Source of the DNA: Pseudomonadota bacterium
GTDB taxonomy: Bacteria; Desulfobacterota; Desulfobulbia; Desulfobulbales; SURF-16
Length of the DNA stretch: 64,000 nt
Direction: 5' to 3'
Assembly: GCA_018897105.1 (NCBI GenBank)
Contig: JAHILF010000011.1
Span: forward strand, 62,001-126,000
Positions 1 through 64,000 of this stretch are shown in pieces; the stretch's first letter is position 1, and every line of letters starts with the position of its first letter. Position numbers and translations under genes: made by a program. A model generated the notes under the pieces. That model saw nothing but the letters and a program-made list of their open reading frames with translations. It ran no database searches and was not told the DNA's origin.

Positions 1-1581
1 TTTCTCCCAGAGCCGCATGAAGAGTTCCGGGTCAAATTCTCCAACCTCCTGCAGACCACTTTTTGTGGCGGCATAGAGCTTCCGCTCGGCCAGGAGCCTG
101 TACAGAATTTCCATTCCCAGGCGGGTTCTCTGGTTTTTCTCCGTCGAGTCCGCCAATAGCTGATCAAGGTTCTGGTTCTGTCCGACAAACTCCAGGCCTT
201 TGAGAAAGTTGATGATGCGCGCTGCGATAAACAGGGTGTACAGATCCCGGCGTTTGACGCCATCCGTCTCGATTGCCATGGCGGTGGAGCGGGAGAGAAA
301 GATATCCTCTGACGTCATGGGCGGGAATTTCTCGGCAATGGCGGTGCCCGGCGTAAGATAAAAAATCGACACCCCGATCAGCACCGGCAGCCGGGCCAGG
401 GTCGCCAGGGATTCAATCATGTTCTGCAAATTGTCCCCCGGCAGTCCGAGGATCAGGTAAGCCACCATGGCAAATCCCATGTCAGCGGCATTTTTCACCA
501 CCTCGCTAAACTGTTCCACCTGGTGGGTGCGGCCCACTGCTGAGAGGATTTCCTGCCTACAGCTCACCAAGGCCAGATTGAGGTGGGTGAAGCCCGCCTG
601 CTGCATGAGCTGCAGGGTCTCGGCATCCAGGCTGGCGTAGGAGACGCCGTTCATGGCCAGCAGCTGGATGTCCCGCCCATGAAACCGCTCCAGCAGCAGG
701 TGACAGAGATGCTTGATCTCCCTCTTGTCAAAGGTGAGGTTGTCGTCCTCAAAGTCAAAAACGCGAAAGCCCTGAGAGTAGCGATGATCGATCTCAGCCA
801 GCACATCCTCCGCCGTCCTGCGCCGATAACAGCTGCCAAAGGTCAGGCGCACCGAACAGAAGGTGCACTGCAGCGGGCAGCCCCGGGAGGTGAGCACAAA
901 GGTGATTGGCTTGCCGTTAACCAGATAGCGGCCTGAGTCGTTATCCGGCAGATCAGGTATGGGCAGCTCATCTAGGGGATAATTGGGCGCCAAGGGGTTG
1001 AAAAAAAGTTCGCCCCCCTCTTTGTAACCAAGATTCGGCACCTCACTGAAGCCCTGCCCCTGCTGCCAGGCCTTGAGAAATTCCACCAGCGGCCGTTCCC
1101 CCTCGCCGCGGATAATAAAATCCACCTGGGGATCATTCAGCATCATCTCCGGCGCGCAGGAAACATGGGAGCCGCCGACAAGAATGGAGCAGCCTATTGC
1201 CTGTTTCAGCCTGGCTGCCAGAAAGAGAACTTCCCGGTAATAGGGGGAAAAAAGAGAGGAGATGCCGATGATGTCCGGCCTTTCCTCCAGCACCTCGCGG
1301 ACAATCTCTTCAAACGGCGCGCCGAAGTGATAGTACTGATGAAAGGTGCTGAAGGGGCCGCTGTCGGCGCATTGATAAAACGGCTTGAGATAGCGGAGTT
1401 CCCGGGGCAGCGGGATGGTCTTTCTGCCCCAGACGTGGTGAAAATCCCGAACCGTAACCTGAAATTCCGGCAGAAACTTCTGCACTGCCGCCTTGAGGTA
1501 ATAGAGACCTATGGGCTGCAGGCGGATATCAGTGTCATAAAAATCCTGCACCGGCGGCTGAATCAGTAGAAGTTTGGGCAT
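1..1581 (-). CDS. B12-binding-type radical SAM protein (3' end outside window)
   Basis: An open frame of 527 codons read leftwards from an ATG at 1581 and still open at the window edge. The N-terminus (MPKLLLIQPP) and the GxxHVS-type stretch 'ILVGGSHVSC' fit the cobalamin-binding-like domain of B12-dependent radical SAM proteins. A radical SAM cluster motif C-x3-C-x2-C is at residues 235/239/242 (GCPLQCTFCS), following 'FVLTSRG'. Such proteins catalyse SAM-dependent radical chemistry, often methylation or C-C bond formation; the substrate cannot be read from the sequence. Start choice: an alternative in-line ATG two codons upstream is out of frame, and MPKLLL is the usual family start. The gene stands alone here; its nearest upstream neighbour is 90 bp or more away. 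Forward-strand ORFs in this stretch are shadows. Confidence 0.85.
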   Translation of the reverse strand, partial: MPKLLLIQPPVQDFYDTDIRLQPIGLYYLKAAVQKFLPEFQVTVRDFHHVWGRKTIPLPRELRYLKPFYQCADSGPFSTFHQYYHFGAPFEEIVREVLEERPDIIGISSLFSPYYREVLFLAARLKQAIGCSILVGGSHVSCAPEMMLNDPQVDFIIRGEGERPLVEFLKAWQQGQGFSEVPNLGYKEGGELFFNPLAPNYPLDELPIPDLPDNDSGRYLVNGKPITFVLTSRGCPLQCTFCSVRLTFGSCYRRRTAEDVLAEIDHRYSQGFRVFDFEDDNLTFDKREIKHLCHLLLERFHGRDIQLLAMNGVSYASLDAETLQLMQQAGFTHLNLALVSCRQEILSAVGRTHQVEQFSEVVKNAADMGFAMVAYLILGLPGDNLQNMIESLATLARLPVLIGVSIFYLTPGTAIAEKFPPMTSEDIFLSRSTAMAIETDGVKRRDLYTLFIAARIINFLKGLEFVGQNQNLDQLLADSTEKNQRTRLGMEILYRLLAERKLYAATKSGLQEVGEFDPELFMRLWEK

Positions 1582-1670
1582 CACTCATTTACGCCCTGAT
1601 TCTATTTTTTGCAAAGAATTGTTTCAACCTCTGCAGTCCAGGACTGCCGGCAACTCAAATCAACGCATGA

Positions 1671-1922
1671 TTACTTCGTGGCATACCGGGCAGGTTCATT
1701 AAAAAATGTCATGTCGGCATATACGGTATAGACCTTGCCGGCATGTTTCACATTTTCCGGATAAGCCTTGCGGATTTCCGAATCGTTTTGTCCGGAATTT
1801 TGCACTTTCAGGCTGCAACATTGGTTGCGCCAATGATTATTGTGCCGATACTGTTCATGCCCGGCAGGGAAATTTTTCACAAAGGCAAGACAGGGGATAA
1901 AACTGCTTACTGCAGGGGACAT
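1671..1922 (-). CDS. doubtful small ORF downstream of the lipoprotein
   Basis: An 83-codon frame beginning 19 nt after the stop of the lipoprotein gene, on the same strand. I recognise no family. The second half (SGQNDSEIRKAYPENVKHAGKVYTVY...) has a protein-like composition, while the first half does not, which could reflect a frameshifted remnant. Only a weak AAAGGG precedes the ATG. It is listed because it could be a second gene of a two-gene unit; it may equally be non-coding. Confidence 0.2.
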   Translation of the reverse strand: MSPAVSSFIPCLAFVKNFPAGHEQYRHNNHWRNQCCSLKVQNSGQNDSEIRKAYPENVKHAGKVYTVYADMTFFNEPARYATK

Positions 1923-1941
1923 GCCCTTTACAAACGTCCGC

Positions 1942-2280
1942 TTATTGCTTTCCCGGGTCTTCGCTCAGAACAATCAGCTGTTGATCACCCAGGGAAAACG
2001 CCTCTTGGATTTTCCCGTAAACCTTGACCTTCTCCCCTTTTCGCGGCAGGGGTCTTTGGGTAATAACCGTGATCTCCCCCGTATCATCCTGAACAACAAA
2101 ATATTTCAGCACCAGGATGCTGATACTCTCAACGACTACCCCGGAGACCTGCACCTGCTTGCCCTCAAAACTGCGAGGGTCCTCAAGCAGTTTGGCAATA
2201 GGCGTCGGGAAAAGGGAAGAACAAGCCGCCAACCAGAGCACTATGAGACATATGACACTGCGCATGATTCTATTTTTCAT
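1942..2280 (-). CDS. small lipoprotein with OB-fold-like core
   Basis: A 112-residue protein with a signal peptide ending in a lipobox (LWLAAC, Cys near residue 20), so probably a membrane-anchored periplasmic lipoprotein. The mature part (KLLEDPRSFEGKQVQVSGVV...VQDDTGEITVIT...KGEKVKVYGKI) has the alternating beta pattern of small OB-fold or 'tRNA_anti-like' periplasmic proteins. No catalytic residues are evident. The start was placed at MKNRIMRS rather than 14 codons upstream because GGAGGG lies 5-6 nt before this ATG and the signal peptide then starts normally. Its start overlaps the end of a start-less open frame at 2270-2506. Confidence 0.7.
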   Translation of the reverse strand: MKNRIMRSVICLIVLWLAACSSLFPTPIAKLLEDPRSFEGKQVQVSGVVVESISILVLKYFVVQDDTGEITVITQRPLPRKGEKVKVYGKIQEAFSLGDQQLIVLSEDPGKQ

Positions 2281-2506
2281 TTTGACCCTCCACGTCAACT
2301 GATTCATTCTTCCTGCTGACATTCACTTCTTTAAAATGCATCGTGCTTCGCCTCCGGCTAGACCGTGCACGGGCTATCACAAAACTCTTCGTTTCGGCCT
2401 CACTCCACCGGCGGTTTTTACTGCGACGCCAGGCATCATCATCGGCAAATGCAGCATTCGGCAGTCCGACAAAATGTGAACAGGATAAATTGGCTAATCG
2501 ACCATC
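2270..2506 (-). pseudogene. start-less open frame overlapping the lipoprotein start, possible gene remnant
   Basis: Reading leftwards from just after an in-frame TGA (2507-2509) there are 78 open codons with coding-like content (LPNAAFADDDAWRRSKNRRW, then ETKSFVIARA). The TAG at 2270-2272 lies inside the lipoprotein's start region, as in translationally coupled operons. The only ATG is internal (STMHFKEV), and upstream in frame is KKIKFILF followed by the TGA. It could be a decayed gene or a frameshifted small secreted protein. I recognise no family. Confidence 0.3.
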
Positions 2507-2509
2507 TCA

Positions 2510-2843
2510 AAAGAGAATAAATTTGATTTTTTTCTCCCCGTATCCGATATTTTGTGAAATCGCAATCTATAGTTGCAGTGCTGTTGAGCTGTTCACTGCT
2601 CCAGGGAATAATCAAGCATCATGTCCCCATACTGGTCGGCTATCTTGATCCTCCTGCTCGTTGGGGAAAATGACACAACGGCAATCCGTTTCCCGGGGTA
2701 AATGGCCTAATTCTGCGGGCACGGAAACTTTTCCTGCCGACTGTCAGCGATTAACACATCGATATTATTTGATAAAAAAATATTTACTCAGATATCACGC
2801 TGTGGTGTTCTTTTTGCTCTCCCTACCAGGCAAAAAGCCGGCT
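2510..2843. other. gene-free stretch upstream of the cytochrome gene
   Basis: AT-rich sequence with no convincing reading frame on either strand. The short forward frames here lack a ribosome binding site and family signature. It probably holds the promoter of the cytochrome gene; I cannot pick out a convincing -35/-10 pair. Confidence 0.4.
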
Positions 2844-2898
2844 CAGCGCAGCGTAACCGGCAAAACAAGTCAGATCAATGCCGGGTTCCGCTGCGCTG
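2844..2898. repeat. long GC-rich inverted repeat just upstream of cytochrome start
   Basis: The arms at 2844-2861 and 2880-2898 are complementary: CAGCGCAGCG against CGCTGCGCTG, then CCGGC against GCCGG after small bulges. The right arm ends 28 nt before the cytochrome ATG, so the hairpin would lie in the 5' leader. There is no T-run, so this is not a simple intrinsic terminator. It contains GCCGGGTT, also present in the two terminators at 4874 and 56447. A leader regulatory structure is possible but unproven. Confidence 0.5.
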
Positions 2899-2926
2899 GC
2901 CCGTCCTGGATGAGAAAGAGGGAAAA

Positions 2927-4813
2927 ATGAAGAAAAAAATGATAAAGAGTCTGCCCCTGTTTTTATTTCTGGCCATGCCTGGTGTGGCCACGGCCCAGTT
3001 GACCTACAGCTTCTATGAGCAGTCGCCTCATAACGGCACCAGTTATATGAACTCGGACAATTTCAGTTTCAGCGACTGCGGGAACTGCCATACGGCTGAT
3101 GGAGTCACGGGAAGCTGGGCTTTTGCCAGCAATCTCTTTCTCTGCACCACCTGCCATGTCAACGAGAGCGGCCCGCCCTACACCCTGTATGCGGCACCGG
3201 CCATGGAAGTTCATTCCGCTGTTGCCATCGCCGACGACGCCAAAGGCACCCTGCTCCGGGGCTGCGGCTCCTGCCACCACGGCCCCACCCAGAACGACTA
3301 TTATCATCCGCCGCAGATTGATCACATCGATCCCCTCCTTACCCCGGCAATCGCCGAGGGAACGTATACAGTGGCCGGTGTCTGGGACCCGGCAGAAGAT
3401 ACGACCACCTTCGCCGGGGTGCAGATGAACGTGAATGATTCCCAGTGGAATGATCTCAGCACCTGGAATAAAAAAACCGGGCCAGAGCGCGGCCTGATGC
3501 TGGAAGTTATCAGGGACCCTGGCTATCGCCCCCGGGTCTGGTACGGTGAAATTCAGGCTGCCTCTGCCAATGCCGACGGTACCATGAACATTGTCATCAA
3601 GGGACAGTTGCGAAATGACGTTTTCGTGCCTTATCCTCCTGGAATCCTGAGAGTTTTTTATGGCCAGGAGGTACTGTCCCGCATCTATACCGATACTACA
3701 GCGCCCTCCTCCTCATCCTGGCCGAGTGCTACCGTGCGTTTCCTGGGCCGCCAAGACGCGGCCAACAACGACGGCCTAGGGCCGAACGGTACCGATTCCA
3801 CCCCGGACGGCATCTGCCAGGTCTGCCACACCACCACCAACTACTGGCGGGCCGACGGTTCCGGTACCGACCATAACCCGGGCCAGGACTGCCTGGGCTG
3901 CCATGATCACAAGAACGGTTTTCTGCCCAGCTGCAATTCCTGCCACGACTACCCGCCGGCCATCGGGGCCAATGACCGGCATAAACGCCACACCCAGCTC
4001 GGCTACGGCTGCCAGACCTGCCATTTTGAAACTACCACCAATGGCACAGATATCGGAGCCACCCACAATAACGGCACGGTCAATGTGTCCCCCGCGCCGA
4101 CTTTCCCCGGGCGGCCCGCCGATGGTTCGCAGGCCTTATCATTTATTTATACCCCGGCCGACGGCGGCGGCAGCTGTTCCGCCAACACCTGCCATGCATA
4201 CTGGGGCTATTCCAACCCGGCCAAGTGGACCCAGAACGTCGAGATGTATGTAGTGCCGCAGATCTCCGCCCTTTCCTCCCTTGATACGGACCGGGTAGTC
4301 ACCCTGGATGCCAGCCGTTCCTCCTGTTACGAGAGCGTGGATGGCGTGTCGGAAGACCGCGTCTGCACCTATACCTGGAATTTCGGCGGCAGCGGCAGCA
4401 TCTTTGGCGGCAACGGCCAGGATGTCATCGTTTACCGCTATGATAACCCGGGCAATTATACCACGGCGCTGACCATGACGGAATCAACCAGCGGGAAAAC
4501 CGCTACCGGAACGATCAATGCCACCGCCTCCCTGGTTGAGACCGCAGCGCCGGCGATTGATTTCACCACCTCGATTACCGGCACGATGGTCACCCTGCAC
4601 GCCGCTTTTCCAGCGGGTGTGCAAAGGGTCTATGTCTACTGGGGCGACCGCCTGCGCTCCGTGTACAGCAAGCCGGCCACCGACGTCATGAGCCACACCT
4701 ATGTCAGAGGCAACAGGACGTACAACGTCCAGGTGCAGACCATTGACGCCGCCCACAAGATGGTGGATTACACCTTCAGCGAGGATGCCGATCTGCGGGT
4801 GACGCTGCCGTAA
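2927..4813 (+). CDS. secreted multiheme cytochrome c with PKD-like C-terminal domain
   Basis: A 628-residue protein with a Sec signal peptide (cleavage near ATAQ, residue 24), so periplasmic or extracellular. Seven CXXCH heme motifs lie at 51, 73, 113, 297, 322, 336 and 362. An eighth heme site of the rarer CX4CH type (C417 to H423) brings the predicted total to eight. Additional His residues (for example the HH at 117-118 and those in RHKRHTQ) could be distal ligands. Residues about 435-535 resemble a PKD/immunoglobulin-like domain (VTLDASRSS...YTWNFG...YRYDNPGNYT). It is likely an electron-transfer protein of anaerobic respiration or extracellular electron transfer. Redox partners are not encoded next to it. 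AGAGGG 6 nt before the ATG supports the start. A terminator follows at 4874. Confidence 0.85.
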   Translation: MKKKMIKSLPLFLFLAMPGVATAQLTYSFYEQSPHNGTSYMNSDNFSFSDCGNCHTADGVTGSWAFASNLFLCTTCHVNESGPPYTLYAAPAMEVHSAVAIADDAKGTLLRGCGSCHHGPTQNDYYHPPQIDHIDPLLTPAIAEGTYTVAGVWDPAEDTTTFAGVQMNVNDSQWNDLSTWNKKTGPERGLMLEVIRDPGYRPRVWYGEIQAASANADGTMNIVIKGQLRNDVFVPYPPGILRVFYGQEVLSRIYTDTTAPSSSSWPSATVRFLGRQDAANNDGLGPNGTDSTPDGICQVCHTTTNYWRADGSGTDHNPGQDCLGCHDHKNGFLPSCNSCHDYPPAIGANDRHKRHTQLGYGCQTCHFETTTNGTDIGATHNNGTVNVSPAPTFPGRPADGSQALSFIYTPADGGGSCSANTCHAYWGYSNPAKWTQNVEMYVVPQISALSSLDTDRVVTLDASRSSCYESVDGVSEDRVCTYTWNFGGSGSIFGGNGQDVIVYRYDNPGNYTTALTMTESTSGKTATGTINATASLVETAAPAIDFTTSITGTMVTLHAAFPAGVQRVYVYWGDRLRSVYSKPATDVMSHTYVRGNRTYNVQVQTIDAAHKMVDYTFSEDADLRVTLP

Positions 4814-4873
4814 AAGTGAAAAGACCAACCCTGCTGCTGGCGGGGATGGAATGACAAGGATATTACAAGCAAA

Positions 4874-4908
4874 GCCGGGTTGCCTGATGAGGGCAGCCCG
4901 GCTTTTTT
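4874..4908 (+). terminator. strong intrinsic terminator, possibly a riboswitch expression platform
   Basis: The arm GCCGGGTTGCC (4874-4884) pairs over 11 bp with GGCAGCCCGGC (4892-4902), loop TGATGAG, followed by a T-run interrupted once. The 5' arm and loop start are almost identical to the terminator of the riboswitch at 56388-56485. The 50 nt before it (from about 4826: ACCAACCC...GGGGATGGAA...CAAGGA) align loosely with that aptamer, so this may be a decayed riboswitch that now just terminates the cytochrome transcript. Confidence 0.8.
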
Positions 4909-5195
4909 CTTTTTTAGGGGGGAAATCCGTGTGCCGTCCTGATGCGGTAACCGCACCAAAAACAAACGGACATAGGGTCCCGGAATCCTCCATCCGATAT
5001 GCTCTCCAGAAAAGCAATTATCCCTGCGGAATTGGCTTGTTAAGAAAAAAATATTGGAGTATTGCGGTAATATCGGACATGTTTAATCAATGAGCCGAGT
5101 CTTTCGACCATGGGAGAACATGCGCAGCACCCTTTAAGCTGGGGTGATATACTGGCCCGTAGAATAGCTTGTTGGTTTTCAGTAAAAGGGAATCT

Positions 5196-5371
5196 ATGGA
5201 AATTTTAAAAATAGAGCAAGAAGAAGTGGATGCTCTTTTGACTTTGAACGAAGACCACTTCAACGATGTAAAAAGTAAACGCATTTCTCCAGGTAAATTA
5301 CAAGAAACGACCACATTAAGTTGATAGATGAAAATGCTAGTGCATTCAATTATCGCTACGTGAAAGGATGA
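5196..5371 (+). pseudogene. remnant of an AlbA_2/Schlafen-type DNA-binding protein gene
   Basis: ATG at 5196 opens 42 codons (MEILKIEQEEVDALLTLNED, then HFNDVKSKRISPGKL) that strongly resemble the N-terminus of AlbA_2-domain putative DNA-binding/ATP-binding proteins. In those, 'EDHFxDxKxKxIxPxKL' is followed by an ATP-grasp-like 'FANADGGE' segment. Here that part is missing: the frame ends at a TGA (5322), while an overlapping frame (from 5309, DHIKLIDENASAFNYRYVKG) encodes what looks like the original C-terminal tail. An internal deletion plus frameshift of a gene of several hundred codons is the simplest reading. It lies directly upstream of the ATPase/DUF4276 pair. Confidence 0.55.
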
Positions 5372-5446
5372 AGGTAACAAAGCGCTGCGCTCCTAATTAA
5401 CCAGTGATCGCGGCGTTGGGCGATAGCCCACAGGGAGGAGAAATAA

Positions 5447-6676
5447 ATGGCTGTCATCGAAGGATTTAGGGTACAGCACTATCGTGCACTGTGCGATGTG
5501 ACACTCGGCAAACTCTCCAGCCAACAGACCGGAGAGCCATTGACACCTTTCACCGTGGTGATTGGCAAGAACGGCGTTGGGAAGAGCACCTTGTTCGATG
5601 CTTTCGGATTCGTGGCGGACTGTCTGTCTGTCGATGTCGAAAGCGCTTGCGACATGAAGCAGCGAGGGGGCTTCGATCGCCTGCGCTCGAAAGGTGTGGA
5701 TGAACCTATCCGGTTTGAAATCTATTACCGCGAAGCGCCCAATGAGCGACCGATCACCTACGAGTTGGCGATCGCTCTGGATGCCTCGGGTCGTCCTTTT
5801 GTCGAATCAGAAGTACTTAAGCAGCGTCGCAAAGGCCAAAAACACGGTCGGCCTTATCCGTTCCTGCGGCTGCATCACGGCAGGGGCACGGTCTGGGCAG
5901 GTGAAGAAGCGGTAGAGATCGAAAGTGAGGAAGATCGCGCCCAGGCGCCAGTAGAACTGACCGATACCCGACAACTCGGTATCGCAACTCTTGGCACGCT
6001 TAAGGAACATCCGCGTATCAAACGCTTTCGTGACTTCCTCAAAAGCTGGTATTTGTCCTATTTCTACCCGGATGCGGCGCGCAGTCTACCGAGCGCCGGC
6101 CCACAGCGGCATTTGAACATCCACTGCGATAACATCGGCAACGTAGTGCAGTTCATGGAACGTGAGCACAAATCGCGATTTAAATCCATCCTCGAACGCA
6201 TTGCGGGCAAGATTCCGGGGATTACCAGTATCGACACACAGGAGACTCAGGACAAGCGCGTGTTGCTGCGCTTCAACGACGGCGCTTTTGGAGATCCATT
6301 CTTTGCTCAGCAAATGTCAGACGGCACGCTAAAAGTGTTTGCTTATCTGCTGTTGTTGGAAGACCCAGTCCCTCCACCGTTCATTTGCATCGAAGAGCCG
6401 GAAAACGGCCTTTATCACAAGTTGTTGGAGGCATTGGCCCAGGAGTTCCGTTCTCATGCCACCGGCAAGAAGAATGCCCCACAGATTTTTGTGACCACGC
6501 ACCAGCCGTACTTTGTTGATGCACTGGCCCCCGAGGAAGTATGGATACTAGAGAAAGGTGCGGATGGCTATTCCACAGTGCGTCGTGTCTCAGAACTGGA
6601 AGACGTGAAAAACCTCGTGGCTGAAGGCTTGCCTTTGGGTGGTCTTTGGTACAGCGACTATCTAGATGCGAGGTGA
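5447..6676 (+). CDS. AAA_21/OLD-like ATPase of a two-gene candidate defence module
   Basis: A 409-residue ABC/SMC-like ATPase. Walker A is GKNGVGKST at residues 40-48. A Walker B (FICIEEPENGLY) lies near residues 312-323, followed by the H-loop-like 'FVTTHQPYFVDAL'. The 'QMSDGTLKVFAYLLLL' segment before Walker B fits the signature region of AAA_21/AAA_15 proteins. Ribosome binding site GGAGGAG lies 6 nt before the ATG. The gene is followed after 2 nt by a DUF4276 gene, a recurrent pairing. By analogy with OLD nucleases, Gabija and PARIS (ATPase plus TOPRIM protein), an anti-phage or DNA-damage role is likely; that role is inference. Confidence 0.8.
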   Translation: MAVIEGFRVQHYRALCDVTLGKLSSQQTGEPLTPFTVVIGKNGVGKSTLFDAFGFVADCLSVDVESACDMKQRGGFDRLRSKGVDEPIRFEIYYREAPNERPITYELAIALDASGRPFVESEVLKQRRKGQKHGRPYPFLRLHHGRGTVWAGEEAVEIESEEDRAQAPVELTDTRQLGIATLGTLKEHPRIKRFRDFLKSWYLSYFYPDAARSLPSAGPQRHLNIHCDNIGNVVQFMEREHKSRFKSILERIAGKIPGITSIDTQETQDKRVLLRFNDGAFGDPFFAQQMSDGTLKVFAYLLLLEDPVPPPFICIEEPENGLYHKLLEALAQEFRSHATGKKNAPQIFVTTHQPYFVDALAPEEVWILEKGADGYSTVRRVSELEDVKNLVAEGLPLGGLWYSDYLDAR

Positions 6677-6678
6677 AC

Positions 6679-7329
6679 ATGCACATTGAGATATTGGTGG
6701 AGGATAGTTCGGGAGAGCAGTTGCTGCAAGTGTTACTGCCTCGGCTTATGGGGCCGCAAGGCAATCCGCATACCTGGCGTTTACACGCCTATAAAGGTAT
6801 TGGCCGAATCCCACAGGGCTTGGTGACAAAGGCCGATCCAGCGAAGCGGATTCTACTTGATCAGTTGCCAAAACTGTTACGCGGTTATGGCAAGACGCCC
6901 GGAATCGATGCCGTTGTGATCGTGCTCGATACCGACAAACGCGACTGTGCTGCATTCCTGGCAGAGCTGCAGGCTGCCGCCGCTGCCTGCAATCCGGCGC
7001 CTGACACACTGTTTCGACTCGCTATCGAGGAAATTGAAGCCTGGTATTTTGGCGATCAGGCTGCTTTGTTGGCTGCCTATCCACGAGCCAAGCTGGATGT
7101 GCTCGCAAAGTATGTTCAAGACAGCGCATGTGGTACATGGGAGCTACTCGCCGACGCCGTGCATGTGGGCGGATCGGCAGCGATAAAAAAAGCCGGCTGG
7201 CCATTACCGGGGCAAGTGAAGCATGAATGGGCCAAAAGGATCGGTCCGTTGATGGACCCAGGCCGGAACATCTCTCCCAGTTTTGGAAAGCTCAGGGAGG
7301 GATTGCGTCGGCTCGTTGCGGAGGGCTAG
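6679..7329 (+). CDS. DUF4276 family (TOPRIM-like) partner of the ATPase
   Basis: A 216-residue protein of the DUF4276 type. TOPRIM-like residues are visible: an acidic N-terminal strand (EILVED, E4-D9) and a D-x-D at D84/D86 in 'VIVLDTDKRD', consistent with a metal-dependent nuclease or phosphotransfer centre. 'IEEIEAWYFGD' is a typical further block. The start was set at MHIEIL because GAGGTGA lies 3 nt upstream and the ATPase gene stops 2 nt earlier. An in-frame start 11 codons upstream would overlap the ATPase. It probably acts with the ATPase as sensor and effector; the division of labour is not visible from sequence. Confidence 0.75.
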   Translation: MHIEILVEDSSGEQLLQVLLPRLMGPQGNPHTWRLHAYKGIGRIPQGLVTKADPAKRILLDQLPKLLRGYGKTPGIDAVVIVLDTDKRDCAAFLAELQAAAAACNPAPDTLFRLAIEEIEAWYFGDQAALLAAYPRAKLDVLAKYVQDSACGTWELLADAVHVGGSAAIKKAGWPLPGQVKHEWAKRIGPLMDPGRNISPSFGKLREGLRRLVAEG

Positions 7330-7559
7330 CAAAGAGGACAAAGCCGGTCAAAACGGAACATCATATATTCCTCTGGGCGGGGAGACAAAACGTTTATAAA
7401 AATATAAAAACCACCTGACAATCGGTGCGACCTGACCGTGGAGAAGCTCAGTGGCGCTACGCGAAATTATCATTAACAGGGCAAATTCTTGGGCGTTATG
7501 TATAGAAAATTGATACCAGTACTGATCAGAAAGTACCTCAACTTCAAGTACTTTAGTTC

Positions 7560-7670
7560 TACTTTGTCACATTGTAACGCAACTTGTTGATTTTACGTAT
7601 TTTGCAAAAAAATTAATCAAATAACAGAATATCGCTAAATCAAGTAGTTATCCGACAATGTGACAAAGTA
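7560..7670. mobile_element. 111-bp MITE-like element with long terminal inverted repeats
   Basis: A perfect 16-bp inverted repeat, TACTTTGTCACATTGT at 7560-7575 and its complement at 7655-7670. The similarity extends inward to about 38 bp (shared AACT..TTGATTT..CG). It holds no gene. The size and structure suit a non-autonomous miniature element mobilised in trans, or a large cruciform. I could not find a clear target-site duplication. Confidence 0.55.
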
Positions 7671-8082
7671 AAATTAGGCACTCTTCTCGAACCGCAATTT
7701 GAGTATCAACGTAAAATCTGCAGAGATCAGCTTGTCTGCAGTATTGTCCTGCGGTAACGGATATTCCCCATAAAACAGAATATAAACGACCTTCTCCGCT
7801 TTCACATCCTATTTTTTCTGGCATGATAACGATGCCTGTAGGGCTTTGGCAACGATCCGGCAAAATGCAAACTAACTGGGAGAATTTTTGTAAGCGGTCA
7901 TTAAACCCCATCTTTTCAAACTGAGGAGAACAAGTCATGATGCCCCCATTTCAAATTAGCAAAGGCCGTCCTCCGGGAAAATCCGGTCGCTGAAAATAAA
8001 ATTTACGTTTGCGCTGGTTTCTGCCATAATTTTCCCAGTTATGGGGCATCTTTTTGTTTGGCTGAAGTTCCTATACCGGCGA

Positions 8083-8153
8083 CATAAGTTCAAGGCGCCC
8101 AGTCCAGGCGCTAAACGAGCGATGAGCCGGTGGAGCAGCCTTGTTGCGCTGTG
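8083..8153. repeat. dispersed repeat, copy 1 (partial)
   Basis: From CATAAGTTCAAGGCGCCCA through GGAGCAGCC to GCGCTGTG this stretch matches the first half of the 145-bp palindromic element at 23120-23264 with a few mismatches and small indels. It lacks the outer terminal repeats, so it appears truncated or diverged. Confidence 0.6.
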
Positions 8154-8252
8154 TATTGCTTCGCCCGGACAATTCTGCTGCGAGGATGTCACCATGAAAT
8201 GAACAGCATGATCTTTTCAGAGAAATGACAAATCAACACAGGAGGTAGTCAC

Positions 8253-8969
8253 ATGAACAGTAACGACACAGCCCGTCCATCTTCCGGTCTCTCCCGACGT
8301 GATTTTCTTGCCGCCTCCGCCGGCGCGGCGTTTGTTGCGGCCGCAGGCGGTTTTTCCGGCACAGCCCGCGCCGCCTCCCCCTTTGTTTTGCCGCCACTGC
8401 CCTTTGCCGAGAACGCCCTTGATCCGGTGATCAGCGCCAGAACCATCGGCTTTCACTACGGCAAGCACCACAAGGCATATGTGGACAAGCTGAACAAGCT
8501 GGCGGCCGGTACCGAGTATGCCGACATGCCCCTGGAAAAGATCATCACCGCTACCGCCGGCCTGGCGGACAAGGCCGGGATCTTCAACAACGCGGCCCAG
8601 ATTTGGAACCATACCTTCTACTGGCAGGGCTTGCAGCCCCAGGGCGGCGGCGAGCCACCCCCGGCCCTGAAAAAGAAGATCGAGTCATCTTTCGGCACCA
8701 TGGAGGCGTGCAGAAAAGAGCTGGCGAATGCTGCCATGACCCAGTTCGGCAGCGGCTGGGCCTGGCTGGTGCTGGATGGCACCGACCTTAAGGTTGTCAA
8801 GACCGGCAATGCGGACATGCCTTTGACCAAAGGCATGAAGCCCCTGCTGACCATTGATGTCTGGGAGCACGCCTACTACCTTGATTACCAGAACCGGCGC
8901 GCTGACTATGTCGATGCCCTGCTCAACAAACTGGTCAACTGGAATTTTGTGGCGCAGAACCTCGACTGA
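8253..8969 (+). CDS. sodB: Tat-exported iron superoxide dismutase
   Basis: A 238-residue Fe/Mn-type superoxide dismutase (2 O2- + 2 H+ to H2O2 + O2) carrying a twin-arginine signal (SRRDFLAAS, residues 14-22; cleavage near ARAAS, about 41). It therefore should be folded with metal in the cytoplasm and exported. Metal ligands by comparison with E. coli SodB: H68 (GFHYGKHH), H120 (NHTFYW), D202 and H206 (DVWEHAYY). Gln116 in NNAAQIWNH is the iron-type second-sphere residue. The ribosome binding site AGGAGGT lies 6-7 nt before the ATG. It is monocistronic. Periplasmic SOD in a strict anaerobe fits defence of periplasmic redox enzymes. Confidence 0.93.
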
Positions 8970-9159
8970 GTGCTCAGCTTGTTGAGACTTTTAGACTAGT
9001 AGTCTGTCAGGTGAAAAGTTTGCCATACGAGACATCAGGTATTCAGGGGCAAGGCAGGCCTTATCAGGCAATTTTCCATCGCCAACAGACTAAACACCTG
9101 CAGACTACACACCTGATTAATTACAAATTTCCATCACCCTTAGATAAAAGGAGGAAACA

Positions 9160-9594
9160 ATGGATCTCAGCGAACGGAATTATCACCTGAAATTGCAGGA
9201 AATGTGCGACTGCTATCTGGAAACGAATTTTCTGAAGCAGTTGAAAGGCATGTCCGGCACGGAAAGCGGCGACCCGGAGGAGAATGCCGTCAAATATCTG
9301 GCCCTGGCCATCATGTATACCATATCGGAAAAGGCCAAGAAGCTGTCCCTGAAAAAAAAGGGGGACAAGCTGACCAGCAAGGTGACGGGCGATGAAGAGA
9401 TCACCCTGCCGCCGCCAGGCATCGAGCAGTTCAACAGGATTTCAGCCATCATGCGGGCCATTCTGCACATCGAGAAGGACGAGGGCAGGTTGCCCCTTGC
9501 CCTGGGGCTGCGCAGCGGGGACCTGGAGCTGTTGGTGGAAGTCTCCCGCGGCCAGGACAAGGAAACCCTGAAGATAAAGTTTCCGGATCTGTAA
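9160..9594 (+). CDS. conserved-looking hypothetical protein
   Basis: A 144-residue soluble protein with no signal peptide and no family I recognise. There is a Cys pair near the N-terminus (EMCDCYLE, residues 15 and 17) and a lysine-rich central stretch (SEKAKKLSLKKKGDKL). The frame is GC-rich like its neighbours, and AAAGGAGG sits 6 nt before the ATG, so it is almost certainly expressed. It stands alone between sodB and purF. Confidence 0.65.
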   Translation: MDLSERNYHLKLQEMCDCYLETNFLKQLKGMSGTESGDPEENAVKYLALAIMYTISEKAKKLSLKKKGDKLTSKVTGDEEITLPPPGIEQFNRISAIMRAILHIEKDEGRLPLALGLRSGDLELLVEVSRGQDKETLKIKFPDL

Positions 9595-9636
9595 CGGCAG
9601 CGAAAAAACGTCCAGCCAAAGAAAAATGTCTGTTTG

Positions 9637-9720
9637 CACCACCAAGCACACGGAGATCACAGAGAAATATTTTTTTATTGCAGTAAGCTCTATGTTCTCT
9701 GTGCTCTCTGTGGTAAATTT
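9637..9720. repeat. CACAGAG palindromic repeat, copy 1
   Basis: The left part (ACGGAGATCACAGAGAAATA) and right part (GTTCTCTGTGCTCTCTGTGG) form an imperfect palindrome of about 84 bp between two genes. The same unit occurs at 20258-20330 and, as a half copy, at 36871-36895. This type of intergenic CACAGAG repeat is widespread in environmental bacterial genomes; function unknown. Confidence 0.75.
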
Positions 9721-9764
9721 GCAGTTTTTACGAAGCCACCCCAAAAAAGGTTCAAGGGAAAATC

Positions 9765-11264
9765 ATGTGCGGTATCGTCGGCATCGTGGCCAACACTGCG
9801 GTAAATCAGTCAATTTATGATGCGCTCACCTATCTGCAGCATCGCGGTCAGGATGCGGCAGGCATCATGACCTGCCATAATGGGCGGATGATCCTGCACA
9901 AGAGCAACGGCCTGGTGCGGGACGTATTTCATACCCGGCACATGCTCCATCTGTTGGGCTGCATGGGCATCGGGCATGTCCGCTACCCCACCGCCGGCAG
10001 CGCCAGTCAGGCGGAAGCTCAGCCTTTTTTCGTCAATTCCCCCTACGGCATCGCTCTGGCCCACAACGGCAATCTCATCAACGACGATGCCTTGCGCACC
10101 AATCTTTTCCATGAGGATCTGCGCCACATCAACACGGATTCCGATTCGGAAGTGCTGCTCAACGTTTTTGCCAATGAGTTGCAGAAGCGCGGCAACCTCA
10201 TTGTCACCGACCAAGACGTGTTCGCGGCCGTGGCCGGAGTGCATCGCCGCTGCCTGGGCGCCTATGCGGCCGTGGCAATGATTGCCGGCTGCGGCATCGT
10301 GGCGTTCCGGGATGCCTGGGGCATCCGACCGCTGGTCTATGGACTGCGGGAGACAGCACAGGGAGTTGATTATATGGTGGCCTCGGAAAGCGTGGCCCTG
10401 GACGGCCAGGGCTTTACGCTCATCGATGATGTCAAACCCGGCGAGGCGGTGTTCATCTCCATGGAGGGCCGCCTGTCCGTCAGCCAGTGCGCCGAGCAGC
10501 CCCGCTATGCCCCCTGTATTTTCGAGCATGTCTATCTGGCGCGGCCAGATTCCATCATGGACAAGGTTTCGGTCTACAAGGCACGGCTGCGCATGGGCGA
10601 GAAGCTGGCGGACAAAATCAAACGACTGCGGCCCGACCATGACATCGACGTGGTAATGCCCATTCCGGATACCAGCCGGACCGCGGCGCTGCAACTGGCC
10701 ACCAAACTGGGCTGCAAATACCGCGAGGGGTTTATCAAGAACCGCTACATCGGCCGCACCTTTATCATGCCCGGCCAGCAGGAGCGCAAAAAATCGGTGC
10801 GCCAGAAGCTGAACCCCATCGGCCTGGAATTCAAGGGCAAAAATGTGCTGCTGGTTGATGACTCCATTGTGCGCGGCACCACCTCGCAGCAGATCGTCCG
10901 CCTGGCCCGGGAGGCAGGAGCGACCAGGGTCTATTTCGCCTCTGCGGCGCCGCCGGTCCGCTTCCCCAATATCTACGGCATTGATATGCCGACCAGCAAT
11001 GAACTTATCGCCCATGGATGCAGCGTTGAGGAGATCAGTACTGCCCTCGGGGTTGACTGGCTGGTTTATCAGGACCTGGAGGATCTTATTGAAGCGGTGC
11101 AGAAAGGCAACCGGGAGATCACCTCGTTTGACTGTTCGGTTTTTACCGGCGAATATGTCACCGGCGGCGTCAGCGACAGTTATTTTGCCGGGCTGGCCCA
11201 GCGGCGCAGCGACCTTGTGAAAACAATGCGGCGCAGCACGGATCAGGACATCTCCGACATGTAA
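9765..11264 (+). CDS. purF: amidophosphoribosyltransferase
   Basis: A 499-residue protein, first committed step of purine synthesis (PRPP + glutamine to 5-phosphoribosylamine). The class II glutamine amidotransferase domain begins MCGIVGIV with the catalytic Cys2 after Met removal, followed by '[11 protein letters not shown]' and 'AHNGNLIN'. The phosphoribosyltransferase domain has the PRPP-binding motif [13 protein letters not shown] near residues 361-373. The length matches the family (about 470-505). A long antiparallel ORF (9810-11282) is a compositional shadow. It is not clustered with other pur genes here. Confidence 0.96.
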
Positions 11265-11688
11265 TTCCACGCCGCATTGCACCTGATAGCTTTGTCCCCT
11301 GGGGCGGAAAAGGGGACTTAATTATTTTTCAGAAAATTATAAAATTATCGGGTTGGAGCAGGAGCAATTCATTCTATCCCCTTTTCCGGCACCCGCCGCC
11401 CAGTCCAGCCCATAGAATACTCCATCCTGTTCCTCGCTTGTCCCAGTTTCCACCTAAAACGCACCTCTTATCCCCGCTTCAGCATATTCTGCATAAAGAC
11501 AATTACGCCAACCAGTCTCCATTAGTGTAAAAAGCTTCTTCAGCACTGTGCTCTTTCTATCCATTTCCTAATCTGAAACTAACCCTTCTCTAATATCCAC
11601 CCTTTAAGATGTCCTCAATTTATGAGCGCCAAGCACTGTCAGCCGGCGCGAAATCAACAACCTTATTGGGGAGAATAGGAGAATTTGC
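11265..11688. other. gene-free leader of the porin gene
   Basis: No coding frame is evident. It begins with a small GC-rich motif (GTCCCCTGGGGCGG then AAAAGGGGAC) and is then AT-rich to the porin start. It presumably carries the porin promoter and a long 5' leader; no specific site is assigned. Confidence 0.4.
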
Positions 11689-12939
11689 ATGAAAAGAGTT
11701 ATCTCAACACTGGCACTCTGCGTTGGCGCCTTCTGGTCGGTAAACGCCCAGGCGGCTCTCAGTGATCAGGAGATCCTGGATAAAATTGAAGCTCTCCAGA
11801 GACAGGTGGCCTCGCAACAGGAAGTCATTGACACCCTGAAAAAACAGGTGGAGAAAAATGAAGCTGTGGCCGGACCCTCGAAAATCACCTTGGCAAACAG
11901 CCTCATTGATCAACTGACCATCAAGGGCGATCTCCGAGCAAGATTTGAAACCCGCCAGATCGACAAGGACTCCGGCGATGAAAACCGGGATCGGCTGCGC
12001 ACCCGGTTCCGCATCGGAGGAATATGGCAAAACACGGCGGAGAACTGGGAGGTTGGTGCAGGTCTTGCTACCGGCAGCACCGACGCCACCTCGACCAATG
12101 CCACCTGGAGTGAATCCAGCCCCTTTGAAACAGGCGACATTCGTCTGGATTACGCCTACGGCAAACACAAATGGAACGACTTCACCTTTACCGCCGGCCA
12201 GCATATCAACCCCTACGAGACCTCCTGGATTTTCTGGGACAGCGACGCACGTTTTACCGGCTTCACCGGCGGCTACAAATCAGATGCCGGGCTTTTCACC
12301 ACGGTGGGTGCATACGGGGTCAGATACTATCAGGCCAAGGCCGGCAACTACAACACGGCCATGCTTTATGCCGGCCAGGCCGGCTACACTGGCAAAGCAG
12401 GCGACCTGAAATATACACTGGCTGCCGGATACCACACCTATGACAAGAGTTTTATCAATGAAGAATCAAGTACGGGCGGCCTCCTGGAAGATGTTGATCC
12501 GAACAAATATGAGCTGAATATCGGCGATATCTATGGTGATGTCAATTTCCCCCTCGGCAGCGCCAAGATGACCGTCTACGCCCAAGCCTGGCAGAATTTC
12601 GGCGCTGACGGCAATGCCGGTCAGGGCCAGGTTGGCGGAACACTTCTCCCGGACCAAGAAGACACGGGCTGGATTCTGGGTATTAACAGCAAGATCAATG
12701 ACTTTAAAATCGGCTACGCCTACACCCGTGTGGAGTCAGACTCACTGTATGGTGGACTTAAGGATGCGGATTTCGGCACCGGCTTGAACAACACCGATAT
12801 CCAGGGCCACAGAATTGACCTTGCCTACAATTTCACCAAAAACGTATCCGCTGGTATCACCGCCATGCTCTATGAGGCAATCGAATTAGACAAACCGGAT
12901 GTTGATCTGTACCAGTTTGACTTGAACTACAAATTCTAA
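11689..12939 (+). CDS. outer-membrane porin with N-terminal coiled coil
   Basis: A 416-residue protein with a Sec signal peptide (cleavage after NAQA, about residue 22), a short coiled-coil segment (LDKIEALQRQVASQQEVIDT, about 29-55), and then alternating amphipathic strands rich in Gly, Tyr and Phe typical of a beta-barrel (RLRTRFRIGG, IRLDYAYGK, LYAGQAGYTG, KIGYAYTRVE). It ends with a terminal aromatic (FDLNYKF), the BAM recognition signal. This resembles the 'putative porin' families of Desulfobacterota. Substrate specificity is not readable. Ribosome binding site AGGAGA lies 6 nt before the ATG. Confidence 0.85.
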   Translation: MKRVISTLALCVGAFWSVNAQAALSDQEILDKIEALQRQVASQQEVIDTLKKQVEKNEAVAGPSKITLANSLIDQLTIKGDLRARFETRQIDKDSGDENRDRLRTRFRIGGIWQNTAENWEVGAGLATGSTDATSTNATWSESSPFETGDIRLDYAYGKHKWNDFTFTAGQHINPYETSWIFWDSDARFTGFTGGYKSDAGLFTTVGAYGVRYYQAKAGNYNTAMLYAGQAGYTGKAGDLKYTLAAGYHTYDKSFINEESSTGGLLEDVDPNKYELNIGDIYGDVNFPLGSAKMTVYAQAWQNFGADGNAGQGQVGGTLLPDQEDTGWILGINSKINDFKIGYAYTRVESDSLYGGLKDADFGTGLNNTDIQGHRIDLAYNFTKNVSAGITAMLYEAIELDKPDVDLYQFDLNYKF

Positions 12940-12951
12940 TTTCAGTGTATT

Positions 12952-13010
12952 CTTCTCCATCCGCGTCCTTTGCTTCCCCCACTTCCAGGCAAGGGCACGC
13001 GGAAGGAGAA
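12952..13010. repeat. stem-loop after the porin gene
   Basis: TTCTCCATCCGCGT (12952-12965) and ACGCGGAAGGAGAA (12997-13010) pair at 13 of 14 positions and lie 13 nt after the porin stop. Without a T-run it is not a classic intrinsic terminator, but it may protect the mRNA 3' end. Confidence 0.5.
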
Positions 13011-13639
13011 AATATACAGCATTGCTGCTCTTCCCAGCGTGTCGTCTGTATCCCGGAAAATATATATTTTGGGCTCGGTGACAGGCATATCAAGCACAAA
13101 AAGTATGCGTCGGCGAATCGCGTCACCAAACCGCAGACACTTCCGTCAATTGGCTACGTAATCATTCCGAGGACGGCATAGTTCATTCAGCAGAGATACC
13201 TCTACTGTTTCCTGAGCCTCTTCCCCTGTAACCTTCTACATAACCACCTTCAAGAGGCGACCTGAGCTTCCAAAACCCTGCCCCTAATCTTTATTTGTTT
13301 ATGATTATCATCGACTTTCAGCCATATTACAGGCCCGCTTCCTTCAATTTTATTGCAATTTCCATGAGTTTACTGTTGCCGGTTTACAGTTTACGCTCTA
13401 CCAATATCAAAATCTGACAAGATAATTTCCTTCAACTGTAAACCGTAAACTGTCAACTTTATGCTTAATTTCCCGGTATATATAATGCTTCGTTCTGACT
13501 GGCTGAAAATGGGTGGAAATCAGATATTTGTTTGACTTCCGCAACATGCCCCTCTTTAATAAATAATAGTAATGACTCAAATTCAGTTCCGAAGCTTGGC
13601 CCTACCAGCCTACAACCTCTGTGTGCGACATCCGGCAAA
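13011..13639. other. gene-free stretch upstream of hdrC
   Basis: No supported gene. It contains an imperfect palindrome built from GGTTTACAGTTTACG (13380-13394) and CTGTAAACCGTAAACTG near 13436-13452, another dispersed-repeat type. The frame running into hdrC from a TTG at 13532 is open but has no ribosome binding site and no family similarity. Confidence 0.45.
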
Positions 13640-14206
13640 ATGAACGGCAACATCGACATACTCCACGAGCAAGGCAGGGGCAAATCCTTCAGTGATGAAA
13701 TCAGAAGTCTCTGCGGGGTAAACATCAACACCTGCCTCCAATGCCGCACCTGCGCCTCTGTCTGCCCATTTTACGAGGCCATGGGCCATGCTCCGCACAC
13801 CCTGTTCCGCAAAATCCAGTACGGCCTGCGCCAAGAGGTCCTGACAAGTTCTGCCATCTGGATTTGCGTGGGTTGCAATACCTGCGCAAGCCAGTGCCCG
13901 GCCGGCATAGACATTGTGGCGGCGATGGACGTCTTGCGGCAACTGGCGCTGGAGGCAAATATGCCCATCCCCGAAGAGGATGTACTGAATTTCCATCGGG
14001 AAGTGCTGCACTCCATTGAGCGATATGGCCGGACCCATAAACTGGAGATTATGCTTCGCTACAAGATCAAATCAGGACATCTTTTGGCTGATCTCGATAC
14101 TGGAGTGGTCATGCTGGCCAAACGCAAACTTGATCTGCGCCCGTCCAAGGTTCATGCCGTTAACGAAATTAAACGTCTTTTTAAAAAGACATGGCAGGAG
14201 ACATGA
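13640..14206 (+). CDS. hdrC: HdrC-like iron-sulfur electron transfer subunit
   Basis: A 188-residue protein with two [4Fe-4S] motifs, C32-x2-C35-x2-C38-x3-C42 and C76-x2-C79-x2-C82-x3-C86 (each ending CP), as in HdrC of heterodisulfide reductase-like complexes. It passes electrons between a flavin/ferredoxin partner and HdrB. I chose the ATG at 13640 because family members begin about 20-30 residues before the first cluster; a TTG 36 codons upstream is possible but unlikely. No strong Shine-Dalgarno is visible. It overlaps hdrB by 4 nt (ATGA). No hdrA, flxABCD or qmo genes lie next to it. Confidence 0.85.
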   Translation: MNGNIDILHEQGRGKSFSDEIRSLCGVNINTCLQCRTCASVCPFYEAMGHAPHTLFRKIQYGLRQEVLTSSAIWICVGCNTCASQCPAGIDIVAAMDVLRQLALEANMPIPEEDVLNFHREVLHSIERYGRTHKLEIMLRYKIKSGHLLADLDTGVVMLAKRKLDLRPSKVHAVNEIKRLFKKTWQET

Positions 14207-15078
14207 CCGACAGAGCTTTCTCCGACATGATCGATTTCTCCTATTTCCCCGGCTGCTCCATGGCCACTACGTCCAAGGAATGTTCTCTTTCCTTGATCCA
14301 GGCCTGCAAATATCTTGGCCTGAATCTCATCGAACTTGATGACTGGAACTGTTGCGGTTCCTCCTCGGCCCATTGTCTTGATATACAGCTGGGCTTTGAA
14401 CTTGCGGTGCGCAATCTGACTCTGGCCCCGGCCAATCGCCCTCTGGTGGTCATGTGCCCCAGCTGTTTCCGTAATCTGCGGCAGGCCAAGCACCATCTCG
14501 CCCAGAGCAGGAAACTGCAGGAATCGGTGGCACGCAGGTATGACAATCCTGTTGCCGGCAAGCTTGAAATCATCCATTTTCTTTCTGTTGTGGGGCAAAT
14601 GGATATGAAAAAACTTCAGGAAAAGGCGGTATGGAGTTTACATAATATCAAGATCGCTCCCTACTATGGCTGTATGCTGGCAGGCCCGCCCCCTTTCAAG
14701 CCGCAACAGGGGGACAGTGTTTGCATCGAGAGAATGCTTGAGGCATTTGGCGCCCGAATTGTTCTCTGGCCAAATATACGATGGTGCTGCGGGACCTTCC
14801 TTACCGCCTCAAAACCTGATGTGGCGCGGGATGCCGTCAATCAAATCATGGAAAGCGCCGTGGCATCAGGCGCCGATTGCCTGGTCACCGCCTGCGCCAT
14901 GTGCCAGATCAATCTTGAAATGCGGTGCACACGGGAGAAAAAGATTCCGGTTCTTCATTTTTCCGAGATCCTCGCCATTGCCATGGGCGCCGATGAGGAG
15001 CAGTGGAACACCTGGTTCCGTTATCACCTTGTTGATCCCCGGCCAGTGTTCGCCAAACTGGAGGCGGCCAGCAGCTAA
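14203..15078 (+). CDS. hdrB: HdrB-like CCG-domain catalytic subunit
   Basis: A 291-residue protein with two cysteine-rich CCG domains: YFPGC...DWNCCGSSS...CPSC and YYGC...RWCCGTFL...CAMC. In HdrB these bind the non-cubane [4Fe-4S] clusters that reduce disulfides. The start is at the ATGA overlap with hdrC (GGAG just upstream) rather than 4 codons earlier. In sulfate reducers, HdrB/C-type pairs link cytoplasmic thiol-disulfide couples such as DsrC to electron carriers; the exact partner here is unknown because no hdrA is adjacent. Confidence 0.88.
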   Translation: MTDRAFSDMIDFSYFPGCSMATTSKECSLSLIQACKYLGLNLIELDDWNCCGSSSAHCLDIQLGFELAVRNLTLAPANRPLVVMCPSCFRNLRQAKHHLAQSRKLQESVARRYDNPVAGKLEIIHFLSVVGQMDMKKLQEKAVWSLHNIKIAPYYGCMLAGPPPFKPQQGDSVCIERMLEAFGARIVLWPNIRWCCGTFLTASKPDVARDAVNQIMESAVASGADCLVTACAMCQINLEMRCTREKKIPVLHFSEILAIAMGADEEQWNTWFRYHLVDPRPVFAKLEAASS

Positions 15079-15112
15079 CCGGCTTCAGGCGGCAAGCGAG
15101 ACAAAACACCAC

Positions 15113-15868
15113 TCAGCGCAAACGCCAGGTGGCCTTGAGCAGACAGGCCTCCCACAGGCGGCGCCACCACCACTCCCGGCCCGAAGTCAGGCACTGCTGC
15201 CAGGCGGCAAGCGATCCCGTGGCCTGGGCATCACTCAGATAATGGATATGCCAGCCGGCCCGCCGGGCGCGCAGGCAGAACTCGACAGGCCAGTAAAGAG
15301 CCAGTCCCGGATGAATTTTCCCGATGTCATCAAGGAGATGCCGGCTCACGGTGATGCCCGGACCGGCAAACCAGTCCGTCTCGCCGCCGGCATATTCATT
15401 CCAGCCGGCTGCCGGTCGTCCCGGTTGAGGCCCTGCCGGGACAAGCAGGGAAAAACAGGAAGGAAAGCTTCTGGCCACCTGCTGGATTGTGCCTTGGTCA
15501 TCCCGTATTTTCGGGCCGACAACCCCAGCGTCCGGCACCTCATCAAGAAAGTCGACCAGCCCCGGCAGACAGCCCCAGGTTGCCAGGGTGTTGTCGTCCC
15601 ACACGGAAAAATAACGGCCGCGGGAGGCGGCAATGGCCCGGTTGACGGCACCGTTGATATAACTGCCGGAATGCAGGGCCAGGATGGTAAGTTCGGGAAA
15701 TTCGGCCTGCAGGGTGGAGAGATCCTGCCGGTCTCCCCGGCAGACAAGAAAAATCTCCAGGGCGACATGATCCGCCGTGTCATGCACGGCGCGCAGAAAA
15801 CGGCGCGTGGTTTCCGGCGGGCCGAAGCTCGCCACGCAGATAGTCAGATCCGGGAGGGGCTCCACCAC
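15113..15868 (-). CDS. family 2 glycosyltransferase
   Basis: A 251-residue GT-A type glycosyltransferase. The N-terminus 'LTICVASFGPPETTRRFLRAV' is the nucleotide-sugar fold start, 'NGAVNRAIAASRGRYFSVWDDN' contains the acidic DD of the DxD-like metal site (about residues 90-92), and 'DWFAGPGITVSRHLL' is an acceptor-side block. It starts with GTG 3 nt after the ASKHA gene stop, with GGAG located in the end of that gene, so the two form one reverse-strand unit. Acceptor and donor unknown. A 403-codon forward ORF overlapping here is a shadow. Confidence 0.8.
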   Translation of the reverse strand: MVEPLPDLTICVASFGPPETTRRFLRAVHDTADHVALEIFLVCRGDRQDLSTLQAEFPELTILALHSGSYINGAVNRAIAASRGRYFSVWDDNTLATWGCLPGLVDFLDEVPDAGVVGPKIRDDQGTIQQVARSFPSCFSLLVPAGPQPGRPAAGWNEYAGGETDWFAGPGITVSRHLLDDIGKIHPGLALYWPVEFCLRARRAGWHIHYLSDAQATGSLAAWQQCLTSGREWWWRRLWEACLLKATWRLR

Positions 15869-15871
15869 TTT

Positions 15872-17800
15872 TTATAGCTCCGCCAGCTTGCTCCTCACCG
15901 AGGGGAAAAGATTCAGGTCGGTGTGCGGCAGGAAAAGGGCGGCCATATAGTGGTTCATGAATTGAGGGTTCTCACTGAGCTCCATGTTGGTAATGAGCCG
16001 GCTCACCTCGCTACGCTGGCGGAAGCGCCTGTGATCAACAAGGCTGATCTGCGCCCCCATCAGGGAGCCGTTGCCGAGATAGTAGAACTTGTCGCGGTCC
16101 AGATCAGGCAGCAGACCGATGCTGATGGCCCTTTCCAGGTCAAGATAGGCGCCGAAATTACCCGCCAGGATGATCCGGTCCAGATCGTTAAAGCTCATGC
16201 CCACGGATTCGAGCAGGGTCTGGTAACCGGCATACATGGCGCCCTTGGCCCTGGTCAGGTTGTCGATATCCACCTCGGTGATGACGACATCCTCGCCGAT
16301 CAGCGAATCCTTTGACCAGGCAAGCACATACTCGTAGCCGTCATGGCCGTCTCTGATGCGGGGATGGTCGATGCTGCGGTTGAATTTGCCCTGCTGGTCA
16401 ATCACCCCTGACTCCAGCAGCTCGGCCACAATGCTGATCAGGCCCGAGCCGCAGATGCCCCGCGGCTTAGTGCGGTCAATGGTGACGATCATCGGATCAT
16501 AGGTGGTCGGATGGATCTGAAAATTCTCAATGGCGCCGCTGCTGGCCCGCATGCCGAACCTGATGCCGCCGCCCTCAAAGGCCGGGCCGGCGGAACAGGC
16601 CGTGCACATCATCCAGTCCATGTTCCCCACCACGATCTCGCCGTTGGTGCCGATATCAATGAACAGGGTCAGCTCCGGGCTTTTGTGCATCTGGCAGGCA
16701 TGCACCCCGGAAACAATATCGCCGCCCACATAGCTGGCAATGGAGGGGTAGAGAAAAAGACGGACCGAGGGATGGGCCATGACGCCCAGGGAGGCGGCCC
16801 GGGTCAACGGGAACTGGCTGCAGGCCGGCACATAGGGAGCCTCGCGTATGAATTTCGGATCAATGCCGAGCAGCAGGTGGGACATCACCGTGTTGCCGGC
16901 CGCCATGATATAACTGATGTCGCTGGGACTGATCATCACATTGCGGCAGACCGACTCAATGATCTCATTGATGGTATGCACGACTCTCTCCTGCAGGGTG
17001 CGCAGACCGCCGGCCCTCTGGGAATAAATGATACGGGAGATGACATCCTCGCCGTAACGGATCTGGCCGTTATAGGCCGAGGCCTCGGCCAGCACCTTGC
17101 CGGAATTGAGATCCAGCAGAATACCGCTCACCGTGGTGGTGCCGATATCAACCGCCAGCCCGTACAGGCGGTCAGTGGTATTGCCCGGCTCAAGGGCGAT
17201 GATCCTGTCCGGCTCTTCCTCCCGCTTGCCGCGCAGCAGGATGGCGGTAATCTCCCAGTTGGCCTCCCTGAGGATAAAGGGCAGCTCCCGCAACATCTCC
17301 GGATGATCGTAGGTCGGCTCCTTGCACGCAAAGCATCCCTTCCTGATGCCCCGCAGCAGACGCTGCAGGTCCGGCACATTGTCGTCCAGGCTGGGCGGAT
17401 CGATCTTGATAAAACGTTTTTCCACCGGAGGTGTCACTTCCCATTTGCCGATCAGTGCTTCAAGGGAGCGGGCGGAGATGGCCCGGGTGGTTTTCGGCTT
17501 GCGCCTCAGGGCCCGACCATCCTTGCCCATTGCTTCGGGTATTTCCACCACCACATCGGAAGCCACGGATGTCTGGCAGGCCAGCCTGACCCCATTCTCA
17601 TATTCAGCTGTCTTGAGATGCCCCCGCTCCGAGGAGACCTGGCCCTCCTTGATTTTCACCTTGCATTTGCCGCACACCCCGTCACCCCCGCAGAAGGCGT
17701 GGACATAGACACCTGCCGTGGCGGCGGCCGTTAACAGATTTTCGCCGTCATCAACAGTAATCGTGGTTTTATCCGGCAGAAAGGTAATTTTTTTGCTCAT
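15872..17800 (-). CDS. RACo-like ASKHA-domain [2Fe-2S] protein (DUF4445 family)
   Basis: A 642-residue protein. The N-terminal plant-type ferredoxin domain has cysteines C37, C43, C46 and C75 (CGGDGVCGKC...ACQT). After a linker comes an ASKHA/actin-like ATPase body (GLAVDIGTTTVSGILLDL; FIDIGTNGEIVVGN; GICGSGLISIVAELL; ILAGNFGAYLDL). This is the architecture of RACo-type reductive activators that use ATP to return inactive Co(II) corrinoid proteins to Co(I). The corrinoid methyltransferase partner is not in the window. Start at MSKKITFL because AGGAT lies 6 nt upstream; a TTG 9 codons earlier is less likely. Confidence 0.85.
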   Translation of the reverse strand: MSKKITFLPDKTTITVDDGENLLTAAATAGVYVHAFCGGDGVCGKCKVKIKEGQVSSERGHLKTAEYENGVRLACQTSVASDVVVEIPEAMGKDGRALRRKPKTTRAISARSLEALIGKWEVTPPVEKRFIKIDPPSLDDNVPDLQRLLRGIRKGCFACKEPTYDHPEMLRELPFILREANWEITAILLRGKREEEPDRIIALEPGNTTDRLYGLAVDIGTTTVSGILLDLNSGKVLAEASAYNGQIRYGEDVISRIIYSQRAGGLRTLQERVVHTINEIIESVCRNVMISPSDISYIMAAGNTVMSHLLLGIDPKFIREAPYVPACSQFPLTRAASLGVMAHPSVRLFLYPSIASYVGGDIVSGVHACQMHKSPELTLFIDIGTNGEIVVGNMDWMMCTACSAGPAFEGGGIRFGMRASSGAIENFQIHPTTYDPMIVTIDRTKPRGICGSGLISIVAELLESGVIDQQGKFNRSIDHPRIRDGHDGYEYVLAWSKDSLIGEDVVITEVDIDNLTRAKGAMYAGYQTLLESVGMSFNDLDRIILAGNFGAYLDLERAISIGLLPDLDRDKFYYLGNGSLMGAQISLVDHRRFRQRSEVSRLITNMELSENPQFMNHYMAALFLPHTDLNLFPSVRSKLAEL

Positions 17801-18083
17801 TTTTTTATCCTGTTTGAAGTAATGCAAAAGCGATTTGTTGACACAATATCAGGAAGTATGCTCTTGTCAAGAAACAAGAATATATCTGTTAGAGTGAACG
17901 GCTGCCCAGGCAGCCCGTCAATACTGACAAAGTCCTGCGACCAAACAGAATTGTCTTGTCATCACAGGTAAGTCCCGTTACAATGAACACGATATTCTGC
18001 ATATAATTTTAATATTATCATCCACCACACTCATCGATCACTAACAGTTATTTCTGATATACTTAATCCTGGAGGGAAAAAAT

Positions 18084-18407
18084 ATGGCTGATGACAAAGT
18101 TGTTCATGTAACTGACGGAGATTTTCAGGAAAAAGTTCTGAAATCCGATATTCCGACCTTGGTGGACTTCTGGGCGCCCTGGTGCGGTCCATGCAAGGCA
18201 ATCGGCCCCATGATTAACGAGATTGCCGGCGAATTTGAAGGCAAAGTGAAAATTGCCAAAATGAACGTGGACGAAAACCCCGAAACCCCCGGCAAATACG
18301 GCATTCGTGCCATTCCCACCCTTATCTTCTTCAAAGATGGTAAAGTCGCGGATCAGATCACCGGTGCTGTGGGTAAGACCCAGCTTGTGGCCATGCTTGA
18401 AAAGTAA
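18084..18407 (+). CDS. trxA: thioredoxin
   Basis: A 107-residue thioredoxin with the WCGPC active site (C34, C37), cis-proline block 'RAIPTLIFF' and the usual family length. It is a cytoplasmic disulfide reductant, reduced by the thioredoxin reductase encoded 2 nt downstream. Ribosome binding site GGAGG lies 8-9 nt before the ATG. The upstream 280 bp are AT-rich and presumably hold the promoter. Confidence 0.96.
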   Translation: MADDKVVHVTDGDFQEKVLKSDIPTLVDFWAPWCGPCKAIGPMINEIAGEFEGKVKIAKMNVDENPETPGKYGIRAIPTLIFFKDGKVADQITGAVGKTQLVAMLEK

Positions 18408-18409
18408 TA

Positions 18410-19339
18410 ATGCCGGTAACTGATTTTCAATTAATTATCGTGGGCGGCGGGCCTGCCGGACTCACAGCAGGTCTCTATGCCGCCCGGGCCAGACTGAATG
18501 TGGTTCTGCTGGAAAAAGGTGCAGCCGGCGGTCAAGTGATGAATACCGACTGGATAGAAAACTATCCCGGTTTTCCGGAAGGGATTACTGGCCTTGACCT
18601 GGCTGAAAAATTTGCTGCCCAAGCCGAGCGTTTCGGACTCATCACCAAACTCTGTGAAGTGAAATCCATGGATCTGGCCGGCCCGGTCAAAAAAATCTTT
18701 CTGGAAGGGGGCGAAACCCTGACCAGCCAGGCCGTTATCCTGGCCACCGGAGCACGTCCCAACCAACTCGGCATTCCCGGAGAAAAGGAACTGACCGGCA
18801 AGGGGGTGTCCTACTGCGCCACCTGCGACGGCCCCTTTTACCGGGGACTGGAGATCGCCGTGATCGGCGGCGGCGACACCGCCATCCAGGAGGCTGTCCA
18901 TCTGACCAAATTCGCCACCAGGGTCATAGTCATTCACCGCCGTGACGAACTGCGGGCGTCAAAGCACCTCCAGGAAAAGGCCTTTGCCAACGACAAGATA
19001 GAATTCATCTGGGACACGGTAGTCACCGAAGTGATCGGCAGCAAGGAAGTCGAAGGGCTCCGGCTGCAAAATGTCCAGAGCGAAGAAGAGGCGATTCTTG
19101 CGGTAAAAGGCTGCTTTGTGCTGGTCGGCATCCGCCCCAATATGGAGACGCTGCCGCTTGAGCAGTTGGATAATGACGACGGTTTTATTATAACTGACAA
19201 GGAAATGCGGACTTCCCAGCCCGGAGTCATGGCGGCAGGCGACATCTGCAGCAAAAATGTGAGACAGATTGTCAACGCAACAGGAGAGGGCGCGGTCGCC
19301 TGCCTTGCTGCGGAAAATTATCTGAGCTCACTCAACTGA
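18410..19339 (+). CDS. trxB: thioredoxin reductase
   Basis: A 309-residue flavoprotein. FAD motif GGGPAGLTAGLYAAR (residues 12-26), redox-active C136-A-T-C139, NADPH-binding GGGDTA with 'HRRDELRAS', and the C-terminal FAD block 'GVMAAGDI'. It transfers electrons to the thioredoxin encoded directly upstream (2-nt gap, one operon). The NADPH motif HRRxxxR is conserved, so NADPH rather than ferredoxin is the predicted donor. Confidence 0.95.
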   Translation: MPVTDFQLIIVGGGPAGLTAGLYAARARLNVVLLEKGAAGGQVMNTDWIENYPGFPEGITGLDLAEKFAAQAERFGLITKLCEVKSMDLAGPVKKIFLEGGETLTSQAVILATGARPNQLGIPGEKELTGKGVSYCATCDGPFYRGLEIAVIGGGDTAIQEAVHLTKFATRVIVIHRRDELRASKHLQEKAFANDKIEFIWDTVVTEVIGSKEVEGLRLQNVQSEEEAILAVKGCFVLVGIRPNMETLPLEQLDNDDGFIITDKEMRTSQPGVMAAGDICSKNVRQIVNATGEGAVACLAAENYLSSLN

Positions 19340-19411
19340 AACGAACAGGGTAAGGTAACGCTGGAAAACAGCGCATCTGTGCCTTTTGTTTTTTTAAATA
19401 CAGCTCCCCAT

Positions 19412-20236
19412 ATGCAAATGAAATATTTTTTGACAAATCATCCCACGCGTAAACTCTGCGGAAAACTCACTCTGCTTTTCCTGTGCGCGGCTCTGCTTCT
19501 TTTGCCCGGCTGCTCGGTATTCAAAGACATCAAGTCCATGTTCAGCGACGAGTCGGAAACCATGCAGGCAGGCCCCGAAGCTCTGGCCATGCAGGGTCTC
19601 GACGAATTCACCCATGCCGAATACTCCAGCGCCTTGAAAATTTTCCGGGAAATCCAGGAGCGGTTCCCCTTCAGCAGTTACAGCCTCATGGCCGAGCTGA
19701 AATCAGCTGACTGCCAGTACTATCTCGGCCATTACACCGAGGCGATCAGCGCCTACGAGGATTTTACCAAAACCCACCCGACCAATGAGGCAATCCCCTA
19801 TATCTACTTTCAGATCGGCATGTGCCACTTCCGCAAGGTAGACACCATTGACCGTGATCCGGGCAGCGCCACCGATGCGGAAACAGCCTTTGAAAAACTT
19901 ATCCGCCTCTACCCCACTTCTCCCTACACGGAAGAGGCCAAGGCAAGAATCAAGGATTGTCGTGATTTCCTTGCCGGTCATGAATTGTATGTGGCCAGAT
20001 TTTATATGAAAACCGAAAAGCTGGAACAGAGCATTACCCGACTGGAATACCTGCTGGACAACTATCCGGACAGCTCGGTCGCCCCGCAAGCCCAGGAACT
20101 CCTGGCCCAGCTGCAGGCGGGCACCCCGCCGAAAGGCAAATGGCGCGACTGGATACCGGAGATCGGCCTGCCTGACTGGTCCATCTTCGGCGATTTCGGC
20201 CGGGTGTCGCCGAATCAGCCTTCTACTTCCAAGTAA
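19412..20236 (+). CDS. bamD: outer membrane assembly lipoprotein BamD
   Basis: A 274-residue lipoprotein with lipobox LLPGC. The mature part consists of tetratricopeptide-like repeats (YSSALKIFREIQERFPFSS; YTEAISAYEDFTKTHPTNE; ETAFEKLIRLYPTSPYTEEA; SITRLEYLLDNYPDS), the five-TPR plan of BamD, the essential partner of BamA in inserting beta-barrel proteins. Start chosen at the ATG 19412 (a second ATG is at 19418). A GTG at 19379 would give an untypical extension before the signal peptide. No clear Shine-Dalgarno is present. Confidence 0.85.
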   Translation: MQMKYFLTNHPTRKLCGKLTLLFLCAALLLLPGCSVFKDIKSMFSDESETMQAGPEALAMQGLDEFTHAEYSSALKIFREIQERFPFSSYSLMAELKSADCQYYLGHYTEAISAYEDFTKTHPTNEAIPYIYFQIGMCHFRKVDTIDRDPGSATDAETAFEKLIRLYPTSPYTEEAKARIKDCRDFLAGHELYVARFYMKTEKLEQSITRLEYLLDNYPDSSVAPQAQELLAQLQAGTPPKGKWRDWIPEIGLPDWSIFGDFGRVSPNQPSTSK

Positions 20237-20257
20237 GAGGGTAAAAAGTTTTTCTCG

Positions 20258-20330
20258 CCACAGAGATCACAGAGAAATACTTTTTTATTACAGCCAGTTA
20301 GCCAAATTGCCTCTGTGCGCTCTGTTGTGA
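20258..20330. repeat. CACAGAG palindromic repeat, copy 2
   Basis: CCACAGAGATCACAGAGAAA...CTCTGTGCGCTCTGTTG, the same unit as at 9637-9720, lying between bamD and the convergent queH. Both copies share an AT-rich centre (TTTTTTATT.CAG). Confidence 0.75.
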
Positions 20331-20366
20331 ATTTTCAGTTGTTATACAAAGCTGAAAAGCCATCAG

Positions 20367-20933
20367 TCAAGGCTGGCTCCCGCCTTTTTTATTAAGCTTT
20401 TGCCATCTCCTGTCAAACCGCTCCTGTTCGCTGTAGATGCAGCCGCAATAGGGTTGACGATAGAGCCCCATGGTAATTGATTTGTCGATCCCCTCCTGCC
20501 ATCCCTGCCTGAAATCCCGGTAATAAAAGGGCACTCCGTATTGCCTGCTGAGGGATTCTCCCTGTTGCCGGATCAAGGCGTGGTTCTGAAAGCGGCTGTA
20601 AAGGAGAGTGGTGGTGAAGGCATCCGCCCTGACGGCCGCGGCATACTCCGCTGCTGCTGCCAGACGCATCTCGTAGCAGAGGCCGCAGCGCTCATCCTCA
20701 TGAAAGACCACCTGGCGTAGAAAATGGCGCAGGCCATAGTCCCGCCGGATCTCCACCTGGAAGCGCGTCTGGGCGGCCAGCTCCTCCAGGGCCTGGATTC
20801 TCTGCCTGAACTCCCGAAATGGATGGATGTTGGGATTGTAAAAAAAACCGCTTACTTCCATCCCTTCCTGCCGCAGGACATCAAGGGGATAAATGGCGCA
20901 GGGCCCGCAGCAGACATGCAGGAGGATTTTCAC
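20367..20933 (-). CDS. queH: epoxyqueuosine reductase QueH
   Basis: A 188-residue QueH (formerly DUF208) protein, the iron-sulfur enzyme that performs the last step of queuosine synthesis in tRNA wobble positions and is unrelated to QueG. The vicinal cysteines 'HVCCGPCA' (C8, C9, C12), '[10 protein letters not shown]' and 'YCGCIYSE' are the conserved cluster and catalytic Cys sets. Length matches the family. The start overlaps the stop of the upstream sigma-54 activator by 4 nt (ATGA), so translation is coupled, an unusual pairing. Confidence 0.92.
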
Positions 20934-22483
20934 GGGTTGCGCACCTTATAATCCTGCACATCGATATGATATTTATGGATCTTGTAATTGATGATGCGCA
21001 GGCTGGTGTCGAGCAGTTCGGCTGTTTTTGTCTGGTTGCCGTTGGCCTTTTTCAAGGCATCGACAATGAGTTCCTTTTCAAAGTTCTCCACAGCGGCGGC
21101 AAGCGACAGGGGATTTTTGTCATTGGTGCTTTCCGCGCTCTGCAGGGTGGGCGGCAGATGGTAGCTCTTGATGGCATCTTCATCACAGATCAACACGGCC
21201 CTCTCCAAGCAGTTCTGCAGTTCACGCACGTTGCCTGGCCAATGGTACTGCATGAGAAGATCGATGGCCGGGGTTGAGATGCGGGAAATATTTTTCTGAT
21301 TTTCCTCGCAGAACTTTGTCAGGAAATATTCGGCCAGCAGCAGCACATCGGTGCGCCTTTCCCTGAGCGGCGGCAGATACACCGGAAAGACATTGAGGCG
21401 GTAATAGAAATCTTCGCGGAACTGACCGCTTTCCACCGCTTTTTCCAGGTCCTTATGGGTGGCGGCAATCAGACGCACATTACACTTGAGCGGTTTCACC
21501 CCGCCCAGCCGCTGAAATTCCCGGTCCTGCACCACATTGAGCAGCTTGACCTGCACCGCATGGCTGAGATCGCCGATTTCATCGAGAAAGATGGTACCGT
21601 CCTCCGCCTGCTCGAAACGCCCCTTTTTCATGGCGTTGGCGCCGGTAAAGGCCCCCTTTTCGTGGCCGAACAGTTCGCTCTCCAGCAAGGTTTCCGGCAG
21701 GGCCGAACAGTTTACCACCACAAAAGGCTTCTTCTCCCGTTTACTGTTATAATGGATGGCCTTGGCGACCAGGGTCTTGCCGGTGCCGGATTCGCCGCGC
21801 AGGAGAACGGTGGCATTAGAGTCCGCCACCCGGTAGATCATCTCGAACACCTCCTGCATGCGGCTGCTGTTGCTGACGATGTTGCCGATCTGGTATTTGC
21901 CGCGCAGCTCTTTTTTCAGCAGGGTGTTTTCCCGCTCCAGTCTTTTTTTCTCCTCGTTGACGGCCAGAATGCGGGTAACGGACTGGGCGATCAGGCCGGA
22001 AAGAATGGTGAGGAAACGGAGATCCTTGTCAAAATCCAGCCCTTCCCGGTATTCCCGGTCCACGCTCAAGGCGCCGATGGACTGCAGGCCATGCTTGATG
22101 GGCACACAGATGAACGAGACCATTTTCTGCTTGATATCGCCCCGGGAGCGGGTGCGGTTCAGAAAAAGCGGTTCCTCGCTGATCTGCGGTACGACGATGG
22201 GGGCGCCGCTGGCCACCACCCGGCCGGTAATCCCCTCACCCACCTGGTATTTCCCCCGTTTTCTGGCCTCGGCGGTCATGCCGTGGGCCACCTCTACTTC
22301 GAGAATGGCGGTAGTGGGATTAACAATGCTGACTGTCCCGTTATGCATACCCTTCTTCTCGGCCAGGATTGACATCACCTGCTGCAGGCAATCGCGGAGA
22401 TCCATGCTGGAGGCAAGCACTCTGGTTATCTCATAAAGGGCCGTTATTTCAGCTAATTCATGTTCTGCTGTTTGCTGATCCAT
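20930..22483 (-). CDS. nifA: NifA-type sigma-54-dependent activator
   Basis: A 517-residue protein with a GAF domain at about 1-175 with NifA-like blocks ([30 protein letters not shown]), an AAA+ domain with Walker A GESGTGKT (230-237) and the sigma-54 contact loop GAFTGA (277-282), and a C-terminal Fis-type helix-turn-helix ([20 protein letters not shown]). It should activate sigma-54 promoters, in NifA's case nitrogenase genes. No nif genes are in the window, so the symbol rests on domain similarity only; another GAF-AAA-Fis regulator is possible. A queH gene is coupled downstream. Confidence 0.8.
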
Positions 22484-22707
22484 TTTCCTGTTTTTTCACA
22501 TGCGAGAGGGTGACAAGTTCTTATGCTGTCCTTCCGGATCCGGTAGCTGCGCGCCTATTGCTGCAGTTCATCCATGTAAGGTAAACGATAAGAGGGGAAA
22601 AAACAATTTGATGTTGCGTAAAAAAAATCGCAGCGCCGAGGCATGACACACTTTTAGCGCAGCTCAGGCAAATCAGAAGACAGGCGGGCAGGGAATGGGA
22701 GGCTGTA

Positions 22708-22965
22708 TTATTTTATAATTTCCGAGGTGGGGAAAATAAGGGTCACATCTTTTCTGCTCAGACTCATGAACTTTGTTTTGGCGATCAGTTTGTCACCCGC
22801 CAGATGATAGATTGACGCATCAGTGACCGGCAGATAGTCCGAGGTTGCCTCAGCCATGAAATCCGTTAATCTTTCCTGGGGAAGAGTATGTACTATGCCA
22901 ACGATTTTAAGACTGACAGTCAGAATGATGACTTCAAATGATTCCTTGTCGATTTTTACGTACAT
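22708..22965 (-). CDS. small DUF6812-like hypothetical protein
   Basis: An 85-residue soluble protein of alternating beta strands (EVIILTVSLKIVGIVHTLPQ; LTDFMAEATSDYLPVTDASI; VTLIFPTSEIIK), resembling small conserved proteins of the DUF6812 kind from memory; function unknown. GGAG lies 6 nt before the ATG, supporting expression. Isolated on the reverse strand between the NifA-like gene and an SGNH hydrolase. Confidence 0.55.
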   Translation of the reverse strand: MYVKIDKESFEVIILTVSLKIVGIVHTLPQERLTDFMAEATSDYLPVTDASIYHLAGDKLIAKTKFMSLSRKDVTLIFPTSEIIK

Positions 22966-23119
22966 AAGCCACTCCAGAATATACGAACTGTAAACAGAAA
23001 ATGTATGCGGGACAATGCAACAAATATGAAACTTTGTAAAACAATATCATCGCGTTCTGTAAAAAGCAAGCAATCTCCCCGCAAAAAAAGAGGGGAAATA
23101 TTTTCTTTTATCAGCCGGA

Positions 23120-23264
23120 TATACACAGTGTCATAAGTTCAAAGCGCCCATCCAGACGCGAAACGAGAGAGGAGCCGGCGGAGCAGCCGTGTAGCGCTGT
23201 GAGCAGGCACCGCAGCGAGTGACAAAGGCTGATGGGATGGATCGGACTTATGACGCTGTGTATA
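23120..23264. mobile_element. 145-bp palindromic MITE-like element, copy 2 of a dispersed repeat
   Basis: The left arm TATACACAGTGTCATAAGT (23120-23138) pairs with the right arm at 23246-23264 at 18 of 19 positions. The interior shares CATAAGTTCAA.GCGCCCA...GGAGCAGCC...GCGCTGTG with 8083-8153. It holds no gene, but its right arm supplies the last codons and the stop codon of the SGNH hydrolase gene. Confidence 0.65.
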
Positions 23265-23778
23265 GATAAGCATCAAGAACCAGTGCCCAGGTTTCATATC
23301 CCCTGCCCGTCAGATGCACGCCGTCCGGCAGAAAGCAGATTTTCCCGGCCCGATCCGCTGCGGCAAAGGCATCATAAACATCAAGATAATCGGCATAGGC
23401 GAGACCGGCTATTGACCGGAGTGATGCATTGAGCCGCGGGATGGTATCGGCTGCCAGCCAGGGCATGCGAAACGGCAGCAGACTGATTACGGCAATACGC
23501 GCCGCGGGCAGCGCCTGCCGCACCCTTTGCAGGATCGCCTCGTAATCCCGCAGAAAAGCATAGTCCTCGACGGCCAGGTTGTTGGCGCCGCTCATGATGA
23601 CCACCGCATCCACCTTGCCCACTGCGGCCAGCTCGCCGGAAACCCGGTCCAGCAGCCCTCTGACCCTTTCCCCGGCCATGCCGCGGTTGATCATGGTCAT
23701 CTCTGTGAAACGAGCCTGCCAGTCAAAGAATTCAACCAGCGAATCGCCCAGCAAAAGTAATGTCTCTGTTTTCTTCAT
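23248..23778 (-). CDS. SGNH/GDSL hydrolase
   Basis: A 176-residue cytoplasmic SGNH-fold esterase/lipase. Block I GDSLVEFF (nucleophile Ser13), block II Gly in 'NRGMAGERV', block III 'MSGANNL' (Asn), block V 'DGVHLTGRGY' (Asp and His). It hydrolyses an ester; the substrate is unknown (lysophospholipase L1-like proteins are relatives). The C-terminal residues YLYTAS and the TAA stop come from the right arm of the 23120-23264 repeat, so the original C-terminus may have been replaced. Confidence 0.85.
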   Translation of the reverse strand: MKKTETLLLLGDSLVEFFDWQARFTEMTMINRGMAGERVRGLLDRVSGELAAVGKVDAVVIMSGANNLAVEDYAFLRDYEAILQRVRQALPAARIAVISLLPFRMPWLAADTIPRLNASLRSIAGLAYADYLDVYDAFAAADRAGKICFLPDGVHLTGRGYETWALVLDAYLYTAS

Positions 23779-24045
23779 TGGGGTATGCGACCTCTGCTAG
23801 AAACTCCGGCGGAAATTTTCCTGCCCACCATTATAGCCGAATTGAAAACAGCATAAACAGCTTTTCAGGGATTGCCGACATTTTTGCGTATCTCAGCTTT
23901 TTGTTACAAAAAAGAAAAATAAGATAATAATTATCATTTACTTTCTTGCCCAGTTTACCTATAGTAAAATACACACTGATGAAAATTACAGTTACACTTG
24001 CAGCGCAGACCATATACGGCACACATTTTACCAAAGGAGACCAAA

Positions 24046-24987
24046 ATGGGCTTATTTGAAAAAATCGGCTACACGGCAGATGTTACTCCCACCATTGACT
24101 GGCAGCTTATCCCGGCGGAAACCTTCGCTATCTTCGAAAGCTGGGGTGGCCGCGAACGGATCAAGAGCGCCAAGGAGAGATTCTACTATTTCTTCATTGA
24201 CTCCTGGGAAGAACCGGCAATCCTCTGCCTGATGGAACGAGGCATCAAATTTGCCCGGGTCCTGGCACGAATTGACGCACCCCAGGAACTGATCGACAAT
24301 GCGGTAAAATCCCAGGGGAAAACAATGGGCCTTGATAAAAGTTATGCCATTGATGAGCCTCTGAAAAAATGGCTGAAGGAAAATGTGGTCGATACCGACG
24401 ACGACTCCAGGGTCATACCCTATGACGACACCATTGAAAAAGAGAATATGGGGACAGCATTGCCGGGCCGGGATGCCGAACTGCCGGCCGACTTGGCCAG
24501 AGTCACGCTCAACAGCACTCCCCGGGATCTGCGGGAAACGGATGCGGACGCCATTATCAGGGCCGGGAATTTTTTTGACACCCAGTATAACCTACATGGT
24601 AGATTCGCCAATTTCCTGGTTGACAACCATGACGGACTGACGGTAACCGATAAGGTTACGGGCATCATGTGGCAAAGCGGCGGCAATGACATTACCAGCA
24701 TCCGCAAAACGCAGGCTTATATCAAAAAGATGAATGACAGCAGGTTTGCCGGCTATGACAACTGGCGGCTGCCGTCAATGGAAGAGGCTCTCTCTCTGAT
24801 GGAAACTGAACAAAACGACAAGGGTCTTTACCTGCATAAATGCTTTTCCGCCAATCAGCCGTTTATCTTTCTGGCCGGAAGACGCGATCCAGGGGGCTAC
24901 TGGTTCTGCGATTACAAACAGGGAACGATTTACTGGGCATCCGGTACGATACCCGGAGGCTTTGGCAGGCTCTGCCGGACGATCTGA
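24046..24987 (+). CDS. DUF1566 (Lcl C-terminal-like) domain protein
   Basis: A 313-residue protein. Residues about 215-313 form a DUF1566 domain (VTDKVTGIMWQSGGNDITS; FAGYDNWRLPSMEEALSLME; GGYWFCDYKQGTIYWASG), a fold related to formylglycine-enzyme/C-type-lectin-like modules. The N-terminal 150 residues are unrecognised. There is no signal peptide, which is unusual because many DUF1566 proteins are exported. AAAGGAG 6 nt before the ATG fixes the start; an in-frame ATG 16 codons upstream lacks one. Confidence 0.75.
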   Translation: MGLFEKIGYTADVTPTIDWQLIPAETFAIFESWGGRERIKSAKERFYYFFIDSWEEPAILCLMERGIKFARVLARIDAPQELIDNAVKSQGKTMGLDKSYAIDEPLKKWLKENVVDTDDDSRVIPYDDTIEKENMGTALPGRDAELPADLARVTLNSTPRDLRETDADAIIRAGNFFDTQYNLHGRFANFLVDNHDGLTVTDKVTGIMWQSGGNDITSIRKTQAYIKKMNDSRFAGYDNWRLPSMEEALSLMETEQNDKGLYLHKCFSANQPFIFLAGRRDPGGYWFCDYKQGTIYWASGTIPGGFGRLCRTI

Positions 24988-25075
24988 CAGACAATCAGCC
25001 GACATCCCAATGCAAGGCAGGTCACTTTATTCAGACAGTGCTTTGCATTGCGGATGCCTGTTCAGGTAGGGATTT

Positions 25076-25438
25076 TCAGACCAGCAGTCCATTGACAAGC
25101 CTGACGATATCCTCGTTGCTAAAAGGCTTGTTCAGGCTGGCGTCGGCGCCCAGCGGCTTGGTCATGGGCAGGTAATCACACCCCTGGCTGTCTCCGCCTG
25201 AAACGGCCAGGATTTTTACGGCGGGAAAATCACGTTTTATCTCGATAATCGTTTCCATGCCTTCCTTTTCGGGCATGAAAATATCGGTAATAACCAGGTC
25301 AAACGGTTCCTGGGCCATCATCTTCAGCCCCACCGCCCCATTGTCGGCAGTGATCACCATATGCCCCTGCGCTTGAAAAACACGCTTCAGTAACCCGCGG
25401 ATCTGTTCTTCATCATCAATGACGAGAATCTTAGCCAT
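25076..25438 (-). CDS. single-domain response regulator
   Basis: A 120-residue CheY-like receiver with no output domain. Acidic pocket D8/D9, phosphoacceptor D52 (VITDIFMPEKEG), switch region 'ILAVSGGDS' and the conserved Lys in 'LNKPFSNED'. It relays phosphate within a two-component or chemotaxis pathway; its cognate kinase is not adjacent. GGAG 7 nt upstream supports MAKILVID as the start. Confidence 0.9.
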   Translation of the reverse strand: MAKILVIDDEEQIRGLLKRVFQAQGHMVITADNGAVGLKMMAQEPFDLVITDIFMPEKEGMETIIEIKRDFPAVKILAVSGGDSQGCDYLPMTKPLGADASLNKPFSNEDIVRLVNGLLV

Positions 25439-25532
25439 ACACGAACTCCACAATATATCAAAAAATTGTTAATCAATTTTGCATTGACGGACCGACGAGA
25501 ACCTGCAAGATTTACGATCAGCAGGTCGGCAA

Positions 25533-25955
25533 CTACTTTATTCTCTCCCCGGTCAAAATATCAATAATACCGTCTTCCTCATCCCCGGCGCCCGTCTTTT
25601 TTCTGTCCGCCGGGGTAGTATATTTTGCACCCTGCACAGCCGGTGTGGTTTTTAGATTAATGGTCAGATCGGTAAAGATACTTTCCGGCACTTCGTCGAC
25701 AGGACTCTCTTCAACGGGTCCCGCTTGGGCGGCCGACTCTTCATTCCCCGCATCTTCCATGTCCGCCAAGCCGCCCTCCAGAACCAACTGAGAAAAGGCG
25801 CCCAGGGCATCACTCACTTTTTCCATCCGCCTGGCAAGGCCAGGATCAACGCCAAACAATGCCCCGCGGGCAATACTGATAATTTCCAGGCAGGCAAAAA
25901 CATCTTCAATGCTACGCAGATCATAATCATGCCCACCGTTGCCGTCAGATCCCAT
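25533..25955 (-). CDS. acidic hypothetical protein next to the receiver gene
   Basis: A 140-residue protein with a helical N-terminal half (RSIEDVFACLEIISIARGAL) and an acidic, Pro/Ala-rich, probably disordered middle (ESAAQAGPVEESPVDEVP). Not recognised. Start at MGSDGN because GAGGAG precedes it by 5 nt. It lies 95 bp upstream of the receiver gene on the same strand, so the two could be co-transcribed. Confidence 0.55.
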   Translation of the reverse strand: MGSDGNGGHDYDLRSIEDVFACLEIISIARGALFGVDPGLARRMEKVSDALGAFSQLVLEGGLADMEDAGNEESAAQAGPVEESPVDEVPESIFTDLTINLKTTPAVQGAKYTTPADRKKTGAGDEEDGIIDILTGERIK

Positions 25956-26210
25956 GCAACTCCTCATACCATAGCAGAAAAATCATGTCCGATTCCAATA
26001 CTCCTGCAGGATAAATCACCTCTTCCCTAACATAATACTACAGATACTAGCATGAATAAAACTTGATGTGTTATTTTTTTCTCTGCAAAATTTGCTACTA
26101 TAGTACTTGTAATTTGCCGGCCGAAATGCTCCTTTGCTAAAAAAAATCTGCAACATTTCCGGGGAAAAAATGTCTATCCGTAAAAAATCAACACGGATTA
26201 AGGAGAGGCA

Positions 26211-27200
26211 ATGACAACAGATGTCCAGCAACTGACCAGAGAAATCGAGACGGAAGCACTGCTTCTTGACCGGATACGCAGGGAAATCAGCAAGCTCATC
26301 GTGGGACAGGCCCAACTGGTTGAACGGCTCCTGGTGGCCCTGCTCTGCAATAACCATGTTCTCATCGAAGGAGTTCCGGGGCTGGCCAAGACCCTGACCG
26401 TTACCACCCTGGCCCAGGCCATCCAAGCCTCGTTTCAGAGAATTCAGTTCACCCCGGATCTCCTGCCCGGCGACCTGATCGGTACCCTGATCTATAATCC
26501 CAAGACCGGTGATTTCACCACCAGGAAAGGACCGATATTCGCCAACATCATCCTGGCCGACGAAATCAACCGCGCCCCGGCCAAGGTGCAGAGCGCCCTG
26601 CTGGAGGCAATGCAGGAACGCCAGATCACCATCGGCGACCACACCTTTCCGCTGGATGACCCCTTCATGGTGCTGGCCACCCAGAATCCGATTGAGCAGG
26701 AAGGCACCTATCCCCTGCCCGAGGCCCAGATTGACCGTTTCATGCTCAAACTGAAGGTCACCTACCCCTCAAAAAGCGAGGAACAGCAGATTCTGCGGCT
26801 CATGGCGTCATCCGCCGAGCTGCCGCAGGTAACACCGGTCATCAACCCGGAGGATATCAGGCGACTGCGCCGTAAAACCGACCAGATTTACCTGGACAGC
26901 AGGATTGAGGAATACATCGTCAATCTGGTGGACGCCAGCCGCAATCCCGAGGCTTACAGAATGAGCATCCGCCATCTCATCCAGTACGGGGCATCCCCCA
27001 GGGCCACCATCTTTCTGGCCAAGGCGGCCAAGGCCAACGCCCTGCTCGCCGGCCGCGGCTTTGTCACGCCCCAGGATATCAAGACCATTGCCATGGATGT
27101 GCTCCGCCACCGGGTTATCGTCACCTATGAGGCGGAGGCGGAAGAAAAAACCAGCGAGGATGTAATCCAGCAGATACTCGACACGGTTGAGGTCCCATGA
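26211..27200 (+). CDS. moxR: MoxR-family AAA+ ATPase
   Basis: A 329-residue MoxR ATPase with the family's Walker A variant GVPGLAKT, Walker B 'LADEINRAP', and the arginine-bearing 'ALLEAMQERQI' and 'ATQNPIEQEGTYPLPEAQ' blocks. MoxR proteins act as chaperone-like ATPases with von Willebrand A (VWA) proteins, here encoded downstream. AGGAG lies 6 nt before the ATG. First gene of a tightly packed six-gene operon (26211-33960). Confidence 0.95.
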   Translation: MTTDVQQLTREIETEALLLDRIRREISKLIVGQAQLVERLLVALLCNNHVLIEGVPGLAKTLTVTTLAQAIQASFQRIQFTPDLLPGDLIGTLIYNPKTGDFTTRKGPIFANIILADEINRAPAKVQSALLEAMQERQITIGDHTFPLDDPFMVLATQNPIEQEGTYPLPEAQIDRFMLKLKVTYPSKSEEQQILRLMASSAELPQVTPVINPEDIRRLRRKTDQIYLDSRIEEYIVNLVDASRNPEAYRMSIRHLIQYGASPRATIFLAKAAKANALLAGRGFVTPQDIKTIAMDVLRHRVIVTYEAEAEEKTSEDVIQQILDTVEVP

Positions 27201-28075
27201 TCAACAGTGAACTGGCCGCCAAAATCCGCACCATCCGCATTTACACCAACAAGGCGGTAAACGACATCCTGGCCGGGGAGTATGAAAGTGTCTTCAAGGG
27301 CCGGGGCATGGAGTTCGATGAGGTGCGTGCCTATCAGCCGGGCGATGACATCCGCACCATTGACTGGAATGTCACCGCCCGCACCGGTCACCCCTACGTC
27401 AAGCAGTATGTGGAGGAACGGGAGTTGACGATTTTTTTTCTCGTTGACCTTTCCGCCTCCGGCGCTTTTGGCAGCGAGCAGCGGCTCAAAAACGAAGTGG
27501 CGGCGGAACTGTGCGCCCTGCTGGCCTTTTCCGCCATCAAGAACAATGACAAGGTGGGGCTTATCGCCTTTACCGACACGGTGGAGATGTTCATCCCCCC
27601 CAAAAAGGGGACCACCCATGTCCTGCGCCTTATCCGGGAAATTCTCAGCTTTTCCCCGGAACGGGGGGGAACCAATATTGCGGCAAGCCTCCATTTTTTC
27701 GGCAGAATCAGCCGTAAGCGTTCGGTAGCCTTTCTGGTCTCGGACTTTATTGATCAAGATTTTTTCATCCCCATGCGCATCATCGCCCGCCGCCATGACC
27801 TCATCGCCGTTTCCATCACCGACCCGCGGGAGCTGGAGCTGCCCGCAGCCGGGCTCATTGAACTTGAAGACGCGGAAACGGGCAAACGGCTCATGATCGA
27901 CAGCAGCAGCCCCGTGGTGCGCCGCGCCTTTGCCGCCGCAGCCGCCAGGAGATTAAATGACCTGGCCGGTCAGTTCGCTGCCATGGGGGTGGACCATGTT
28001 CCCCTGCAGACTAACCAGGATTATGTGCTTGACCTGGTCCGCTTTTTCAGAATGCGTGAACGGCGGCGGCGCTGA
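27197..28075 (+). CDS. DUF58 protein of the MoxR/Bat operon
   Basis: A 292-residue DUF58 protein. The signature 'FDEVRAYQPGDDIRTIDWNVTARTG' and the VWA-like MIDAS-type stretch 'FFLVDLSASGAFG' are present. It starts inside the last codons of moxR (4-nt overlap) and is the usual second gene of such operons. Its biochemical role is not established; a substrate or adaptor role for the MoxR ATPase is assumed. Confidence 0.92.
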   Translation: MINSELAAKIRTIRIYTNKAVNDILAGEYESVFKGRGMEFDEVRAYQPGDDIRTIDWNVTARTGHPYVKQYVEERELTIFFLVDLSASGAFGSEQRLKNEVAAELCALLAFSAIKNNDKVGLIAFTDTVEMFIPPKKGTTHVLRLIREILSFSPERGGTNIAASLHFFGRISRKRSVAFLVSDFIDQDFFIPMRIIARRHDLIAVSITDPRELELPAAGLIELEDAETGKRLMIDSSSPVVRRAFAAAAARRLNDLAGQFAAMGVDHVPLQTNQDYVLDLVRFFRMRERRRR

Positions 28076-28080
28076 TTACC

Positions 28081-29094
28081 ATGTTACGAAAACCCATCCT
28101 GCCATTTCTTGCCCTGATCTGCGCCCTGGGCCTGCTGCTTGCCGGCTGCCGGACCAGTCCACCCGCGGACAATGGCACCCCTGCCGCAACACCGATCAGC
28201 GAAGAGCTGCACAGCGGCGGGCTAACCGTGCAACTCAGCCTTTCCAACTCGCAGATCTCCATTGCCGAGAGTCTCCAGCTCACCCTGACCGCTATTGCGC
28301 CTGAGGACTTTGAGGTCAGCTTCCCGGAATTTACCGGCAGCGCCCTGGGCGATTTCACCCTGGCCGGCACCACCTCGCCCCCAAAGGAACTTATCGGCGC
28401 ACAGCTCAGGCAAAGCCTCACCCTGACCCTTACCCCTTATCTGCCCGGAGAGTACTCCATCCCGGCCATGACGGTCAGCGCCAGGGATAAACAACACCCG
28501 GACCGTCAGGCTACGGTGACGATTGCGGCCCACACCATCCAGGTCTCCTCCTTTCTGGACAGCAATGAAAAAGACCCGCAGATCATTGATATCTATTCCC
28601 CACTGGCCCTGCCCCTGCCGACCCTTTACTACCTGCTGGCCGGCGGTGCCGTGGTGCTGCTGCTTGCCCTGCTGTTTTATTTCCGGCGCAGACGCAGGCG
28701 GCTTCAACCCCCACCCCCGCCGGTACCGCTGCATGTGGCGGCGCTTACGGAAATCGACCGATTGCTGCAGGAGCAAGGAGCAGGCAACGACTTTGCCCTT
28801 TTTTACGTCAGGCTGACCCTGATCCTGCGCCACTATATCGAGGCCCGCTTCGGCCTGAAGGCCCCGGAACAGACCACCGAGGAATTCCTCGAATCCCTGC
28901 GCCATTCCCCTGTTTTCAGCAAGGAACAGAAGGAGCTGCTCAGGGACTTTCTCGGCCGCTGCGATCTGATCAAGTTTGCCCGCATCATACCGGACCGGCA
29001 GGAGGTGGATGCCAGCATCGAGCTGTGCCGCGATTTCATCCGGGCAAGCGGCGAAAAGGTTACGCCAAGCAGCACAGGGGAGGGTTTGCGATGA
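28081..29094 (+). CDS. membrane-anchored Bat operon lipoprotein
   Basis: A 337-residue protein with lipobox LLAGC near residue 22, an all-beta periplasmic domain (LSLSNSQISIAESLQLTLTA...LTLTPYLPGEYSIPAMTV) like that of BatD, one transmembrane segment (LYYLLAGGAVVLLLALLFYF, about residues 181-201) and a cytoplasmic helical tail (about 220-320). This matches the DUF4381-like/BatD-like component often lying between DUF58 and BatA. Overlaps the next start by 4 nt. Confidence 0.8.
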   Translation: MLRKPILPFLALICALGLLLAGCRTSPPADNGTPAATPISEELHSGGLTVQLSLSNSQISIAESLQLTLTAIAPEDFEVSFPEFTGSALGDFTLAGTTSPPKELIGAQLRQSLTLTLTPYLPGEYSIPAMTVSARDKQHPDRQATVTIAAHTIQVSSFLDSNEKDPQIIDIYSPLALPLPTLYYLLAGGAVVLLLALLFYFRRRRRRLQPPPPPVPLHVAALTEIDRLLQEQGAGNDFALFYVRLTLILRHYIEARFGLKAPEQTTEEFLESLRHSPVFSKEQKELLRDFLGRCDLIKFARIIPDRQEVDASIELCRDFIRASGEKVTPSSTGEGLR

Positions 29095-30149
29095 GATTTG
29101 CCACGCCCTGGGCCTTTGTCGCCCTACTCCTCATCCCTGTTCTGCTGTATTACCAGCTTGGCCGCAAACGCCCCCAGGCCCTTCAATTTTCCGCTACTTC
29201 CCTGTTTGCGCAGGTGGGCGTCTCCTGGCGGCAGCGACTAACCGCTCTGCCGATGCTGCTGCGCGTCCTCGCCCTCATCCTGCTGGTCACGGGCCTGGCC
29301 CGGCCCCAGCAGGGCATTGAAAAAACCTATGATATCAGCCACGGCATTGCCATTGAAATGGTCATCGACCGCTCCAGCAGCATGGGGGAAGAGATGGTCT
29401 TTAACAACACGGCCACCAACCGCCTGGAGGTGGTCAAGAAAGTATTCGAGGAATTTGTCACCGGTAACGGCAACCAGCTCACCGGACGCCCCAATGACCT
29501 CATCGGCCTGGTGAGCTTTGCCCGTTATCCGGAAACAGTGTGCCCACTGACCCTGGCCCACGAAGCGCTCTCCGGCTTCATGGACAAAATTCAACTCGTT
29601 ACCAACCGGGCCGAGGACGGTACGAGCATCGGCGACGGCATCTCCCTGGCCGCGGCCCGCCTGCAGAAGGCGGAAGAGGTTATGTCAAAGGAGTATAAAA
29701 ATGACAGCAGTGGTCATTACGAGATAAAAAGCAAGATTATCATCCTGCTCACCGACGGGGCGCACAATGCCGGCAACCTCACCCCGCAGGAGGCTGCCAA
29801 GCTTGCCGCCCAGTGGGGCATCAAGATTTACACCATCGGCATCGGCGAGGATATCGACCTAAGCGGCATCCAGGGATTTTTTGCCCGCATGAACCGGATG
29901 GCGCGGGGAGTGGACAAGAAGACGCTTAAGGAAATAGCGGATACCACCGGCGGCATCTTCCGCATGGCCTCTGATGCCGACAGTCTGCGCATTATTTATG
30001 GTGAGATCGACCGGCTGGAAAAAAGCGAGATAGAGAGTGTCCGCCATATTGACTATGCGGAACATTTTCCCTTTTTCGTCATCACGGCCCTGATCCTGCT
30101 GGTCATGGAAATGGCTCTGCGGGCCACGGTACTGCGGAAAATACCATGA
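29091..30149 (+). CDS. batA: BatA-type VWA membrane protein
   Basis: A 352-residue protein: two N-terminal membrane helices (WAFVALLLIPVLLYYQL; LLRVLALILLVTGLARP), then a VWA domain with the MIDAS motif DRSSSMGEE and later 'TDGAHNAG', and a C-terminal membrane helix. The start is at the ATGA overlap with the preceding gene; an upstream in-frame ATG would add 22 residues inside that gene. BatA proteins work with MoxR in stress tolerance in several bacteria; the molecular task is unknown. Confidence 0.9.
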   Translation: MRFATPWAFVALLLIPVLLYYQLGRKRPQALQFSATSLFAQVGVSWRQRLTALPMLLRVLALILLVTGLARPQQGIEKTYDISHGIAIEMVIDRSSSMGEEMVFNNTATNRLEVVKKVFEEFVTGNGNQLTGRPNDLIGLVSFARYPETVCPLTLAHEALSGFMDKIQLVTNRAEDGTSIGDGISLAAARLQKAEEVMSKEYKNDSSGHYEIKSKIIILLTDGAHNAGNLTPQEAAKLAAQWGIKIYTIGIGEDIDLSGIQGFFARMNRMARGVDKKTLKEIADTTGGIFRMASDADSLRIIYGEIDRLEKSEIESVRHIDYAEHFPFFVITALILLVMEMALRATVLRKIP

Positions 30150-32050
30150 GCGATATCCATTTCACCGACATCCACATGTTTCTGCTGCTCTGGCTGCTGC
30201 CGCTGCTGCTGCTGCTCTTTCTCCATGCCGCGGCACGGCGCCGCAAGGCTATGTCCGCCTTTATCCAACCGGCCCTGGCCGGCAAATATAACAACACAAC
30301 CCGTTCCGCCAAACGGGGCAGGCGCTTTCTGCTTTTCTGCCTGGCCCTGGCCTGCATGATCATCGCCCTGGCCCGACCGGCCTGGAACCTGCAGGAGACC
30401 ACCATTAAACGCTCCGGCCGAGACCTGGTCTTCATGATCGACGTGTCGAACAGCATGCTGGCCACTGACCTGAAACCAAACCGTCTGGAGCGGGCCAAAC
30501 TGGCCATCAGTGACTGTGTGGAAAAACTGCAGGGCGACCGCATCGCCTTGGTGGCCTTTGCCGGCAGCGCCGTGGTAAAATGCCCCCTGACCCAGGATTA
30601 TGGTTTTTTTCTGATGATGCTTGACGCCATCAACACGGACAGTGTCCCCCGGGGCGGGACCCTGATCGGCGATGCCCTGCGCACCACCCTGCATCAGGTC
30701 TTTGATGACCAGGAAAAACAGTTTAAAGATATTATCATGATCACGGATGGTGAGGATCACGAGAGCTTTCCTGTGCAGGCCGCCCAGAAAATCGGCGATG
30801 CCGACATCAGGCTGTTGATCATCGGCCTGGGCGATGAAAAGGAGGGGCAGCGCATCCCCATCACCACGGCTGACGGCAAAACGAGCTTTCTCAAATACAA
30901 TGGCCGGGAGGTATGGAGCAAACTGGACGGCCAGACCCTGCGCCAAATGGCTGAGGCCACACCTGGCGGCCGCTACCTGCCTGTGGAAACCGGCACGGTG
31001 GATCTGGGTGAGGTCTATCTCGATCTGGTTGCCTCGGCAAATCAGAAAGAACTTGCGTCAAAGACCATCAAACGCTACGAGGAGAAGTTCCAGATCTTTC
31101 TGGCGGCCGCCATTCTCCTGGTGACCGTTGAAGGCATGATCGGCCGCGTTCTGCTTATCTGCGCGCTGGCCCTGCTGTCTGTGCTGCAACCGGCCCCCTG
31201 CCTGGCATCAGCCCGCTCGCTGATCAATGCCGGCAATGAGGCATACGACAGCGGCAAGTTCAATGAGGCCCAGACCCTGTATGAAAAGGCGCTGGCAGCC
31301 CAACCGAATCATCCGGCTGCCGGGTTCAACAAAGGCGACAGCCTCTATCGCCAGGGGAAATTCGCTGAGGCGGAGTCCGCCTTTGAAAAGAGTATTGCCA
31401 ATGAAAAGAATCCGGATCTGCTGGCCAGAAGCTGGTTCAACCGGGGCAACGCCCGTTTTAAGAACACCGAACAGAAAGAGGATCTTAAGGAAAAACTCGC
31501 TGATCTCAAGGAGAGCGCCGGTTTCTATCAGAAGGCCCTGGAGCTTTCCCCAAAACTTGCAGGAGCCGGACGCAATCTGGAAATCTGCCGCCGCAAGATT
31601 AAGGAAATCGAACTCCAGCTTGACGAGCAGAAAAAAAAGCAGCAAGAAGAGCAACAGAAGGAAAAAAACCAGGAGCAGAAACAGCAGGAGGAGCAAAAGC
31701 AACAGGAAAATCCTCAGAACGCCGGCGACGATCAGCAGAAGCAACAACAAGAACAGCAACAAAAGCAGGAGCAGCCGGACAGCGAACAAAATAAGCAGCA
31801 GGCTCAGAATAAAAAAGAATCCTCCCCGCAGCAGCAACAGGATAAACAGTCCAACGGGGAGATGAGCCGGCAGCAAAACCAGGAAGGAACAAACGGACAG
31901 GAACAATCCATGGCCCGGGAACAGACGGACCAGGACAAGGAACACACGGATCAAATGGTTGAAGCCATCCTGAACGCGGAAAAGAAATTACAGGAAATGC
32001 GCATGCAGCGGATGCGTCTGGCGCCGGACGCCGTGGAGAAGGACTGGTGA
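30146..32050 (+). CDS. batB: BatB-BatC fusion: VWA domain plus TPRs and a Gln/Glu/Lys-rich tail
   Basis: A 634-residue protein. N-terminal membrane helices are followed by a VWA domain with MIDAS DVSNSMLAT (near residue 100) and 'TDGEDHESF'. A further membrane helix lies near residue 325, then TPR repeats (ARSLINAGNEAYDSGKFNEA; AAGFNKGDSLYRQGKFAEA) at about 352-480. About 100 residues of Q/E/K low complexity follow (for example QQEEQQKEKNQEQKQQEEQ), then a helical end. This joins what are two genes (batB, batC) in other bacteria. 4-nt overlap with batA. Confidence 0.88.
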   Translation: MSDIHFTDIHMFLLLWLLPLLLLLFLHAAARRRKAMSAFIQPALAGKYNNTTRSAKRGRRFLLFCLALACMIIALARPAWNLQETTIKRSGRDLVFMIDVSNSMLATDLKPNRLERAKLAISDCVEKLQGDRIALVAFAGSAVVKCPLTQDYGFFLMMLDAINTDSVPRGGTLIGDALRTTLHQVFDDQEKQFKDIIMITDGEDHESFPVQAAQKIGDADIRLLIIGLGDEKEGQRIPITTADGKTSFLKYNGREVWSKLDGQTLRQMAEATPGGRYLPVETGTVDLGEVYLDLVASANQKELASKTIKRYEEKFQIFLAAAILLVTVEGMIGRVLLICALALLSVLQPAPCLASARSLINAGNEAYDSGKFNEAQTLYEKALAAQPNHPAAGFNKGDSLYRQGKFAEAESAFEKSIANEKNPDLLARSWFNRGNARFKNTEQKEDLKEKLADLKESAGFYQKALELSPKLAGAGRNLEICRRKIKEIELQLDEQKKKQQEEQQKEKNQEQKQQEEQKQQENPQNAGDDQQKQQQEQQQKQEQPDSEQNKQQAQNKKESSPQQQQDKQSNGEMSRQQNQEGTNGQEQSMAREQTDQDKEHTDQMVEAILNAEKKLQEMRMQRMRLAPDAVEKDW

Positions 32051-32097
32051 CGCTGCCAGACGCTCTCATCCTGTGACCCCTTATGGTAGAAGAAATA

Positions 32098-33960
32098 ATG
32101 AAAAATTACCCTAAAAAAACCAGCCAAGCCTTTTTGCTCACCTTCATTCTTCTCAGCTTGCAGCTGTTTTGTGCGACAATTCTGTTTGCTGCCGCGGACA
32201 TCTCAGTGGAAACAGTGCTGGACCGCCAGGAAGCCAGCATCGGCGAGCCTCTTTCCATGCAGATCCAGGTTAACGGTGCAGACTCGGCCCAACCACCGGA
32301 TCTCTCCCAGCTGGTTGATTTCACCGTGCAGGAGCGGGGCGGACAGGGCAACAGCAGCACCTCGGTCACCAATATCAACGGCAAATGGGAGCGCATTACC
32401 AGGCATGCCTATTTTTTCAATTACACCATCACCCCCAAGCGGGCCGGCCGTCTGACCATCCCGGCCCTTGCCGTTGAAGTCGAGGGCAGCACCTATGACA
32501 CCGAACCGGTGACCATCACGGTTACTGAGCCTGCAGAGACGGATGATCTCAAATTGCGGATTTTCCTTTCCCCCGGCAAATGTTACGTGGGCGAACCGGT
32601 GACCATGACCGTCACCTGGTTTGTAGGCCAGGATGTCAATGGCTTTGAATTCCAGCTGCCGGTGGTTGATGATCCCCGATTTTCCGCCGTACCGCTGAAC
32701 AGCAAAACCGGCGGCTCCAGCCAGGATGAAATAAAAATCCCCATTGGCAGCGAGGCGGTTGTGGCCACCAAAGGCCGGGGCGAGTTTGCCGGCCGGGACT
32801 TTCTCACGGTCACCTTCCAGTATCTGCTGCTGCCCAAAGAGGCGGGCAGCTTTACCCTGCCCCAGGCAACAGTGGCCTGCCAGACCGTTTCCGGCTTCCG
32901 CCAGTCGCCGAGACGGGCCCCGTTCAAAGGTTTCGGCAATTTTGATGATTTCTTCGGCAACAGCAGCCAGCCGGTCTACCGCACCCAAGTGGTGCCCTCC
33001 AATACCCCGGAGTTGACCGTGCTTCCCCTGCCCGAGCAGGACAAACCTGCAGACTTCTCCGGCCTGGTGGGTAATTATTCCATCCAGTCCGATGCCGCTC
33101 CCCAGAATGTGAACATCGGCGACCCTGTCACCCTGACCGTCACCGTCAGCGGCCCCTATGCCCGACAGGCCACGCTCCCTGATCTTTCCCGCTTTCTGCC
33201 CGCTTCATCCTTCAAGATCCCCGAGGAGATCGCGGCAGACGACATGGAGGACAACAGGAAGATATTCACCCAGACCATCCGGGTGAAAGACACCTCGGTC
33301 ACGGCTATCCCGCCCATTGCCCTGAGCTATTTTGATCCGGCTAAAAAGAATTACCAGCTTGCCAGCACGGCTCCTATCCCCCTCACGGTGCATGCGGCCA
33401 GGGTTGTCACCGCCACGGATGCCGAAGGCAAGACTGCCACTGTCGGACAAAAGGAACTGAAAGCCGCGGAAAAAGGCCTGGCCCCAAACTATGCAGGGGA
33501 TGACGCGCTTATCGACCAGCGGGCGGAGTCTTACCGGCCTGGCTGGTGGCTGCTGCTGTTTGCCGCGCCGCCCTTGCTGTTTTTCCTGATCGGCCTGGTC
33601 CGCTTCATGAAAAGCAGAAAAGAGAACGGCCGGGAAAAGCGCCAGGCCAGACATGCCCTGGCCACGCTTGAACGCCAACTCGCCTCCCCAGCGCTTTCTG
33701 CCGAGAACCTCTCCTTTGCGCTGAAAGAATACCTGGCCGTGAAACTGGACAAAAAAGCCGGCGCCCTCACCTTCCATGACGTGGAACCGGCCCTGGCGGC
33801 CCTGCGGGTGGATGCGGCACTGGTGCTTGAAGTCAGGGAACTGCTGACCCGCTTTGAAACCTGGCAGTATGCGGGGCAAAACGGCACAGCCCCCGACATT
33901 GAGCAGTTCAGGGCCAGAACCCTGGCTGCGGCCCGCAGTCTGGAGGCCTATTTCCCCTGA
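32098..33960 (+). CDS. batD: BatD-like oxygen-tolerance membrane protein
   Basis: A 620-residue protein with a Sec signal (AFLLTFILLSLQLFCATILF), repeated beta-sandwich domains (VLDRQEASIGEPLSMQIQVN; PGKCYVGEPVTMTVTWFVG; AAPQNVNIGDPVTLTVTVSG), one transmembrane helix near residue 490-510 (WWLLLFAAPPLLFFLIGLV) and a cytoplasmic helical tail. It ends the moxR-bat operon. Start taken at MKNYPKK because it gives a regular signal peptide; an ATG 5 codons upstream is equally open. Confidence 0.87.
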   Translation: MKNYPKKTSQAFLLTFILLSLQLFCATILFAAADISVETVLDRQEASIGEPLSMQIQVNGADSAQPPDLSQLVDFTVQERGGQGNSSTSVTNINGKWERITRHAYFFNYTITPKRAGRLTIPALAVEVEGSTYDTEPVTITVTEPAETDDLKLRIFLSPGKCYVGEPVTMTVTWFVGQDVNGFEFQLPVVDDPRFSAVPLNSKTGGSSQDEIKIPIGSEAVVATKGRGEFAGRDFLTVTFQYLLLPKEAGSFTLPQATVACQTVSGFRQSPRRAPFKGFGNFDDFFGNSSQPVYRTQVVPSNTPELTVLPLPEQDKPADFSGLVGNYSIQSDAAPQNVNIGDPVTLTVTVSGPYARQATLPDLSRFLPASSFKIPEEIAADDMEDNRKIFTQTIRVKDTSVTAIPPIALSYFDPAKKNYQLASTAPIPLTVHAARVVTATDAEGKTATVGQKELKAAEKGLAPNYAGDDALIDQRAESYRPGWWLLLFAAPPLLFFLIGLVRFMKSRKENGREKRQARHALATLERQLASPALSAENLSFALKEYLAVKLDKKAGALTFHDVEPALAALRVDAALVLEVRELLTRFETWQYAGQNGTAPDIEQFRARTLAAARSLEAYFP

Positions 33961-34010
33961 AAAGGTCTGAAAAGCTGAGGAGAATCAGAAAGTATTGCTG
34001 GAGGAATGGT

Positions 34011-34298
34011 ATGGGAATTTTGGCACTGGCAGCAGATGAGAGAGTAAAGGGTGTTCATTTCACCGAGGACACTTTGAGCGTTGACCTGATGGACGGTCGA
34101 ACAATTACGGTGCCGCTTGCATGGTACCCGTCATTACGGCACGCCACCCCAAGTCAACTGGCCAACTGGGAGACATGCGGCGGAGGCTACGGCATCCACT
34201 GGCCGGAAATTGACGAACATCTCAGCACGGAAGGGTTGCTTCGGGGCGCACCTGCACCGAGAACACAGTTTATGCATGAATCCAGACCGCAAGGCTAA
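34011..34298 (+). CDS. DUF2442 domain protein
   Basis: A 95-residue protein of the DUF2442 type: 'VKGVHFTEDTLSVDLMDGRTITVPLAWYPSL' followed by 'ATPSQLANWETCGGGYGIHWPEIDEHLSTEGLL' is the complete family signature. These usually pair with a DUF4160 gene, and antitoxin-like roles have been suggested. No DUF4160 gene is present in the 50 bp upstream. Ribosome binding site GGAGG lies 6-7 nt before the ATG. Confidence 0.85.
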   Translation: MGILALAADERVKGVHFTEDTLSVDLMDGRTITVPLAWYPSLRHATPSQLANWETCGGGYGIHWPEIDEHLSTEGLLRGAPAPRTQFMHESRPQG

Positions 34299-34486
34299 AA
34301 GAATTAAGGGTGCCCCCCTTCGTTTCCTTTAGGTTTCTTTCGTGCAAACAGGACTGACGCAACTCCAATTTCCACACAATCCAGAAACAAAGCAGACTCC
34401 GTGCTGCAACGGTTTTTCGCTTCTTGCCGCTGGCCAACACCTCGGCAGACCTCATTTAGAAAAGACTGGCGTCCCCATACTCCTGG

Positions 34487-35110
34487 CTACAGGCCCTCGA
34501 TCCCCAATTCTCGGTGGATGGCAGCGCGCTCTTCGGCGGACAGACCCAACCGCTCAGCCAGGGTCCGCAGATAGGCCCGCTCCGCCTCGGTATCAACCGT
34601 AACGGCAAGCAGGGAAACCGCGTAAATTCGCCTGGCCGTCTCCACGGAATTGGCCTCGGCGGTCAACTGCTCGACTCCGGCGGGACAGAGCAGTTCCCCG
34701 GCCAGAAAATTCTGTTCCTCCTGGCTCAGGTTGGCACCGCGATACTTTTCCAGAATCCGTTGCCGCTCCTGCTGGTCGATCACCCCGTCCGCGCTGGCCG
34801 CGGCGATCATGGCCCGGATCAGCAGCACGGCCTCGTTTGGCCGGGCGGGATCGCCGGCCTGGACCGGCGGAGGTCCCGGCGGCGGGGGTGGCACCGTCAT
34901 ACCGGGTGGGGCCGGTGGAGGGACCGCGCCTCTGGGGTCATACGGCGCGGAAGGCGGCTGGGCCGGGGGTTTATTGGTAAAGTGCTCCACCGCCCCAATG
35001 GCCAGGCCCAGCAGTCCCATGCCGACCTGGACCTTCATGTTGCGGCCCATCCCGCCTCGGGAAAGACCGCCTTTCAGCAGACTGCCCAGCAATTTTTCCG
35101 GATTGAACAT
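34487..35110 (-). CDS. DUF533/TerB-like protein
   Basis: A 207-residue protein with N-terminal 'MFNPEKLLGSLLKGGL' and a glycine-rich hydrophobic stretch (VGMGLLGLAIGAVEHF), a proline-rich linker (about 50-82, PPPAPPGMTVPPPPPGPPP), and a TerB/DUF533-like helical domain (VLLIRAMIAAASADGVIDQQE...LSQEEQNFL...SVETARRIYAVSLLAV). It resembles YebE-type inner-membrane-associated proteins. 'DGVIDQQE' is the conserved acidic TerB block. Function unknown. Confidence 0.8.
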   Translation of the reverse strand: MFNPEKLLGSLLKGGLSRGGMGRNMKVQVGMGLLGLAIGAVEHFTNKPPAQPPSAPYDPRGAVPPPAPPGMTVPPPPPGPPPVQAGDPARPNEAVLLIRAMIAAASADGVIDQQERQRILEKYRGANLSQEEQNFLAGELLCPAGVEQLTAEANSVETARRIYAVSLLAVTVDTEAERAYLRTLAERLGLSAEERAAIHRELGIEGL

Positions 35111-35233
35111 GGTGACATTCCTTTATGTTCCGTTAAAGTAAAAATAAATACCTCCTGCGCCATATCGATACAGTAACAGCATGAGCGCCGGTTTTCAATA
35201 TTCTCATCAACAGAGAAGAAGGAGATTTTCCTT

Positions 35234-35377
35234 ATGCAGACGGTAAAAGAGAAAATCACAGACGTTGTCATGGCGCAACCGGATGATGCCACTTATGATG
35301 AAATCATGCGGGAACTGTCATTTTGCAAGAGGCTCAGTAGAGAGATGGTTATGGCCGCTAGCATATTTACCAGATAA
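35234..35377 (+). CDS. truncated addiction-module antitoxin-like ORF
   Basis: A 47-codon frame, MQTVKEKITDVVMAQPDDATYDEIMREL, matching the N-terminal two thirds of the small antitoxins ('...VKEKxxEVVxxxPDDATYDEIMxEL') that partner ParE/RelE-type toxins. Family members continue about 25-30 residues further; here the frame stops after SREMVMAASIFTR. AGAAGGAGA precedes the ATG by 7-8 nt. No toxin follows. The last 60 bp are antisense to the 3' end of the HTH antitoxin gene (35318-35668). Probably a remnant. Confidence 0.5.
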   Translation: MQTVKEKITDVVMAQPDDATYDEIMRELSFCKRLSREMVMAASIFTR

Positions 35378-35668
35378 ATCCTCCCCTGCCATATCAAGCA
35401 GCACCTCGGGATGACGGGAAGCAATCCGCAAGAGAACACGCGCCGGACCTTCCGGTTTACGACGGCCCTGTTCCCAGTTACGCAACGTCCCCACGCTGAT
35501 ACCCACAAGGTGTGCGAATTTATCCTGTGAGAGACCGAACTGCTCACGGAGCGCGCGCACCTCGGTCTCGGGAAATTCAAACGAGCGGGAAGGCGGTATT
35601 GTCCCTTTCATGATTGCCGCTCCCTGCTTCACGCTTTCCAGCAGTTCCTTAAAAAGTTCGTCATTCAT
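35318..35668 (-). CDS. HTH (XRE/NadS-like) antitoxin
   Basis: A 116-residue protein with an XRE helix-turn-helix (VRALREQFGLSQDKFAHLVGISVGTLRNWEQGRRKPEG) after the helical N-terminus MNDELFKELLESVKQG, the NadS/HigA-like plan. It overlaps the upstream RelE-like toxin gene by 8 nt and GAGGAAT lies before its ATG, so it is coupled to the toxin in toxin-first order. The C-terminal 20 residues (SGHNHLSTEPLAK) read into sequence shared with the truncated ORF at 35234 and may be a replaced tail. Confidence 0.85.
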   Translation of the reverse strand: MNDELFKELLESVKQGAAIMKGTIPPSRSFEFPETEVRALREQFGLSQDKFAHLVGISVGTLRNWEQGRRKPEGPARVLLRIASRHPEVLLDMAGEDLSGKYASGHNHLSTEPLAK

Positions 35669-35981
35669 GATATTCCTCCTCAACGACCTTCTTGAGCTGC
35701 TTAAGCTGGTCGGTCGTTAAATTGTCCTGTACGTTCTTTGGATAGATGAACAGGAGCATAATAGTACCTCCTGCAGTGAACCAGTAATAGATCACCCTCA
35801 GGCCACCTCGCTTGCCGCGTCCTTCCGCTGTCCAGCGTAATTTGCGGAGACCGCCGCTGCCGGGTATGACCTTGCCGGCATCAGGCCGTTCCAGTAATAT
35901 ATTTTGGAAAAGACGGTATTCATCATCCGAAAGCGTAGCGAGAAGCTGCTTGGTGAATATGGGGGTTTCGATGATAATCAT
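35661..35981 (-). CDS. RelE/HigB-like toxin
   Basis: A 106-residue protein: 'IETPIFTKQLLATLSDDEYRLFQ', 'VIPGSGGLRKLRWTAEGRGKRGGLRVIYYWF', and 'IMLLFIYPKNVQDNLTTDQLKQLKKVVEEE', the complete signature of the RelE-like mRNA interferases paired with NadS-type HTH antitoxins. It is upstream of and overlaps its antitoxin. Confidence 0.9.
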   Translation of the reverse strand: MIIIETPIFTKQLLATLSDDEYRLFQNILLERPDAGKVIPGSGGLRKLRWTAEGRGKRGGLRVIYYWFTAGGTIMLLFIYPKNVQDNLTTDQLKQLKKVVEEEYHE

Positions 35982-36198
35982 GAATTATATATACGTCATT
36001 GGCGTATCTATGTCAAGGGGAGGGATAGGGTTTATATTTCAAGACCCTTCTGACTTGAAGTGTTATGTATTCGTTTACGCATGATCTGTGAACCAGCATG
36101 ACTCGCAATAGGCAAGGGCTGACTGCCAGGTGCGAGTGGACCGGTTGACAGGAAAAATACCACTTGACCTGGAATCAAAAATTGGTTACAAAAATAAC

Positions 36199-36465
36199 AT
36201 GAATTACCGGGTAACCATGAAAAGAAAAGTGCTGCAGGCCATCGGCAAAATGCCGCGGGCTGAGCAGAAAAAGCTGGCGCTGCTGGTGGACGACCTGAGC
36301 GATCACGGCCCGGCTCAAACGGGATGGCCCAATTTCAGCAAACTGTCAGACGAAAAATATCACTGCCATCTCAGCCGGAAATGGGTTGCCTGCTGGCGGC
36401 ACGAGAAAAAAACAATAGAGATTGAGGTATACTATGCAGGTAGTCGCGAAAACGCCCCGTATTGA
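36199..36465 (+). CDS. RelE-family translational repressor toxin
   Basis: An 88-residue protein: 'MNYRVTMKRKVLQAIGKMP...LVDDLSDHGPAQTGWPNFSKL...YHCHLSRKWVACWRHEKKTIEIEVYYAGSRENAPY', a full match to the memory pattern of cytotoxic translational repressors of the RelE superfamily. The start at 36199 is chosen over an ATG-less upstream extension. It is followed by an overlapping XRE antitoxin gene (32 nt). A second toxin-antitoxin pair lies divergently within 250 bp. Confidence 0.85.
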   Translation: MNYRVTMKRKVLQAIGKMPRAEQKKLALLVDDLSDHGPAQTGWPNFSKLSDEKYHCHLSRKWVACWRHEKKTIEIEVYYAGSRENAPY

Positions 36466-36814
36466 GGTCAGGATTACCGGAGAAATCAGCGCCGGGCTTC
36501 TGAGGGCGCTGGAGAAGGAGTGCGGTCGGGCGCTGGAGATCATCACCGAACCGGACGAAGAATACGTGGATGCAATGGAAACCGATTGGTACAGGGACGC
36601 CAAGGCAGGCCTGACTCCAGGGGAAACACTGCGGATTTACCGGGAAAATGCCGGGCTGACCCAGGCCGGGCTCGGCATGGTGCTTGGCAATGTGCCCAGG
36701 CAGCATATTTCCGGCATGGAACACGGCCGACGGGCAATCAGCATGGAGATGGCCAAAAGACTCGCCGCGGCGCTGGGCGTTTCCCCGGCGAGACTCCTTG
36801 GCCTGGACCGCTGA
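36434..36814 (+). CDS. XRE-family antitoxin
   Basis: A 126-residue protein with an N-terminal region resembling MqsA/HigA-type antitoxin arms (TPRIEVRITGEISAGLLRALE) and a C-terminal XRE domain (TPGETLRIYRENAGLTQAGLGMVLGNVPRQHISGMEHGRRAISMEMAKRLAAALGV). ATG at 36434 has GAGG 7 nt upstream. It overlaps the toxin gene's last 32 nt, so both are co-translated, and it should autoregulate the pair. Confidence 0.85.
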   Translation: MQVVAKTPRIEVRITGEISAGLLRALEKECGRALEIITEPDEEYVDAMETDWYRDAKAGLTPGETLRIYRENAGLTQAGLGMVLGNVPRQHISGMEHGRRAISMEMAKRLAAALGVSPARLLGLDR

Positions 36815-36870
36815 CCTGCCGCTGATTTCAGCGCCAGCCAATGAGTGACGGACTCGTAAAAACTGAAAAT

Positions 36871-36895
36871 TAACCACAGAGACCACAGAGATAAC
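36871..36895. repeat. CACAGAG repeat, half copy
   Basis: TAACCACAGAGACCACAGAGA, one arm of the palindrome found complete at 9637 and 20258, in the spacer after the antitoxin gene. Confidence 0.65.
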
Positions 36896-36915
36896 TAATT
36901 GTAATTAAAAAGGGG

Positions 36916-36984
36916 GGGGCAGGTCTGCTTTTGGCTTTTAATTTGCCTTGTTGAATTAGAAAAGTCAACGGCAGACTTGACCCC
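36916..36984. repeat. inverted repeat flanking the SEC-C gene (3' side)
   Basis: GGGGCAGGTCTGC (36916-36928) and GCAGACTTGACCCC (36971-36984) are imperfect complements. This GC-rich hairpin type is typical of REP-like sequences. A different repeat cluster lies on the other side of the SEC-C gene. Confidence 0.55.
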
Positions 36985-37021
36985 TTCCCTTTGGTCGGCA
37001 CCAGCGATTGGTTGTACGATT

Positions 37022-38536
37022 TCATATTCCATTTTTTCCAATGCAGCATTTTTTGTATTTCTTCCCTGAACCGCATGGGCATGGATCATTTCGACCAATC
37101 TTTACTCGGTTTGGAACTTTTGGCTTTTTAACAACGGGGTACTCAGTCACAGTTCTCTGCTCAACGACACCCGTCTTAAAGAACCCAAGTCCTTCATTTG
37201 CCTTTTCATAATGCTCTCTTTGTTCATCTGGCCAATCAGTACAATCCATTAGGATGAAATCTTCTGAGTTTGTTTCGGCATACTTTGGAGCATCAATCGC
37301 GATACCAATAACCGTTTTCAAATGGTCAAACTTATTTTTTGCTGCGCCACAGGCAATTTCAAGCAATGCTTGTTTTTTTGGACGGTATTCATTCTCATAA
37401 TCGGTAATCCCGTCTACCTTGAGTTGCAAAAACACATACCCCTTGCCTTCATAAAATGACGGCATAAAAGACAAGTTTCTCATTATTCGTTGAGATGTCT
37501 CTGGAAAATTACGAATTGACTGAATCATCCTTTCGGATAGTTCGCGACGGTGAAAGCGAGGCTCTTTGGCCATTTCATGGATGGCACTACGCCCCCTCAA
37601 CGGGGAAGAACCCCCAATGGTTCCATTAAGTGTGTTTTGGCAGGTGATCTGGATAAGCCTATCCCAAAAATAAGAAATTTTATCCGCCTGTTTTTTTCTT
37701 TTGTATATTTCTAATTCAATGAAATCTTTCCATTCACCTTCGCCAATCATCATAGTATTGATGTCTTTTTTTGAAGTACCAATGAAATGTTTGTTTCTTG
37801 ACTTATCAAAATTGAGGGAATAGTGGGCTAATAAATCTTCCTCACCGCAATAAGACAACATATCATATGCTTTAATTGCATCCACCTTCGCATCAAGATA
37901 TGACGTGAAATCGCAAAAGGTATCTAATTCCGAAAAGATAATAGGAAGGTTATGACTGTCAAACACATGGACAGGGTTCTCTTTGTCTATGTGTATCATA
38001 AATGGAAATGGAAGTTCAGCCTCGTTAGGGCCATAGGAAACAGCTATACTTCCATAAACATTGTCGACAGAATAATTTTCACAGGCCTCTTTCGCGCCAT
38101 GCGCAACAATAATTTTGTGTACCACCATTTCCTTACGATCAATATCAAAAGGAAAAGGAATCGTTAGATCTTTATCCAGAAAGATATTTCTCCCGCTTCT
38201 AATATAACGTTCTGCACCATGCGATGTGCGAGTTTGAGATTCTATGGCCTTCTTCTTCCAACGGTTCCAGTTGATTAATGGATCATTGCCCTCTTTAGAA
38301 AATGCTAAATTTTCTCTGTCGAAGAAAATGAATACGTGATTTTCGAAAACAGCCAGGATATCGCAGAGTTCATCCTTATCCTCCTTGAATGGATTGGGAT
38401 AGCTCCATAATTTCAGAAAAGATCGATCACAAAGATCTGCAAGCAATCTTTCAGTAGGTGTTACTCCTTCTGATTTGATAATTTTTTGGGTCATTTCTTT
38501 GTCGCACATCAGTGTTGATAAGTGGAAAGTTTCCAT
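37022..38536 (-). CDS. SEC-C motif protein of unknown function
   Basis: A 504-residue protein. The only recognisable domain is the C-terminal zinc-binding SEC-C motif (IGRNDPCPCGSGKKYKKCC, about residues 477-496), as in SecA and many accessory-genome proteins. The body is acidic/aromatic-rich with no motif I know. Base composition is clearly AT-richer than neighbours and repeats flank both ends, suggesting horizontal acquisition. Start at METFHLST; upstream codons would come from the CGGGCACAG tandem repeat and look artificial. SEC-C proteins of this size are often found in variable regions next to toxin-antitoxin and defence genes. Confidence 0.7.
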   Translation of the reverse strand: METFHLSTLMCDKEMTQKIIKSEGVTPTERLLADLCDRSFLKLWSYPNPFKEDKDELCDILAVFENHVFIFFDRENLAFSKEGNDPLINWNRWKKKAIESQTRTSHGAERYIRSGRNIFLDKDLTIPFPFDIDRKEMVVHKIIVAHGAKEACENYSVDNVYGSIAVSYGPNEAELPFPFMIHIDKENPVHVFDSHNLPIIFSELDTFCDFTSYLDAKVDAIKAYDMLSYCGEEDLLAHYSLNFDKSRNKHFIGTSKKDINTMMIGEGEWKDFIELEIYKRKKQADKISYFWDRLIQITCQNTLNGTIGGSSPLRGRSAIHEMAKEPRFHRRELSERMIQSIRNFPETSQRIMRNLSFMPSFYEGKGYVFLQLKVDGITDYENEYRPKKQALLEIACGAAKNKFDHLKTVIGIAIDAPKYAETNSEDFILMDCTDWPDEQREHYEKANEGLGFFKTGVVEQRTVTEYPVVKKPKVPNRVKIGRNDPCPCGSGKKYKKCCIGKNGI

Positions 38537-38558
38537 AATATCAACCCATATTTTTTTT

Positions 38559-38613
38559 CGGGCACAGTCGGGCACAGTGTCGGGCACAGGGTCGTCGGGC
38601 ACAGCGGGCACAG
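38559..38613. repeat. five-copy CGGGCACAG tandem array
   Basis: CGGGCACAG occurs at 38559, 38569, 38581, 38596 and 38605, separated by 0-6 nt of T/G/C. It lies immediately upstream of the SEC-C gene start and abuts an AGGGTCAAATCTTTATCCTT-type end that pairs partly with itself (GTCAA/TTGAC). Confidence 0.75.
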
Positions 38614-39053
38614 GGTCAAATCTTTATCCTTGACAAATACCAGGCCAGCGGATGTGCAAACCTCTAAACGTCAGCCAATCAAGAAAAGCAACATCATATC
38701 ACTCAAGATCCCGCTGGAAAACTTGGCGGATTGGCAAAACCAGGCTTCCTCCCCCACTCATTTTTCCCCAAGCTGAATAGCTATTCGGAAAAACCGAAAC
38801 TCTCTTTGGGAAATTTTGCAAGAGAAAACTACTAAGGGCTGGCAGGAAAAGGGAAAAATCCCCCTACTCCACGGTTGAGGGAGGGGAAAAAAGCAAAACG
38901 CCGATTGGCTGGTTTTCCCGGAATCCTGGTTATTTCCCGCGCTGATATTGAATTCTGCCGCAAAATATGCGATAATCGGCTGATTGTGCCAGGCAGAAAG
39001 GGCAAATATTCATAATATTAAGGCGTTAGGCAACCAGAGGATTATACGGCGAG
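38614..39053. other. gene-free stretch between SEC-C gene and receiver gene
   Basis: No supported gene. Short frames only; AT-rich before the receiver start at 39054, so the promoter of the selenorhodanese operon probably lies here. Confidence 0.4.
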
Positions 39054-39431
39054 ATGACGGGGAAAAAAATTCTGGTGATAGAGGACAATGAGCTCAACCT
39101 GAAACTTGTCCGCACCCTGCTCGAACTTGCCGACTTTTCCGTGCTTGAGGCCCTTGACGCCGAACAGGGCATCAACATTGCCCGCCGGGAGCTGCCGGAT
39201 ATCATCCTCATGGACATCCAGCTCCCCGGTCTTGACGGCCTCTCCGCCACCCGAATGATCAAAAAGGATCCGCTGCTGCAATACATCCCGGTCATCGCCG
39301 TCACCTCCTTTGCCATGGAAAGCGACTGCCAGAAGGCCCTGGAGGCCGGCTGCGTGGGCCATATCAGCAAACCCATCGACACCCGCAGGTTCGCCAGTGA
39401 GGTCAAGTTGCTGGCCGGAGCCGGCCAATGA
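39054..39431 (+). CDS. single-domain response regulator of the selenorhodanese operon
   Basis: A 125-residue CheY-like receiver: acidic residues E10/D11, phosphoacceptor D54 (IILMDIQLPGLDGL), Thr/Ser switch 'VIAVTSFAM' and Lys in 'ISKPIDTRRF'. This is a DivK-like stand-alone receiver. It overlaps the first rhodanese gene by 4 nt (ATGA), and a sensor kinase ends the same gene row, so phosphotransfer from that kinase is the obvious hypothesis. Confidence 0.9.
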   Translation: MTGKKILVIEDNELNLKLVRTLLELADFSVLEALDAEQGINIARRELPDIILMDIQLPGLDGLSATRMIKKDPLLQYIPVIAVTSFAMESDCQKALEAGCVGHISKPIDTRRFASEVKLLAGAGQ

Positions 39432-40240
39432 TGACCCGCCCCTACAGAGCGGCCCGGGCCGCCTCTTTGCTGCCCGGCGGATTTATCCCCTTTCTTTCTC
39501 TGCTCATGCTTTTTTTCTCTTCCCAGGTGTTTGGCCAGGGGGTGCAGGATATCACCGCCCCGGAGGTCAAGAACATGATGGAGAACGATCCCAGGGTGGT
39601 GGTGATCAATGCCTTGAGCAAAATCGAATACGACGGGCTGCACATCACCGGTTCCATCAATATTCCCGTTATCAACTTCCGCACCAGCAAGCTGCTGCCC
39701 GTGGACAAATCAACCCCGCTCATCCTTTACTGCATGGGCCAGGACTGACCCTACAGCCCCAGAGCTGCTAGGATTGCAGTGGAGATGGGATATAGCAGTG
39801 TGTTCTGTTTCAAGGGCGGCATTCCCGAGTGGCGGGCCTTTAACTATCCGCTGACGGTTAAAGCAGATTATACTGCCATTAAAATTAATAAACTCAGCCC
39901 CAGGCAGGTTTATGCTCTGCTCCGGTCGGACCCCACGATCTATGTCCTGGATGTCCGCCCCATTGACTGTAGCAGGAAAAACATCTTCATCAGGGGAGCA
40001 AAAATCTGCCCCATGGTCTACCTGGATGAGTGGTATCACCATATCCCCAAAGATGCCAAAATCGTGGTGACCGACTGGACCAACAAAAAAGCCATCCTGG
40101 CCGCCAAATTCCTGAGCAGCAGGGGGTATCAGGTGCTGGGGGTGCTGAAAGGAGGCATTGTCCGCTGGCGTGACGAAAAGCTGCCGGTTGAGCGGGTGGA
40201 CAATGCCATCACCCATGACCCGTCTCTCTGCGCGGATTAA
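39428..40240 (+). CDS. periplasmic double-rhodanese selenoprotein (in-frame UGA at codon 107)
   Basis: Read through the TGA at 39746-39748 the frame gives 270 residues. A signal peptide (FIPFLSLLMLFFSSQVFGQ) indicates a periplasmic location. The first rhodanese domain (about 42-145) has VVVINALSKIEYDGLHITGS and the active loop YCMGQD-Sec-PYSPRAARIAVEMGY, then FKGGIPEW. Related proteins have Cys at the Sec position (YCxGxxCxxS). The second rhodanese domain (about 165-260) has IYVLDVRP but its loop reads VVTDWTNKKA with no Cys, so it is probably non-catalytic. Codons downstream of the TGA stay in frame and family-like, which argues against a pseudogene. A SECIS-like stem-loop follows the UGA. 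Predicted job: selenium-based persulfide/sulfane-sulfur transfer. Confidence 0.85.
39749..39780 (+). promoter_or_regulatory. bacterial SECIS-like element 1
   Basis: Fifteen nucleotides after the UGA comes GCTGC, loop TAGGATT, then GCAGT (5 bp with one G-U pair). Size, distance and a G-rich loop fit the SelB-binding hairpins of bacterial selenoprotein mRNAs. The copy in the next gene has the same spacing and loop AAGGATT. Confidence 0.7.
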
Positions 40241-40253
40241 CTTGAGAGGAAAC

Positions 40254-41096
40254 ATGCCAAAACAAGCCTGGCCATACAGGATCTGCCTGGGCATCCTACT
40301 GCTCGGCCTGCTTGTTCTCCCCTGGACCGCGACGGCCTCGGAAACCTCCATGGAGGGCTACAGGGAAATCGCCGCCTTTGAACTGAAACAGCTGCTCGAC
40401 AGCGACAGAAAGGTGCTGATTATCAATGTGCTCAGCAAGATCGAGTATGACTTCCAGCACATCAGCGGGTCCATCAATATTCCCATTGTGCAGATGCTGA
40501 CCAGCGACCGGCTGCCGCCGGACAAACATACCATCCTGGTCTTTCACTGCCTGAGCGACAGGTGAGCTTACGGGAAAAGGGCCGCAAGGATTGCGGTGGC
40601 AAAAGGTTATTCTGAGGTTTATTATTTCCCGGGGGGCATTCCGGAATGGCGCTATTTCAATTACCCTCTGAGCATTGGCGAAAAATGGCAGAAAATCAAG
40701 GTGACCAAGATCCCGCCGCTGGAATTTAAAGAGATCCTTGATAAAGATAAGGATATTTTCCTGCTGGATGTGCGAAGTCTGGACCAGCAGACCTTAAACA
40801 GGAAAGATTTTGTCTTCACCATGGACAACTCGACCCTGGCCGGCAATTTTATTCGCGGAGCCCAACACTGCCCATTGGTTTATCTTGAACAGAACTACCG
40901 GCAGATTCCGAAAAACCGCAGGATCATCATCACCGACTGGATCATGAAGCAGTCAACCATTGCCGCGAAATTTCTCACCATGCAGGGCTATGATGTCATC
41001 GGGGTATTGAAGGGCGGCACCACGCGCTGGCAGCTGGAAGGGCTGCCGATCATCCAAGGCGAGGACAATCTGCGCCGACTGCTGCTGTGCGATTGA
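40254..41096 (+). CDS. second periplasmic double-rhodanese selenoprotein (in-frame UGA at codon 104)
   Basis: Read through the TGA at 40563-40565 the frame gives 280 residues, a paralogue of the preceding protein. A signal peptide ([19 protein letters not shown]) is followed by rhodanese domain 1 with [20 protein letters not shown], active loop [24 protein letters not shown] and FPGGIPEW. Domain 2 has IFLLDVRS and a Cys-less loop [17 protein letters not shown] lies 4 nt before the ATG and the gene begins 13 nt after the first rhodanese stop. The tandem arrangement with UGA at the same position in both strongly suggests gene duplication with retained Sec, perhaps a relay or heterodimer. Confidence 0.85.
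40566..40597 (+). promoter_or_regulatory. bacterial SECIS-like element 2
   Basis: Fifteen nucleotides after the UGA: GCCGC, loop AAGGATT, GCGGT. Spacing, stem length and loop equal those after the first rhodanese UGA, although the stem bases differ by compensating changes (GCTGC/GCAGT versus GCCGC/GCGGT). Confidence 0.7.
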
Positions 41097-41101
41097 TCAA
41101 C

Positions 41102-43030
41102 ATGACGCGCCCTGCCCTGAGTGCCGCACATGGAGTGAAAAAAGGGCCGCACCACACCATTTTCCGCAAAATCATCCTGTTGTTCATCCTGCTCATTGCC
41201 ATGATCATCGGCAATGCCATTCATTCCTCCATTCAGGAAACCAAAAAGGTCAACCAGCGTCTCAACCAGCAGCTGCAGAGCAAAATGGTGATCGCCGAGT
41301 CCATTTTAAATTACGAACTGGACAAGATCAACATGGTTTCCGGCATGGTCAAAGAGCAGAACGGCAAATTCGTCGATTTCCTGGATTACGACAAGATCAA
41401 ACCGATCACCGTCATGCTGCAGACCATCGCCGCCAAACACCATATTGATCTGCTGCTGCTCTTTGATGCGGATGACAAGCTGTTGACCTGCAACCGGCTT
41501 GGCAGCGAGATCAATAATCCCGCGGCCTATCAGGTTTTCATGAAACCCCGGGAACAGCAGGCAGGACTCGCCGAGATCCCGTCATCCATTCTTGCCCTGC
41601 AGGGCCTGGGGGACAAAACAGCCTCGGATCAGGCCGAAGCCATCTGTCTGCAGTCAGTTGTGCATCTGCTGCATGACTCCGGAGATATCTACGGTCATAT
41701 TATCATGATCAAACTGGTAAACGACAACAGGGATCTGGTTTTTCACATGCGGGATATTGCCGGAGCCGAAATCGCCCTGTTCAATAAATACCGGCAACCG
41801 GTACTCACCAGCTTTTCCGGCATCCCGCTCCAGTTTCCCAGTCAGGACAGACTTATCCAGAACAACAAATCCTATGCCTGCAAAACCAAGGCGCTGGCCG
41901 ACAATGCCGGCAAGAATATCGGCTATCTCACCGTGGCCCTTGACCGGCAAAGCTATATCCAGCAGCGCCGCAGACTGATCACCACCAACCTGATCCCCTT
42001 CTTTGTCTCGGTCGCCGTCTCCATCGCCCTTTTTCTCCTGTTGAAATTCAGGGTATTCAACAAAATCAACCAGCTCATCAAAGCCCTGCATCAGGTAACG
42101 GAAAAGGAGGGCAATCTGAGCATCAGGCTGCCGGCGCCCGGCGGCAGCCCGGCTGATATCGACGAGGTGGAGAACATGGCCATCGACTTCAACCTGATGA
42201 TGAACACCCTGGAGGAGACCTATAATCAGTTGAGCCGGGCGCGCCAGGAGGCCGAGGTGGCCAATGTGGCCAAAAGTGAATTCCTGGCCAATATGAGCCA
42301 CGAGCTGCGCACCCCGTTAAACGCCATCATCGGCTTTACCGAGGTGGTGCGGGACAAGCATTTCGGCGAACTCAATAAAACCCAGGAAGAGTATCTGGAG
42401 AATGTTCTGCAGTCAAGCCGCCATCTGCTTTCATTGATCAATGATATTCTCGATCTTTCCAAGGTGGAGGCAGGCAAACTCGAACTGCGGCTCGAACCAT
42501 TTGATCTTGCCGGCCTGCTCTCCAACAGCTTTGTCATGATCAAAGGCAAGGCGGCGAAAACGGACATCACCCTGTCACTGGATATTGACCCGGAACTTCC
42601 CCCGACCATTATGGCGGATGAACGCAAGATGAAACAGATCATCTTTAATCTGCTGGCCAATGCCATCAAGTTCACCCCGACCGGCGGCCATATCACCCTG
42701 GCGGCGCGCCTGACCGACCTGGAGCAATGGCGCAGCCATTCCCCGGAAAAAGAACCAGCCGAGAATCTTAGGCAGAAGAAGATCGTCAAAATTTCCGTAA
42801 CCGACACCGGCATCGGCATTGCTGCAGAGGATCTGCAAAGAATCTTTACGCCCTTTGAACAGGTGGAAAGTTCGGTGAGTAGAAAATATGCGGGAACCGG
42901 ACTGGGACTGTCACTGACCAAACAGCTGGTTGAGCTGCACCATGGCATGATCTGGGCGGAAAGCGAAGGACCGGGCAGGGGCAGCACCTTTGCTTTTCTG
43001 CTGCCCCTGTTAGAGCTTGCCCGTAAATAA
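41102..43030 (+). CDS. membrane sensor histidine kinase
   Basis: A 642-residue kinase. Transmembrane helix 1 ([17 protein letters not shown]) and helix 2 ([18 protein letters not shown], about residues 295-315) bracket a periplasmic sensor domain of about 250 residues; a HAMP-like region follows. The HisKA H-box is [19 protein letters not shown] (His near residue 399), with ATPase boxes [18 protein letters not shown] and GTGLGLSL. No receiver or output domain is attached, so the receiver at 39054 is a plausible target. It begins 5 nt after the second rhodanese stop. The periplasmic sensor next to two periplasmic selenorhodaneses suggests sensing of sulfur, selenium or redox state. Confidence 0.88.
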
Positions 43031-43034
43031 GCTC

Positions 43035-44990
43035 TTAATATTTGTCCTCCTTCCACATCTCGGGGCTGAAGAGCACCACCCTGTTTCTGCCTTCATCCTT
43101 AGCCCGGTAAAGAGCCACGTCCGCATGCTTGATTGCCTCCCAGAAGCCGGAGGAGCTGTCACCCGGGAATTCGCTGGCGCCGATACTCATGGTTTTTTTC
43201 AATGAGCCATCCGGCACATTTATTACCGTTTCCTCCATTTTTTTGCGTATTCTTTCGGCCAGATCCATGATCTCCTGGGTGCTCTTCACATCAATGAGCA
43301 GTACGATAAACTCCTCGCCGCCATAACGGATGACCATATCAGACGCCCTGACGCAGCTTTTCAGCACATCGGCGGTTTTGATCAGCACGATATCCCCGGT
43401 TTCATGGCCATAGGTGTCATTGACCTCCTTGAAAAAATCCATGTCGCACATGAGAATGCCCACCTTGGTTTTCCGGCGGATGGTGCTGGCCACCAGGGTA
43501 TCCGTATATGTTTCGAGGAAACGGCGGTTATAGAGATCGGTCATGGGATCACGCATGGTGGTCTCATGCAGGGCCGAGGCAAATCGTTTCGCTTCAATAA
43601 CCGGCGTGGCTTCCTTGATATAACGGGCAGCCCTTTTTACCATCTGCTCAAAGTCCTCCAGGCTTTCCAGCGAACAGTCTTTCGGGTGGAGGAACTGCAC
43701 AACCCCCACCACCCTGCCGTTGGCTATCATGGGAATGCAGTGGTGTTCGAGCCTGTCCTTATGGGGAAACTGTTTACAGATATGGGGAAATTCCAGGGAA
43801 GAAATGTCATGCCCCGTGCGCTTTGCCCGGCAGAAATTTGCATCCTCAAGTATTTCAGGGCTGCACACGTCGTCAATATGCGAGGCAAAGGCCACGATCA
43901 TATTGTTTTTGTTGCCGCTCAGCTCATAAATAAAGATCTTATCCAGTCTGTGTCGTTCTTTCAGCAAGGCAGCCAGACGCTGATTGACCTCGGTGGTGGA
44001 TTCCTCCTCCTCGATGATGGCTTTGAACGAGTTCAGACTGAAAATATTGTCAACCAAGGTATTGAGCTGCTGGGCCAGCTGCCCCACCTCATCATTGCTT
44101 TTCACCTCAATGGGCTGGGCTCTGTCGCCCTCTCCCTTGGCGATGAATGTAATTTTTTCAAGGATACTGCGCAGCGGAACGACGATAATCAGAATATAGA
44201 GCATGGTGGCCACGGTCAGAACAGCGGCAATAGCCACTCCTATCCACAGGGAGCGCGACATGGAGTTGTTGATGATATTTTCCAGCTCCAGAAATTGCGC
44301 GCTATGCCGTTTATTGACCTCAACCGTCATGACCACCACCAGTTCGTACATCTCGTCAAGGCTTGCCAGCAGATCGTCAAGCTGTTCATTGTGCTCTTCT
44401 TCAGCTGAGGCATTTCCCAGGGAACTTATAAAATTTTGATATGTCTTATCAACCAGCAGATACTCCTCATGGATGTCGGCAATAACGGCAATCATCCCGG
44501 GATTATCGTCAGGGGCAACGTTGAAAACATCAAGGGTGTTCCCGGACACCTTGGCCACGTCAAAAACCGGTCCGCCATACTGCAGGGAGTTGATCATGCG
44601 CCCCATATCGGCCAGACGTTGCTGGTTGGACAGTACATTGCGATCATCTTTGGAGATATCAGAACCATAGAGGATATGCAGCAGGGAAATCTTAAAACCG
44701 TTGATGCTGCGCAGAATATATTGCCCAACCTTGTACTGGGGAATGGATATATCCCTGATGTCATGATTGCGCTGGGCGATTTTCTGCAGCGAGGTGATAT
44801 TGAGCATGATGAGAATGGCAAAGCCGGCCAGTGAGACAACCAGCATACCGATCAATTTACCGGCAATGCTGGTATTCAGGCATCTTTGAAAAAAACAGCC
44901 GAGGAAACTTTCGCTTTGACATTCAAACAGCCCGAGAATGGAAAACTTATTCCTGTCCCTGTCCCTGCGAATTTTTTCTGGTGAAGACAT
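43035..44990 (-). CDS. membrane diguanylate cyclase (HAMP-GAF-GGDEF)
   Basis: A 651-residue protein: transmembrane helix near residue 45-65 (LIGMLVVSLAGFAILIML), periplasmic helical sensor region, second helix (SLWIGVAIAAVLTVATMLYILII), HAMP, a GAF-like domain with possible metal/heme Cys-His residues (CRAKRTGHDI), and a C-terminal GGDEF domain with intact active site RYGGEEF. It should make c-di-GMP from GTP. Start placed at MSSPEKI; an upstream TTG-like extension is possible. Convergent with the kinase gene, only 4 bp apart. Confidence 0.88.
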   Translation of the reverse strand: MSSPEKIRRDRDRNKFSILGLFECQSESFLGCFFQRCLNTSIAGKLIGMLVVSLAGFAILIMLNITSLQKIAQRNHDIRDISIPQYKVGQYILRSINGFKISLLHILYGSDISKDDRNVLSNQQRLADMGRMINSLQYGGPVFDVAKVSGNTLDVFNVAPDDNPGMIAVIADIHEEYLLVDKTYQNFISSLGNASAEEEHNEQLDDLLASLDEMYELVVVMTVEVNKRHSAQFLELENIINNSMSRSLWIGVAIAAVLTVATMLYILIIVVPLRSILEKITFIAKGEGDRAQPIEVKSNDEVGQLAQQLNTLVDNIFSLNSFKAIIEEEESTTEVNQRLAALLKERHRLDKIFIYELSGNKNNMIVAFASHIDDVCSPEILEDANFCRAKRTGHDISSLEFPHICKQFPHKDRLEHHCIPMIANGRVVGVVQFLHPKDCSLESLEDFEQMVKRAARYIKEATPVIEAKRFASALHETTMRDPMTDLYNRRFLETYTDTLVASTIRRKTKVGILMCDMDFFKEVNDTYGHETGDIVLIKTADVLKSCVRASDMVIRYGGEEFIVLLIDVKSTQEIMDLAERIRKKMEETVINVPDGSLKKTMSIGASEFPGDSSSGFWEAIKHADVALYRAKDEGRNRVVLFSPEMWKEDKY

Positions 44991-45238
44991 AAAATAATCC
45001 GGGTATGATTGATTAATAAAATAAAATTGCAATTTTTTTTGCCTATGTAATTGATTATGACGGACTTTCCCCCTGTGTCAAGCGAAGACGGCAAAAGCGC
45101 TGCCGCTGTAAGCGTTTTTTGCAGATTTTACCGGGTTCAGGCCTTGCAATGTGTTGATTTACTACATTTTTTAGACAGGCAGGAGCTATGCGTGCAGAGC
45201 TTTTTCCCTGTTCATTAACAAAGTTACAGAGTCCCCAA

Positions 45239-46036
45239 ATGAAGATATTTTCCTTACCCCTCATCTTCCTGCTGTTCTGTTTTCTTTTCTCTGGAGCGGT
45301 ACCCGGTTTTGCCGGCCAGCAAGACAGCAGCATTTTCGCAGAGGCCAATTCCTTCTTCCATCAGGCCAACTCCGCCGATGATCCCAAGCAGACCAGACAG
45401 CTTTATGAAAAGGCCCTGCTCCGCTATGAGCAGATCGCGAGGGATGTGCATAACGGCAGGCTTTACTACAATATCGGCAACACCTATGTCGCCCTTGATG
45501 ATATCGGCCGGGCCCTTGTCAATTACCGGCGGGCGGAAAAACTGATGCCGGGCGACGAAAACATCACCCAGAACCTTGCCTATGTCTTAAGTAAACGCCA
45601 GGACGTCATCCCCGCCCAGCAGGGGGAAAAGCTGCTGCAAACCCTCTTTTTCTGGCATTACGATCTGTCCCACCATACGCGATTGCTGCTTTTTTCCGGC
45701 TGCTATGTCCTGTTCTGGCTGGCGGCCGGCCTCATGTCTTTCACCCCTGTGCCTGTATCCAGGTGGCTGACCGGCTCTCTGCTGGCGCTTAGCCTGCTTT
45801 TTGCCACTTCCCTGCTTTTTGAGCAGCTCGCGGCAAGCCCGGCCACCGGGGTTATCGTCACCTCCGAAGTGGTGGCCCGCCAGGGAGACGGGCGGAATTA
45901 CCAGCCGAGTTTCACCGCCCCACTGCATGCCGGCACGGAGTTTAGGCTGCTGGAGAAAAGGACGAACTGGCTGCGGGTGGAATTAAACGACGGCAGAAAG
46001 TGCTGGCTGCCGGTGCAGAGCTGCGAGCTGGTCTGA
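45239..46036 (+). CDS. batE: BatE-like TPR plus SH3b membrane protein
   Basis: A 265-residue protein: Sec signal (LPLIFLLFCFLFSGAVPGFA), TPR-like repeats (RLYYNIGNTYVALDDIGRALVNYRRAEKLMPGDEN), two membrane helices (RLLLFSGCYVLFWLAAGLMSF; WLTGSLLALSLLFATSLLF) and a C-terminal bacterial SH3-like domain (FRLLEKRTNWLRVELNDGRKCWLP). This is the BatE architecture, here 11 kb from the moxR-bat operon. Start at MKIFSLP for a normal signal peptide. A methyltransferase gene begins 4 nt downstream. Confidence 0.82.
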   Translation: MKIFSLPLIFLLFCFLFSGAVPGFAGQQDSSIFAEANSFFHQANSADDPKQTRQLYEKALLRYEQIARDVHNGRLYYNIGNTYVALDDIGRALVNYRRAEKLMPGDENITQNLAYVLSKRQDVIPAQQGEKLLQTLFFWHYDLSHHTRLLLFSGCYVLFWLAAGLMSFTPVPVSRWLTGSLLALSLLFATSLLFEQLAASPATGVIVTSEVVARQGDGRNYQPSFTAPLHAGTEFRLLEKRTNWLRVELNDGRKCWLPVQSCELV

Positions 46037-46040
46037 AGAA

Positions 46041-46643
46041 ATGATGGAAAAGATGTTTAAAGAAATGTATGAGGCAGGGGACACCCCCTGGGAGCTGCAT
46101 CGGCCGGATGGCAATCTCATCGAGATGGTCAGAGATTATGCCATTTCCCCCGGAGCGGCGCTGGACATCGGCTGCGGAACCGGCAACAACACCATCTGGC
46201 TTGCCCGGCATGGATTTACCGCCACCGGCTGCGATGTGACGGAACTCGCCATCAAGCAGGCCATGACCAAGGCGGCGGAGGCACAAGTCGCCTGCACCTT
46301 TCTCCGCCTTGACTTTCTTAACGAAGAGGTGCCCGGGGGGGTCCCTTTTGCCTTTCTCTTTGACCGGGGCTGCTTCCATTCCTTTGACAGCGCCGAGGAA
46401 CGCCGGCGTTTCGCTGAAAAATCAGCCTCCCTGCTGCGTAAAGACGGTCTATGGCTGTCGCTGGTGGGCAATCGCGATGAAATCCGCGATACTCCAGGCC
46501 CGCCCCAGTGTTCGGCCCTGGATATCATCAGTGCGGTGGAATCCTTTTTTGAAATTCAGCTGCTTAAGTCCAACCACTTTGACACCAACCATGCCTCCGC
46601 CCACCGCAACTGGGTCTGCCTGATGAAAAAACGTACGCGTTAA
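46041..46643 (+). CDS. class I SAM-dependent methyltransferase
   Basis: A 200-residue Rossmann methyltransferase: SAM motif I ALDIGCGTGNNTIWLA, motif II acidic residue in 'TGCDVTELAI', and 'LFDRGCFHSFD' in the position of motif IV, similar to thiopurine-methyltransferase-like or tellurite-resistance TehB-like enzymes. Possible substrates are small molecules, including thiols or metalloid oxyanions; this is not determinable here. Gene follows batE by 4 nt. Confidence 0.85.
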   Translation: MMEKMFKEMYEAGDTPWELHRPDGNLIEMVRDYAISPGAALDIGCGTGNNTIWLARHGFTATGCDVTELAIKQAMTKAAEAQVACTFLRLDFLNEEVPGGVPFAFLFDRGCFHSFDSAEERRRFAEKSASLLRKDGLWLSLVGNRDEIRDTPGPPQCSALDIISAVESFFEIQLLKSNHFDTNHASAHRNWVCLMKKRTR

Positions 46644-46748
46644 ACCTGCCTGATTTACCCTGGCAAGGCATTACCTACCGCAATTATTTACCATTTAGCC
46701 AATAATCAGAAGCTACACCAAGATTTTTTTTTGAGAGGAGAAACAACC

Positions 46749-47324
46749 ATGAAAGTCGTCGCATTTAACGGAAGCGCCCGCAAGGGGGGCAATACCGCCA
46801 CCCTGCTGCAACAGGTGCTCGAGGAAATCGCCAGGGAAGGCATTGAGACGGAGCTGATCGAGCTGGCCGGCAGGGCCGTACCGGGATGTATCGCCTGCTA
46901 CAAATGTTTTGAACGGAAAAACCAGCAGTGCGCCGTTGATAACGATATCATCAATGAGGCTATCGCCAAGATGAGCGAGGCCGACGGCATCCTGCTGGGC
47001 TCGCCAACCTATTTTGCCGATGTTTCCGCCTCCATGAAAGGGCTGATCGAGCGCTGCGGCATGGTGTCCCGCGCCAACGGGGACATGTTCAAAAGAAAGG
47101 TGGGCGCCGGCGTGGTCGCCGTGCGCCGGGCCGGCGCCTCCCATGTCTTCAATTCGCTCAACAATTTTTTCACCATCGGCCAGATGATCATTGTCGGCTC
47201 CTCCTACTGGAACATCGGCATCGGCCGCGATCCCGGCGAGGTGTTAAATGACCAGGAAGGGATCAAGACCATGCAGGACCTGGGCCGCAATATGGCCTGG
47301 CTGATGAAGAAAATCAACTCATAG
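46749..47324 (+). CDS. flavodoxin-like NAD(P)H FMN reductase
   Basis: A 191-residue protein of the NADPH-dependent FMN reductase family: FMN phosphate loop 'FNGSARKGGNT', 'GCIACYKCFERK' with a Cys cluster C-x2-C-x2-C seen in iron-sulfur flavoproteins (first part), and 'LLGSPTYFADVSASMKGLIERC'. Cytoplasmic electron transfer to metals, quinones or other flavins. Start at MKVVAFNG with GAGGAG 9 nt upstream. Its 3' end overlaps the convergent oxidoreductase gene by 11 bp. Confidence 0.88.
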   Translation: MKVVAFNGSARKGGNTATLLQQVLEEIAREGIETELIELAGRAVPGCIACYKCFERKNQQCAVDNDIINEAIAKMSEADGILLGSPTYFADVSASMKGLIERCGMVSRANGDMFKRKVGAGVVAVRRAGASHVFNSLNNFFTIGQMIIVGSSYWNIGIGRDPGEVLNDQEGIKTMQDLGRNMAWLMKKINS

Positions 47325-48285
47325 CCGGTATTTCAACCTCCACCCACCCGCCGAGCTGCGCGGAACGCAGACAGGCATCGCAGACGGACAGCGCGGCCAG
47401 TCCCGCCTCGCCGCTGATGGGATTGGCCCCATCTCCCCTGAGCAAGGCCAGCCAGTCAGTGAGCAGCGGGACAATGGCCGGGGCCGGTGGCACATGGCCG
47501 AGAGGCATGATGGTCCCGCCTTGGATGAACTCCAATCGGCCATGCACCTGATCGCCATGCAGCTCGCCGACCAGCCCGACAAACTCATAGCGGCCGCATC
47601 TGCCCTTGCCGACTTTGCTCGAATCCACCGTGCCCACCACCCCATCAGCCAACTCCAGCTGGGCGGTGAACAGGTCCTCCAGGTTCGGGTTATGGATCTG
47701 ATAACGGGATGCCCGTACCCGCCTGATTTCCAGGCCGGTGATATAACGCAGGGCATCAAACATGTGCACGGCGGTGTGCAGAATGACCCCCGCCCCTGCG
47801 GTGGCTGCATCCTCCAGCCACGCCAGCGAAGAAGGTTCCAGCCGATGGCAGGCGGAAAAGCTGAACAGTCGCCCTGCACTGGCCAGATTACGGCGCAATC
47901 CCTGAATGATGTCGTTATAGCGCAAGGTATGCCCCACCGTGAGGGGCAGGTCCGCATCCTTGAAAAGGGCAACCATCTCGGCACCGCTCCTGCTGTCGGC
48001 AGCCAGGGGTTTTTCCACCAGCAGGGGTTTACGCATCACGGCGCAGTAGCGGGCAATGGCAAGATTGAGGGTGGGGGGAGTGACGGAGATCACCGCTTCA
48101 ACCTCAGGATCATGCACCAGATCATGCCAGTCGGCATGATAGCGGGCATGCCACTTTCTCGCCTGCTCCAGGCCAACAGCCGATCGTCTGGAGATGGCGA
48201 CCAGCTCCAGTCCGGCAATATCCTTGACAATATGCCCGGCATAGCGGGAGCCATGCTTGCCCGTGCCGATAATCCCGACTTTCAT
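47314..48285 (-). CDS. Gfo/Idh/MocA-family NAD(P)-dependent oxidoreductase
   Basis: A 323-residue enzyme: dinucleotide fold start 'VGIIGTGKHGSRYAGHI', signature 'LVEKPLAADSRSG' with the catalytic-site Lys-Pro, 'TVGHTLRYND', and 'HTAVHMFDALRYITGL' with the usual active-site His/Asp. It probably oxidises or reduces a sugar or inositol-type substrate; none is indicated by neighbours. Start at ATG 48285 with GAGG 8-9 nt upstream. Confidence 0.87.
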   Translation of the reverse strand: MKVGIIGTGKHGSRYAGHIVKDIAGLELVAISRRSAVGLEQARKWHARYHADWHDLVHDPEVEAVISVTPPTLNLAIARYCAVMRKPLLVEKPLAADSRSGAEMVALFKDADLPLTVGHTLRYNDIIQGLRRNLASAGRLFSFSACHRLEPSSLAWLEDAATAGAGVILHTAVHMFDALRYITGLEIRRVRASRYQIHNPNLEDLFTAQLELADGVVGTVDSSKVGKGRCGRYEFVGLVGELHGDQVHGRLEFIQGGTIMPLGHVPPAPAIVPLLTDWLALLRGDGANPISGEAGLAALSVCDACLRSAQLGGWVEVEIPAMS

Positions 48286-48382
48286 CACTTGTCCTCTGTC
48301 TGTTTTTTTTGCTGATGGCAGCCGCCAGGCGGCTGTTTTTTATCCTTACACCTTATCAGAGTATAGCAGCTAATCTCCAATT

Positions 48383-48685
48383 TTGGCAAATAGCTCCAGT
48401 TCCACTCCCTATTTCACCTCAAAAGAGTCTGGCAGCGGTCTTGGGCTTGCCATTTGCCGCTCGATTATCCCCAATCATGGCAGCTTCATAACAGTTTCCT
48501 CCACGCCGGGACAGGGTACCTGCTTTGAAATCGAGCTGCCCGCCTGCAGGGAATCAATGGCGGCAGGTAAAGCTGAAGAGCAAGTGGCGCTGACGGAACA
48601 GAAGGGCACCATACATGTCATGGAGGATGAGGAGATTGTCAGAACCATGGTGGAAAACATCCTGCAGCAAATTCTCAGCGGATGA
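48383..48685 (+). pseudogene. fragment of a hybrid histidine kinase
   Basis: The frame encodes the end of a HATPase domain (PYFTSKESGSGLGLAICRSI, then a G3-like STPGQGTCFEIELPA) and the first residues of a receiver domain (GTIHVMEDEEIVRTMVENIL), then stops. Upstream an in-frame TAA (48371) and no kinase core are present. A decayed remnant of a longer sensor kinase. Confidence 0.6.
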
Positions 48686-48687
48686 TC

Positions 48688-50295
48688 TTAACAGCCCTGC
48701 CCGGCAGGCGTCTCCGGGAAAAAACAGTAAGGATCTTTGTCCTTGAAGACGTCAAGGCCGAAGCCATGGACAACCGCCAGGCAACCGCCGCAGACCGGCC
48801 TGATAGGGCAGACGACGCAGGCCGCTGATCCGGCTCGATATCTTTGGGCCGGCTCGCCATGGTAGATAGCGCTGATGCTTTGCTCAAAGACATTACCGAT
48901 GTGAGAGGGAAGCTTACGGCATGCATGGGCCTCGCCATCCGGCAGGATGGAAAAGAAGTTGAAAGCCGCTCCGCAGCCGTGGCCGGCGCAGCCACCGAAA
49001 AGCGGCTGATTTTCCTGGCGGCGGATAATATTCATAAGATTATCCTTGAGACTGATACAGGGATTTTCCCGGGCCGCGGCCAGGTATTTCCCGAGGAAAC
49101 CGGCATAATCCTGCGGCTGCACGGACTGCAGACTGGCCCCTTCCCCCACCATGGCGAGCCGGTTGAAGGTAAACAGGTCCACCCGGTCACGCAGCAACTC
49201 CGCCAGGGGCAGCACCTGATCCATATTGTCCCGGGTCAGGGTCAGCATCACCATGGAGTAGATGCCGAGTTCCCGCAGCAGATCAAGAAAATCCATCACC
49301 CGGGCAAAATGGCCCTTGCCCCGGATATAATCATTATGTTCCAGAAGCCCTTCAAGGCTTACCTGAAAAAACTCAGGCTTTTGTATGGCAATGATCTTTT
49401 CCATGGTAGCACGCGGGGCGGGATTGCCGAGAATTGCCACCATCAGGTTGCGGTCCACCGCCGCCTGGTAGAGTTCCAGAAAATAGGGGTACAGCAGGGG
49501 ATTGCCGCCGGAAAAGGAAACCTGGCCCTGCACATGATATTCGCGGCAGAAACTGCGCAGATCATCGAGAATGGCCAGGCCCTTGGCCAGGGGCAGGGCA
49601 ACCCGGTCGCTGCGGTCGTAACAGTGTTTGCAGTGCAGATCGCAGACCTGGGTGATATGCCATTGCAGGGTAAAAACCGGTGAGAAGAAATAACTCTCGG
49701 CGATATCCTCCCCCCTGGGAAATGTCTGCGGGTTGCGGCGGATAGCAGATGGCGGTTTCAGCAAAATGCCCTGTCCTGCCGCCCGGTCCAGTACCCGGTC
49801 TATCACCCCTACCGCAACCTTGCCTTCTGCTGCCGCTGCCTCCGGCCTGATCTGCTCCACGACGATTTTAAGCGCCAGCAGGTCCTCATCGCGGGCCTCT
49901 CTTATAACAACCTTGCCGGTGACGGGCTGGCAATAGATAAGGACGAACTCCTCCTCAGGCTGGGGAGAAGAATGCCCCCTGTGCTTACTTTCCGGCAGCA
50001 ATGAACATAAATTTTTCCAGTTAAGCTTCAATAATTGCAAGGTCGGATTGACGGTGATCTGGTCAATCTGCGCCGAAATGGCGGTAAAACCCATTGACTG
50101 CATCTGAAAAAAGGCGAGCTCAAGCCTTGCCAGTTCGGGGAAATAGGGGGGAAGCTGTAAACTTTCCTGCAGTTTGGTGATGGTTGACGGAAGATTCTCC
50201 GGGGTAAAGATTTCTCCATTTTCGGCAAGAAGCTGCTGCTGTTGCCTGTCGTCAAGAAAGGAAAAACATACCGGAAAAATGAGTTCTGGTCTCAT
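48688..50295 (-). CDS. sbtM: SbtM-type radical SAM/SPASM maturase (thio(seleno)oxazole modification)
   Basis: A 535-residue enzyme. The N-terminal 190 residues form a distinct helical region, then a radical SAM domain with C218-x3-C222-x2-C225 (QVCDLHCKHCYDRS) and 'VSFSGGNPLLYP', and a C-terminal SPASM region rich in Cys (GGCAGHGCGAA, DGEAHACRKLP, ACVVCPIRPVCGGC) for auxiliary clusters. From memory this matches the NCBI family named 'selenobiotic/thio(seleno)oxazole modification radical SAM maturase SbtM'; I could not verify by search. The sbtA precursor gene lies immediately upstream on the same strand, which is decisive context. Predicted to modify the Cys/Sec-containing SGU motifs of SbtA. 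Confidence 0.85.
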   Translation of the reverse strand: MRPELIFPVCFSFLDDRQQQQLLAENGEIFTPENLPSTITKLQESLQLPPYFPELARLELAFFQMQSMGFTAISAQIDQITVNPTLQLLKLNWKNLCSLLPESKHRGHSSPQPEEEFVLIYCQPVTGKVVIREARDEDLLALKIVVEQIRPEAAAAEGKVAVGVIDRVLDRAAGQGILLKPPSAIRRNPQTFPRGEDIAESYFFSPVFTLQWHITQVCDLHCKHCYDRSDRVALPLAKGLAILDDLRSFCREYHVQGQVSFSGGNPLLYPYFLELYQAAVDRNLMVAILGNPAPRATMEKIIAIQKPEFFQVSLEGLLEHNDYIRGKGHFARVMDFLDLLRELGIYSMVMLTLTRDNMDQVLPLAELLRDRVDLFTFNRLAMVGEGASLQSVQPQDYAGFLGKYLAAARENPCISLKDNLMNIIRRQENQPLFGGCAGHGCGAAFNFFSILPDGEAHACRKLPSHIGNVFEQSISAIYHGEPAQRYRAGSAACVVCPIRPVCGGCLAVVHGFGLDVFKDKDPYCFFPETPAGQGC

Positions 50296-50326
50296 GCAGG
50301 AACCATTATGAAAATCTGTAAAAATA

Positions 50327-50362
50327 ATTCAGGGGCAGGATGACTCGCTCCTGCCCCTGAAT
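50327..50362 (-). terminator. hairpin between sbtA and sbtM (attenuator-like)
   Basis: ATTCAGGGGCAGGA (50327-50340) and its exact 14-bp complement at 50349-50362 with an 8-nt loop; on the sbtA/sbtM strand it is followed by ATTATTTTTA. It looks like an intrinsic terminator allowing partial read-through, which would give more precursor than enzyme, as in many peptide natural-product operons. Confidence 0.75.
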
Positions 50363-50409
50363 GAAAAGTGTCAGACGAAAATGTTATTTCATTGACGGAA
50401 AAAATCTCT

Positions 50410-50442
50410 GCAGTGCGGACCGCACTGCTATTTAGAACCGCT
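50410..50442 (-). promoter_or_regulatory. SECIS-like element of sbtA UGA-3, also terminator-like
   Basis: Fourteen nucleotides after UGA-3 (50445-50443): GCAGTGC (50428-50422), loop GGTCC, GCACTGC (50416-50410). The stem begins inside the TAG stop codon, so the hairpin lies at the very end of the gene, and a run of six T follows at 50404-50399. It may serve both Sec insertion and transcription termination. Confidence 0.75.
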
Positions 50443-50766
50443 TCAGCCACTGGAGCCGATTGGTGCCTTCTTTTCTTCCTCTACCGGGGCAGCAGTTGCC
50501 TTCTCATCGCCTTCAACCGCACCCTCAGTCTTTGTCGCTTCTTCTTGCTTTGTTACTTCTTCTTGAGTGCTGACCGCACTCCCTTTGGTACCGCCTCAGC
50601 CACTGCCTGCGCCGACTGCCTCTGTCTTTTCAGTGCCAACTGCACTGTCTCCTTTTGCGCCTCAGCCACTGCCGCCAAAGGCGACACCGCTACCCATGGG
50701 CAGGCCGCTCAGCAGGCCGGCAATACCCACACCAGCCAGAATCTTCTTCATTTCTTTTGCATCCAT
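50428..50766 (-). CDS. sbtA: SbtA-type selenopeptide precursor with three in-frame UGA codons
   Basis: Read through three TGAs (codons 35, 57, 108) the frame gives 112 residues and ends at TAG (50430-50428). It opens with MDAKEMKKILAGVGIAGLLSGL. Sec contexts are FGGSG-Sec-GAK, GAGSG-Sec-GGT and GSSG-Sec-SGSK; the spacers are Ala/Gly/Glu/Lys/Thr-rich. AAGGAGGAACAG before the ATG at 50766 is an excellent ribosome binding site. This matches the SbtA selenobiotic precursor concept (SG-Sec/Cys-SG repeated motif, maturase next door). The product is probably a ribosomally made peptide whose Ser-Gly-Sec units are converted to heterocycles by SbtM; final structure, export and target are unknown. Conventional gene callers miss it because of the UGAs. 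Confidence 0.88.
50566..50595 (-). promoter_or_regulatory. SECIS-like element of sbtA UGA-2
   Basis: Fifteen nucleotides after UGA-2 (50598-50596): AGTGC (50580-50576), loop GGTCA, GCACT (50570-50566). The loop carries the GGU motif typical of bacterial SelB-binding hairpins such as that of fdhF. Confidence 0.75.
50631..50661 (-). promoter_or_regulatory. SECIS-like element of sbtA UGA-1
   Basis: Fourteen nucleotides after UGA-1 (50664-50662): CAGTGC (50647-50642), loop AGTTG, GCACTG (50636-50631). The stem is nearly the same as in the other two elements (AGTGC/GCACT core). Confidence 0.72.
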
Positions 50767-50853
50767 CTGTTCCTCCTTTTTTTACGAGTTTCGGCAAGGT
50801 TTACTCCCTCTTTCCAGGTGAAGCCCTTTTTACCTAACAACGAAAACTGAAAT

Positions 50854-50882
50854 ATTATCGAGATTTTCTATTCAGATGTCAA
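50854..50882 (-). promoter_or_regulatory. sigma-70-type promoter of sbtA
   Basis: On the sbtA strand: TTGACA (50882-50877), 17 nt, GATAAT (50859-50854), a near-consensus promoter about 85 nt upstream of the sbtA start. The long leader in between is AT-rich with no further motif. It lies in the divergent sbtA/recQ spacer. Confidence 0.65.
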
Positions 50883-50943
50883 TAGTTATACAAAAAACCT
50901 TTTTCATTCGTGTGCCAGCCATAAAAATGGTAGATTGACGACC

Positions 50944-52431
50944 ATGACATCCTTGCAGATTCTGCAGAAATATTTCGGCCACTGCTCCTTTCGGGGGTGC
51001 CAGCAGGAAATCATTGATCATCTCCTGGCAGGCAACCACGCCCTGGTGCTCATGCCCACCGGCATGGGTAAATCCGTCTGTTATCAGATCCCGGCCCTGC
51101 TGCTGCCGGGTCTTACTTTGGTGATCTCTCCGCTTATTGCCCTGATGAAGGATCAGGTGGACGGTCTGCGCCGCAAAAATATCGATGCGGCCTTTATCAA
51201 TTCATCGCTCTCCAAAGCCGAGCGGGAAAAAAAATTGCAGGCGCTTGGCAAAGGAGCCTACAAACTCCTTTACGTTACCCCGGAGCGTTTCCGCAAACCC
51301 GAGTTTGCCGCGCTCATCGCCCGGCGCCCCATCAGCCTGCTGGCAGTGGATGAAGCACACTGCATCAGCCAGTGGGGCCATGATTTCCGGCCGGACTACA
51401 CCCGGCTCAAAGAGTTCCGCGATCTGCTGGGAAGTCCCCTCACCATCGCCCTGACCGCCACGGCAACCCCTGAGGTGCAGCAGGACATCATTACCCAGCT
51501 CGGACTCAAACCCGAGGCCATCAAAATCTTTCACGAAGGGATCAACCGCCCCAACCTCCATGTCAGTGTCAAAGATTTACACGGAGATGACGCCAAGCTC
51601 GAGGCCATTACCAGGCAATGCCAACGGCAGCCGGGCAGCACCATTGTCTACTTTTCCCTGATCAAAACCCTGGAACGCTTCAGCTACCTGCTTGACCGCA
51701 GCAACATTGCCCACTGCTGTTATCATGGCGGGCTGGGCAAGGAGGAACGCCGCCGCATCCAGAACCTGTTCATGACCGGCGGCATTGATCTGATTCTGGC
51801 CACCAATGCCTTTGGCATGGGTATTGACAAGGCCGATATCCGCCATGTCATCCACGCCGAGGTGCCAGGTTCCATGGAGGCCTATTACCAGGAAATCGGT
51901 CGGGCCGGGCGGGACGGTGCCCGCTCGGACTGCACCCTGCTCTATGATGAACAGGATCTGCTCATCCAGATGGATTTCATCAAATGGAACAATCCTGATG
52001 CCGACTTTTACCACCGTCTTTATCAGCTGCTGGCTGACGACCCCGATGCGGCAAACAGCGGCGGCAGCGAATGGCTGAAGGAAAGACTACTCTTTAAAAA
52101 CAGATTTGATTTCCGGCTGGAGACAGCCATAGCCATGTTTGATCGTTACGGCACGACAGAGGGCAGCCTTGAAAACCACGATCTGCATATTGCAGCGCTA
52201 TTGCCTGCCGAACTCAGCCAAAAAAAAATTGCGGATAAAATGCTTGCTGAACAAAAAAAACTGCATTTCATGGTCTGTTATATTAAAACAGATGGGTGCC
52301 GCAAGGCGCTCATCCATGATTATTTCGGCATGGATCATGCCGACCGTTGCGGGGCATGCGACAATTGCCACAGCAACCAGAAAATGACGAACAGGGAAAA
52401 CAACTCCGCCCAGGCCGGAGCAAGGCAATAA
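50944..52431 (+). CDS. recQ: RecQ-family ATP-dependent DNA helicase
   Basis: A 495-residue superfamily 2 helicase: Walker A MPTGMGKSVCYQ, motif II 'AVDEAHCISQWGHDFRPDY' (DEAH followed by the RecQ aromatic loop), 'LTATATPEVQQDI', motif VI 'QEIGRAGRDGARS', and a C-terminal zinc-binding RQC part (C at 'TDGCRKALIHDYFG' and 'CGACDNC'). No HRDC domain follows, so it is shorter than E. coli RecQ (about 610). It unwinds 3'-5' duplex DNA in repair. Start at ATG 50944; a TTG three codons earlier is open. Confidence 0.93.
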   Translation: MTSLQILQKYFGHCSFRGCQQEIIDHLLAGNHALVLMPTGMGKSVCYQIPALLLPGLTLVISPLIALMKDQVDGLRRKNIDAAFINSSLSKAEREKKLQALGKGAYKLLYVTPERFRKPEFAALIARRPISLLAVDEAHCISQWGHDFRPDYTRLKEFRDLLGSPLTIALTATATPEVQQDIITQLGLKPEAIKIFHEGINRPNLHVSVKDLHGDDAKLEAITRQCQRQPGSTIVYFSLIKTLERFSYLLDRSNIAHCCYHGGLGKEERRRIQNLFMTGGIDLILATNAFGMGIDKADIRHVIHAEVPGSMEAYYQEIGRAGRDGARSDCTLLYDEQDLLIQMDFIKWNNPDADFYHRLYQLLADDPDAANSGGSEWLKERLLFKNRFDFRLETAIAMFDRYGTTEGSLENHDLHIAALLPAELSQKKIADKMLAEQKKLHFMVCYIKTDGCRKALIHDYFGMDHADRCGACDNCHSNQKMTNRENNSAQAGARQ

Positions 52432-52475
52432 AGCAAGAAGTCTAACAGCCTGAAGCCGATAAAATCGTATTTTTT

Positions 52476-54155
52476 ATGATTTCATCCGTAATTGACCATA
52501 TGGAAAATCTCATTGTGTGGCTCGGCATAGGACTCGTGGCGGTTGTCGTCTTTCTTCTGGCAATATGGCGGTTCAAAAAAAAGAAAGTGGTTACGAAGCG
52601 CCGCATTTCTGCGCCTTCCCCGCCTCCGTCCGGCCAGAATGATCTGCAGTTCTCCCCCCGTCCCCAATCGCTGCCCTCGGGGGACAATGTGCATCTGCAG
52701 CTTGAGATCCTGCGGCAGACCCTTGATCTGACCACCGCCATTCTGTTATGGGCAGGCCCCGGGGACAAAAACCTGCAGATACTCAGTGTGGCCAGCCTGC
52801 GCGATGATATTGTCCATGAGCCTTTCCCCCGGGGCAGCGGCATTATCGGCGGACTGCGTCCCGGCTGCCCGGAGATTGCCGTCAGCCCGGTACCGCCGCA
52901 TCTCTCCATCCCCTACTATGCTGCCGACAGCAAAACCGGCAGTCTGCTGGCCCTGTCCATCACCATCGCTGCCGGACCGGAAAGTGCCGAACAGAGCGGG
53001 CTCCCCGCCACGGCAATACTCTGCCTTGACCGGGAAAACGAGTCTCCCTGGACACAGCAGGAGCGTGAGGTGGTGGATCTCACCTGCCGCAAACTCTCCC
53101 ATGATCTGCGTTTCACCCATAAAATGGAAGAAACCAACCGCAACATGGAGGCCATCCACCAGATCTGCATGGGCATGCTGGAGTTGAACCAGGTGCTGGG
53201 GCTGCAGGCCGTCTTTGAGGCCACCATTAAAACCGTCAAACAGCTGACCTCAGCCGACTTCATCGCCATCAGCCTGCTGGAGGGCGAAGAGCACCGCATT
53301 GTCATTGCCAGCGGCCCCAAGTCCAGCCACTTTAACGACCTTTCCTTCCCGGCGGATGACGGACTGGTGGGGCAGGCCATCAAACTGCGCCGCTGGATGC
53401 CGACCCATGCCAACTTTCAGGAGGATATCCCGGTATTCAGCAGCAGCATGCGCATCGCCGGCCTGGAATCCCTGCTCATCCTACCCCTGCTGAAAGGGGA
53501 TCAGGAGGCCATCGGCGCCCTGACCGTTGCCGGCAGAAAATCTGATATGTTTCCCAGGGAGCGGCGGGAAATACTGGAAATCATTGCCTGCCAGGTTACC
53601 ACCAAGATCGAACTGGGGCGTGCCCACGAAAGAATCTACCAAATGGCCACCACGGATGGCCTGACAGGGCTTGCCAATCACCGCACCTTCCAGCATGCCT
53701 TTGACAACATGCTGCAGCGGGCCCTGCGCCAATCTATTCCCCTGACCATGGTGCTCTGCGATCTCGATTACTTCAAAAAGATAAACGATACCTATGGGCA
53801 TCCCTTTGGCGATGCCGTCCTGCAGGAGGTGGCCAGGGTGCTGGCGGGTACGGTCCGACAAGTGGACCTTGCCGCCCGTTACGGGGGCGAAGAATTTGCC
53901 CTGCTGCTCGAGAATTCCAATATCACCGGGGCGCTTAAACAGGTAGAGAGGGTGCGCCGGGCCATCAGTGCTCTGGAATTCCCCCATAACGGCAGCAGCA
54001 GTAAGATTTCCATGTCCTTTGGCCTGGCCTCCTTTCCCCAGGATGCGCAGAACAAAAACGATCTGATCAAAAGGGCGGACCAGGCGCTGTATCACGCCAA
54101 GGCCAGGGGGCGCAACCGGAGCGTCTGCTGGTCCGACACCCAACAGACAGATTGA
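52476..54155 (+). CDS. GAF-GGDEF diguanylate cyclase
   Basis: A 559-residue protein with an N-terminal transmembrane helix (LIVWLGIGLVAVVVFLLAIW), a divergent first GAF-like region (about 60-210), a clear GAF domain (about 230-390: VFEATIKTVKQLTSADFIAI...DDGLVGQAIKLRRWM) and a GGDEF domain with intact site AARYGGEEFALLLE. It should synthesise c-di-GMP. Together with the cyclase at 43035 and the riboswitch at 56388 it gives the window both producers and a possible sensor of the messenger. An ATG 8 codons in (MENLIVW) is an alternative start. Confidence 0.87.
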   Translation: MISSVIDHMENLIVWLGIGLVAVVVFLLAIWRFKKKKVVTKRRISAPSPPPSGQNDLQFSPRPQSLPSGDNVHLQLEILRQTLDLTTAILLWAGPGDKNLQILSVASLRDDIVHEPFPRGSGIIGGLRPGCPEIAVSPVPPHLSIPYYAADSKTGSLLALSITIAAGPESAEQSGLPATAILCLDRENESPWTQQEREVVDLTCRKLSHDLRFTHKMEETNRNMEAIHQICMGMLELNQVLGLQAVFEATIKTVKQLTSADFIAISLLEGEEHRIVIASGPKSSHFNDLSFPADDGLVGQAIKLRRWMPTHANFQEDIPVFSSSMRIAGLESLLILPLLKGDQEAIGALTVAGRKSDMFPRERREILEIIACQVTTKIELGRAHERIYQMATTDGLTGLANHRTFQHAFDNMLQRALRQSIPLTMVLCDLDYFKKINDTYGHPFGDAVLQEVARVLAGTVRQVDLAARYGGEEFALLLENSNITGALKQVERVRRAISALEFPHNGSSSKISMSFGLASFPQDAQNKNDLIKRADQALYHAKARGRNRSVCWSDTQQTD

Positions 54156-54256
54156 AGGGATATTTCTCTCTGGTGTAAATTCCCCTACTATGCTATTTTA
54201 GCCTGTTCTCTGCCGTTTGGCGTGAAGAACATGGAAATTACCACAAGGAGCAATAC

Positions 54257-55942
54257 ATGAGCAACGAACCAAATAAGATTATCTACTCCATGATCGGAGT
54301 CAGTAAATTCTATGATAAAAAACCGGTATTAAAAAATATCAACCTTTCCTATTTCTATGGGGCAAAAATCGGCGTACTCGGCCTCAACGGCTCAGGCAAA
54401 AGCTCCCTGCTGCGGATTCTGGCCGGGGTTGATCGCGATTTTCAAGGCCGGACCTCCATTTCCCCGGGGCTGACCGTGGGTCTGCTTGAGCAGGAGCCGA
54501 TGCTTGACCAGAACAAGACCGTCAAGGAGGTAGTGGAAGAGGCGGTGCAGACCACCGTCGATCTGCTGGCGGAATTCAACCGCATCAACGAAAAGTTCGC
54601 CGAACCCATGTCTGATGACGAGATGAACGATCTCATCGCGCGCCAGGGCGAGGTGCAGGAAAAACTTGACACCCTGGAGGCCTGGGACCTTGACTCAAAA
54701 CTTGAGATGGCCATGGATGCCTTGCGCTGCCCGGCAGGCGACACCACTGTCAAGGTGCTTTCCGGCGGTGAAAAAAGGCGGGTCGCCCTGTGCCGGCTGC
54801 TGCTGCAGAAACCGGATATCCTGCTGCTCGACGAACCGACCAACCATCTGGATGCGGAATCCGTGGCCTGGCTTGAGCACCATCTGCAGCGCTATGAAGG
54901 GACAGTCATCGCCGTCACCCATGACCGTTATTTCCTCGACAACGTGGCAGGCTGGATTCTGGAACTCGACCGCGGCCATGGCATCCCCTGGAAGGGCAAT
55001 TATTCCTCCTGGCTTGAACAGAAGGCAAAACGCCTGCAGACCGAGGAAAAACAGGAAACAGAACGACAGAAGACCCTGCAGCGCGAGCTTGAGTGGATCA
55101 ACATGAACCCCAAAGGAAGGCGTGCCAAAGCCAAGGCCAGGATCAAATCCTATGAGGATCTGCTCAGCCAGGAGAATGAAAAGCGGACCAAGGATCTGGA
55201 GATCTATATTCCGGCGGGTCCCCGACTGGGCAATGTGGTTATTGAGGCGGACAAGGTGAGCAAGGCATATGACGGCAAACTGCTGGTGGATGAGATGAGC
55301 TTCTCCCTGCCGCCCGGCGGCATTGTCGGCGTCATCGGCCCAAACGGTGCCGGCAAGACCACCCTGTTTAAGATGATCACCGGCCAGGACAAGCCTGATT
55401 CCGGCACCATCCGCCTGGGTGACACCGTCAAGCTGGCCTATGTGGACCAGAGCAGGGAAGATCTTGCCCCTGACAAAAGCATCTGGGAGGTTATCTCCGA
55501 CGGCCTTGATGTCATCGTTTTAGGCAACCGTGAGGTCAACTCCAGGGCCTATGTGGCACGCTTCAACTTTTCCGGGTCCGATCAGCAGAAGAAGGTCGGT
55601 CAGCTTTCCGGCGGCCAGCGCAACCGGGTCCATCTGGCCAGGATGCTCAAGCAGGGAGCCAATGTCATTCTGCTTGACGAACCGACCAATGACCTGGACG
55701 TCAATACCCTACGCGCCCTGGAAGAGGCCCTGGAAAGTTTCGGCGGCTGTGCGGTGGTCATCAGCCACGACCGCTGGTTTCTTGACCGCATCGCCACCCA
55801 CATCCTCGCCTTTGAGGGAGACAGCAAGGTGACTTTTTTTGACGGCAACTATTCGGAATACGAGGCTGACCGCAAAAAACGCCTGGGCGCCGCGGCGGAA
55901 CAGCCCCACCGCATCAAATACCGACAGTTGACGAGAGGTTGA
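54257..55942 (+). CDS. ettA: ABC-F translation factor EttA
   Basis: A 561-residue protein with two ATP-binding cassettes (GLNGSGKSSLL and GPNGAGKTTLF; signatures LSGGEKRRVAL and LSGGQRNRVHL; LLLDEPTNHLD and ILLDEPTNDLD) joined by a linker with an 'arm' insertion (EWINMNPKGRRAKAKARI) characteristic of EttA. The length matches E. coli EttA (555). It binds the ribosomal E-site and gates entry into elongation according to ATP level. AAGGAG lies 8 nt before the ATG. Confidence 0.94.
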   Translation: MSNEPNKIIYSMIGVSKFYDKKPVLKNINLSYFYGAKIGVLGLNGSGKSSLLRILAGVDRDFQGRTSISPGLTVGLLEQEPMLDQNKTVKEVVEEAVQTTVDLLAEFNRINEKFAEPMSDDEMNDLIARQGEVQEKLDTLEAWDLDSKLEMAMDALRCPAGDTTVKVLSGGEKRRVALCRLLLQKPDILLLDEPTNHLDAESVAWLEHHLQRYEGTVIAVTHDRYFLDNVAGWILELDRGHGIPWKGNYSSWLEQKAKRLQTEEKQETERQKTLQRELEWINMNPKGRRAKAKARIKSYEDLLSQENEKRTKDLEIYIPAGPRLGNVVIEADKVSKAYDGKLLVDEMSFSLPPGGIVGVIGPNGAGKTTLFKMITGQDKPDSGTIRLGDTVKLAYVDQSREDLAPDKSIWEVISDGLDVIVLGNREVNSRAYVARFNFSGSDQQKKVGQLSGGQRNRVHLARMLKQGANVILLDEPTNDLDVNTLRALEEALESFGGCAVVISHDRWFLDRIATHILAFEGDSKVTFFDGNYSEYEADRKKRLGAAAEQPHRIKYRQLTRG

Positions 55943-56087
55943 TTTCTGAAGGAAGAAAGGAGCGAGCCATGCCTGCTCCTGCCGCATGATGAAAACGCTA
56001 AATTTCTAACGCTCAGATTAATTTTATTTATCAAAAGGTCAATCAATTTACGCATAAGTTAGTGTCACGTTATGCTTATGCTTAAAT

Positions 56088-56210
56088 TCAATCAGCGCCC
56101 TTCATGCTCAATTTAAATTCCATAATTTTGTGAGTGATGCGGCAGATGCAATTGAACATTTTGCTACACAGAGTCAGCACGTCATCAAGGGCTATTCAAA
56201 ATCACAATAA
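56088..56210 (+). pseudogene. possible 3' fragment of a degraded gene
   Basis: The frame SISALHAQFKFHNFVSDAADAIEHFATQSQHVIKGYSKSQ-stop reads like the C-terminus of a real protein, but no start or upstream coding sequence exists. It marks the boundary between the ettA-side core and the accessory block. Confidence 0.3.
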
Positions 56211-56387
56211 ACTTTCTTCCTTGTAACTCGCCAAGAATACTCAGGAACATCTTAAAGTGTATGTATCTGCCAAAAGATAATGTTGCCATTGCGACTCTTT
56301 CAGTATGTTTATAATTTTTAATAGGTGTGGCAATTTACCATATTTACAAATTGGATATCACATTATATGAATTTGTTAGGATAATTT

Positions 56388-56485
56388 TCAGATAAAGCCA
56401 AACTCACCGCAAGGTGGGGACGGAAAACCACGGAGCTTTTAAGCGAGCCGGGTTACCTGATTTATGGGGGTAGCTCGGCTTTTTT
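56388..56485 (+). promoter_or_regulatory. c-di-GMP-I (GEMM)-like riboswitch with terminator platform
   Basis: Element order as in GEMM aptamers: P1 arm ATAAA (56393-56397), GCCAAAC, P1b hairpin CACC-GCAA-GGTG with GNRA tetraloop, GGGACGGAAAACCACGG (consensus GGGACGCAAAGCCACGG), short P3, AGCCGGGTTACC, then TTTAT (56461-56465) pairing with ATAAA. The sequence GCCGGGTTACC (56447-56457) can instead pair over 11 bp with GGTAGCTCGGC (56469-56479), followed by TTTTTT: a mutually exclusive terminator. It lies 53 nt upstream of the fusion gene. Ligand binding would prevent termination. Whether c-di-GMP or 3',3'-cGAMP is sensed depends on one aptamer position I cannot assign with certainty. Confidence 0.75.
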
Positions 56486-56537
56486 ATTTCAAATCTAATC
56501 TAAAACCCTGGATTGAAAAATTGAAAGAGAATGAATC

Positions 56538-59500
56538 ATGCCTAGAAAAGCAGTATTGCCCGTAGGTGGCTGGGGTACACGTTTCTTGCCCGCAACAAAG
56601 GCTGTTCCCAAGGCTATGTTTCCGATCATGAACAAACCCGTCATTCACTATGTCGTGGACGAAGCGGTTACTGCGGGAATTGAGCAGATCATTTTCGTTA
56701 TCACACCAAATAATCGCTCTATCGAAGAATACTTTAGCCCATCCTTGGATTTAGAGGCTTGCTTAGAGCAAAGGCAGAAAAAAGAGGCTTTGAAGGTAGT
56801 GCAGAAGATTCCCAATATGGCCCATTTTTCGTCAACACCCGCAAAACCTAGGGGACAATATCAGGGTTTGGGCGTCGCAGTACTAAACGCACAGGTACTT
56901 GTTGGAAATGAGCCTTTTGCCGTTATTCTACCCAATGACCTGATGGAAACGGGAATCCCTTGCATGGAATCTCTCATGGGAATCTACAAGGAGTTGAAGT
57001 GCCCTATAGTTGCAATTCATCGGGTTCCTTTGGAACGTCTCTCTACTTATGGAAATGTAGGTATTAAGTGCCTGGATGAGGCAACGTCGCGCAAATTACC
57101 CAAAGGGCCGTACGTTCGCGAGCGAGTTTGGGAAATAACAAAATTGATCCAAAAACCAGACCCGAAAAAGCACGAACATCTATCGGATCTTGCGATCATA
57201 GGCCGGTTTATCCTACCCCCAGAGATCTTTGTGATACTGGAGAATACGCCGCCTGGCTATGAAGGTGAAGTCCAACTAATCGACGCGATGGAAGAATTGC
57301 GGGAAAAAGGTCAAAGAATCTATGGCTACGAATTCGAAGGACAGTACTTTGATACGCGAAGTGATTTCGGCTATGTTGAGGCTATTCTGAACGAAGCATA
57401 CAAACGGTCAGAGGTTAGAAGTGCGATCCGCAAAATGGTTTTGTCTCGCGAGGGATACAGCCCGATTGAAAGGAGTATCACTACCGCAGGTTTAACGCTC
57501 ACTCACAAACCAGAAAAGGAATCCGTGAAAATGGCTGGGACTTTCGAAAAAGTAACCCAATCGCTCATGGCAGCGGGTCAGATTGATAGCAACGTCCAAA
57601 CCGACCGAGAGACCGAAGAAATGGTTTTCAGGCTGATTCTTGGTTTCCCTCCAGAACCCGCAAGACCTGCCGACGTAATTGAACTTTTTGGGGGTGACTA
57701 CTTTCCCGGAACGTTCGCCATCGGTGAGATCGATCAAAATCCTGATTTCCTGTGCGGGGAAACAAGTATTGGCTATGGCCCCTGGGTGAGAAGAGAAATC
57801 AAGCGCGAAATCAAAGCCATGAAGGACGTGGGTCGATTAGATGCCGGTATGATAGGAGTTTGCAACATCGAAGACGACGTCTTGGATCTTTTGTCTCACA
57901 AGTTCGAAAACGGCCGACGTTTGTGTGATATGATTGCCTTGCAGGAATACACGGATATTTTTCGTCGGTTGACCCTTGCCCTGCTTTTTGGGGAAACGGA
58001 ATGCGAGCTCAACACGTATAAAGCGCTCAACGAAATGGGCGGAGCCATCGCACTTGCCATCGTTGCCGGATTGGACGAATGGCCCTTACACGAATTATTG
58101 AAAATATCCCTTGCAGCCGGACTCCTCGGCCTTAACTTGAAAACCTCAGCAGCGGCCACTTCCCAGATCCACACCCCAGGCATTATTCCACTTGACCTTT
58201 GTAAAAGTTCCCGCGAGCAGGTAAACGTAACCCTTCATCGTCTTTGTGAGAAGGTAGAGGAAGGAATGGCTCTTGACTATTGGCAAGACTATGAGAAGCA
58301 AATTCTCTGTGGCCAACCGAGAACCCTTGTTGTTTTCACGGACGACTATATCGAAACCATATTCGATCTTAAATTCATCGAGCGACAATTGTATCACAAC
58401 CCGAATCTCACAGTATCCCTGATACCAAGAGCGAGGCAGTATGGCAATGATGCCAGCTATGAGGATGTGATGCGGCTTCTGGAAAAACCGGTTTTCCAGT
58501 CACTCAAGTTGCAGAATAAGAATGGCCGACTGGAAATTTGTGCAGATGGACCGAGATTAGGCACGGTCAACGGTCTTAAAATATCGCAAAGCGTAGCAGA
58601 CCGTTTGAAACACTGCGATGCGGTTTTTGTTAAAGGTGCCCGTGCCTACGAAATGTTGCAGGGCATTGGGAAGACTGCGTACTTTGGGTTTGCTGTCTGT
58701 CGCGAAATAAGCGAAGCGGTTACGGGAATCGACGCAGAAACAGGCGCTCTGGTTTTCATCCGTCAGCAGCCATACCAACGTACCTTCTCGGGATTCCGGG
58801 ATCGGCGAACACGGCCCTACGAATTCCGGCATGGCCGGACCTCTTTCCTTTGCCGGGTCACAGCGAAGGACTGCCATGAGTCGGATCTTTTGCCAACCAT
58901 TTACCGAGATCTGTGTGAGCATGGCAACCACGCTCTTCAGGAGCAGACTATCCAGATTGCTCCCTTCCTGGACGATCTGAAGAATGATCTGCGACGCGGG
59001 CTAACGTTAATTGTACGCCCATCTCCGCAAGTGGCACGACAACTGACAGCCGTTAATGAATATCTGAGCAAGGTGGCGCCATGTCATTTCTATTATGAAT
59101 CGTCGCGTTTTCACTTCACAATCATTTCTCTCATAACAGCCTGCGAAACCTTTGATGTGAAGAAAATCCCTCTGGAGCTTTACGAGCGGACGATCCGAGA
59201 AGTGCTGACCCTTTTCTCACCCTTTGAGGTCGAGTTCATGGGCGTTGGGGCCACGCCAAACAGCATTATTGCGAAAGGGTTTCCGGTGGGCGGCACTTTA
59301 GAGGCCATACGCGAGATGCTGCGGTATAGACTCCGCGCCGCAGGGCTGGGACAAGGCTTGGACGAACGCTATCGCAGCCGAGGTGCACACATTACACTGG
59401 CAAGGTTTAAAGCCCAGGAGGGCTCGGAGATGATTGCCTGTCTGGACAAAAATTGCGAGGTTTCATTGGGTCGAATGTGTGTTCAACAGGCCCAATTGGT

Positions 59501-59570
59501 AGTGAACGACTTTTATATGTCTCCAGAAAAGGCGACAGTTGTTGCGGAGATCGGGTTGACCGGAAAGTGA
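56538..59570 (+). CDS. three-domain fusion: sugar nucleotidyltransferase, DUF89-like, 2H phosphoesterase
   Basis: A 1010-residue protein. Residues 1-300 form a GalU-like UTP:sugar-1-phosphate nucleotidyltransferase (VGGWGTRFLPATKAVPKAM; ILPNDLME; IGRFILPPEIF; YFDTRSDFGYVEA). About 340-770 is an ARMT1/DUF89-like metal phosphatase domain (TLVVFTDDYIETIFDLKFIE, residue 600 onward; AVFVKGARAYEMLQG, about 690-705), with the usual metal-site Asn replaced by Asp. About 810-1005 is a 2H phosphoesterase domain with its two signature motifs H859-F-T861 and H951-I-T953. An all-enzymatic three-domain fusion is unusual. AT-richer than the core genome. Expression is probably gated by the upstream riboswitch; a TIR-STAND gene follows after 27 nt. 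Confidence 0.75.
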   Translation: MPRKAVLPVGGWGTRFLPATKAVPKAMFPIMNKPVIHYVVDEAVTAGIEQIIFVITPNNRSIEEYFSPSLDLEACLEQRQKKEALKVVQKIPNMAHFSSTPAKPRGQYQGLGVAVLNAQVLVGNEPFAVILPNDLMETGIPCMESLMGIYKELKCPIVAIHRVPLERLSTYGNVGIKCLDEATSRKLPKGPYVRERVWEITKLIQKPDPKKHEHLSDLAIIGRFILPPEIFVILENTPPGYEGEVQLIDAMEELREKGQRIYGYEFEGQYFDTRSDFGYVEAILNEAYKRSEVRSAIRKMVLSREGYSPIERSITTAGLTLTHKPEKESVKMAGTFEKVTQSLMAAGQIDSNVQTDRETEEMVFRLILGFPPEPARPADVIELFGGDYFPGTFAIGEIDQNPDFLCGETSIGYGPWVRREIKREIKAMKDVGRLDAGMIGVCNIEDDVLDLLSHKFENGRRLCDMIALQEYTDIFRRLTLALLFGETECELNTYKALNEMGGAIALAIVAGLDEWPLHELLKISLAAGLLGLNLKTSAAATSQIHTPGIIPLDLCKSSREQVNVTLHRLCEKVEEGMALDYWQDYEKQILCGQPRTLVVFTDDYIETIFDLKFIERQLYHNPNLTVSLIPRARQYGNDASYEDVMRLLEKPVFQSLKLQNKNGRLEICADGPRLGTVNGLKISQSVADRLKHCDAVFVKGARAYEMLQGIGKTAYFGFAVCREISEAVTGIDAETGALVFIRQQPYQRTFSGFRDRRTRPYEFRHGRTSFLCRVTAKDCHESDLLPTIYRDLCEHGNHALQEQTIQIAPFLDDLKNDLRRGLTLIVRPSPQVARQLTAVNEYLSKVAPCHFYYESSRFHFTIISLITACETFDVKKIPLELYERTIREVLTLFSPFEVEFMGVGATPNSIIAKGFPVGGTLEAIREMLRYRLRAAGLGQGLDERYRSRGAHITLARFKAQEGSEMIACLDKNCEVSLGRMCVQQAQLVVNDFYMSPEKATVVAEIGLTGK

Positions 59571-59597
59571 GCATAGGCTGTTGGGAGGAGGCTGGAC

Positions 59598-62378
59598 ATG
59601 GAAAGAGAAGGTTACTCGGACAGAATTGTGTTTGTGAGCTACGCGGTTCTCGATCAAGTTGATCATGAGTGGTTGGAACGACTCAGACGTCATGTTAAGC
59701 CTCTGGAGAAGCGATATCATTTTGAGTTCTGGGACGACAGCAAGATTCAGCCAGGCAATGAATGGCAGCATGAGATCGAGAAAGCCCTTGATTGCGCAGA
59801 AGCGGCCGTGCTGCTTGTAGGTCCAGCCTTCCTCGCGTCCGACTTCATCGGGCAGATAGAGCTGCCGAGACTCTTGAGACGAGCAAAAGAGATGGGTCTA
59901 CCGATCCTCATTCTAATTACACAGCACTGTAATTTCGAAGAGTCAGACCTTGTAGAATTTCAGGCGTTTAAACTGCCGAACCAGCTACTCAGACCTCTTG
60001 AGGCCCTTCCAGTGCCCGATCAAAACGAATATCTGAAGAAGTTTAGCCTAGCCATCAAGAGAGCAGTGGAGTACCGAACGCTACCGGGGTACCCCCCGAA
60101 TAATCTCGGAAAAGTTCGACACAACCTTTTGATTAAGCCGATCAACGTGATTGGCCGAGACCAAGAGATAGAGTTCCTTCTTAGCTCATTTGAGGCACAT
60201 GACAAGCCGGTGATATTGGCATCCGGTTTTGGTGGTGTGGGAAAGAGCACGGTCGCACTTGTGGCAGCCTGGAAGTGTGTCGAGCGTCATCAGCCTTTCA
60301 AGTTCATCGTCTGGCTAGACCTGAGACAATACGGCCCAGAGGGGAAAGCGAAACCCATCACCTTGGGATTTGTACTGGACAGTATTGCAAAGGTCGCGAA
60401 TCCCACCAGCGAAATTGTATCCATTGGCGATCCGGAAGTCAAAACCGCCCGCGTCCGAGAGTTGCTTGCCGCTACTCGCTCTCTTCTGATTTTCGACAAC
60501 TACGAAGGTCTACTGGAAAATCCCGATGAGGAGGAAAAGGTTGCTCGTTTCATCGAGTCCTTGCCTATCTGTCCTTCGAGCGACGAAAACTGTCCATGCA
60601 TACGTGTCCTGATAACAACTCGTGTTGTATCACCAACCCTAGCAAGACTCCCCATTTACAACAAGAGGTTGCGCAAGCTCCCGTTCCAAAAATCCTTAAA
60701 GATGATGAAGTCGCAGCCGGGTGCTCGCAACCTAACCAAACAGCAATGGAAACGAGTTTGGGAAATTCTTCAGGGGCTGCCAAAATACATGCAAATCGCC
60801 GTCGGGCAATTGAAAGAAATGACGTTTTCGGACTGGGAAGAGGAAGTCACGAAAATCCAATGGCAACCTGACAGGCCAGATGACTTTTTCTCTGACCTGT
60901 TCGATTCTTCCTGGAACAATCAAATGATTATTTCGGAAGATCTACGGCAGATTCTCCTTGCGATGACTTACTTTATAGGGCGTGCCAAGCCAAACGAGTT
61001 GCACGGAACCAGTGGTCTCTCCAAAGAGCGCTTCCGAGACGCACTGGCTTCTCGCTTCAATGCATCATATCTGGAGGTCGTTCGCGATGAAAGCGGTCAA
61101 GAATACTATACTATGCATCCCTTGATGTATACCTACTGTGCAGCAGCCTTAAACAGCGAAGAGTTCCGTGAGTTTCGAAAACTATCCAGCGCACGATTTG
61201 TGGATTGCTTTTTGAGGTTTGCTGAAGGCGCTAGGGAAAACAACGACCTGAATTTGCTTGATGGAGAGTCTCAGAACATCTTAGCCGCAGTAAGAGTTGG
61301 GGGTCGGCTCAAATCATGGGAAAATCTCATCGGCTTTCGCAGATACATAGCTGACTTCCTCAGACTTCGAGGAGCCTGGGGGGACTATTGTGAAATCGTT
61401 GAACTCGCAGTCAATGCGTCTCGCGCCTTGGGCAAAGAAGTGCTCTTGGCGGAATGCCTTGTGTATGATTTGGCTTGGTACTACTTGCGTCTCGAAGATG
61501 TGCAAACCGCTCAAGAGTTCATTAACGAGGGACTCATACTGTTTGAGAAGCACCAGCATCGGCCGGGCATGGCACAAGCGAAGCGCCATTTGGGGAAGGC
61601 GGCAGTTCTGGACGGGCTCAATGAAATATATGAACCCAATCAATTGGCAGGAGAATATTTTGACCGAGCGGAGCAATATTACCGAGAAAGCCTTGACCTT
61701 CGAGAACAATTGCAGGAGGAAGGGTACGATCAGTGTATGGCCATTGCGGATATGAAATTAGATTTCGGGCGTCTTTACTGGCTCCAGGGCATGAAGCTAG
61801 AGCAGGATGGCAGATTACAGCAGGATGACAACCTTTTGGGCCAAGCTCTGGAGAAGTACAAAAAAGCCGACAGCGTAAGCGAAGAGGCAAGGCAGGAATT
61901 CAAGCTTATGCCTCTAAGCGAGGAAGTTTCCAAAGGTAGGATTGCCAAAGCTTGGGGCAATCGGGGCAACGCTGCCAAAGAGATTGCATGCTACATGGGT
62001 TGGAACCATAAATGGGCCTATGTTTATGTTAAAAATTACGTGGAAACAGCAAAAAGCTACTATGGCAAGAATCTTTCACTAGGCAAGGAGATTAAAAAAG
62101 AAGATGAGATTGCTCATGCTCTAGCCGGTTTGGCCGAGGTAGGGGTCATTGAAAGCCGCTGTGTAGATCCTTCTATGGATACGAAAAAAAAGAGATCTTT
62201 TTTGGAAAAAGCGAAGGAGAATGCTCATATTGCACACAGTTCATATGAAGAGCTAGCAGGTCCCAGGGGGCAAATGGGGAACCCATTGGGCACTCCAGCA
62301 AAGAAAACCCGAGACGAAATTCGCACTGAACAGCTCACCGAGAAAATCGGGTATCTACTAGCGTCGTTGCCTGAATAG
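59598..62378 (+). CDS. TIR-STAND (NB-ARC-like)-TPR protein, bacterial NLR-like
   Basis: A 926-residue protein. TIR domain at 10-160 (VFVSYAVLDQVDHEWLERLR...FWDDSKIQPGNEW...FLASDFIGQIELP) with the likely catalytic Glu E88. A STAND NTPase follows: Walker A GFGGVGKST (210-218), Walker B SLLIFDNYEG (295-304), sensor-like 'VLITTRVV' (338-345). From about 560 on come helical TPR-like repeats (LAKECLVYDLAWYYLRLEDVQTAQEFI-type). GGGAGGAGG lies 7 nt before the ATG. TIR domains of bacterial immune proteins cleave NAD+; the STAND core oligomerises on ligand sensing. Best guess: abortive-infection sensor/effector co-expressed with the fusion gene. Confidence 0.85.
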   Translation: MEREGYSDRIVFVSYAVLDQVDHEWLERLRRHVKPLEKRYHFEFWDDSKIQPGNEWQHEIEKALDCAEAAVLLVGPAFLASDFIGQIELPRLLRRAKEMGLPILILITQHCNFEESDLVEFQAFKLPNQLLRPLEALPVPDQNEYLKKFSLAIKRAVEYRTLPGYPPNNLGKVRHNLLIKPINVIGRDQEIEFLLSSFEAHDKPVILASGFGGVGKSTVALVAAWKCVERHQPFKFIVWLDLRQYGPEGKAKPITLGFVLDSIAKVANPTSEIVSIGDPEVKTARVRELLAATRSLLIFDNYEGLLENPDEEEKVARFIESLPICPSSDENCPCIRVLITTRVVSPTLARLPIYNKRLRKLPFQKSLKMMKSQPGARNLTKQQWKRVWEILQGLPKYMQIAVGQLKEMTFSDWEEEVTKIQWQPDRPDDFFSDLFDSSWNNQMIISEDLRQILLAMTYFIGRAKPNELHGTSGLSKERFRDALASRFNASYLEVVRDESGQEYYTMHPLMYTYCAAALNSEEFREFRKLSSARFVDCFLRFAEGARENNDLNLLDGESQNILAAVRVGGRLKSWENLIGFRRYIADFLRLRGAWGDYCEIVELAVNASRALGKEVLLAECLVYDLAWYYLRLEDVQTAQEFINEGLILFEKHQHRPGMAQAKRHLGKAAVLDGLNEIYEPNQLAGEYFDRAEQYYRESLDLREQLQEEGYDQCMAIADMKLDFGRLYWLQGMKLEQDGRLQQDDNLLGQALEKYKKADSVSEEARQEFKLMPLSEEVSKGRIAKAWGNRGNAAKEIACYMGWNHKWAYVYVKNYVETAKSYYGKNLSLGKEIKKEDEIAHALAGLAEVGVIESRCVDPSMDTKKKRSFLEKAKENAHIAHSSYEELAGPRGQMGNPLGTPAKKTRDEIRTEQLTEKIGYLLASLPE

Positions 62379-62529
62379 CCCGAATGGCACTCCGTCAAGG
62401 CGGTAAATGCAAGGCAATAATCTGAATTGCATCGGAGTCGATGGTTGTTGCATATAACGAGTCATTACACCCTCACTGCTGCGAAAATTGAAAGCACCTG
62501 TGAGAAAATTAACTTCCAAAGGATAATAG

Positions 62530-63198
62530 ATGGAAACGCCCGCGAAAAGAAATATCGCTGAATATTATTGTGCTCGCGCGCACTGTTACGAAGATCGGGA
62601 CATATCCATGCGAAGAATGGATATTGAGAAACTTCAGGAAATCTGCCGCAAACTAATTTGCGGAAAAAATATCCTCGAAATCGCGTGCGGAACTGGCATT
62701 TGGACAGAATACACCGCAAACTTCGCCAAATCCATTACTGCAATTGACATCAATTCATCCATGCTGCAGGTCGCAAGTAGTCGACTTGCCAAGCTGGACA
62801 ATGTAACCTTTTCGCAAATGGATGCGTTTGATCTTAGTACATTAAGAAATGGGTTTTCGGCAGGCCTTGCAGGATGGTGGATTTCACACGTTGACAAAGC
62901 AAGAATACGGAGTTTCCTGGAAGGTTTCCATAGGGCACTTGTGCCAGGCGCCGTGGTAATCATCATGGATGATACCCAAGAAACACTCGATGATATCTCA
63001 TTTATAGACGGAAATCAGAACTCATATACTATACGCACACTAAAGGACGGCCAACGATACGAGATTATTAAGAATATTTTCGATGAAAATGATATACAAG
63101 AGCTCTTTTCCGATGTCGGATGCAATATTAAGGTGTACACCCTTAAATATCACTGGCTATTGACCTATCAAGTTCCACCACAATCAACAGCTCAATAG
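62530..63198 (+). CDS. class I SAM-dependent methyltransferase of the accessory block
   Basis: A 222-residue Rossmann methyltransferase with motif I 'ILEIACGTGIWTEYTA', acidic motif II 'AIDINSSML', and 'FSQMDAFDL'. The N-terminal 'AKRNIAEYYCARAHCYEDRD' is typical of small-molecule methyltransferases (UbiE-like). AAAGGAT lies 5-6 nt before the ATG. It is 150 bp downstream of the TIR gene on the same strand, AT-rich like its neighbours, and may belong to the same acquired island. Confidence 0.8.
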   Translation: METPAKRNIAEYYCARAHCYEDRDISMRRMDIEKLQEICRKLICGKNILEIACGTGIWTEYTANFAKSITAIDINSSMLQVASSRLAKLDNVTFSQMDAFDLSTLRNGFSAGLAGWWISHVDKARIRSFLEGFHRALVPGAVVIIMDDTQETLDDISFIDGNQNSYTIRTLKDGQRYEIIKNIFDENDIQELFSDVGCNIKVYTLKYHWLLTYQVPPQSTAQ

Positions 63199-63286
63199 AC
63201 GAATCAATGCCTTTCAGTCGCGAAACGGAACTCTTCGATTAATCTATATGTTTTATATGACCTAGAATATCAAGGTGGAAGTAAGA

Positions 63287-64000
63287 ATGAATAGACAGTT
63301 TCGACGTTTTCTCTTTGAAGTACCTTGGACTCATCTCATTGTGGGTGCCACCCTTGGTGCAATCGGAGCGTTGGGCGCTGAGAAATGGCTCATTGGACGA
63401 ATAAAACTTGACGGATGGTTTGAGATTGCCGTAGGGTTGCTTTTGGGTGGCCTAGTTGGTTGGGTAATCCCAGAATTCGTCAATTCTGCACGAACATCGT
63501 GGCGGACAGCTCAGCCACTTAGGGCACTGCTCAATCCTTTCCACAACGATTCTAGCCCCGTCACCTTCTTTCTGGCTGCAATGTACCCAGCTGCCAGCAA
63601 TGTATTCGAGAAGTCGATCCCACTTGAAATCAACAAAACCGACATAGTAGTTCCCCATCATGGCATTCCATGGGTACTGACTGAAAGTGATACGCAAGCC
63701 TTCGGCTACGTTATGGCTCTTTTGGCGCAAGCTGGCAAGATTTCAAATATATCTATCGTAAGAGATGATAGCGGAATTAACATTGCTGAAACCAACATCA
63801 TTGTAATCGGTAGTCCAAAGAGTAATTTCAAGTCTCGACAAATAAACAATTCATTTAAGAAACTTCCGGTGCGGTTTGATACCATAAACGGCAGACAGAT
63901 AATTATTGACGAAAATCGAAAGCACCAATGGCAGTCGGATGATGCATTTGATTATGGCATACTCGCCAAACTGCCCAATGAACAGGATATTGAGAAAGCG
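63287..64000 (+). CDS. membrane-anchored protein, unknown function (3' end outside window)
   Basis: 238 codons open to the window edge. Two N-terminal transmembrane helices (HLIVGATLGAIGALGAEKW; IAVGLLLGGLVGWVI) are followed by a cytosolic alpha/beta domain with 'NIIVIGSPKSNFKSRQIN', reminiscent of a nucleotide- or signal-binding Rossmann-like fold; I cannot name the family. GGTGGAAG precedes the ATG. Two-helix membrane proteins next to immune sensors are often effectors, but that is only context. Confidence 0.6.
   Translation, partial: MNRQFRRFLFEVPWTHLIVGATLGAIGALGAEKWLIGRIKLDGWFEIAVGLLLGGLVGWVIPEFVNSARTSWRTAQPLRALLNPFHNDSSPVTFFLAAMYPAASNVFEKSIPLEINKTDIVVPHHGIPWVLTESDTQAFGYVMALLAQAGKISNISIVRDDSGINIAETNIIVIGSPKSNFKSRQINNSFKKLPVRFDTINGRQIIIDENRKHQWQSDDAFDYGILAKLPNEQDIEKA

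Follow-up and report, generated by a model that had tools for sequence, protein, structure and literature searches.

A putative three-selenocysteine SbtA precursor and an SbtM maturase with a predicted MNIO-partner-like recruiter domain

Thio(seleno)oxazole RiPPs made from SbtA by SbtM are reportedly the subject of Lewis et al. 2021 (Biochemistry 60:3347). In vitro, peptides containing Cys or Sec lost four hydrogens to an SbtM enzyme, and NMR identified the Cys product as a thiooxazole (PMC11002830); an absorbance at ~302-305 nm groups what SbtM makes with bufferins and similar peptides (PMC12668002, PMC12538549). Bufferins are captophorins, a group that also includes oxazolin and fontiphorin and comprises exported, copper-binding RiPPs that carry a 5-thiooxazole and depend on an MNIO enzyme with a DUF2063-RRE partner. 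Bufferins chelate copper in the periplasm and, according to the same source, are the only RiPP precursors whose export by the Sec secretion route has been shown in the natural host (PMC12452194).

Here we describe an sbtA-sbtM locus in a stretch of 64,000 nucleotides of DNA (the window; Table 1), which is confirmed as a member of the SbtA/SbtM thio(seleno)oxazole family. An earlier note on this DNA had recognized both genes and read three in-frame UGAs as Sec, an interpretation that has held; its further view that the product is chemically undescribed is not supported, given the published SbtM chemistry, and the family was already known, the NCBIfam names for TIGR04081 and TIGR04082 containing the term thio(seleno)oxazole. 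We posit, with a probability of about 0.6, that sbtA encodes a RiPP precursor in which three UGAs specify Sec, that SbtM converts these residues into selenooxazoles, and that the exported product binds soft metals in the envelope.

Table 1. Features of the sbtA-sbtM locus, in window coordinates
Feature	Coordinates	Strand	Remarks
sbtA, SbtA precursor	50428..50766	-	112 residues; TIGR04081 match, codon conservation, dN/dS
N-terminal leader, residues 1-30	50677..50766	-	TIGR04081 covers 1-24; also a predicted export signal
UGA codon 35	50662..50664	-	TGA in 8/8 aligned sequences, window included
UGA codon 57	50596..50598	-	TGA in 7/8 aligned sequences
UGA codon 108	50443..50445	-	TGA 5, TGC 2, GGG 1 (n = 8)
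sbtA stop codon TAG	50428-50430	-	
Ribosome-binding site AGGAGG	50772..50777	-	5 nt upstream of ATG
Sigma-70-like promoter, TTGACA-17-GATAAT	50854..50882	-	11/12 consensus match
SECIS-like hairpin 1, CAGUGC-AGUUG-GCACUG	50631..50647	-	inside codons for SAVGT and neighbours
SECIS-like hairpin 2, GAGUGC-GGUCA-GCACUC	50565..50581	-	inside codons for SAVST and neighbours
SECIS-like hairpin 3, GCAGUGCG-GUC-CGCACUGC	50410..50428	-	3' UTR, from last base of TAG
Terminator-like hairpin, 14 bp plus T tract	50327..50362	-	between sbtA and sbtM
sbtM, radical SAM/SPASM maturase	48688..50295	-	535 aa; TIGR04082; AlphaFold2 pLDDT 89.6
SbtM residues 1-183, DUF2063-RRE (MNIO-partner-like) domain	49747..50295	-	predicted recruiter
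SbtM residues 207-526, radical SAM core and SPASM	48718..49677	-	PF04055, PF13186

The sbtA gene and the reading of its UGA codons

Translated from 50766 to 50428 with TGA as Sec, the frame stays open as the earlier note had described, with Sec at residues 35, 57 and 108 in SG-Sec-(G/S)G contexts (GSGUGAK, GSGUGGT and SSGUSGS), and yields MDAKEMKKILAGVGIAGLLSGLPMGSGVAFGGSG-U-GAKGDSAVGTEK...GAGSG-U-GGTKGSAVSTQ...GSSG-U-SGSK before the TAG. The note had also proposed comparing the read-through with the family models, looking for the Sec machinery and aligning homologues, and all three comparisons favor its reading. The read-through matches TIGR04081 (SbtA) at 41.3 bits (cut-off 30.5), the match being confined to residues 1-24, and the radical SAM gene 132 nt downstream on the same strand matches TIGR04082 (SbtM) at 749.9 bits (cut-off 350). 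The genome of origin (4.95 Mb in 177 contigs) contains tRNA-Sec (71.5 bits), SelA (616 bits), SelB (373.4 bits) and SelD (379.9 bits), the latter with an internal TGA of its own. In a codon alignment of the window with seven relatives, the codon that replaces TGA at the second site in one sequence is GGA, and at the third site Cys stands in place of Sec in the two sequences with TGC.

The ribosome-binding site, AGGAGG, had been described as excellent in the note. The near-consensus promoter stands as a motif, but promoter-like sites of this type occur twice in the region against 1.5 expected from shuffles, which makes it weak evidence by itself; terminator-like sites number 6 against 3.7 expected, and the one between the two genes is predicted to reduce the maturase relative to the precursor transcript.

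From these comparisons and from the RNA elements described below, it is very likely that all three sbtA UGAs are decoded as Sec. If the first UGA were instead a true stop, as in table 11, only a 34-residue peptide would be made, and ordinary gene callers would indeed end the gene there; this reading is scarcely credible given the protein-level constraint on the stretch beyond the first UGA (dN/dS 0.13-0.56 in six comparisons), the G, S or A that directly precedes 181 of the 183 Sec residues in the family, the exchange of UGA and TGC, and the SECIS-like hairpins with their compensatory changes. Strict conservation of the Sec sites is another matter: at L075, a locus from the same genus as the window, two of the three sites are Gly codons (GGA, GGG), which counts against it. 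The Sbt system of L075 may be decaying. Co-occurrence with SelB was considered as a sign of Sec dependence and set aside, since 38 of the 39 genomes with SbtM have SelB, as do 315 of the 356 without it (p 0.10, not significant).

SECIS-like hairpins across the SbtA family

All three window UGAs are followed, at an identical distance, by a hairpin with a CAGUGC/GCACUG or similar stem and GU in or at the loop; hairpin 3 doubles as a terminator-like match. Because each hairpin is only modestly stable relative to shuffles (z -1.64, -1.48 and -1.97), the comparison was made family-wide. SbtA frames adjoining SbtM were sought at 47 named loci, where they were found in 38, and in further genomes, giving a first set of 57 distinct peptides from 54 loci and a phylum-wide set of 20 from 17 loci. 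Weak HMM matches (L017, L018, L021, L076) and fragments (in L016 and L019) were dropped before counting, L061 was trimmed at its terminal UGA, L108 at a UGA taken as stop and L022 and L074 at an internal deletion, and L112 was left out. In L022 and L074, the first Sec is followed by a hairpin like the terminal SECIS of their relatives, as if the gene had been internally deleted.

With a hairpin defined as a stem of 5 bp or more whose start lies 9-20 nt 3' of the codon, 116 of 125 Sec sites in the first set have one against 15.2 expected from shuffles, and 108 of the 125 have a GU loop against 2.8 expected; these 125 exclude 8 UGAs that have another UGA within nine codons downstream. Cys sites in the equal motif behave like the shuffles (hairpin at 5 of 20, 3.3 expected; GU loop at 2), as do UGAs taken as stops (2 of 7, 1.8 expected). 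The phylum-wide set repeats the pattern, with hairpins at 43 of 44 Sec sites (7.0 expected; GU loop at 26, 1.1 expected) and at 3 of 15 Cys sites (2.8 expected; GU loop at none), and the contrast between Sec and Cys is pronounced in both (Fisher, 1.5e-10 and 5e-9, respectively). Across the SbtA family, the SECIS-like hairpin goes with Sec, not with Cys. Covariation points the same way: at 43 sites picked by the loop alone, 88% of cells are paired, against a mean of 67.5% and a maximum of 73.6% in 500 column shuffles, compensatory changes occupy 48 cells against at most 22, and sliding the register of the alignment lowers pairing to between 15% and 45%. We posit that SelB would read all three sbtA UGAs, each via its own hairpin.

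The pattern has exceptions. Where a second UGA follows within nine codons, the first has its own GU-loop hairpin in 0 of 8 cases in the first set and 1 of 5 in the phylum-wide set; such pairs (L010, L011, L014, L031, L041, L055-L057, L097, L099, L108, L111) mostly have one clear hairpin, after the second UGA. Seven Sec sites at three Nitrospirota loci lack a hairpin by the above definition. A search of positions 47000-53000 against Rfam returned no SECIS family and just three sub-gathering matches, judged to be chance.

The RNA element also bears on the peptide. The recurring SAVST/SAVGT/SAGST that lies 3' of the Sec motif overlaps the hairpin, so that a peptide function of this repeat need not be invoked. 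The last Sec is at most 9 residues from the C terminus in 44 of 56 Sec-bearing genes, which puts the last SECIS at or past the stop codon. The system is compact: a small peptide can hold as many as four Sec, and the RNA element would impose a repeat on the protein.

Among the 77 distinct SbtA peptides, 3 have no Sec, 3 have one, 37 two, 30 three and 4 four, with the proviso that the last UGA of L055-L057, counted as Sec, may be a plain stop and their number one too high. The window peptide, which the earlier note considered extreme, is therefore a common form, and its triple Sec is in itself no discovery, since the family has a name and its ring chemistry is described. A culturable relative, Desulfogranum japonicum DSM 18378, likewise has an sbtA with three Sec (L036). 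Three peptides have Cys only: that of L102, the second one of L097, and that of L013, in which the [ST]SCSG motif occurs seven times. At L097, a four-Sec and a Cys-only SbtA (- strand, offsets 426 and 850) share one SbtM, suggesting that one maturase serves both. A search of predicted proteins with the L013 peptide retrieves 32 relatives. A proposed link between Cys-only SbtA and genomes without Sec was not upheld, as the L047 and L102 genomes have SelB over the cut-off; the L013 genome has partial SelB matches below the cut-off only, probably from a fragmented SelB. These numbers also bear on a role in selenium storage or delivery, in which SbtA would be an exported multi-Sec carrier like mammalian selenoprotein P: the export-type leaders, and the fact that 71 of 77 members have between two and four Sec, would suit a carrier, but it could not tolerate Cys-only members or the site-by-site replacement of Sec by Cys, and we consider this role very unlikely.

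Leader, gene neighborhoods and possible functions

The leader sequences moderately support the notion that the SbtA leader doubles as an export signal. In 22 of 77 SbtA, the hydrophobic stretch ends in a lipobox-like Cys at residue 27-29 (LALPGC, FTGC, VSGC and MAGGC are examples). A lipobox pattern test picks out 17 of 57, in three of which the Cys belongs to the core motif, and 24 of the 32 database relatives of Cys type; by eye, 30 of the 32 have a Cys at the lipobox place. Each of the 40 non-lipobox SbtA in the first set contains small-x-Ala at residues 23-36 by a loose test, and 18 contain AxA; the window leader, which ends GVA-FGG, makes a weak case.

Neighborhoods were compared for the 47 named loci and the window (48 in all), with 20 neighbor-family representatives annotated. 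No partner family is widely common to them, the maximum being 12 of 48: GGDEF proteins occur in 12, a two-domain ABC-ATPase of the ABC-F kind in 11, PAS/GAF histidine kinases in 10, exonuclease/phosphatase in 7, DHFR in 7, FMN reductase in 6 and RNase_H_2 in 5. Other neighbors are confined to single clades, namely a PreP-type M16 peptidase (4 loci), MsrA (3), MacB/HlyD-type genes (3) and an NMT1-type binding protein (3). At L039, L043 and L053, and in that clade only, sbtA-sbtM has nearby genes for a MacB-type permease and a HlyD/CusB-type membrane-fusion protein; in Nitrospirota, an MsrA (PMSR) gene whose product has a signal-like N terminus adjoins sbtA at L027, L030 and L042. Elsewhere in the window, 59598-62378 (+) encodes a 926-residue protein with a TIR-like N terminus (PADLOC ThsB model, 45.9 bits) and, by eye, NTPase and TPR-like regions, possibly an anti-phage defense protein. 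Among the annotated families, no transporter, protease or immunity family is common across clades in the 48 neighborhoods, and the lack of a cross-clade transporter or peptidase fits, without proving it, a general secretion route, by which modified SbtA would leave the cell.

RiPPs are often antimicrobials, and mature SbtA might be a secreted selenium antimicrobial aimed at competitors. A 2026 review does call TIGR04081 'Selenobacteriocin' (PMC13188914), and the MacB/HlyD-type and PreP-type genes could be counted in favor of this role; their restriction to single clades, the absence of a common immunity family, the lipoprotein-like form of more than a quarter of the precursors, which would anchor the peptide, and a low-complexity repeat core holding 0-4 Sec and as many as nine Cys, which resembles a chelator more than a ligand-like toxin, make it improbable. 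Sec serves redox chemistry, and SbtA could likewise be an envelope redox protein or a scavenger of electrophiles or peroxides whose selenolate or selenooxazole is oxidized instead of envelope proteins. The MsrA genes beside sbtA would suit such a function, but that link is limited to one clade, and SbtM oxidizes Sec and Cys (PMC11002830), by which an ordinary catalytic selenol would be lost; we regard a scavenger as possible yet unlikely. In the reading we prefer, a metal-binding product, the rings of SbtA would bind copper or another soft metal in the envelope; this most speculative step is drawn by analogy only.

SbtM has matches over the cut-off in 71 of 116 genomes of the order (25 of 49 genera) and in 39 of 395 genomes of the phylum, its own genome being included in both counts. 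MNIO (PF05114) is absent from the genome of origin and occurs in 1 of 116 genomes at the order level and in 16 of 395 at the phylum level, all of which lack an SbtM match over the cut-off. The two coincide in 0 of 395 genomes against ~1.6 expected from their frequencies, which is not significant; with so small a chance overlap, their mutual exclusion is no more than suggestive. In the sole MNIO genome of the 116 (G059, L113; 78% complete), a DUF2063 partner adjoins the MNIO gene and SbtM has no match.

The SbtM N-terminal domain and its likeness to known systems

SbtM has a radical SAM CxxxCxxC motif (C218, C222, C225) and SPASM cysteines (C436, C441, C459, C493, C496, C502, C505, C524), all invariant or near-invariant across 35 SbtM. 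At one locus, L049, the SbtM stretch (2180-3665) has seven stops and is a degraded or frameshifted copy. Ahead of these domains lies an N-terminal region whose homology to the DUF2063-RRE partner (PME1) of MNIO enzymes is well supported by profile and model comparisons. Its alignment matches a DUF2063 protein family over SbtM 6-142 (hhalign probability 96.9; E 1.4e-10 for this single comparison, in which the DUF2063 side is the G059 protein with 30 of 120 relatives among the matches listed). The score of 75.2 compares with at most 34.8 in 30 column-shuffled runs, 17.6 for the reversed alignment and 23.1 for the radical SAM part; whole SbtM aligns with DUF2063 at the N-terminal place only, and the two share FPxCR, PxYLPxLAxxE-like and NPxL motifs.

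A structure search with the AlphaFold2 model surfaced the recruiter when the SbtM N-terminal domain was used alone; with the whole model, radical SAM matches filled the list and the recruiter was not shown. The match is informative because the structures found, 3DEE and TglI, are MNIO partners: 3DEE, a typical partner, joins a DUF2063 domain to an RRE, and TglI (8hi7) is the partner of MNIO TglH (PMC12452194), and a figure of a paper on 5-thiooxazole installation in captophorins gives 3DEE as a type 1 partner (PMC12668002). A profile search of PDB sequences with SbtM 1-200 did not find 3DEE. In 2 of 5 searched SbtM genomes (G046 and G024; E 0.02 and 0.04), the best sub-threshold DUF2063 match is the SbtM N terminus, a weak result, since other weak matches in the five genomes score nearly as high; in G000 and G011, the best match is not on SbtM, and G311 has none. 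Pfam searches of 26 SbtM members gave sub-threshold matches to NGO1945_C in 3 (best E 0.014) and to DUF2063 in 2 (0.074), the best single E among the 26 members, 0.004, belonging to a sigma-70 region 4 model in one of them. We found no literature that joins SbtM with DUF2063 or PME in the accessible text of the sources, though Lewis et al. 2021 may mention it.

By analogy with DUF2063-RRE partners, the SbtM N-terminal domain would dock SbtA, and the radical SAM/SPASM part would then strip four hydrogens from each [SG][GS]Sec[GS] site, following the chemistry reported for a different SbtM.

Three groups of known systems frame the locus. SuiB, CteB and SkfB are radical SAM/SPASM RiPP maturases with an RRE that make C-C or thioether crosslinks. 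Their alignments to SbtM, including those of 5wgg/5why, which we take to be CteB, start mostly at SbtM 166-193 (SuiB 5v1s from 74) and leave the helical N-terminal domain unmatched. With the described SbtA/SbtM RiPPs, the locus has in common an adjacent precursor and maturase over curated cut-offs, SGUG motifs and UGA with SECIS, and it differs in its Sec number, three here against the two that the 2026 review of prokaryotic selenoproteins gives for the SbtA family in its example (PMC13188914). Three further features, the export-type leader, the 3' UTR SECIS and the DUF2063-like recruiter, are read here from sequence and may already be mentioned by Lewis et al. 2021.

The captophorins offer the closest parallel outside the family. 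They and Sbt have a homologous DUF2063-RRE recruiter, a ring type that published spectroscopy finds equal, and export-type precursors with repeated short Cys-Gly motifs; in captophorins, however, the MNIO is a separate protein, whereas in SbtM the catalyst, a radical SAM/SPASM domain, and the recruiter form one chain, and captophorins use Cys in an EGKCG motif, whereas SbtA has Sec in mostly S(G/S)(U/C)(G/S) motifs. The simplest joint reading is a captophorin-type recruiter fused to a radical engine, acting on an exported SbtA whose chalcogen-oxazoles bind soft metals. Whether Sbt is in evolutionary terms a radical-SAM selenium branch of the captophorins, with the same chalcogen-oxazole rings on exported (lipo)peptides, selenium tightening metal binding, in MNIO-poor lineages, we judge an evenly balanced question; at its most speculative, Sbt would do with SAM radicals and selenium what captophorins do with MNIO enzymes. 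If so, an iron-dependent MNIO and a radical SAM protein, enzymes with no relation to each other, would share a recruiting module and a ring type, with exported precursors on both sides, the role of a selenium RiPP would become directly testable through metal binding and envelope location, and the MNIO/captophorin field would gain a radical-SAM arm in Desulfobulbaceae-type and related bacteria. The main value of the locus lies in its export-type precursor, its SECIS architecture and, above all, the recruiter that it has in common with MNIO systems.
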